DNA of 34,584 nt from Candidatus Methanophagales archaeon (lineage in GTDB: Archaea; Halobacteriota; Syntropharchaeia; Alkanophagales; Methanospirareceae): contig JAUWND010000007.1 of NCBI GenBank assembly GCA_030612835.1, forward strand, positions 1-34,584. Reading direction: 5' to 3'. A program made the position numbers and the translations under genes. Of this stretch, positions 1 to 34,584 are shown in pieces. The notes under the pieces were generated by a model. That model saw nothing but the letters and a program-made list of their open reading frames with translations. It was not told the DNA's origin and searched no databases. Each line of letters begins with the position of its first letter. The first letter of the stretch is position 1.

Positions 1-705
1 TAAATCATAATTGATGCTATAAGATGTGCCATATTTTGTGCCATCATGCCCACTTTCGCCACTTCGGTTTTGTCCATCTCCCCTGTCGTATACTAGCCCG
101 CCTTTTACTGTCTCGTGTACATAATTCTCTAAGGGTGCATCAGCCATATAGCCGTTCCAGGCTACTTCTTGGTCTTTTGTGAGTTCGTTATTATCATCGT
201 TTTCTTCGGACACTTTACCATCTTCGTCAACCACTGCTTTTAGGATACACTCCCAATTGGTATCAGTATAATCGAGTATAGCTCCTTCTGCACGATCCGC
301 CCAACTCAAAGGGTCTTCTCCTTCTGGTCTCCACTCGAATGTCATATCGCTCTCACCATCCGCAGGCAATTTTTCCACTTTTTCTTTTCCTATTTGCTGG
401 CCATCTGCGTATAATGTCACATTAAAACTTTCTTCAACCGGCGCATTTTCGTTATTCTTCACCGTAACTCCCACATAGTTCTCAAGGTTGAACCAGGGGC
501 TACCTTTAGCTATATCAGATTCCTCCAACCACTCGTAATGATAGGGTTTAATCGCCGTAATCTCAAGGTCTGGCTTTGATGACTGGTTCCCGTCATCAGC
601 TAAAGCAGGCATGCATAAGCACAAAAGCAAAAGCAAGCAGGATAATATAATTCCAACTCCCGTTACCGTTACACCGCCTATTCTTTTCATCTGCTTAATG
701 TTCAT
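1..705 (-). CDS. CARDB/DUF3344 secreted surface protein, 5' part only (gene runs off the left edge)
   Basis: 235 codons open from ATG at 705 to the window edge; missed by the ORF track because no stop lies in the window. Reads MNIKQMKRIGGVTVTG...CMPALADDGNQSSKPDLEITAIKPYHYEW...VAWNGYMADAPLENYVHETVKGGLVYDRGDGQ; strong SD (GGAGGTGAGG) just upstream; close paralog of the 728..2608 product. Confidence 0.88.
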   Translation of the reverse strand, partial: MNIKQMKRIGGVTVTGVGIILSCLLLLLCLCMPALADDGNQSSKPDLEITAIKPYHYEWLEESDIAKGSPWFNLENYVGVTVKNNENAPVEESFNVTLYADGQQIGKEKVEKLPADGESDMTFEWRPEGEDPLSWADRAEGAILDYTDTNWECILKAVVDEDGKVSEENDDNNELTKDQEVAWNGYMADAPLENYVHETVKGGLVYDRGDGQNRSGESGHDGTKYGTSYSINYDL

Positions 706-727
706 ACTTTATCCTCACCTCCTTTAG

Positions 728-2608
728 TTAATATAATTTAATTGCCGGAATCAAATTGTTATACTCTTTACCATTTACATCCACGAACTTTGTGCATCTA
801 ATTATCCCCAATCCATCATCTACTTCTAATTCATCCATATGATGAATCTGCGGATAAGAGCCTGTGCGGATAGTGTAATTATAAATCACATCTTTTTTCA
901 ATGTTAACGTCCTGTTAAACGAGATATTGAGATAATCACCAGTGTAACCGTCCCAGCGAGCCTCTGCACAATCTCCAGCCGTTTCGTTCCAAATCTTTAC
1001 GAATTCGCTGTGTCCGCCTGTGCCTGGACATGGGGTAGTGTACATCCTGTTTACCGTAATATTCTGATACACCGTGATTGTTCCATTGTGCGTGCCGGAG
1101 ATGCTTGGATAAGGACTTTCTGGCGAGCCTGTATCGAATGACGTTTTATAAGTTATTACCAAAAAGGCATTCACAGGCATCATGTTATCGCCGTCATCAC
1201 CTTGAATTACCTTATTATCATAATCCTCAAGATACTTTGTCACATCAATTGCAGCCATCCCTATTTGTGCTTCTCCGGCACCGATAGTCATAGAAATGCC
1301 CGTTATATCCTCGCTGCTGCTCCAGTCATGATGGTATCCCTTATACAAACCCTCGCCCAGTTCTCTACCATTAAACTCAATGACATCGTCTTCTGAATCA
1401 TCTGCCCATGGAGAGACAACACAAAGTACCACTTCTTCTATCTCCAAATCCAAATGCTCACCCCGGAACTCAGCTTCGTTACGGCATTCATCTAAGTCAA
1501 GAAAACCGGCCTCGCCCCTCCTTCCACCAATTAGGATGTCCGCACCTTCAAGTATCCAATATTCCCTTTCCGGTGCTGAGGTATCCTCGTAAACCACGAG
1601 AATAGCTGGCGGTGCAAATGAAAACGCTGTTGCAAAGTCTTCGTCACTTCCGTCATTTAGATTCGTCACGCTCACCACATAAGTTCCGCTTTCTTTCATA
1701 TAATCCGTAATATCGTATGCATAAGTACCCCATGCATGATACTTATACGTGCCATAGGGCTCAGGCAAATCACCTTTTATCTCGTTATAGCTCTTTTCCA
1801 TGCTCAGATCCTCGGAGTTATAGGAAGGTGTCTCCAAGGTAACACCGATCTTCGGCGCTTTTGGCTCTCCTGCCCGCTTTGGCTTCGACCAGGTGTAGTA
1901 AATATACATTCTTGCCAGCTTTGTGCCATCTTCAATCTCTAAATCATAATTGATGTTATAGTATGTGCCATATTTTGTGCCATCATCACCAATATCGCCA
2001 CTTCGGTATTGACCATCGCCAGAGGTGTATAATATTCCACCTTTTATTGTGTCGTGTCTATAATTCTCTAGGGGCTCATCCGCCATATATCCGTTCCAAG
2101 CTACTTCTTGGTCTTCTGAGAATTCGTTATTATCCTCGTTTCCTTCGGACACATTACCCTCTTCGTCAACAACCGCTCTTAGCGTGTAAATCTTATTGGT
2201 ATCAGTATAAGAGAGTATAGCTCCTTCCGCTGTGTCAGCCCAACTCAAAGGGTCTTCACCTTCCGGTATCCATTCGAATGTCACATCAATAGCATCATCC
2301 GCTGACAATCCTTCCACGGTTTCGCTTCCTATTTGCTGGCCATCCGCGTATAACGTCACCTCAAAGCTTTCTGCTGCCACAACCCAGTTATTCTCCACGG
2401 TCACACCTACATAGTTCTTAAGGTTGAACCAGGGGCTACCCTTAGCTATATCATAATCGTCAAACCACTCGTAATGATAAGGTTTAATCGCAGTAATCGC
2501 AAGGTCTGACTCTTCCGCCTGTGCTAAAGCAGGCATGCATAAGCATAAAAGCAAGCCCGATGATATAATTGCAACTCCCGTTATCACTGTATCGCCTATT
2601 TTTTTCAT
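728..2608 (-). CDS. Secreted CARDB + DUF3344 surface protein (626 aa)
   Basis: Signal peptide, CARDB-like DLAITAIKPYHYEW...RAVVDEEGNVSEGNEDNNE, then the DUF3344-type VAWNGYMADEPLENYRHDTIKGGILYTSGDGQ motif. Confidence 0.85.
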   Translation of the reverse strand: MKKIGDTVITGVAIISSGLLLCLCMPALAQAEESDLAITAIKPYHYEWFDDYDIAKGSPWFNLKNYVGVTVENNWVVAAESFEVTLYADGQQIGSETVEGLSADDAIDVTFEWIPEGEDPLSWADTAEGAILSYTDTNKIYTLRAVVDEEGNVSEGNEDNNEFSEDQEVAWNGYMADEPLENYRHDTIKGGILYTSGDGQYRSGDIGDDGTKYGTYYNINYDLEIEDGTKLARMYIYYTWSKPKRAGEPKAPKIGVTLETPSYNSEDLSMEKSYNEIKGDLPEPYGTYKYHAWGTYAYDITDYMKESGTYVVSVTNLNDGSDEDFATAFSFAPPAILVVYEDTSAPEREYWILEGADILIGGRRGEAGFLDLDECRNEAEFRGEHLDLEIEEVVLCVVSPWADDSEDDVIEFNGRELGEGLYKGYHHDWSSSEDITGISMTIGAGEAQIGMAAIDVTKYLEDYDNKVIQGDDGDNMMPVNAFLVITYKTSFDTGSPESPYPSISGTHNGTITVYQNITVNRMYTTPCPGTGGHSEFVKIWNETAGDCAEARWDGYTGDYLNISFNRTLTLKKDVIYNYTIRTGSYPQIHHMDELEVDDGLGIIRCTKFVDVNGKEYNNLIPAIKLY

Positions 2609-2626
2609 CTGTTTATCCCTCAGCCT

Positions 2627-4737
2627 TTATTTATAACTTATCATCAAAAAGGCATTGCTCGGCATCATGCAGTCGCCATCATCACCCTGAGTAACCACGT
2701 TATCACTTGCATTGAGATAGCTCGTCACATCGGTTACGTTCACACCCACTTGAGCATCGGCAGCTCCTACGTTCATCGTTATCCCGTTTACCGTTCTGTT
2801 GCACGGACTACTATATCCACAGTACACACATCTTCCTAACTCGACACCATTGAAATATAGGTAGTTTGTCATTCCAGGCTCCCAGCTAAGTCCCGCCCAG
2901 GGAGAAACAACGCCAAGAGTTGCATTCGCTACTTCGCTCAGGTTTATACTGCCAGAGAAAGAAGCGTTATTAAGGCAGTCGGCTAAGGAAAGGAAACCAA
3001 CGTCGTTCCTTATTCCACCTATAATGATGTCCGCACCTTCATTTAGCCAGTACTCCCGTTCCGGCGTAGTTGCATTCTCATAGAGGACTAGAATAGCGGG
3101 CGCTGCAAAGGCATACTTCGCTGCAAAATCATGATCACTCCCATTATTCAGGTTTGTTATTTCCGCCACGTAAGTTCCACTTTCATTTACATACCCTGTT
3201 ATATTGTATGCATAAGTCCCCCACACATACTTATAGGGGGTGACTTCCCCTGCGATGTCGTTATAGCTTGTTTCCAGCTTCAGTTCATGAACGGTGCCTG
3301 ATGGCGTGTTTAGCGTAACGCCTATCTTTGGCGCCTTATATTTCGGCTGTGCCCAGGTATAATAGACGTATAATCTTGCCTGCTTTATGCTTCCCGGAAC
3401 CTCTAAATCGTAACTCACGTTAGTATATATGCCATATTCTGTGCAATCCAGACCATGATATTGACCATCGCCAGTTGTATAGATTATACCGCCTTTTATC
3501 TTGCCCTGAACATAATTCTCCAGGGGCGCATCGCATGCAAAGCCGTTCCAAACTACTTCCTGGTCTTCTATAAGTATGTTGTTCCCGTCATTACTTTCCG
3601 TAACCTCATTGTCTCCGTCAACCACTGCTCTTAGCTTGTAAAGTGTGCTGGTATTGGTATAAGAGCATACAGCACCTTCTGCAGCGTCAGTCCAACTTAG
3701 GGGGTCTGCTCCTTCTGGCACCCATTCGATTTTCACGTCTTTACTTCCGCCTGCTGACAATCCTGCCACTGTTTCGCTTCCTATTAGCTCGTCATCGGCA
3801 TATAGTGTCACAGCAAAGTTGTCGACAACTTCTGTGCCAAAATTCTTTACGGTAATATTCACATAGTTCATAAGATTGAACCAGGGCTCACCTTTAGGAA
3901 TACCCTCTTCCTCGGACCAAGCGTAATGATAAGGTTTAATAGCAGTAATTGTAAGGTCTGACTTTGTCACTGCTCGTCTTTCCAATACCAATATCGCGTT
4001 AGTAATGCTAACGTATGGGTCATCACAATCATCATCAAGTCGAGTGTACCAGGCATTGTTTCCAGACGAATTCACATAATCTGTAACATCCCACGTGTTC
4101 AGCTCAAACGTGTTGCTATCCACCATGCTTGTGTTAAGTTCATGTCCGTTAAACTTCAAGCAATTAGCGCAAGGTGGGTCGTAAGCTGTTAGATGCACCA
4201 TCGTTAGCTCTGCTTCGGTTACGTTACCCATGTCCACAGCACCATCAAAGGTTGTTGTCCCTGTATCATACGCGGAATGATAATTATCACCCTTCCACCT
4301 ACCATAATGAAGACCGTCAGTTCCGTCATTTATCCAGTATTGAACATCTTTAGGATTGTCCCCGCCTTCATATACCACCACCAGGACAATACCGTATACC
4401 CGGCCATCAAAGTCACCAACAGTCGCATTAATCTTGGTCGTAGTTGCTGTATTTACTGTCCCAGCCTTAACTAAATCTGATACATCATACCACATCCAGT
4501 GTTTTCCACAACCACTACATTCGAATTGTTATCCTTTTTACCCTGAAGGTGTATTAGTCCAAGGCTATTACTATCGTAAACGCCGTTAAACGTGACGTTT
4601 ACCCAGCCTTCATGAGTTTCCGTGACGGCCCATATACCAGTATATAAACGAGCCCATTTAACTGTGCCATTCGTTCTTGTTTCCACGGGCCATCCTGCGA
4701 AGTTGTAATCTGCTAAAGCAGGCGTGCATAAAAACAA
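2627..4737 (-). pseudogene. Frameshifted DUF3344-CARDB-DUF3344 surface protein (ORFs 2627..4495 and 4471..4737 are halves of one gene)
   Basis: The 4471..4737 ORF carries a signal-peptide remnant and N-terminal DUF3344-like module ending at VVVENTGCGMMYQI*. The other frame continues SGCGKHWMWYDVSDLVKAG in register with paralogs. The signal peptide also lacks its start: in-frame TAA precedes VVFACLFLCTPALA. Confidence 0.75.
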
Positions 4738-4766
4738 ACATGCAAAGACAACTTATTTTATTTTGT

Positions 4767-4785
4767 TTTTGGCGTTATATAATCT
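4767..4785 (-). promoter_or_regulatory. Possible archaeal TATA/BRE promoter upstream of the 2627-4737 cluster
   Basis: Minus strand reads GAAAAGATTATATAACGCC, an A/T-rich TATA-like box upstream of the first reading frame. Confidence 0.35.
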
Positions 4786-4793
4786 TTTCGATT

Positions 4794-7700
4794 TTATGGA
4801 TCACAGGGACATGTTAAATCCGGCGGGGGAGAATGTTTTGGAGAAGGTCCTGGGAATGGACAGGACAGCCAATCAGACGTATTAGAAGTCGTATTAGACT
4901 CGTTTCCAGATGTTAGTTTCACTCGTTTTATCACTTGAGAAACATAGAACTGGCCGATATAATCCTCCGATATATTAACCTCACTTGTTCTCACACCTAG
5001 GTGCATAGAGCCATTGAAATAAGATTCAAAGTCCATAGAAGACTTGGTCGCAATTGTCTCATCCTCCATGTAAGATGCATCACTTATCTTCTTGTGTATA
5101 GCAGTGCCTGCGTCTTTGTCCTTAGTGCAAATGCCTTGCAGCCATTTAGAAGTGTAGATTGTGGAGAAGCCATCAGAGAAGCTAAAGTAAGTGGGCAGGT
5201 ATTCTGCACGTGAGCTCTTTTCAAGGCCATGTGAGTCAAAAATCTCGTCCGAGGAATAGATTCCGCTACCATGCTCTATGACTTGCATTTGACCTTCCGA
5301 GAACACCTCATCTACCATCACATATCCCACACCACTCACGCTTTTCGGCCGACTTACTAATTTGTCGTACACCTTTAGCTTGTCGTTCTCCGTTTTAACT
5401 ATTAAGATGTGGATTGTCTTATCACCGACTTTTACTGTTACTTTTTCCTTGTTCTCTGCCATTATTAGTTTGGCTGTCTTTTCATCCGTAGAAACAGAGA
5501 TGACCATGTCGTCACTGGATTTAGTGATGGTTGCATTCTCCGCCCATTTAAGATCAAGGGTGTCCACGAGGAATCGAATGAGTTTATCGCTATCGTTTCC
5601 GGGAACATCACCCCAGTTAAAGAGATATTTAAGCTCTTTTTTCTCTGCCCATGATATGTTGAACAGACCGATGTAATCTTCTGAAGTCTTTGCATCCTTT
5701 GATTTTGAACCTATGTGCGTGACCCCAAAGAAGGAAGACGTAAATGCCATAGCTATGCTAGACGCATCCACTTCGCTTCTCGTATCATCCTTTATACGGG
5801 ATGCACTACTTATTTTCTTGTGTACGACAACATCAATCATATTGTTCTTGATGCAGATGTCCTGCATCCACTTAGAAGAGAAAGTAGTGGAGAAGCCATT
5901 AGAGAAGTTAAAGGAAGTGGGCATGTATTTGGCTTCTGTGGTCTTCTCAAGGCTAATGGTCTTGTTCTTTGTCTGTAAGTTTAAGACCTCATCAGAGGAA
6001 TAGAGGCCACTGCCATGTTCTGTAATGTCTAAACTTGTCCCGACTACTTCATCCACCGCTGTAATAGCAGAAGCGCTTACAGGTGACAGCTCGGTACACG
6101 ATAGTGTGACGACATTCTCAAGGCTATATGGACTTTGCGCTGTTGATAGCTCTTTGCTTACCATTACAAAACCTTCTCCGCTTACACTTCCACTTTCTGT
6201 AAAGGTGAGATCTATCGATTCCGGAACTTTAACCGTTATGGTTATTTCTCCGGTTGTGTTCTCCCCCGCCGAGAGATTACCTATTGTCCACTTGTTGTTT
6301 GTGCCTGCATCCGGAGCAGGATTGGCAGAGATGAATGTTACGCGTTCCGGATAGTTTTCTGTTATCGTGACATTTGTTAGATTTGACCCAACTGCATAGG
6401 AGTAATTTATCGTGTAATTCACTGTTCCACCGGGAGAGACGCTAGTCGGTGAGCTCGACTTTGTGATTGTAGGTATCCCGATGCATGACACCACATTCTC
6501 CCGACAGTTGTTATCTTCGTTTAATTCGTCTATGACATTGTCATTATCTGCGCATACCCTTATTGTGTCCGATTCGCCCGTACATACAATAACAGTATCG
6601 AATGTATCTGTGTATGACTCGCCAGGCGTCAAATTCACTGGCACCTGCTTATGCTCTGTCTCTACCCCGTCAATGAATAGCGAGGTGTTATGACCTGCCG
6701 GTGCTGTCGCACTGCCGATGTTGCGAATGATATAACTAACGGTGTAATCGCTCTCATTTATCCAGTTCTCCCATTCCTTCTTGATTTCCAGGTCAGGCGT
6801 CCTTACGCATGACCACACATTCTCCAGACAATTGTAATCTTCGTCTACGCATACTTTTATGGTGTACGATTCGTTCGTACATGCAATAAGAGTATCGAAT
6901 GTGCCTGTGTAGTTATCACCCGGCGCCAAATCCACTGGCACCTGCTTATGCTCTATCTTCACCCCGTCAACGAATAGCGTGGTGTTATGACCTGCCGGTG
7001 CTATCGCATTGCCGTTATTGAGAACGACATAAGTGACATTGTAATGGGTTTCATTTACCCAGCTCTCCCATTTATCTACAATCTCTAAGTCTGGTAGTTT
7101 CTCTATATATTGCACCACCAAAAAGGCATTTGTAGGCATCATGTTGTCGCCATCATCTGCCTGACCAACCACGTTCTCGCTGCCTTTGTGATACAAACTT
7201 GTTACATCTGTTACGTCCACCCCGACTTGTGCATTCCCGCTACCTATCTCCATGGTCATGCTGTCTATGGATTCGTCATACGTTCCACCGAAGCCGTGAT
7301 ACACAGCAGTTCCGAGTTGTTCGCCGTTGAAGAACAGGTAGCTTGTCGTGCCGGGAGTCCCGGTGGAACCAGCCCATGGTGATACCACACCGAGCGTTGC
7401 ACTCATCACCTCGTCAGTCGTATGGCTTGCTGATGGGAACGTTGCGTTGTTTATGCACTCCTGCCACGCGAGGTAGCCGCCGTCTTGCCGCCGTCCACAT
7501 AGGAGTACGTCAGCCCCATTATTGACCCAATATTCAATTAGCGGTGCCTCTTCATCTTCGTAGACGAACACGATACCAGGTGCTGCGATGCAGAAGCTTT
7601 TACCGCCTGTTCTCTTCACGGTCACCGTGTAAATACCACTCGCCTGAATATAATTAGTCAGGTCGTAGACGTAATTACCCCATGGGAATACCCACATTGC

Positions 7701-10451
7701 ACCGGAGCAGAAACATTTCATGTCGTTGTATCTCGTTTCCCCTGTCAGTTCGGATGTCGTCCCGGTTGGGTCTGTTATGCTTACCTTCATCTGCGGACAA
7801 TTGTCCTTCTCATAATACCAGGTATAGTACACGTTCACGCTTGCATATTCGACACTTGCACCTGCTGGAATTATTATGTCGTAATGTGTATCTATGGAGG
7901 TCCCAACAGAATACAATCCGATATATTTGCCGTCGCCAGTTGTGAACGTGAGATGACCATTAAGTGTACCGCGTTTAACGTTTCCCAGTGGGTGGTCCGC
8001 CATGTATCCGTTGTAGCAGGCTTCTGCTACTTCCGTTGCCTCATTGTTCGTCTCATTGCTTTCAATTATCTCGTTATCGCAATCTGCTATCGCTTTGAGT
8101 TCATACTCTTTTGATGTATCAGTATAGGAGCACCCAGTAAAGCAGTCACTCCCACCTGGTTCCCACTTGAACTGCACGGTTGTTGTCTCTTTAACCCCTA
8201 AGCTTGGTATCGTTTCCTTACCAACTAAACCACCGTCTGCCGATACGCTAACACTAAAAGCTCCAGCAGAAGCAGTGCCGTTGTTCTTTACCGTTACGTC
8301 TACCTCATTCAATATGTTGAACCAAGGAGGAGTCTTATTATTGAAATGGTATGCTTTGATGCTTTTGTTTACTACGATCAAGTCTGGCTTATCTACTGAG
8401 GGGCACTTCACGCTGTTCTCCTTGCAGTTGTTTGTCTCGTCACTCTCGTCAACTCCATTGTCTTTGTCTGTGTCTGCACAAACGGTGACGTTTAAGGTGG
8501 CTCCACAGGGGCACTCGAAAGGACCGACAGTGTTCTCATGGCTTTCTCCTTTTGCTATTGCGGGTGTGGAGGAATTGGATGATGGTACACCGTTGATATA
8601 GATGGTTGTTTGGCTCGCATTTGCATCCGCAGATCCGATGTTATTCACCTTGTAAGTTATGGTGAAGTTACCAGCAGCATCAAACGTCTCGTTCTTCTCG
8701 CTGATTACCAGGTCGGGCTTTCCTAGACACACCACCTCGTTCTCATTGCAGTTGTTCGTCTCGTCGCTCTCGTCAACCTCATCGTATTTGTCTGCACAAA
8801 CGATGACCTTTAGGGTGGCTCCGCAAGCACACTTGAAAGGACCGACAGTGTTCTCATGGCTTTCTCCTTTTGCTATTGCGGGTGTGTAGAAATCGGATGG
8901 AGCACCGTCGATAGAGATGGTTGTTTGGCTTGCATCGGCATCGCCATCCCCCACGTTTGCTATGGTATAGGTTACATTGAAGTTGCAATCCCCAAATGCT
9001 TCGGTTTTATTGGTGATAACCAAGTCAGGCATTTTGTAGTTCAGCACAAGGAACGCATTTGCAGGCATCATGTTGTCGCCATCATCTGCTTGACCAACCA
9101 CATTGTCGCAGCCGTGGAGATAAAGAGCTGTTACATTAGTTACGTTCACGCCGACCTGCGCATTCAAGCTTCCTATGTGCATGGAAATGCTGTCTATTGA
9201 TAGGTCATAATTCTCGCTGTAGCCATGATATACACCAGTGCCAAGTTTTAGATCGTTGAAGAAGAGATAATTGGTCATTCCCGGATCCCGTTCTGCGCTG
9301 CCCCAGGGCGATACAAGGCCGAGCGTTGCATTCGCCACCTCGCCCGTTTCCACGCTTGCCGGGAACGTTGCGTTGTTTATGCACTCCTCCCAGCACAGGT
9401 TTACACTCGTTGGATCGCTCCTACCGCCCAAAAGTACGTCTGCACCCCTATTGATCTGGTATTCAATTAGCGGTGCATTTTCATCTTCATAGACAAGTGC
9501 AATTCCCGGTGCTGCGGTACAGAAGTATTTACACTTCTCTGTGCAGTTGTTCTTCACAGTCACGGTATAAGTGCCACTGCCCGTGATGTATCCTGTTAGA
9601 TTGTAGACATAATTCCCCCACGCCGATACCCGTGATGCTCCGGGACATGTGCAGTTCATGTCATTATAAGCCTTTTCAAGCGGCAGAACGTATGTTCCAG
9701 TTGTGGTTTCTATGCTCACCTCCATCTCGGGACATGCCTCAGATGGCTCAGTCCACTTGTAGTAAACATTCAGGTCTGCGAGAATAACAGTTGCAGTTTC
9801 TGGCAATGTTATGTCATAGTTCGTAACCTGAGTATCACCCACTGAATACAGACAACTGTACACGCCATCGCCAGTTGTGAACATTAACGCGCCGTGAACT
9901 GTGCCGTGCGCAACATTTTCCAGTGGCTCGTCAGCCATGTAGCCGTTGTAGCATGCTCTTGTCTTTTTAGGGTCTAATACTAACCTCTCGTTGTTCGTTT
10001 CGTTTGTTTCTGTAACTTCGTTATCGCAATCTGCTACTGCAGTGATGTTATTTTTGAAGTCCCTGAATGACCAGTTGAAGTAACAAAAATTATCTATAGT
10101 CTTGAGACAATCGTCTCCAATTGGCTTCCAGTTCTCGAACGTCACGGTCTCATTCGCACCCGCAGCCAAACTTGATACTGGCAATCTGCCAAAGAACTCG
10201 TCACCTATGTATAGACTAACATTGGATGCTTTTGCAGGTGTGCTACCATTGTTCTTTACTGTAACGTCTATCTCGTTCGATAGGTTGAACCAGGCGGGAC
10301 AGTCGGTATTATTGTGGTATGCTTTGATCTCGGTGATTATAAGGTCCGGCTCTTCACCGGATCTCTGAAGATCCCCCTGCGCGCAGATTGGTATTATGCC
10401 GAATGCTACTATTGCTACCGTTACGATCAAGGCAATATGTTGTTTATTCAT
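4794..10451 (-). CDS. Giant secreted multi-domain surface protein (1885 aa): CARDB, two DUF3344-type domains, two CARDB tandem pairs, a DUF11-like domain, a duplicated C-terminal domain and a Cys/Pro-rich tail
   Basis: Signal peptide; repeated DLxIxxxxxY...NEITESNETNNE CARDB motifs; CYNGYMADEPLENVAHG DUF3344 motifs; TITKSSSPTSVSPGGTVNYTINYSY...TENYPERVTFISANPAPD DUF11-like; two copies of IEHGSGxYSSDE...SEDYIGxF. Confidence 0.85.
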   Translation of the reverse strand: MNKQHIALIVTVAIVAFGIIPICAQGDLQRSGEEPDLIITEIKAYHNNTDCPAWFNLSNEIDVTVKNNGSTPAKASNVSLYIGDEFFGRLPVSSLAAGANETVTFENWKPIGDDCLKTIDNFCYFNWSFRDFKNNITAVADCDNEVTETNETNNERLVLDPKKTRACYNGYMADEPLENVAHGTVHGALMFTTGDGVYSCLYSVGDTQVTNYDITLPETATVILADLNVYYKWTEPSEACPEMEVSIETTTGTYVLPLEKAYNDMNCTCPGASRVSAWGNYVYNLTGYITGSGTYTVTVKNNCTEKCKYFCTAAPGIALVYEDENAPLIEYQINRGADVLLGGRSDPTSVNLCWEECINNATFPASVETGEVANATLGLVSPWGSAERDPGMTNYLFFNDLKLGTGVYHGYSENYDLSIDSISMHIGSLNAQVGVNVTNVTALYLHGCDNVVGQADDGDNMMPANAFLVLNYKMPDLVITNKTEAFGDCNFNVTYTIANVGDGDADASQTTISIDGAPSDFYTPAIAKGESHENTVGPFKCACGATLKVIVCADKYDEVDESDETNNCNENEVVCLGKPDLVISEKNETFDAAGNFTITYKVNNIGSADANASQTTIYINGVPSSNSSTPAIAKGESHENTVGPFECPCGATLNVTVCADTDKDNGVDESDETNNCKENSVKCPSVDKPDLIVVNKSIKAYHFNNKTPPWFNILNEVDVTVKNNGTASAGAFSVSVSADGGLVGKETIPSLGVKETTTVQFKWEPGGSDCFTGCSYTDTSKEYELKAIADCDNEIIESNETNNEATEVAEACYNGYMADHPLGNVKRGTLNGHLTFTTGDGKYIGLYSVGTSIDTHYDIIIPAGASVEYASVNVYYTWYYEKDNCPQMKVSITDPTGTTSELTGETRYNDMKCFCSGAMWVFPWGNYVYDLTNYIQASGIYTVTVKRTGGKSFCIAAPGIVFVYEDEEAPLIEYWVNNGADVLLCGRRQDGGYLAWQECINNATFPSASHTTDEVMSATLGVVSPWAGSTGTPGTTSYLFFNGEQLGTAVYHGFGGTYDESIDSMTMEIGSGNAQVGVDVTDVTSLYHKGSENVVGQADDGDNMMPTNAFLVVQYIEKLPDLEIVDKWESWVNETHYNVTYVVLNNGNAIAPAGHNTTLFVDGVKIEHKQVPVDLAPGDNYTGTFDTLIACTNESYTIKVCVDEDYNCLENVWSCVRTPDLEIKKEWENWINESDYTVSYIIRNIGSATAPAGHNTSLFIDGVETEHKQVPVNLTPGESYTDTFDTVIVCTGESDTIRVCADNDNVIDELNEDNNCRENVVSCIGIPTITKSSSPTSVSPGGTVNYTINYSYAVGSNLTNVTITENYPERVTFISANPAPDAGTNNKWTIGNLSAGENTTGEITITVKVPESIDLTFTESGSVSGEGFVMVSKELSTAQSPYSLENVVTLSCTELSPVSASAITAVDEVVGTSLDITEHGSGLYSSDEVLNLQTKNKTISLEKTTEAKYMPTSFNFSNGFSTTFSSKWMQDICIKNNMIDVVVHKKISSASRIKDDTRSEVDASSIAMAFTSSFFGVTHIGSKSKDAKTSEDYIGLFNISWAEKKELKYLFNWGDVPGNDSDKLIRFLVDTLDLKWAENATITKSSDDMVISVSTDEKTAKLIMAENKEKVTVKVGDKTIHILIVKTENDKLKVYDKLVSRPKSVSGVGYVMVDEVFSEGQMQVIEHGSGIYSSDEIFDSHGLEKSSRAEYLPTYFSFSDGFSTIYTSKWLQGICTKDKDAGTAIHKKISDASYMEDETIATKSSMDFESYFNGSMHLGVRTSEVNISEDYIGQFYVSQVIKRVKLTSGNESNTTSNTSDWLSCPFPGPSPKHSPPPDLTCPCDP

Positions 10452-10528
10452 TTTTTTTCTTCCCCGCCCCCATCTTTATTTCACCTCTAAACTAAACTAA
10501 ACTAAAAAATACTTAGTTTATTCTTTAC

Positions 10529-12796
10529 TTAGTATGCCACCACCAAAAACGCATTCGTAGGCATCATGTTGTCGCCGTCATCTCCCTGACCAACGACATT
10601 CTCGCTGCCTTGGAGATAATGAGCTGTTACATCTGTTACGTTCACGCCGACTTGCGCATTCGCGCTACATATCTCCATGGTCATGCTGTCTATTGCATTG
10701 TAATACGTTTCACCGTAGCCGTGATACACACCAGTTCCGAGTTCTACGTCGTTGAAGAACAGGTAGTTTGTCTGTCCGGGCTCCCACGAGGAACCAGCCC
10801 ATGGTGATACCACACCGAGCGTTGCAGTCACCACCTCGTAAGTCACATTGCTTGCCGGGAACGTTGCATTGTTTATGCACTCTTCTAATGATAGGAATCC
10901 GCCATCGCCTCTGCGTCCGCCTATGAGTATGTCAGCCCCATTATTGACCCAATATTCAATTAGCGGTGCGTTTTCATCCTCATAGACGAGCACGATACCA
11001 GGTGCTGAGATGCAGAAGCTTTGACCGCCTGTTCTCTTCACGGTCACCGTGTAAGTACCACGGCCCTGAATATAATCCTTCAGGTCGTAGACGTAGTTAC
11101 CCCAGGGGAATACCCATGATGCACCGGGACAGAAACATTTCATGTCGTTGTATGCCTCTTCCAGTGGCAGTATGTATGTCCCGGTTGCGTTTGTTATGCT
11201 TCCCTCCATCTGCGGACAACTCTCCTTCTCATAATACCAGGTGTAGTACACGTTCAAGTTTGCGGATTCAACACTTGCACCTGCTGGAATCGTTATCTCG
11301 TATTGTGTATCTCTGGAGTCCCCAACAGAATATAATCCGGTATATATGCCGTCGCCAGTAGTGAAATTCAGATGCCCGTGAATTAATCCGTGTGCAACGT
11401 TTTCCAATGGCTCGTCTGCCATGTATCCGTTGTAGCAGACGCTCTCTACTATCGTTATCTCATTGTTCGCCTCATTCGATTCTGCTACATCGCCATCGCA
11501 GTCTACTATACAGGTGATGTTGTAATCATTATATGACCCGTTGAATTGACATGGTGGTCGCTGGCAATCGTCTCCAATTGGCTTCCAGTTCTCGAACGTC
11601 ACCCTTTTATTCGCACCGGCACTCAAGCTCGATACTGGCAGCTTGCCAAAGAACACGTCTTCGATGTATAAGCTAACGTCAGACGCGCCAGCAGGTGCTG
11701 TGCCATTGTTCCTTACCGTTACATCTATCTCATTCGATAGGTTGAACCATGCAGGAGTGGTAGTGTCGTTGTGGTAAGCATTGATCTCAGTTACGACCAG
11801 GTCGGGCTCTCCTGAAACTGTGTAATTAGCAGTCAGAAATGCCAGGCCTATCTTGTAGTATGGTCCGTCGCGGTCGTAGGTCAAGGTGTTGTTGCTATTG
11901 CTATTGAATAGACTTGACACGTACCATGTATCGTATCCTGAATACCCACCCTGCCAGTTCACTCCATCATCACCGGTTGGATCAGTTGGAATGCTGACAC
12001 CATTAAAGGTGTATTTACCGTCTTGACTTGCCATATGCACAACCGTCAGATTAGAATTATGTACGGTTGAGCCTTCAGGCAGATCAGCCGAGAAATTCGT
12101 TTCACCGATATAATTAGGTTTTTCTTCATTATCCCAGTAATAGTTGTCCACATCATGTCCTCGGTTTACCCAGTAATGCACAGTGTCCGTATCCCCATCG
12201 TTGTATGCTACCACCAGGGTGACTAACTTTATCCTACCGTCAAAATTAGGATATATTTTCGATGTCTCTATCGCCACATTGCTATTGGGCTGCACAAGAT
12301 CTGTAACATTATACCACATCAAGTAATCACTCGTTACGCGGACACGATGGTCGTTTTCCCATTCAGGACCTCTCCCATAATCTGGTCCTGCATCCATGTA
12401 TCCGGTTGTCCCATTAGCACATGGTGTCTCGTACAACAGAGCAGGGTATGTATAGCAACCATCAAGCAGCTCACTGGTGGGTGTGCCACCGAGGTGAACA
12501 CCGTTAAATGTTATGTTCACCGTACCAGGGTAGCAGTTTTGCATATGTGCGCAGTATATAGCCACATACAACTGCGCCCACTCCACGTCCGTATACGAGG
12601 GTAGTGTGTAGCTCTTTGTCCAGTCAGTAACGAGAGGACAAGAATCGTCAAACCACAGGTCACCGCTCACTTCGCCTTCATGTACGCTCGTAAGTGGTAA
12701 TCCGCCACAATATGGGTCTGCAGACGCTATTGCACCGAATGACAACAGAACGATAATTGCTGCTGCTGTTGTAAACAATATAACTTTTGCATTCAT
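10529..12796 (-). CDS. Secreted DUF3344-type + CARDB + DUF3344 surface protein
   Basis: The ORF track starts at 12853, but MNAKVILFTTAAAIIVLLSFGAIASA at 12796 matches the start of the 1379 aa paralog and is a signal peptide. Ends at NAFLVVAY*. Confidence 0.82.
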   Translation of the reverse strand: MNAKVILFTTAAAIIVLLSFGAIASADPYCGGLPLTSVHEGEVSGDLWFDDSCPLVTDWTKSYTLPSYTDVEWAQLYVAIYCAHMQNCYPGTVNITFNGVHLGGTPTSELLDGCYTYPALLYETPCANGTTGYMDAGPDYGRGPEWENDHRVRVTSDYLMWYNVTDLVQPNSNVAIETSKIYPNFDGRIKLVTLVVAYNDGDTDTVHYWVNRGHDVDNYYWDNEEKPNYIGETNFSADLPEGSTVHNSNLTVVHMASQDGKYTFNGVSIPTDPTGDDGVNWQGGYSGYDTWYVSSLFNSNSNNTLTYDRDGPYYKIGLAFLTANYTVSGEPDLVVTEINAYHNDTTTPAWFNLSNEIDVTVRNNGTAPAGASDVSLYIEDVFFGKLPVSSLSAGANKRVTFENWKPIGDDCQRPPCQFNGSYNDYNITCIVDCDGDVAESNEANNEITIVESVCYNGYMADEPLENVAHGLIHGHLNFTTGDGIYTGLYSVGDSRDTQYEITIPAGASVESANLNVYYTWYYEKESCPQMEGSITNATGTYILPLEEAYNDMKCFCPGASWVFPWGNYVYDLKDYIQGRGTYTVTVKRTGGQSFCISAPGIVLVYEDENAPLIEYWVNNGADILIGGRRGDGGFLSLEECINNATFPASNVTYEVVTATLGVVSPWAGSSWEPGQTNYLFFNDVELGTGVYHGYGETYYNAIDSMTMEICSANAQVGVNVTDVTAHYLQGSENVVGQGDDGDNMMPTNAFLVVAY

Positions 12797-12863
12797 TTTT
12801 TTCTGCTTTTCACATCCTAAATTTTTCACATCCGACTTCTCATTTCCTTTCATTTTCTTTTTT

Positions 12864-12879
12864 TACTTTACTTTACAAC
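12864..12879. repeat. Short TTTAC pentanucleotide repeat (3 units) in the 5' leader of the 10529..12796 gene
   Basis: TTTACTTTACTTTAC here; the paralogous leader near 19565 has 2 units. Confidence 0.6.
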
Positions 12880-13247
12880 CTCCTTTTTTTAACTGTTTCG
12901 TATCTTGTGGGCATATTTTTACAAAGCCTCTTCTTTTCCCATCGCTTCTTCTTTGCCCACACATTCGCTTTTTTATTATCCTTTGCGTAAGATGATTTCA
13001 GCCCATATTAATAAAAAGGTTTTCTATTTTTGCCGATTTTGTACCCAAATTTAACAACCATATTTTAAAAGCGTTTTTTCAGTCATTTTAATCACTTATT
13101 TTTGTAATGGGATATTTATATTCTGGTATAAATTCTAAAAATAAAATAAAATAAATGTATTTGTTTAGCTCCTTTTTATAACCACCCGATTACACAGATT
13201 TTCACGAGAAAATAATCCAGCTCTTCAAGTGAAGATACGCCATATCG

Positions 13248-13279
<32 letters not shown>

Positions 13280-13331
13280 GGTAATTTATTTAATACTCTC
13301 GCTTATACTATGAGAAGGAGGATGCAGAAGA

Positions 13332-13583
13332 ATGCATAAACTATGCAGGATTGATATTGGGCGAGGTAAAGAGATATATAAAGAGATAGATAATAAATTG
13401 AGGGAATTGGCGGAGAAACTCCGAGTGAGATATAACGTGAGTAAAATAATCCCTGCCGTACTGGGTTTAACAGATTTGCCAATAGAACCTTGGTGTTATA
13501 CCGAAGAGGAGTTTAGAGCGATGATAATAGATAAAAACGACTTTATAACAGAAGTATTGAAGGATGGTAAGAGGATATTTTGA
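13332..13583 (+). pseudogene. Small ORF (83 aa) resembling a minimal nucleotidyltransferase with the catalytic core deleted
   Basis: N-terminal helix ...EKLRVRYNVSKII is followed directly by PAVLGLTDLPIEPWCYTEEEFRAMIIDKNDFITEVLKDGKRIF, a typical MNT C-terminus. The expected GSxxxG...DxD stretch is absent. SD-like GAAGGAGG upstream. Confidence 0.55.
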
Positions 13584-13617
13584 TTAGTTAATCCCTTTTA
13601 GCCATGTCTGGTCTGCA

Positions 13618-14910
13618 TCAAGCCGCCTTTAAGTTCAGATACCTTGTATTCGTAGCATTAGTATCGTAGTATGCTCCTATTTCGTCAGCTTTTAAATCTA
13701 TCGGGACAGATAATTTTACCACCCACACGTCGGTATAGCCGGCGCCGAAAGAGTTTGTGTAGCCTGCTGCAATGTATCCTCCATCAGAAGTCTGCTGGGC
13801 CGAATAGCTTTTCTCCAGGCCTGTTCCTCCAAAGGTCACGTTCCACTGTTCATTCCCATATGCGTTTGTCTTCATAATCCAGAAGTCAGCCGAACCAGCG
13901 CCGTAAGACCCCGTATACCCTGCTATAATGTACCCGCCATCCCTGGCCTGATTGACAGAATAACCTTCATCCATGGCGGCTCCGCCAAAAATACTGTTCC
14001 ATTCTTCGTTACCATCCGGATCAATCTTTATCAGCCACGCATCCTGCCGATTATTTGTGCTTCCTGCCATGATATACCCGCCATCTGTCGTCTGCAGGAC
14101 TGAGTAGCCATAATCATAGTATGGACCACCGAACGTCCTGTTCCACTGTTCTATCCCATTTGAATCTGTCCGTATGAGCCATGCGTCAATCACTTCAGCG
14201 CCGTAAGAGCTTGTTCGTCCTGCAATGATGTATCCACCATCATAAGTCTGCTGAACGGAAGCGGCATACTCGCAGGCATCAGTTCCAAATGTCCTGTTCC
14301 ACTGTTCGGTCCCATTTAAATCGGTTTTTATCAGCCATGCATCCGCACGTGCACCAGCATAAGGGTCTGTCCGTCCTGCGATGATGTACCCTCCATCAGA
14401 AGTCTGCTGAACCGAATGACCCCAATCAAGACCAGTTCCACCGAACGTTCTGTTCCACTCTTCCGTCCCATCCGAATCAGTCTTTATCAACCATGCATCG
14501 TAATCACCAGCGCCGTATGAACGCGTGTATCCTGTAATGATGTAACCGCCATCAGAGGTCTGCCGGACAGAGCCGCGATCGAGGAAGTCTGCCTCTGCAC
14601 CTCCAAATGTCTTGTCCCACTCTTCAGTCCCGTTTGAATCTGTTTTTATCAGCCATAAGTCAGCATCACCAGCGCCGTAAGAATATGTGTGTCCTGCGAG
14701 TATGTATCCACCGTCTGCAGTTTGCTGGACTGAGTAGCAATAATCATCGTCAGCTCCTCCGAATGTCCTGTTCCATGATTCTTCAGGTGGCGTCTGTGCC
14801 ATCCCTGGCATCACCATTATCGCAGCTATCAGCGCAATAGCAACAATGCCTAAACATTTCTTTAGAGAAGAAAGCTTTACCAAAGAAACCTTCTCATTTT
14901 CCCCCTTCAT
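13618..14910 (-). CDS. Secreted seven-repeat, probably beta-propeller-like protein with a truncated CARDB-like tail
   Basis: Signal peptide ending PGMAQTPPEE; seven repeats of WNRTFGG...SVQQTxDGGYIxAGxTxSYGAG..DxWLIKTDxNGxEQ; ends in DLKADEIGAYYDTNATNTRYLNLKAA*. Confidence 0.8.
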   Translation of the reverse strand: MKGENEKVSLVKLSSLKKCLGIVAIALIAAIMVMPGMAQTPPEESWNRTFGGADDDYCYSVQQTADGGYILAGHTYSYGAGDADLWLIKTDSNGTEEWDKTFGGAEADFLDRGSVRQTSDGGYIITGYTRSYGAGDYDAWLIKTDSDGTEEWNRTFGGTGLDWGHSVQQTSDGGYIIAGRTDPYAGARADAWLIKTDLNGTEQWNRTFGTDACEYAASVQQTYDGGYIIAGRTSSYGAEVIDAWLIRTDSNGIEQWNRTFGGPYYDYGYSVLQTTDGGYIMAGSTNNRQDAWLIKIDPDGNEEWNSIFGGAAMDEGYSVNQARDGGYIIAGYTGSYGAGSADFWIMKTNAYGNEQWNVTFGGTGLEKSYSAQQTSDGGYIAAGYTNSFGAGYTDVWVVKLSVPIDLKADEIGAYYDTNATNTRYLNLKAA

Positions 14911-14984
14911 CCCCTTTTTCTCAGATTTCTTCCCCCTTTCATCTTACCTTCTCTTACCAGCATACCATTTTTCTTACTATAGAG

Positions 14985-15012
14985 CTTGTCTATTAATCTT
15001 TGCTTAGACAAG
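14985..15012. repeat. Small hairpin, CTTGTCTA / TAGACAAG
   Basis: 8-bp perfect inverted repeat with a 12-nt loop, intergenic. Confidence 0.5.
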
Positions 15013-15033
15013 AAAGCATAAATTTTGATAATC

Positions 15034-15266
15034 GGACGCAGATGAACGCAGATAATCAGGATTTTAAATATAAGGTTTAGTTGACGGAGGAGATTATTAG
15101 AATCTTCTATCGAGTTTATAATAAACTGGGTTTATTATGGTTTTCTGGAAAGTGTTTATGAGAATGCAATGATGATAGAACTTAATTTTGTTTGGCACTA
15201 AACCGGAAGTTAAACGTAAGGCATTTGATACTTTGAGAAAATAGTTTTCTGCGTAAATCTGCGTCC
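15034..15266. repeat. About 233-bp segment bounded by inverted GGACGCAGATnnACGCAGA repeats
   Basis: GGACGCAGATGAACGCAGA at 15034 and the reverse complement of GGACGCAGATTTACGCAGA ending at 15266. Confidence 0.5.
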
Positions 15267-15359
15267 TAAATAGGTAGAAGTTATACTTTATATACTATAA
15301 AAAATAGGAAAAGGGGAAAAAAAATCCCTTCATTTTTTTCCTTTATCTGCACATACCTT

Positions 15360-18300
15360 TCATTCCTTCACGATGTCCTGATCGACTCGTAACTGCCCGC
15401 CTTCATAGTAGATAGAGCTTTTGAGTGCCGCGCTGAACGTCTTGCCCTCGGATGCCTTTACCTGTCCCTCGAACTCGTCTATGAAGTCTATTATCGCCTC
15501 TGTACTCTTGACTCCTATCGCGTCTCTGTTCTTCATGACTTCTCTCTTAAGTCTCTCTGTGAATGACAGTGCCTCTTCTACATCTTGCCTGGTAATGCGC
15601 TCAGCCACGTCCATTCCCTGAACATGCAGACCTACCGGGATCGAATACCTGGACAAGAGTTGCGCTCCATCTTTCACCAGATCAGAGTCGGCTCTACTCA
15701 GAACCAGCGTCAACGCCGGACTATTGTCGTAGTAGCGATCCACGTACATGTCCTCAAGCTTGTTGTCTCTCAGAGCTCTTAGTTCATTCAGACGCCCCTC
15801 TGGATCTATAACATTTGCCTGATATACTGCATAATCGGCAGGACAAGGTATTTCACCCTTCTTCTCCAGGATCAAGAACGCATTGCTCGCTTCCATGTAA
15901 TCCACACTGCTCCGGAAGTTAGCTTCGTTATCGGCTGCTTGCAGGTACGAAGTCACATCAGTCTCCGCGATTCCTATCTGTGGTGTCGGTGTGCCTGTAC
16001 CAACAAAGTTCCAGACGCCATACCACATGTTCGTATTGAAGCTCAGATCGCCTTCATTCGGCCCTGCACCAGGAGCAACGGTTATCAGTGTCGCTTTCTC
16101 TATTTCTGTTGTGTCTATCGAACCGAAAGGAGCATATGCAGTCGCCTCCTCTGGCGTTGTGCATTGTGCCGCGCCACCGTAGAGCAGGTCGAACTCTTCG
16201 TTCATTATTATCGTCCGCTCAGGTTCGCTGTCATCTGCATATACCACAACAAGAAGCATGCCGCGCATGGACACGTTGTCACCGCCCGGACACGAGTTTG
16301 TGAGGTTTGCGATATTACCAGAAGTATCGAAATCCGCAGTTACATCGTATACCAGCATACCATAGGGATAGCTAGTACCCCAGCCCTTCTCGTCTGAATA
16401 GTGTACATCCAGAGTTTGCAGGTTGTCATTGAAGCTCATAGCCACGTACGTATCTATTCCACCTGTTTTATCCCATGTGTATGGTACGAACAGCCTGGCC
16501 GTTTCTATTGTCGCAGTTCCTGGAATCGGCAACTCGATCGCATCCCAGCCGGCATTGTATTCCGTCCAGTCAGGATACGAGTATGAGCTCAGATAATAGC
16601 TATCGCCAAGCGAATATATCAGGTTGCCGTTGAGTTCAAACGTATCCCAGGTGTTGATGTCCTCGCCACCAGTGTACCGCTTGCCCTTGTAGCCGTTGTT
16701 CACTACTGTTGTATCCAAGGTTAATTCATTGTTCGTCTCATCAGACTCGTCGAATTCATAATTGCAGTCTGCGGTAACGGTAATAGTCACAAGATCGCCC
16801 GCAGTTCTGATCGTTGTGTCATTAATACAGACCGTAGTATCTGCACCAGCCGCCAATCCAGCTATTCTTACTTCTGTGCTGAACCCGTCAATATCGAAGC
16901 ACACGATGCATGCGCCTGCATCCCCCTCGCCGATGTTCTCTATCTTTGCACATATCTCGTTGCTCTCGCTTGCGAACAGGTAGCCGCCGCAGTTTGGCGT
17001 GATCTCTGAAACAATCAGATCAGGCTTCTCTTCTGCTGTTTCGTATTCCACTACGAGGAACGCATTACTCGCTTCCATCCAGTCTTCGCTGCTCTGGAAG
17101 CCTGCTTCATTCTCGGTTGAGTCCAGATACGATTTCACATCGCGCTCATCGATTCCAATCTCCGTGGCTCCAGCGAAATTCCACACATTCGTCCATGTCT
17201 GCCCGTTGAAGATCAACTCGCCTTCATTCGGACTAGCACCAGGAGCAACAGTTATCAGTCTCGCATTCACCACCTTAGATATATCAATCGCAGGTCCAGT
17301 GATTGGCGCCCACGCGGTTGCCTCGTCCGGTGTCGTGCAGTAAGAGGCATCGCCATAGAGATTGTCGAACTCTTCATTTACAAATATCAGCCGCTGTGGT
17401 TCACCTGCATCTTCGTATACCACTACGAGAAGCATGCCTCGCATAGATACCTGTGTAGTGCTTGGTGTTTTGGTGAGGTCTGCGGAGTTGCCGCTTGGGT
17501 CGAAGTCACTGGTCACATCATATGCCAGCATTCCGTAAGGCAGGTTGTAGTAACCGAACCCTTTACTATCCCAATAGTGTTGGTCCTCAGGCTCCTGATT
17601 GACAGCATTGAAACTCATGCTGACATTGTCCGGCATCACATCTGCCTTATCCCAGGTGTAGATTGCATACAACCTCGCCTCTACAACAGTTGCAGTACCC
17701 GGAATTGGCAGGTCAGCCGCAGTCCAACTGGCTGTGTAGTGTGTCCACTCGTCATAACCACTCACGTACTCACTGTCACCAACCGAATAGACCAGATTGC
17801 CGTTAAGATCGTATGTCATCTTAGTGGCGATATTCTCACCGCCTGTGTATGTCTTGCCCTTCAAGCCGTGGTTTATCACCGTTCCAGCCGCAGATTCGTT
17901 GTTCGTCTCATCACTCTCATCAACCTCGCCATCGCAGTCCGCTAGTGCTATTATCTGTTCGCCTGCGGGTCTCGCAATAGTGTCGGTAATGCTCACTTTT
18001 TCGCTTGCATCAGCCGCCAATGCACCCACGGCAACGCTCGCACTGTCTCCACTAGCGCCACTGAGTTTTACGTGAGAAGCACCAGCAGCACCAGCGCCGA
18101 TGTTCTTGACTGTTACGTCCACCACGTTGCTCTCCTTAGCGAAGTAATAATGCTCGCAGTCCGGGTTCAACACGACAGCATCCACGATCAGGTCGGGCTT
18201 GCACGGTAGGCACTCAACAAAGTTATCCATGCAGTTGTTATCCTCGTTACTCTCGTCCACTACCTTATCATTGTCTGCACATACCGTTACTTTCAGCGTC

Positions 18301-19499
18301 TCGCCGCACGGGCATTCTTCAGGCTCAAAAGCACCGCTGTAGCTCTCTCCAGAACCCAATACCAGGCAAGTCTGGTTTTCCATCTCCACGCCATCCACGT
18401 ACTTGCACGTTGTGCTTTCTCCTGCCTCGCCGTCTCCTATGTTAGTTACGGTGTAGCTCACGATGAACTTACCATCGTCAAATTCCACCGACTTCTCTAC
18501 TATCAGATCCGGCTCTTCCGGAGCTGCTTCTGTGTAATTCGCAGTCAGAAATGCCAGGGCTATCTTGTAGTATGCATCGTTGCGGTCGTAGGTCAAGGTG
18601 TTGTCGCCATTGCTATCAAGTAGACTTGACGCGTACCATGTATTGTATCCTGAACACCCACCCTGCCAGTTCACACCTTCATCACCGGTTGGGTCTGTTG
18701 GAATGCTGAAACCATTAAAGGTGTATGCACCGTCTTGACTTGCCATCTGCACAACCGTCAGATTAGAATTATGTACGGTTGAGTCTTCAGGCAGGCCAGC
18801 CGAGAAGCTCGTTTCGCCGATATAATCTCCTTCATAGTAATAGTTGTCCACATCATGTCCTCGGTTTATCCAATAATGCACCGTGTCCGTATCCCCATCG
18901 TTGTATGCTACCGCCAGGGTGACTAACTTTATCCTACCGTCGAAATTAGGATAAATATCCGCCGTCTCTATCAGTACATCGCTATTGAGCGCTACAAGGC
19001 CTGTAACATCGTACCACATCAAGTAGTCACTCGTCACGCGGACACAGTGGTCGTTCATCCATTCAGGACCTCTCCCATAATCTGCTTCTGTACCCATGTA
19101 TCCTGATGACCCAATAGTACAGGCTGTCTCGTACCACAGAGCCGGGTATGTATAGCAACCGAGAAGCAGCTCACTGCTGGGTGTGCCACCGAGGTGAACA
19201 TCGTTAAATGTTATGTTCACCGTACCCGGGTAGTTGTTTTGCATATGTCCGCAGTATATACCTACATACAACTGTGCCCACTCCACGTCCGTATACGAGG
19301 GTAGTGTGTAGCTCTTTGTCCATTCATTATATGCTAGAGGACCAGAAACGTCAAACCACAGGTCACCGCTCACTTCGCCTTCACGTACGCCCGTAAGTGG
19401 TAATCCGCCACAATATGGGTCTGCAGACGCTATTGCACCGAATGACAGCAGAACGATAAATGCTGCTGCTGTTGCAAACAATATAACTTTTGCATTCAT
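15360..19499 (-). CDS. Large secreted surface protein (1379 aa): N-terminal DUF3344-type module, CARDB x3, DUF3344-type x2, helical C-terminus resembling a CFI-box-associated tail
   Basis: Signal peptide MNAKVILFATAAAFIVLLSFGAIASA; two VINHGLKGKTYTGGEN / VVNNGYKGKRYTGGED modules; C-terminus CPADYAVYQANVIDPEGRLNELRALRDNKLEDMYVDRYYDNSPAL. Confidence 0.85.
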   Translation of the reverse strand: MNAKVILFATAAAFIVLLSFGAIASADPYCGGLPLTGVREGEVSGDLWFDVSGPLAYNEWTKSYTLPSYTDVEWAQLYVGIYCGHMQNNYPGTVNITFNDVHLGGTPSSELLLGCYTYPALWYETACTIGSSGYMGTEADYGRGPEWMNDHCVRVTSDYLMWYDVTGLVALNSDVLIETADIYPNFDGRIKLVTLAVAYNDGDTDTVHYWINRGHDVDNYYYEGDYIGETSFSAGLPEDSTVHNSNLTVVQMASQDGAYTFNGFSIPTDPTGDEGVNWQGGCSGYNTWYASSLLDSNGDNTLTYDRNDAYYKIALAFLTANYTEAAPEEPDLIVEKSVEFDDGKFIVSYTVTNIGDGEAGESTTCKYVDGVEMENQTCLVLGSGESYSGAFEPEECPCGETLKVTVCADNDKVVDESNEDNNCMDNFVECLPCKPDLIVDAVVLNPDCEHYYFAKESNVVDVTVKNIGAGAAGASHVKLSGASGDSASVAVGALAADASEKVSITDTIARPAGEQIIALADCDGEVDESDETNNESAAGTVINHGLKGKTYTGGENIATKMTYDLNGNLVYSVGDSEYVSGYDEWTHYTASWTAADLPIPGTATVVEARLYAIYTWDKADVMPDNVSMSFNAVNQEPEDQHYWDSKGFGYYNLPYGMLAYDVTSDFDPSGNSADLTKTPSTTQVSMRGMLLVVVYEDAGEPQRLIFVNEEFDNLYGDASYCTTPDEATAWAPITGPAIDISKVVNARLITVAPGASPNEGELIFNGQTWTNVWNFAGATEIGIDERDVKSYLDSTENEAGFQSSEDWMEASNAFLVVEYETAEEKPDLIVSEITPNCGGYLFASESNEICAKIENIGEGDAGACIVCFDIDGFSTEVRIAGLAAGADTTVCINDTTIRTAGDLVTITVTADCNYEFDESDETNNELTLDTTVVNNGYKGKRYTGGEDINTWDTFELNGNLIYSLGDSYYLSSYSYPDWTEYNAGWDAIELPIPGTATIETARLFVPYTWDKTGGIDTYVAMSFNDNLQTLDVHYSDEKGWGTSYPYGMLVYDVTADFDTSGNIANLTNSCPGGDNVSMRGMLLVVVYADDSEPERTIIMNEEFDLLYGGAAQCTTPEEATAYAPFGSIDTTEIEKATLITVAPGAGPNEGDLSFNTNMWYGVWNFVGTGTPTPQIGIAETDVTSYLQAADNEANFRSSVDYMEASNAFLILEKKGEIPCPADYAVYQANVIDPEGRLNELRALRDNKLEDMYVDRYYDNSPALTLVLSRADSDLVKDGAQLLSRYSIPVGLHVQGMDVAERITRQDVEEALSFTERLKREVMKNRDAIGVKSTEAIIDFIDEFEGQVKASEGKTFSAALKSSIYYEGGQLRVDQDIVKE

Positions 19500-19555
19500 T
19501 TTTTCTGCTTTTCACATCCTAAATTTTTTACATCTGTCTTCTCATTTCCTTTCAT
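19496..19555 (-). CDS. Possible 19-codon leader ORF MKGNEKTDVKNLGCEKQKK overlapping the 1379 aa start (ATGA)
   Basis: ATG at 19555; TGA at 19498-19496 overlaps the main ATG at 19499. The same sequence is fused in frame upstream of the 774 aa paralog. Confidence 0.4.
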   Translation of the reverse strand: MKGNEKTDVKNLGCEKQKK

Positions 19556-20051
19556 TTTCTTTTTTTACTTTACAACCTCATTTTTTTTAACGGTTTCGTA
19601 TGAGCATAATACATTTTTACCATGGCTCTTCTTTTCCCATCGCTTCTTCTTTGCCCACACCTTCGCTTTTTTATTATCTCTTATGTAAGACGATTACAGT
19701 CGATGTTAATAAAAAGGTTTTCGGTTTTGATTTTTTTGCAGAAAAGGAGCAACAATACAGAGAAAAAGCAGCATTGCCGTAGCATAGAAACGAACAGAAG
19801 TAAGAGTTTGTGGCGACGATGTTAGCGCGATAATTGAATGTATTATCCTGTTTGAAGCTGTTGAATTTATTAGAAAAAGTTCACGCTGTGCGAATTAATA
19901 CTGGTACCGTGCATATAGGGTTATATACAGGGAAAGTACTATGAATACATGTGGACATATACGTTTGAAATGGTAAAAGATTATACTTAGAAGCCAAAAA
20001 ATATTTAACGTTGCATAAATTATCTTGTATATAGTGTAAGTGACAATAAAA

Positions 20052-20059
20052 ATTTATAA
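20052..20059 (+). promoter_or_regulatory. TATA-like box upstream of the motor operon
   Basis: AAAAATTTATAAAGGGG, about 55 nt upstream of the probable ATG at 20112; followed by AAAGGAGGTG at 20091. Confidence 0.3.
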
Positions 20060-20111
20060 AGGGGTATCAGATGCAAGCGGCATGTAAGGGAAAGGAGGTG
20101 TTGTGCGTAAA

Positions 20112-20966
20112 ATGAATGTGACCGCAGTACAGGAGGGTTTTACGGCCGCTATGCAGTCAGGGATATACATTATTTCAACGAGTTTATTGTATCCTGTGAT
20201 AATAATCCTATTTCTTTTAATTTGCTGGAGTTTAATAGCGCTCGGGGGGTTTATATATGAGTGGTATAAGCGGGACCGCGATTTTGTCTCGCTTGAGCAC
20301 GGTGCGTTCAAGGCGAGGGCGTTACTGAACGAGGATGACTCGGACGGTGCCTTCGACATCCTGAGTAAGACATGTTCTACTAAATACGTGCATCTGTTTC
20401 TCATTAGATTAGCAATGTTCCGGAGAGCGCATCAGAGTAAGAAACTCATGGAAGTAAAGATAGAGAAGTTATTGCATGATTTAGAGAGTGTAATGATGAA
20501 GAGGTGGGAGAAGTCACGGTTCGCGAGTCGGGCAGGCCCTATGCTGGGTCTGATGGGTACGTTGATACCGATGGGACCTGCACTACTCGCGCTTGCCGGC
20601 GGCGATATAGAAACGTTAGCAAAGAACCTGGTTGTCGCATTCGGATCAACAGTTCTCGGATTAGTGGCTGGACTGTGCGGGCATTTGTTATCAATGGTTA
20701 GAAGCAGATGGTACGATCAAGATATGAGTGATATGGAGTTTTTAGCGGAGATTCTGTTCGGTGACCGAGGAAGCGAAGAAGCCTTAGAGTTAGGGATAAT
20801 CGAAGAATGCGATTTTGAGGCGGATGATGGGTATGGTCAACGATTCAGGCACTATATTAGTAAGACGAATAGAGGGGAGAGGAGAAAATTGCGAGAAGTT
20901 TTTATGATGAATGGAGAGGAAGAGGAGGTGGTGGTAAAAGATGAGTTACATGAAGCGAAGGAGTAG
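20112..20966 (+). CDS. MotA/TolQ/ExbB-like proton channel family protein
   Basis: One N-terminal TM, a cytoplasmic region, then RAGPMLGLMGTLIPMGPALLALAGGDIETLAKNLVVAFGSTVLGLVAGLCGHLLS, the ExbB/TolQ signature. The ORF track starts at GTG 20103; ATG 20112 has better SD spacing. Confidence 0.87.
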   Translation: MNVTAVQEGFTAAMQSGIYIISTSLLYPVIIILFLLICWSLIALGGFIYEWYKRDRDFVSLEHGAFKARALLNEDDSDGAFDILSKTCSTKYVHLFLIRLAMFRRAHQSKKLMEVKIEKLLHDLESVMMKRWEKSRFASRAGPMLGLMGTLIPMGPALLALAGGDIETLAKNLVVAFGSTVLGLVAGLCGHLLSMVRSRWYDQDMSDMEFLAEILFGDRGSEEALELGIIEECDFEADDGYGQRFRHYISKTNRGERRKLREVFMMNGEEEEVVVKDELHEAKE

Positions 20967-21291
20967 AAGAAGCGGTAGGAGAAGAGGATTTCTACTACAG
21001 GACGATGAGGACCCTTTAAGTGGAGTTGCGAATCTGTTCGACGTGGCAATGATATTTGCCCTTGGATTGCTTGTTGCGCTACTGATACAGATGCAGATGC
21101 AAGAAGCACTCACGGACCTGGACAAGATGAAAGAGATTGTCGAGCGTGGTAAGAAGATGGAAATGGCTCCAACAGAACAGATGGTTACCGTTAGTGGCGA
21201 GATAGAGGAGTCGGGCACTCTTTATGAGATTAAACAGGGAGATGACTCGGTATTTGTACTGGTGAATGAATCCGCGAAAGGGGGAGGTTGA
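20941..21291 (+). CDS. DUF2149-like, ExbD-type single-TM protein
   Basis: DDEDPLSGVANLFDVAMIFALGLLVALLIQMQ carries a TM helix led by Asp, as in ExbD/TolR; overlaps the ExbB-like gene by 26 nt. Confidence 0.8.
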   Translation: MSYMKRRSRRSGRRRGFLLQDDEDPLSGVANLFDVAMIFALGLLVALLIQMQMQEALTDLDKMKEIVERGKKMEMAPTEQMVTVSGEIEESGTLYEIKQGDDSVFVLVNESAKGGG

Positions 21292-21399
21292 CCTTTAAAC
21301 GTATTGTATTTACTGACACCTGACAACTCACACCTCATACCTTCATCATAGCTAAATAAATACAAAAGGTCTATTGGGTACTGGTACCAGTTAGTAGGA

Positions 21400-22941
21400 A
21401 TGCGGAAAAAGATGCGAGAGCAGTGTAATCTGAGGAATATTGGCATTTTTATTGTAATAACGATGTGTTTAGTGGGCATGATGAGTCCTGCGATGACTCA
21501 ATCCTCAAACGTCATACCCTCAACACCCTTGTATATGTATGGACCTGTTTTCCATGAAAATAACATTTTTTGCGAATCACTCATTGTGTATGAGTCCACA
21601 AAGGGATTCAGTAAGAGTACTGAGAACGAGATATACAATTTGACTGTACTTGTAGACCCGGAGAATAGGGTTAAGGAGAGCGATGAAGGTAATTTTGCGA
21701 ATGACAATTTGCCGGATTTGGACGTTAACGAAATAGAGGCATACTACACTAACACAGACATAAGGTATCTAAACTTAAATAATGACGTCAAAGTAAAAAT
21801 AACAAATCACGGGTCTATAAACACAGTACCATTTGAAATAAAACTCGTTGTGAACGCAGAAGATGTAGATATTAAGACAATCCCTGCACTTGAGCCAAAT
21901 TCAAGTACATATGTAGTGTTCAATTGGACGCCAATATATAATGTGACCCGACCACCCATAAATGCATATCAGGTATCCGAAAATTTTACTTTGCATGCGA
22001 TAGTAGACCAGGAAAACAGAATAATAGAATCAAATGAGACCAATAACATGATGACGGTCAACGTATCTGCATTATGGAATGGTCGTATGGGAGGAAATGG
22101 TGTTTTAGGTGAACCATATATAACAACCCTGCATCATGGTATGTTACATGGTGGCACAATCTACACATTTGGTGATAGTTATAAGTACTGGAAATATGCA
22201 GTTCAACCAGGTAACCCTTATACAGTAAAATATAATGTTACACTGCCTCCTGGTACCAAGGTAGAATTAGCAAATATATATACCTATTTCGAGTGGTTTG
22301 TTACGGAACAACCGAAAGCTGAGGTGACGTTTGCTACTCCCGATGGCGAGAACCATCTTTCGATAGAAGGGTGGTACTGGGACAGAGCTTATGCTTTCAT
22401 TTTTGGACCTTTTTTATGGGGGGTCCTCAAGTATGATGTGACCCAATACATCAATGGGAACGGTACTTACAACTTCTCTCTTAAGCATGATGGTGGTCCT
22501 AAATACTTTGTGGATGGTGCGTTGTTGTTCTTAGTCTACCGTGATGAGAGCGAGCCTTTGATGGAGTACTGGGTGAGTGAGGGTGCAGACCTTATAGGAG
22601 GCAGAGATATTGAATATCTTCGCTATGAGGATACAACAGCGAAGGCGGAGTTCACAGGTGGCGAAATAGATATTGCAAATGTAACCAACGTGACACTGTT
22701 TTCTGTTGTGAATTGGGGATTCCAAACTGACCTATGGTTCAATGGCCACTTACTTGGGAAAGATTGTTTCACATCTATACACCCCTATCAAGAAGAGATT
22801 GCGCAATACAATGTTACAATGATACCGGCGGAATATCTTAATTCCACCTATAATCTTGTTGAAATGGAATTTAGAGGAAATTGCAGGAATATGCCGGCAA
22901 ATGCATTCCTGGTTGTGGAATACAAAAAAGATGAACGATAA
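21400..22941 (+). CDS. Secreted CARDB + DUF3344 protein (513 aa)
   Basis: Signal peptide FIVITMCLVGMMSPAMTQ; CARDB LPDLDVNEIEAYYTN...NRIIESNETNN; DUF3344-type HHGMLHGGTIYTFGDSYKYW...MPANAFLVVEYKK. Confidence 0.83.
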   Translation: MRKKMREQCNLRNIGIFIVITMCLVGMMSPAMTQSSNVIPSTPLYMYGPVFHENNIFCESLIVYESTKGFSKSTENEIYNLTVLVDPENRVKESDEGNFANDNLPDLDVNEIEAYYTNTDIRYLNLNNDVKVKITNHGSINTVPFEIKLVVNAEDVDIKTIPALEPNSSTYVVFNWTPIYNVTRPPINAYQVSENFTLHAIVDQENRIIESNETNNMMTVNVSALWNGRMGGNGVLGEPYITTLHHGMLHGGTIYTFGDSYKYWKYAVQPGNPYTVKYNVTLPPGTKVELANIYTYFEWFVTEQPKAEVTFATPDGENHLSIEGWYWDRAYAFIFGPFLWGVLKYDVTQYINGNGTYNFSLKHDGGPKYFVDGALLFLVYRDESEPLMEYWVSEGADLIGGRDIEYLRYEDTTAKAEFTGGEIDIANVTNVTLFSVVNWGFQTDLWFNGHLLGKDCFTSIHPYQEEIAQYNVTMIPAEYLNSTYNLVEMEFRGNCRNMPANAFLVVEYKKDER

Positions 22942-25900
22942 AAAGATGAACAATAGAGGACTCGGTACTTTTCTGGTAATAATGGTGTGTTTAGTGAGCA
23001 TGATGAGTCCTGCGATGACTCAGCCATCTATTCCAATGTTTAATAATGCGAGCACTGCTACCAATGGAGAAACTGATGACTTCTCTGAACCTATTACCCT
23101 TTTCGCGCCTTCTTCGCCTGTTCCTGATACCGAAGGAGCGCTGAGAACGTTCAACATTACAACAGACCAACCCGTAAACGTTAGCTTGCTACTCAACGGA
23201 ACGGAAGTGTTCAGCCAGAGCAGTGTGACAAACTCAACTTACACGAATACAAACGTCATTAAAGCTCTAGATAATGGAACACAGACACTTAACGAGAGCG
23301 ATAATAGTCTAACCGACCTTGCAGTAACAAGCATCGAACTTGAGACAGGCTGTGGTGCCTCGGAACATCCATGTTATCGCTATGCCGGATATGCTCTTAA
23401 CGTTACCGCGATAATAGCGAATCTCGGAGAGGCGAATGCGAGCAATTTTGTCCTTAACTTCTACGATGATGACACAATATTTAATGAAACAGAAGTCCGC
23501 CACCTTCAGGCAGGCTCTTCTTGTATCGTTAATGCCTCCTGGGACCTTTCAGATGCAGATATTGGGGTCCATAGTATTACTGTTGAAGTTGAACCGTGCA
23601 ACAATTCGGACAGTAACCTGACGAATAACATAAACCACTTAGAAGGGGTAGGGATAGCTAATCCCTGGGCAATCAATATGACAGTACCTGTAACTCCCGT
23701 AAAAGAAGGCGATAACGTATCTATCTATGTCGGTATTAGAAACAAAGGACCGCTAAGTGCCAACCTCTCGCTTAATTTCTCTTGTCTGGATAGCTACGAG
23801 AACAGAATCCTGTTTGATACCAAATCTTTGCGGGTAGACGCTAACAGCACAAATTATACCGACGCAACCTGGGATGCAAGACCTTTGTTCATAGGTCCCC
23901 CGGATAATATCTCTACCACACGTACCATAGTAGTGGAAGAGGCGAAAGCGGATTTACATACGAGAAAAGAGATAGAAGTGATGCCTCATTCAAACCTTAC
24001 CATTACTGCCGTAACCATAAATCCTTTTAATGAAACTGCAAATGTTGTGACCTTCACAATTAACAATAATGACAGTGAGACTGCAAATGCTACTCTTTGG
24101 CTCTATGATGTGAACACAACCGCACATGAAATATCTTATTCTTCAATGCCTGAACTGCTCCTGACATCCTATCCTGGTGCACTTAGCATGAGCGTGTATT
24201 TCGTTGACAAAATCACATATTATGAAGCGGGTCCGGGATGTTGGTATGAAGTTTATGATATGAACAACACTATAATCATGAATGAACGCCGCTCGAGCTC
24301 AACAAAAAAGAGAGAAGAGCGGGGCAATATTTGGTCCAACTGGGGTGCCGGGGATACTATTACACTAAAGTATTACAGAATAGAAGCTACTGTCGAACCG
24401 GTCGCACTGCTCAAATGCATGCCGCTTACTCTGAATGCAAGCGAAACGAAAAAATTCGCCATACCGTACGAATTATCACAGCCCGGAGTGCATACGCTAT
24501 GGCTGGTACTGAGCAACGGGAACAACGCTTTTACGACCGTTGGTGGGACGGATCTTGCAGTTAATCTTTCCGTGAATGAAACAGTGCTTGACGGCGACCA
24601 GTTGAACATAACGGCAATGATAAAAAATTTAGAGTCCATAAATGCCACGAACTTCTGTGTTCGTTTTTATATCGATTCGTCAATAATTCATGAAGAGAGT
24701 ATCCCTTACCTATCCGGCGTTGAATATCCGGATAACAGTACCTCAATATATGTTAGCTGGAACGCAACGACATGGAACGCAGGCAAAGGCAAAGATGTCT
24801 TCAATCATATAATAAAAGTGGAAATAGACTCGTGTGAGAATATAGATAACTATGCGTCAAACAACGAAGAGGAGAGAATAGTCCATGTTTACAATGATTT
24901 CGCTGTTACCTGCTTGAATATTAGTCATGACCTCAGTATCGGCGAGTCGGCTGCCATTAATTCTACAATACTATATTTGGGCAACAGAAGTAGGAGCGCA
25001 AACGTAAGCTTTTATGTAAAAAAAAGTGAAGATATAAAAAGACTTATCTCATCCTCTATTATTAGTTTTGACGATTCGGGCGGTAGTGTAACGAATTGGA
25101 CTGCCAAAATAGATAATAGCACGAATTTGTGCGCGCGGGTGACGGACGTAACTACAAATTGGACCGTGGACGTGAGCGGGAACTGCACGATAACCGTAGA
25201 AGTTGAGCCAGGATGGGATGTGAACAAAACGAATAATAAAATGAGTATCACAAGAGAGATTATCGCACCGGATTTCGTGCTCGATGACCTGCGTATCGAG
25301 CCGAAAAGCTCGATAGAGGGAAATACGACAAACATCTCGGTTACTGCCAATAACACGGGCGGCATAGCTCGTGCTACCAATATCGCCTTCTATGACTGCT
25401 TCAGAAAGCCCAGCGACTACTACATATCCATGTTTATGAACCCAACAGAATACGGTATCAAAACTACTTCGATTGGATTTAATAAGAACGATACGTTAGC
25501 AATGCGACTATATGTGAAGTTCACTTCTTACGGCGAGTATCTCCACCTGTATGACAGCAAGGGTAGGTTAATGGCAACATATAATGAGAGCTTTAGTGGC
25601 TGGACGCCCTGGATACGCGGCAATCGGATTGATGTGGAACTAGAGAAGCCGAAAGGGAGCAGTAGTTCTACCAAGGTGACGATTTACCAATATGACTACC
25701 TGATGTCCGAAGATGAAATTGTTAGTCGGCCTGTGGTTATAAACACAACCGATGCCCGGAACATCACAGTAAACTGGAGCGCTTCTCCTGCTGGTGAGCA
25801 TTGCATCGTGGCGATAATAGATCCGGAAGATGCTATTCCGGAAATAAACGAGACGAACAACGTGCAAATGAATTTCTGCCTCGTTCAGGGACCTGACCTC

Positions 25901-28900
25901 ATCGTCTCGGATATAAAGTTGCTGAATATTTCAGATGGTACAGAATTGAATGCTGCCAGTATAAGTGCGGGCGAACACGTGAATATCTGTGCCAATGTCT
26001 CTAATATAGGTGTGCTGCCCGCATACAATTTCAATGTGAGCTTTTTTATCGATGAACTCTGCGTTGGCACAGCCACTCATGTAAATGTTGCACCGAATGA
26101 GTCCACGCACGTTTCTACGTGTTGGAACACAACAGTGGGTAATTATAACGTTATAGTAATGGTGGATTCCGGAAACGACGTAACGGAGATGAATGAATCG
26201 AACAATAGTGGTGAAATATGTGTAAAAGTGCTCGGAGCTGACTTAGCAGTAGATATAGCCTTTAAAACCTCCACAGACGGGGACAAGGTTATGGTTACGG
26301 CAAACGCTACGGTTACAAATCAAGGCGTATCGCCTGCCAATAACTTCTACTCTTTCTTATTCGTCGGACAATATAAGAACGAACGCGGGTATGAACTCAT
26401 TCCGAGTTATTATGGTGCTGATGACGTCTATAAAGGTGTGAGATGGGTAAACAGGAGTTATGCCGGCGCGAACTGTATTTGTGTGCATGTTAACGCCACG
26501 GAGCATTTGGAAAAAGGCGAAAAGGTTTACCGGGTGAAAAAAGGGGACATAAAAATATATGACCGCAGAGGAGAAGAAGTTGCGAAACCAACAGAGCCGT
26601 GCTGTATTCCTGTAATGGGCGATACAGTAAACGTAAGTGTCCTGCATGGAGAGGGCCAGGGAGTAGAGATATTCTTTTACCCGGGCGAAATAAGAACGAA
26701 AAACAGGTCATTGGGTGTTGACGATAAATTCAACCTTTTGCTGGTAGAAGCAGTAGGGAAAGGAATTTACACGGCGTGTGTAGATGCCGACACGGAAGGT
26801 GAAGTGCCGGAACATGATGAACATAATAATCAGCAGGTGAAGCAGCTAAAAGTGCTGCCCGATTTCATCGTCTCTAACATTTCTATTTCGGGTAATGGCA
26901 CGGGGCTAAACGAGACAAATGAGGGCAGTACAGTATTCATAAACGCGAGCATAACGAATAGCGGGTTGATAAGTGGAGTTACAGATGCGGACGTTTTTGC
27001 CCTGCATGACTGGGTAGGCCTCTCGCCACGATTTGAACTCAGCCCGTATGGGTATCCATATGGCTATGGGTACGTGATATCGCATCCGGATGCCGATGCA
27101 ATAAAAATACATTTTAAGTCGTTGAATATAACGACAAAGAACGCGCCGTGTATTGAAAACCGGGGGTTTGTTTATATCAGAGATAAAACCGGAAAAATAG
27201 TAGAGCTGTGGGGGGAGAATAGGCGAGGTCCTGCGAATTCTTCCTGGATTACTGGTGATACCGCTTATGTTTATGCACCAACGAAATGTGGTGACATCAC
27301 GGCATCAAACGTCGTTATAGACAGATATCAGTGGACGAATAGAATAGCAAATATTTCGAGGGTCGAGTTGCAAGCAAAAGAAACGAAGAACTACACCGTG
27401 GTGTGGACCCCCGCAGATGCAGGACCTTATGCAATACAAATGATTATTGACCCGGAAAACAATGAGGCCGAGATGAACGAATCAAACAACGACTTAAATA
27501 AGAGCTTTTACCTGATGCCAGATGAGGACCCGGCAGTTGTAGATATAACTTTTTATCCGCAGCCGCCAGTGCCGAAGAATAGCCCGGTTAATATTACCGC
27601 ACAGATCGTTAATAACGGAAACAGGACATCGAATTTCTCGGTTGATCTGTGGGCGCTAAAAGAAGAGAATTACGATTACGAGACGGCGCATCCTACGGAC
27701 GATTTCAATGAAACAATAGTTACGTATCCGGAAGCGAATTGGACAGGCATTCTATTTGCAGAAATACGATTGGATGAAGGTTCAATAAGAAGACGAATGA
27801 AAGTGGATGACTTGTATAAGAGTACGAGTGCATATTTCTATTCTTTTAATGGCAAAAATATGGAAGTATGGACAAAAGGGAATACGACTAAAATAGAGAT
27901 GCTGCCTTTTAACTCTGTCAATTATAATGACCGTGAGACGACAAAAGCAGATGGAGGGAGAAAGGTATGGGGCTGCAATATAAATAAAATAGCACATAAA
28001 ATAATTCTTAACCATACCTCGGTATCTCTGGGACCGGGCAACACGACTAACGTAACTGGTATACTGCCACACGTGCGTGCGGGAAACGGTTCCATAAGTT
28101 ATAAGATTTATGCTGTTGTTGATATGGACAACGTGCTTTGGGAACTGAACGAAAGCAATAATGAACTCTCAAAACCGCTAAATGCCGAAATTCCGGACCT
28201 CATGATCTCTAATATCACGTGTGATGCACAGCCAAAAGCAGAAATTAAAAATATCGGTAGTGCACCAGCCGAAAATGTCTCTGTGCGGTTCATTCGTGAT
28301 GTGTACACGGGAGATATGGCTTATCCACCATATAAGGTAGAAAACGATGGGTTCTTTTCTATCTCGCAGAAGGATGCGAAAGTAATGCGAGTGCATTTCG
28401 ATTATTTGTATATGGATGAAGATAAGAACGGGTCGCTTCGCATCGGCAATGGGACTTCCTGGGAGGACTACAAAAAGGATAGCCCTAAAGGCTTCTGGAG
28501 TTCCTGGGTGAATGTGGATTCCGAAGGCGATTTCGTTACACATCCAATCACATTAATTTTGAATAAAGGGCGCTATGAGATAGATAGATACGAGTATGGA
28601 GTGGATAAGCCAGATAAACCATTCACGGTATATCCGGGGGCGAAAAGGTCAGTGCAAGTGCCGTTTACTGCGGAGAATGAGATATACAATTTAACTGTGC
28701 TCGTAGACCCTGAGAATAGGGTTAAGGAGAGTGACGAAGGTAATAATGAAGAGAAGAAGATAATGGGCCCTGATTTGACGTTTGCGTTCCAGGAAATAAT
28801 GTTTTTGAACAAAAAAGGGAACGAAGTTGGGTCTGATAAACTTATTGCGCGAGAAAGCCATACAATAAGAGTAAATGTAAAAAATGCCGGCTGCGTAGCT

Positions 28901-30697
28901 GCTGCGGATTTTTACGTTAAACTGTATGTGAACGAATCATATAATGCAACATACGATAAGCAGATTCCCGGTTTTCCCATGTCTGAACAAATTACTCGTC
29001 TTGAACCCGGAATAAGTAGCAAGATAGACTTCTCCTGGACGCCACAGGAAGAAGGTTTCTTTCGCGTGAAAGTGACGGTTGATGAGAATAATGATATTAC
29101 GGAAATAAGAGAAGAGAATAATGTTTTCCGTTGCTCCGATGAACTGAAAGTAGGAAAGCCGGGGTACAGGGCTAAAAACGATCCTTTAACCATTTATAAA
29201 CACGGCACGCTCAAAGGTGGAATCATATATGAACCTTATGCCCACTATGTTAGTCTGGAAGAGAAGACGAATACAAGTTATGATTATTCTAATGTATTTG
29301 GCATCGAGATACCACAAAAGGCAGAAATAGTGGTTGCACGCTTATATCTGTATCTCTGGGCAGACAAAGCGGATCGAGAACATCCCGGATTTCGTATTGG
29401 ATGCCTACCGGAAGTGAAGATAACATTTAATGGAGAAGAAATAAAGATGGGGCCAACAACATATGAGGACACTTCCGGTGCGACCGCGCAGAGTTATACT
29501 TATGCTACATCTTGCTACGATGTGACGTCCGCTTGCAATGGAAAGAAGTGGCGTGCCGAAGCACACATCACGAGAAAAGAACCCATGAGAGTTGGTATTA
29601 ATGGCATGGCGCTTCTTGTTGTATATCGGGATAGTGAGTCCATACTTACTTCATACTGGATTGGTGAGGGTAGTGATGTGCTAATGGCAAAGAACCTGAA
29701 TTTCCCTACCGGATTCGAGTTTGAAGAATGCACGCGGAAATGTGTGTTTGAGGATGTGGGCGATGCAGAAGTGGCAAATGCATCTCTTTTGACTGTATTG
29801 ACGCCTTACGTCTCTTATGATGCTACAAAACTACTCCCGGAAGCAGGAGGGGAAGGAGATTCACTTCGTTTTGGACGGCACGAGGTAGCTAATTTGATAG
29901 GTGATACTACAGGCCATTGGGCATACCGAAATTCAATAGCATTCACCGAAAACGAATGGGAATACGTAGATCTAAAGGATGGCACAAACATTGCGGAGAT
30001 ACAGAGCCGGGGGAATTATTTCGTATTGAAACATGCAATCCTGAAGGTGGAATACCTACCCGAACTCGTGGCACCCTACATACCGAAGAGCGTGGTAGTA
30101 GGACTGCCTATAACAGTGGAAATAGAAAACAAAGGTAAGAGTAACGCGGGAAAATTCAATGTCAGCTTCTATGTAGATGGATACCTGAAAGAGAAGAAGC
30201 AGTTTGGGGGGATACCAGGAGAAAGCAGAGAGGAGTGGACTTTGCCGTGGACACCGTACATGGTTGGACAACTTGCGAGATTGAACATATCCGTGGATTG
30301 CGATAATGATGTACGCGAATTGAACGAGAATAATAACAATGTCTCTCAGCTCGTCGCAGTCGTGGATATGCTACCGCTACTACCAGAAGAAGGAGGCTCA
30401 TCTTCAAGTGCATGGAGAAGAGGCTCAGGTCCTGGCGAAGGAACAGGCGAAGGTCGGGGTGCAGGCACAACAGTAGGTACCGCGGGAAAAACAGTAACGG
30501 GTGGAAAAGGTGGAAAGACAATTACCGGTCGGTTGATGAAAGGTACGGTAGCGCGAAGTGAAGAGCAGGGCGGAGGAGGCAAAGTGAAGTTCTCTATACT
30601 TGCGCTTTTGATGCGGCTTGCGATGATAGCAGTGGCTGTTGTTCTCTTTTATGTCGGGTGCTTGTGGGGGAGACGGTGGCATAGAAATATACAGTGA
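22931..30697 (+). CDS. Giant membrane-anchored surface protein: multiple CARDB domains with CUB-like insertions, DUF3344-type domain, Gly-rich linker and C-terminal TM anchor
   Basis: The ORF track starts at 22856; MNDKKMNNRGLGTFLVIMVCLVSMMSPAMTQ at 22931 is the likely start and overlaps the upstream stop. C-terminus GEGTGEGRGAG...KVKFSILALLMRLAMIAVAVVLFYVGCLWGRRWHRNIQ. Confidence 0.85.
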   Translation: MNDKKMNNRGLGTFLVIMVCLVSMMSPAMTQPSIPMFNNASTATNGETDDFSEPITLFAPSSPVPDTEGALRTFNITTDQPVNVSLLLNGTEVFSQSSVTNSTYTNTNVIKALDNGTQTLNESDNSLTDLAVTSIELETGCGASEHPCYRYAGYALNVTAIIANLGEANASNFVLNFYDDDTIFNETEVRHLQAGSSCIVNASWDLSDADIGVHSITVEVEPCNNSDSNLTNNINHLEGVGIANPWAINMTVPVTPVKEGDNVSIYVGIRNKGPLSANLSLNFSCLDSYENRILFDTKSLRVDANSTNYTDATWDARPLFIGPPDNISTTRTIVVEEAKADLHTRKEIEVMPHSNLTITAVTINPFNETANVVTFTINNNDSETANATLWLYDVNTTAHEISYSSMPELLLTSYPGALSMSVYFVDKITYYEAGPGCWYEVYDMNNTIIMNERRSSSTKKREERGNIWSNWGAGDTITLKYYRIEATVEPVALLKCMPLTLNASETKKFAIPYELSQPGVHTLWLVLSNGNNAFTTVGGTDLAVNLSVNETVLDGDQLNITAMIKNLESINATNFCVRFYIDSSIIHEESIPYLSGVEYPDNSTSIYVSWNATTWNAGKGKDVFNHIIKVEIDSCENIDNYASNNEEERIVHVYNDFAVTCLNISHDLSIGESAAINSTILYLGNRSRSANVSFYVKKSEDIKRLISSSIISFDDSGGSVTNWTAKIDNSTNLCARVTDVTTNWTVDVSGNCTITVEVEPGWDVNKTNNKMSITREIIAPDFVLDDLRIEPKSSIEGNTTNISVTANNTGGIARATNIAFYDCFRKPSDYYISMFMNPTEYGIKTTSIGFNKNDTLAMRLYVKFTSYGEYLHLYDSKGRLMATYNESFSGWTPWIRGNRIDVELEKPKGSSSSTKVTIYQYDYLMSEDEIVSRPVVINTTDARNITVNWSASPAGEHCIVAIIDPEDAIPEINETNNVQMNFCLVQGPDLIVSDIKLLNISDGTELNAASISAGEHVNICANVSNIGVLPAYNFNVSFFIDELCVGTATHVNVAPNESTHVSTCWNTTVGNYNVIVMVDSGNDVTEMNESNNSGEICVKVLGADLAVDIAFKTSTDGDKVMVTANATVTNQGVSPANNFYSFLFVGQYKNERGYELIPSYYGADDVYKGVRWVNRSYAGANCICVHVNATEHLEKGEKVYRVKKGDIKIYDRRGEEVAKPTEPCCIPVMGDTVNVSVLHGEGQGVEIFFYPGEIRTKNRSLGVDDKFNLLLVEAVGKGIYTACVDADTEGEVPEHDEHNNQQVKQLKVLPDFIVSNISISGNGTGLNETNEGSTVFINASITNSGLISGVTDADVFALHDWVGLSPRFELSPYGYPYGYGYVISHPDADAIKIHFKSLNITTKNAPCIENRGFVYIRDKTGKIVELWGENRRGPANSSWITGDTAYVYAPTKCGDITASNVVIDRYQWTNRIANISRVELQAKETKNYTVVWTPADAGPYAIQMIIDPENNEAEMNESNNDLNKSFYLMPDEDPAVVDITFYPQPPVPKNSPVNITAQIVNNGNRTSNFSVDLWALKEENYDYETAHPTDDFNETIVTYPEANWTGILFAEIRLDEGSIRRRMKVDDLYKSTSAYFYSFNGKNMEVWTKGNTTKIEMLPFNSVNYNDRETTKADGGRKVWGCNINKIAHKIILNHTSVSLGPGNTTNVTGILPHVRAGNGSISYKIYAVVDMDNVLWELNESNNELSKPLNAEIPDLMISNITCDAQPKAEIKNIGSAPAENVSVRFIRDVYTGDMAYPPYKVENDGFFSISQKDAKVMRVHFDYLYMDEDKNGSLRIGNGTSWEDYKKDSPKGFWSSWVNVDSEGDFVTHPITLILNKGRYEIDRYEYGVDKPDKPFTVYPGAKRSVQVPFTAENEIYNLTVLVDPENRVKESDEGNNEEKKIMGPDLTFAFQEIMFLNKKGNEVGSDKLIARESHTIRVNVKNAGCVAAADFYVKLYVNESYNATYDKQIPGFPMSEQITRLEPGISSKIDFSWTPQEEGFFRVKVTVDENNDITEIREENNVFRCSDELKVGKPGYRAKNDPLTIYKHGTLKGGIIYEPYAHYVSLEEKTNTSYDYSNVFGIEIPQKAEIVVARLYLYLWADKADREHPGFRIGCLPEVKITFNGEEIKMGPTTYEDTSGATAQSYTYATSCYDVTSACNGKKWRAEAHITRKEPMRVGINGMALLVVYRDSESILTSYWIGEGSDVLMAKNLNFPTGFEFEECTRKCVFEDVGDAEVANASLLTVLTPYVSYDATKLLPEAGGEGDSLRFGRHEVANLIGDTTGHWAYRNSIAFTENEWEYVDLKDGTNIAEIQSRGNYFVLKHAILKVEYLPELVAPYIPKSVVVGLPITVEIENKGKSNAGKFNVSFYVDGYLKEKKQFGGIPGESREEWTLPWTPYMVGQLARLNISVDCDNDVRELNENNNNVSQLVAVVDMLPLLPEEGGSSSSAWRRGSGPGEGTGEGRGAGTTVGTAGKTVTGGKGGKTITGRLMKGTVARSEEQGGGGKVKFSILALLMRLAMIAVAVVLFYVGCLWGRRWHRNIQ

Positions 30698-30698
30698 A

Positions 30699-33254
30699 CT
30701 ATTTCACTATCCTCCAGAACATGTCTAGCTCTTCCGTTCTGTTAATGAGCAGTTCCGCTGCGGCTTTTGCATCGCTGTCTGTCACGCCGGAAGCCAAGAA
30801 TATCACCGGTCCGGGAACGTTCCAGGAATAGAACATGCCGAGCTCGCCGTTATCGTATGGGTTGTCGAATGCTTCAACTACGCCGCCACAATCGTACTCT
30901 GCATCATCATAGTCGTCAATCATCTTTCCCGCATCAAAATAAACAACCATACCAAAGTATTCGTGGTAGCTGTTAATTCCATACGCAGGATCAGATATTA
31001 TGTCATTTTCCGTGTACTTTCCGAGCAGTATCAGATTGTTTGTTTTCCGCTTCTCCGATGAGGTCACATTAGAATCTATATCTATGTCTATCTTTTCGTC
31101 TGGCACGCCACGTGAAACAAGCTTGTTACTGATATTATTCGCTATGCCCAAGTATTCCGACGATTCCGCGGGATAAACGATGGTCGTATTCCATTCTGAG
31201 CCCCAGTAGCCATGCGTAAATGGTTCGGGATAGAGGTCATTATAGCTCTGCACCGTGCAAGGTGGTGTAAAACTCTCGGTTGCACCATAGATTTGTTTCT
31301 GGAAGTCCCAGTGCATTGTATCTCCATCAGTCAATGGATATTCACCGCATAATATGTTGTTGGGCACGTATCTGCCGTTCATGTATAGATACCAGTAAAT
31401 TTTTTCCGCCATGTCCTGATCCAGTCCATCAATTCCGTAGACGAATGTTGTTCCGGACGCAATATATGGATTTTTGACATAAGCCACGGAGTTAATAACG
31501 TCCCACGGCGTTGTATTACCAGGCACTAGCTTAACGACGTCAAACATCTCTACATCTGTAAAGTCTGATTCCTTTCCATTGTATGTTGAGGTATCGCCAT
31601 AATGATGTGTATCCCTTAGCCTTACTTCTATTACCGTGAATGGTTTGGCAGCTTCATTGTTGGTCTCATTAGACTCGGTGATTGCGCCGTTTGCATCAAG
31701 AACCACCTTTACAGCATAAGGTCCTCCTTTGGCTGCATCATATTCAAACGATGTCTCCTTAATCGCCTTTGCATCTATGGAGATTACTGTGTTATTCTCC
31801 TGCACGCTATTAACGAAAAGACCAACATCAAAGTTACTTGCATCTTTGGTTCCATTGTTCATTATATTTACCTGAATGGTTGTCCTATTATTTGCGGTAT
31901 GCCATGCAAAAGAAGGCAGGAATGTTATATCTGTCGGCGAGATAACGAGGTCTGCCGGCCCTTCCACAAGCACTTCTATATTCTTAGACAGGATATTGTT
32001 CGCTTCATCGGTTTCGTTTACCTCGTTAAAGGCATCCGCAGTCACTTCAAGTGTGTAAGTTCCTGAATCCGTGGGAGTCCATGTGAACTGCACTTCTTTG
32101 CTTGCTCCGGCATCAAGACGGGGAACCGGTAGTGTGCCTATTAGAGTAGTCTCTGCGTGCAGTGTTACATTCGACTCAGTAGCAGTTCCGCTGCCTATGT
32201 TCTTTACCGTAGCATTGAGATTATAAGTGTGGTTGGCGACAACGGCAAGTGTGTAGTTATAATAAGGTAAGAAAGGTTTTTCTATCTTCTCAACCATAAG
32301 GTTGGGTTTCGATTCCCGGCTGAGTACTAACACCAGATTTAACCAGTGAACATAGCTATCGCCATCACGCCAGTACTTTGCATAGTTATTACTTGTGTTT
32401 AAATAGTCAACAGAAGCATTCTTCACCTCAATAATCTTGAAGTCAAAATAATTGCCCTGCTCATAGTTCGTGCAGCCTTCACAAAGCATGACGTCGTTGA
32501 ACCATAACGTATCGGTATCGTACATATCTCCTGTTAGCCACGTGCTATAAAACACCGCATTTGGCCAATCATCCGGATTTATTGTTCCTTTGAAATACGC
32601 ATAGCCATAGTCCTTGGCAGGGTATCCGGAAGTGGCATAGGCTAATGCATCATGCCCCTGCACGACCCAGTATCGAGTTTCATCCATACCCTCTTTTTCG
32701 TATACCACAATCAGCTCGATCATGCCCACACGACCATCAAAACCCGAGCTTATCTTGCCCGTGACTGCTGTTGCGTTAATAGTGCCCGGTGTAACAAGGT
32801 CAATTACATCATACCACACGATGTGTACGCCATGTGACGTACTCCAGACCTGGTTATTACACTCAGAACCAACATCATCATGGCCGAGAAGCGTTATGTT
32901 CCCTAAACCATGTCCAGTGAAGCTTGTATTCACCCATCCGTGATAGTTCTCTGTTCCGCCCCAAACATGCACGTAGAGGTGTGCAAATCGCACATTATCA
33001 TAGGCAGGCACGTTAAATACTTGTGTGTACGGCTCGCCCGTAATTGGACCTTTACCAGTCAAGCCGTGACCGGCATCAACATAAACGCCGCCAATTACTG
33101 TGCCGTTTGCAACCGTACCATTGTGATACAGCGGGTGCTCCTCGCCCAGCATCGGGAAACCATACCAGTTGTAACATGCGAAAGCAGACGCGCAAAAAAG
33201 CAAACACGCAAATACTGTTATTGTTACAACAGTCGCCAGTCCTTTCTTCTTCAT
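30699..33254 (-). CDS. Secreted DUF3344-type + CARDB x2 + DUF4430-like + possible S-layer-type C-terminal domain protein (851 aa)
   Basis: Signal peptide; CARDB YTLEVTADAFNEVNETDEANN; DUF4430-like TPWDVINSVAYV...TTFVYGIDGLDQDMAEKIYWYLYMNGRYVPNNILCGEYPLTDGDTMHWDF; C-terminal TNNLILLGKYTENDII...VIFLASGVTDSDAKAAAELL. Confidence 0.8.
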   Translation of the reverse strand: MKKKGLATVVTITVFACLLFCASAFACYNWYGFPMLGEEHPLYHNGTVANGTVIGGVYVDAGHGLTGKGPITGEPYTQVFNVPAYDNVRFAHLYVHVWGGTENYHGWVNTSFTGHGLGNITLLGHDDVGSECNNQVWSTSHGVHIVWYDVIDLVTPGTINATAVTGKISSGFDGRVGMIELIVVYEKEGMDETRYWVVQGHDALAYATSGYPAKDYGYAYFKGTINPDDWPNAVFYSTWLTGDMYDTDTLWFNDVMLCEGCTNYEQGNYFDFKIIEVKNASVDYLNTSNNYAKYWRDGDSYVHWLNLVLVLSRESKPNLMVEKIEKPFLPYYNYTLAVVANHTYNLNATVKNIGSGTATESNVTLHAETTLIGTLPVPRLDAGASKEVQFTWTPTDSGTYTLEVTADAFNEVNETDEANNILSKNIEVLVEGPADLVISPTDITFLPSFAWHTANNRTTIQVNIMNNGTKDASNFDVGLFVNSVQENNTVISIDAKAIKETSFEYDAAKGGPYAVKVVLDANGAITESNETNNEAAKPFTVIEVRLRDTHHYGDTSTYNGKESDFTDVEMFDVVKLVPGNTTPWDVINSVAYVKNPYIASGTTFVYGIDGLDQDMAEKIYWYLYMNGRYVPNNILCGEYPLTDGDTMHWDFQKQIYGATESFTPPCTVQSYNDLYPEPFTHGYWGSEWNTTIVYPAESSEYLGIANNISNKLVSRGVPDEKIDIDIDSNVTSSEKRKTNNLILLGKYTENDIISDPAYGINSYHEYFGMVVYFDAGKMIDDYDDAEYDCGGVVEAFDNPYDNGELGMFYSWNVPGPVIFLASGVTDSDAKAAAELLINRTEELDMFWRIVK

Positions 33255-33290
33255 TTTTATATTATCTTCAAAATTTTATTTCGGGTAGAA

Positions 33291-33302
33291 AATTTATATA
33301 GC
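33291..33302 (-). promoter_or_regulatory. TATA-like box for the 851 aa gene
   Basis: Minus strand GCTATATAAATTTTC, about 40 nt upstream of the ATG at 33254. Confidence 0.45.
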
Positions 33303-33643
33303 GCCTTCCTCGTCCCGGCGCTTTTTCGCCTTTCTTCCTCCCCTTTTTTTAGTGTCTTATCCATACCCTACTCTTACTTCCTATTTAAAGAATAACACAA
33401 TATAATTATAATAATGTTGATGTTAATAAGGTCATTTTCGGTTTTTTTCGGTTGCTAAATGTCAAACACTTTTTAATATAATTATTAAATTGAGACAGTG
33501 GAATTAACATTAAAGACTCCTCATCGCGCTAAAATTAGTGCCCCTTACACTTAATCTTAACACTCATTTGAACCAACTACCATATCTGCAATTGCTCAAT
33601 ATATACTGGTATGAATTCTAAGCACAAACTAAAATCAATTATT

Positions 33644-33699
33644 GACACAGATTAACACTGATTAACGCAGAAAAAATTAAATCCGTGTAAATCTGCGTC
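33644..33699. repeat. 56-bp imperfect palindromic element
   Basis: GACACAGATTAACACTGATT...(loop)...AATCCGTGTAAATCTGCGTC; the arms are imperfect reverse complements. Confidence 0.65.
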
Positions 33700-33812
33700 C
33701 TAAATTAAATTTATAGGTAGAAGGTATACATTATATACAACAAAAAAGGGAAAAAAAAGTAGGGGGTTGAAACACCTACCAGTTTTAAAGCTCTCTCTTC
33801 TCGTTTATCCCA

Positions 33813-34584
33813 CTATGGCTTCAGGTCCAGGATCAAGATCGCATTGCACACATTAAGAAAGCCATCTTCACCTCGGCTGTATCCGGCCTCGTTTCCTGAT
33901 TGTGCTACATAAGGGAACTCCCTGTAAATAATTTACCAATTTTGATAATTATCATAGACACAGATTTCACGGATTTACACAGATGCTACTGTCTTGATTA
34001 TTAAGTTTTTACGGGTCGAATAAAAATTAAAAAAGCAATACGCTACTTTAAATCTGTGTTAATCTGCGTTAATCTGTGTCTTAAAAATCATTGAAAAATG
34101 GTACAGTTCTGGTAAATTATTATTCGTGAGTTCCCTAACCTGTCACATTCCTGGTACTAAGCTCAAAATCATTGCCATCCACCATGCTTGTGTTAAGTTT
34201 CTGACCGTTAAACGCCAGGCAATTAGCGCAAGATGGCTCGTAAGCTGTTAGATGCACCATCGTTATCTCCGCCTTCGTACACCACCACCAGGACAATACC
34301 GTATACCCGGCCATCAAAGTCACCAACAGTCGTATTAATCTTTGTCGTAGTTGCGGTATTTTCTGCGCCCGCACTGACTAAATCAGTTACATTGTAGTAT
34401 ATCCAATTCTTGCCATTTCCACTGCACCACACATTAGAATTCACGTCATTCGCACCCTGTAAATGTATTGGTCCAAGTCCATTGCTGTCGTCGCCGCCGT
34501 TGAACGTGACACCTACCAAACCTTCATACTTTTCTGTGGCATCCCATATACCGGTGTATAAACGTGCCCAGTTAACGGTGCCAT
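33813..34584 (-). pseudogene. DUF3344-type surface protein gene, degenerate: internal deletion plus MITE insertion; 5' end beyond the right edge
   Basis: Upstream part reads GTVNWARLYTGIW...VVVYEGGD, then frame-shifts to AEITMVHLTAYEPSCANCLAFNGQKLNTSMVDGNDFELSTRNVT. After the inserted element the C-terminus resumes as FPYVAQSGNEAGYSRGEDGFLNVCNAILILDLKP*. Aligns to the 2627-4737 copy. Confidence 0.75.
33913..34135. mobile_element. 223-bp MITE-like element with ~26-bp imperfect TIRs and TAA flanks
   Basis: Left end GGGAACTCCCTGTAAATAATTTACCA; reverse complement of right end GGGAACTCACGAATAATAATTTACCA; TAA at 33910-33912 and 34136-34138; interrupts a coding sequence; no internal ORF. Confidence 0.72.

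Follow-up and report, generated by a model that had tools for sequence, protein, structure and literature searches.

A recurrent linkage between ExbB/DUF2149 motor genes and giant C-terminally anchored CARDB exoproteins in ANME-1 and other archaea, and its possible reading as a TonB-like system

We found that genes for an ExbB-type channel subunit and a DUF2149 subunit are recurrently linked, in several archaeal lineages, to genes for giant CARDB exoproteins, which are anchored by a C-terminal tail resembling those of CobN/HmuS chelatases and of binding proteins. The window from which the analysis started is one contig (34.6 kb) of an ANME-1 (Methanophagales) genome of 2.5 Mb. ExbB-type motors are familiar mainly from cells with an outer membrane, in which their partners are TonB or TolA; the lineage of the window is not known to have such a membrane. 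Taken together, the linkage, the ExbB clades, the tail similarity and an enrichment of binding-protein genes near motors are best read as pointing to an archaeal TonB-like system, in which an ion-driven ExbB/DUF2149 motor would act on a tail-docked giant exoprotein, likely to supply energy for capturing or releasing corrinoid, tetrapyrrole or metal complexes. The physical coupling, the force and the cargo go beyond the comparison, and for this reading as a whole we see the case as evenly balanced. The most secure result is comparative (linkage, clade and tail), and the least secure is function. If true, force transduction would extend to a single-membrane envelope, with a motor working on giant archaeal surface proteins, and there would be a handle on how ANME acquire the corrinoids or metals that they need for methane metabolism.

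The four plus-strand genes reported in a preliminary description of this DNA are all present, and the minus-strand genes around them encode mostly CARDB/DUF3344 surface proteins. The first gene (20103..20966, plus strand) encodes an ExbB/TolQ/MotA-type channel subunit of 287 aa, recognised by Pfam as MotA_ExbB (PF01618; 34.2 bits against a cut-off of 22.9), and may start at GTG 20103, which is preceded by GGAGGT, or at ATG 20112. Its ExbB/TolQ three-TM layout was borne out in a 1+2 arrangement, and the equivalents of E. coli ExbB T148 and T181 (TM2/TM3) are threonines both in this protein and in 32/32 aligned rows; a phmmer search of it against the PDB gave no match. About 43 nt before its start, TTTATAAA (20053..20060, plus strand) is a possible archaeal TATA box, judging from the sequence. 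The second gene (20941..21291, plus strand) overlaps the first by 26 nt (20941-20966), as originally noted, and encodes a single-TM DUF2149 (HmuV-type) subunit of 116 aa (PF09919; 42.4 bits against a cut-off of 27.1). The one TM is indeed headed by Asp, and this intramembrane residue, together with the preceding Pro and Asn, is invariant or essentially so in 132 DUF2149 sequences. By hhalign, the Asp falls on the ExbD Asp, an agreement in position only: the two families align with a probability of 3.6%, so DUF2149 is not an ExbD by sequence profile. The DUF2149 model has one long helix and a beta hairpin only, at low confidence (mean pLDDT 58), and had no match in the PDB, so we claim no ExbD fold for it; the profile searched against the PDB gave marginal helical matches only. 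Since no Pfam match to ExbD (PF02472) was found in the genome of the window, DUF2149 is the natural partner of ExbB. DUF2149 and this type of ExbB correspond to HmuV and HmuU of the Hmu operon (PMC10434189; PMC12583661).

A gap of 108 nt (21292..21399, plus strand), without a terminator-like site, separates the motor genes from those of the exoproteins; the corresponding genes of relatives overlap or abut. A TATA box is conceivable near 21355, where there is a weak A/T-rich stretch. Across 19500-23400 no terminator-like site was found; the accompanying promoter scan covers non-archaeal promoters only. The third gene (21400..22941, plus strand) encodes a secreted CARDB and DUF3344 protein of 513 aa (Pfam) with no TM in its last 75 aa. 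An identical stretch of 24 residues shared with the giant makes it look like a partial copy of that larger protein; at another locus (L226) an equivalent 823-aa gene precedes the giant. The giant itself (22931..30697, plus strand) most likely starts at ATG 22931 and is then 2588 aa long, with the 11-nt overlap with the preceding gene (22931-22941) that had been described; the earlier length of 2613 aa arises from TTG 22856, internal to the preceding gene, and is less likely, while the Gly-rich linker, single TM and basic tail at its end were confirmed. It consists of a signal peptide, a CARDB array, DUF3344, CARDB, the linker, the TM and the basic tail, with nine CARDB stretches and one DUF3344 domain (29165..30052, plus strand; 127.2 bits) by Pfam. 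Pfam found neither the CUB-like domain previously proposed for the giant exoprotein nor a TonB domain in it, and its anchor is C-terminal and not N-terminal. In a fold search, its C-terminal 579 residues matched only CARDB structures with confidence, and its DUF3344 part had no clear structural relative. We also considered a pure chance neighbourhood and rejected it: 14 of the 16 DUF3344 matches of the whole genome sit on this 34.6-kb contig with the motor among them, and the setting is therefore more than chance.

For the linkage survey, loci were gathered from 80 genome contigs plus whole genomes. Giant, C-terminally anchored CARDB exoproteins beside DUF2149 and ExbB pairs recur in several archaeal lineages. 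By a strict rule, the 131 distinct DUF2149 loci divide into 71 that are CobN/DUF2162-linked (HmuS-like), 24 directly beside a CARDB exoprotein (mostly giant) and 36 that are neither, the last including contig ends, Bacteroidota hmu operons with a gene between CobN and the motor, and giant loci (L057, L165, L168) that an inserted ORF interrupts. The CARDB-linked loci are tightly packed (in 11 of the 24 the genes overlap by 4 nt, and in 18 the gap is at most 40 nt); in the same giant-containing loci, 10/157 non-motor genes adjoin a giant. Three layouts occur: the motor followed by the giant (the window, L036, L117), the motor followed by a BatD-like protein and then the giant (L040, L044), and the giant followed by the motor (L048, L049, L056, L060, L100, L173, L185 and others). 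Pfam confirmed CARDB in L048, L044, L036 and L117, and DUF3344 in L044. A motor tied to CobN-type genes and never to such exoproteins is thus not what the survey shows, since both classes exist, in largely separate ExbB clades. No CobN/HmuS gene lies beside the motor in the window, and the same genome (G000) has a CobN-linked motor on another contig (L114). In the literature open to search, subscription papers being outside its scope, we found no paper joining ExbB, archaea and CARDB, and none joining CobN, TolQ and Methanosarcina.

The motor-adjacent giants end in a common way, with a GxxM-like segment, a Gly-rich linker, one TM, GYxxE and basic residues. In the window giant, the docking-like tail (30515..30694, plus strand) comprises the KTITGRLMKGTVARSEEQGGGG linker with GRLM at 30527-30538, the TM (~30590-30658) and then GCLWGRRWHRNIQ. 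A profile was built from 30 giant tails only, the motif and profile having been designed after the sequences were inspected, and searched against 28,934 C-termini, 76 of them CobN. Its 37 held-out matches at E<=0.1 were 30 CobN/HmuS proteins, four CARDB proteins, two binding proteins and, in L225, a single further match that is what remains of a giant. When the linker columns were shuffled and the TM kept, the CobN matches at E<=0.1 fell to 0-5, so the match depends on order and not merely on composition or hydrophobicity. Over 15 whole genomes, the confident matches were giants and one anchored substrate-binding protein, and the window giant tail is a held-out match of the anchor profile (E 6.5e-22). 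The two loci L172 and L174 carry a 543-aa double Peripla_BP_2 protein with the tail, directly upstream of ExbB-DUF2149. Bacteroidota HmuS tails read GMVM (L110), GTVM (L107) and GVVM (L108), and some CobN tails have GxxL or GxxI instead of GxxM. Since a profile from giants matches the tails of CobN/HmuS and of binding proteins, different exoproteins share a docking-like tail (GxxM, linker, TM, G[YF]..basic). A strict GxxM count over all proteins with a C-terminal TM was dropped in favour of the profile and its shuffled controls, as it mixes CobN one gene off the motor with unrelated proteins, and the CARDB proteins beside the motor in the CobN clade (L158/L160) have a different C-terminus and were not counted as having the same tail.

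We infer from these sequences that the tail may dock the exoprotein on the motor. ExbB and DUF2149 would together make up an inner-membrane motor of the ExbBD/TolQR type, driven by ions, and the CARDB/DUF3344 giant would be its partner, reaching outward from the membrane and docking through its GxxM segment, Gly-rich linker, single TM and basic end. This tail could serve as a plug, and sister motors would use a similar one on CobN/HmuS chelatases and a Peripla_BP_2 binding protein, all of them anchored, as well as on a beta-helix protein. By analogy with ExbBD, ion flow through ExbB/DUF2149 would move the docked tail and so pull or twist the exoprotein. The most likely use would be to help a FecCD-type importer, with the exoprotein being energised to capture or let go of corrinoid, tetrapyrrole or metal complexes outside the cell. 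The whole would be an archaeal functional counterpart of TonB-type energisation. Of the originally proposed TonB-type motor with a giant partner, the recurrent linkage to anchored CARDB giants stood, joined by the likeness of their tails to those of CobN/HmuS and binding proteins, while membership of DUF2149 in the ExbD family did not. A wider hypothesis, to which we give slightly less than even credence, is that archaeal envelope energisation is modular. A common C-terminal docking tail would let one ExbB/DUF2149 motor family drive exoproteins that can replace one another, from chelatases, binding proteins and beta-helix proteins to CARDB giants that reach >4000 aa, and HmuS of gut Bacteroidota would be coupled to HmuUV by this same tail. 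In methane-oxidising archaea, the recurrence and the tail suggest that different surface proteins are powered through one kind of plug by a proton-channel motor, of the type with which bacteria energise the uptake of nutrients.

A less likely function for the same motor, at perhaps half the weight of the TonB-like reading, takes no part in uptake: it could work on a giant adhesin, whose CARDB/DUF3344 fibres attach to partner bacteria and would be stretched, retracted or sensed for tension by the motor. ANME live in consortia, CARDB arrays and DUF3344 are surface-protein domains, and the fold search of the giant gives beta-sandwich matches only, in keeping with the long arrays of beta-sandwich domains in fibrillar adhesins with CARDB/DUF3344; a survey of fibrillar adhesins placed DUF3344 among clusters of ambiguous function (PMC9210967). 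The window giant differs from these adhesins in being linked to a motor and in carrying a specific membrane tail, and two observations argue against the adhesin: the tail is common to chelatases and a binding protein, and binding-protein and corrinoid genes are enriched near motors. Peripla_BP_2 genes flank motors at ten loci (L044, L047, L070, L072, L100, L115, L117, L118, L122, L185), and FecCD, ABC ATPase, CbiB or CobQ lie near motors at some; the window itself holds no uptake genes. In ten genomes, 10/42 Peripla_BP_2 matches fall within 8 kb of a motor versus ~0.8 expected (with an estimated 22 motors), an enrichment of ~13-fold (Poisson ~1e-8). Taken with the sister clade's link to CobN, this enrichment points to corrinoid, tetrapyrrole or metal-complex uptake, and such complexes are probably the cargo of the proposed TonB-like system. 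The structure of the PF1109 CARDB domain contains di-metal ions (3idu), which fits a metal-complex cargo and proves nothing.

In the ExbB tree, one clade of 49 rows (support 99/92) holds 29/31 CARDB-linked rows, the window ExbB included, and spans ANME-1, ANME-2, Argoarchaeum and Syntrophoarchaeum; nearly all CobN-linked rows lie outside it. Within the subclade of the window ExbB (12 rows), adjacency is the minority state, a giant being directly downstream in three (the window, L036/L243 and L117), and a decayed giant copy follows the motor in L239. No direct linkage to a giant was seen in L116, L118, L121, L122 and L035; a divergent binding-protein gene adjoins the motor in L118 and L122, and also in L117, and L116 and L035 have ordinary neighbours. 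The window giant also departs from GYxxE, having GCxxG (GCLWGRR) without the conserved Tyr and Glu. We rejected a sequencing error, as the same variant occurs in L258 of a different assembly (G083), which is nearly identical to the end of the window giant, with the caveat that metagenome bins may be mixed. The patchy adjacency, the binding-protein neighbours and the deviating motif would suit a motor that has lost or changed its partner and serves a binding protein or CobN elsewhere in the genome, the adjoining giant being incidental. We regard this as improbable, since the genome has its own CobN-linked motor (L114), adjacency is also found in L036 and L117 with a remnant in L239, and giant and motor co-occur. 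When not adjoining the motor in this subclade, the giant often sits elsewhere in the genome; its orthologue is absent from G020 and G035, though both carry the motor. The C-terminal 579 residues of the giant have matches in 16/51 genomes of the family, and further ones in genomes of ANME-2, GB37 and Argoarchaeum; giants that end in this way are present in GB37, in Argoarchaeum and in a CSMAG_151 genome. Close ExbB relatives occur in 13 family genomes, 9 of which have the giant C-terminus match (9/4/7/31; Fisher 0.0014, uncorrected for kinship among genomes that are incomplete and related). A very improbable reading is that the pair helps very large surface proteins to be exported, anchored or assembled and does no later work on them. 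The tight layout, of a co-transcription kind, that motors have with both giants and anchored CobN would agree with it; against it, most CARDB/DUF3344 proteins in the window have neither the tail nor a motor of their own, and CobN-linked motors serve a protein of ordinary size.

Compared with TonB-ExbB-ExbD and TolA-TolQ-TolR, the window system has in common an ExbB-type channel with conserved TM threonines, a single-TM Asp subunit and a third protein reaching out of the membrane; it differs in that this partner is anchored by its C-terminus, whereas TonB and TolA are anchored by the N-terminus, and in that DUF2149 has no recognisable ExbD domain. Closer are the archaeal CobN-DUF2162-ExbB-DUF2149 clusters, L114 of the same genome among them, with a homologous motor, an anchored extracellular partner and a related tail, but with ExbB in a largely separate clade, no CARDB giant and DUF2162 present. 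HmuSTUV of Bacteroidota (HmuS chelatase, HmuU ExbB-like, HmuV DUF2149) has the same two motor families in the same order as the window, and an anchored exoprotein with a GxVM/GxxL tail beside the motor (L107, L108, L110), although the partner is a CobN-type de-chelatase instead of a CARDB giant and an outer membrane receptor is present. HmuUV has been assigned to powering the receptor HmuR (PMC12583661), and HmuU and HmuV have been called uncharacterised in P. gingivalis (PMC13227078). De-chelation by HmuS in cell lysates required NADH and not ATP. The shared tail suggests, as a hypothesis, that HmuS is also a motor client, or is one instead of the receptor. HmuU and HmuV would then have a direct role, with HmuS driven by them in addition to the outer membrane receptor or in its place.

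Of the 16 DUF3344 matches of the genome, 14 lie on the window contig (1-34584), which is a CARDB/DUF3344 gene cluster, and at 13618-14910 the contig also encodes a beta-propeller-like secreted protein with delta-60 and SBBP repeat matches, both weak. Among the compared loci, CARDB-array giants of more than 4100 aa with a tail of the same type are encoded at L228:5689-18183 and L259:6342-19556. The ORFs L233:4098-4382 and L225:10313-10552 are short, comprising scarcely more than the linker-TM-basic tail, and are either remnants of giants or stand-alone tails. L258:2-3382 (G083:C125), in a genome from another family, encodes the C-terminal portion of a giant that is almost identical to the window's, and this contig was probably mis-binned.

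A second motor pair adjoins a DUF2162 protein of ~400 aa and a beta-helix protein of ~640 aa in L057, L058, L075 and L124; in L057, L075 and L124 the beta-helix protein carries a GKRM-type tail. CARDB proteins of 873 aa, whose C-terminus differs from the giant-type tail, adjoin a motor of the CobN clade at L158:10941 and L160:10963 (genomes G159 and G155). After DUF2149, a BatD/DUF11-like anchored protein of ~510-630 aa is encoded in L040-L045 and L058, and in L041-L044 it has a conserved C-terminal end of its own type (YEI...VYLIGRF). In L040-L045, ExbB itself totals 407-463 aa, with a long C-terminal extension, which in L044 contains additional hydrophobic segments. At L037:178-1551 and L038:8606-10720, ExbB is fused to an extra N-terminal domain, apparently secreted and with no Pfam match.
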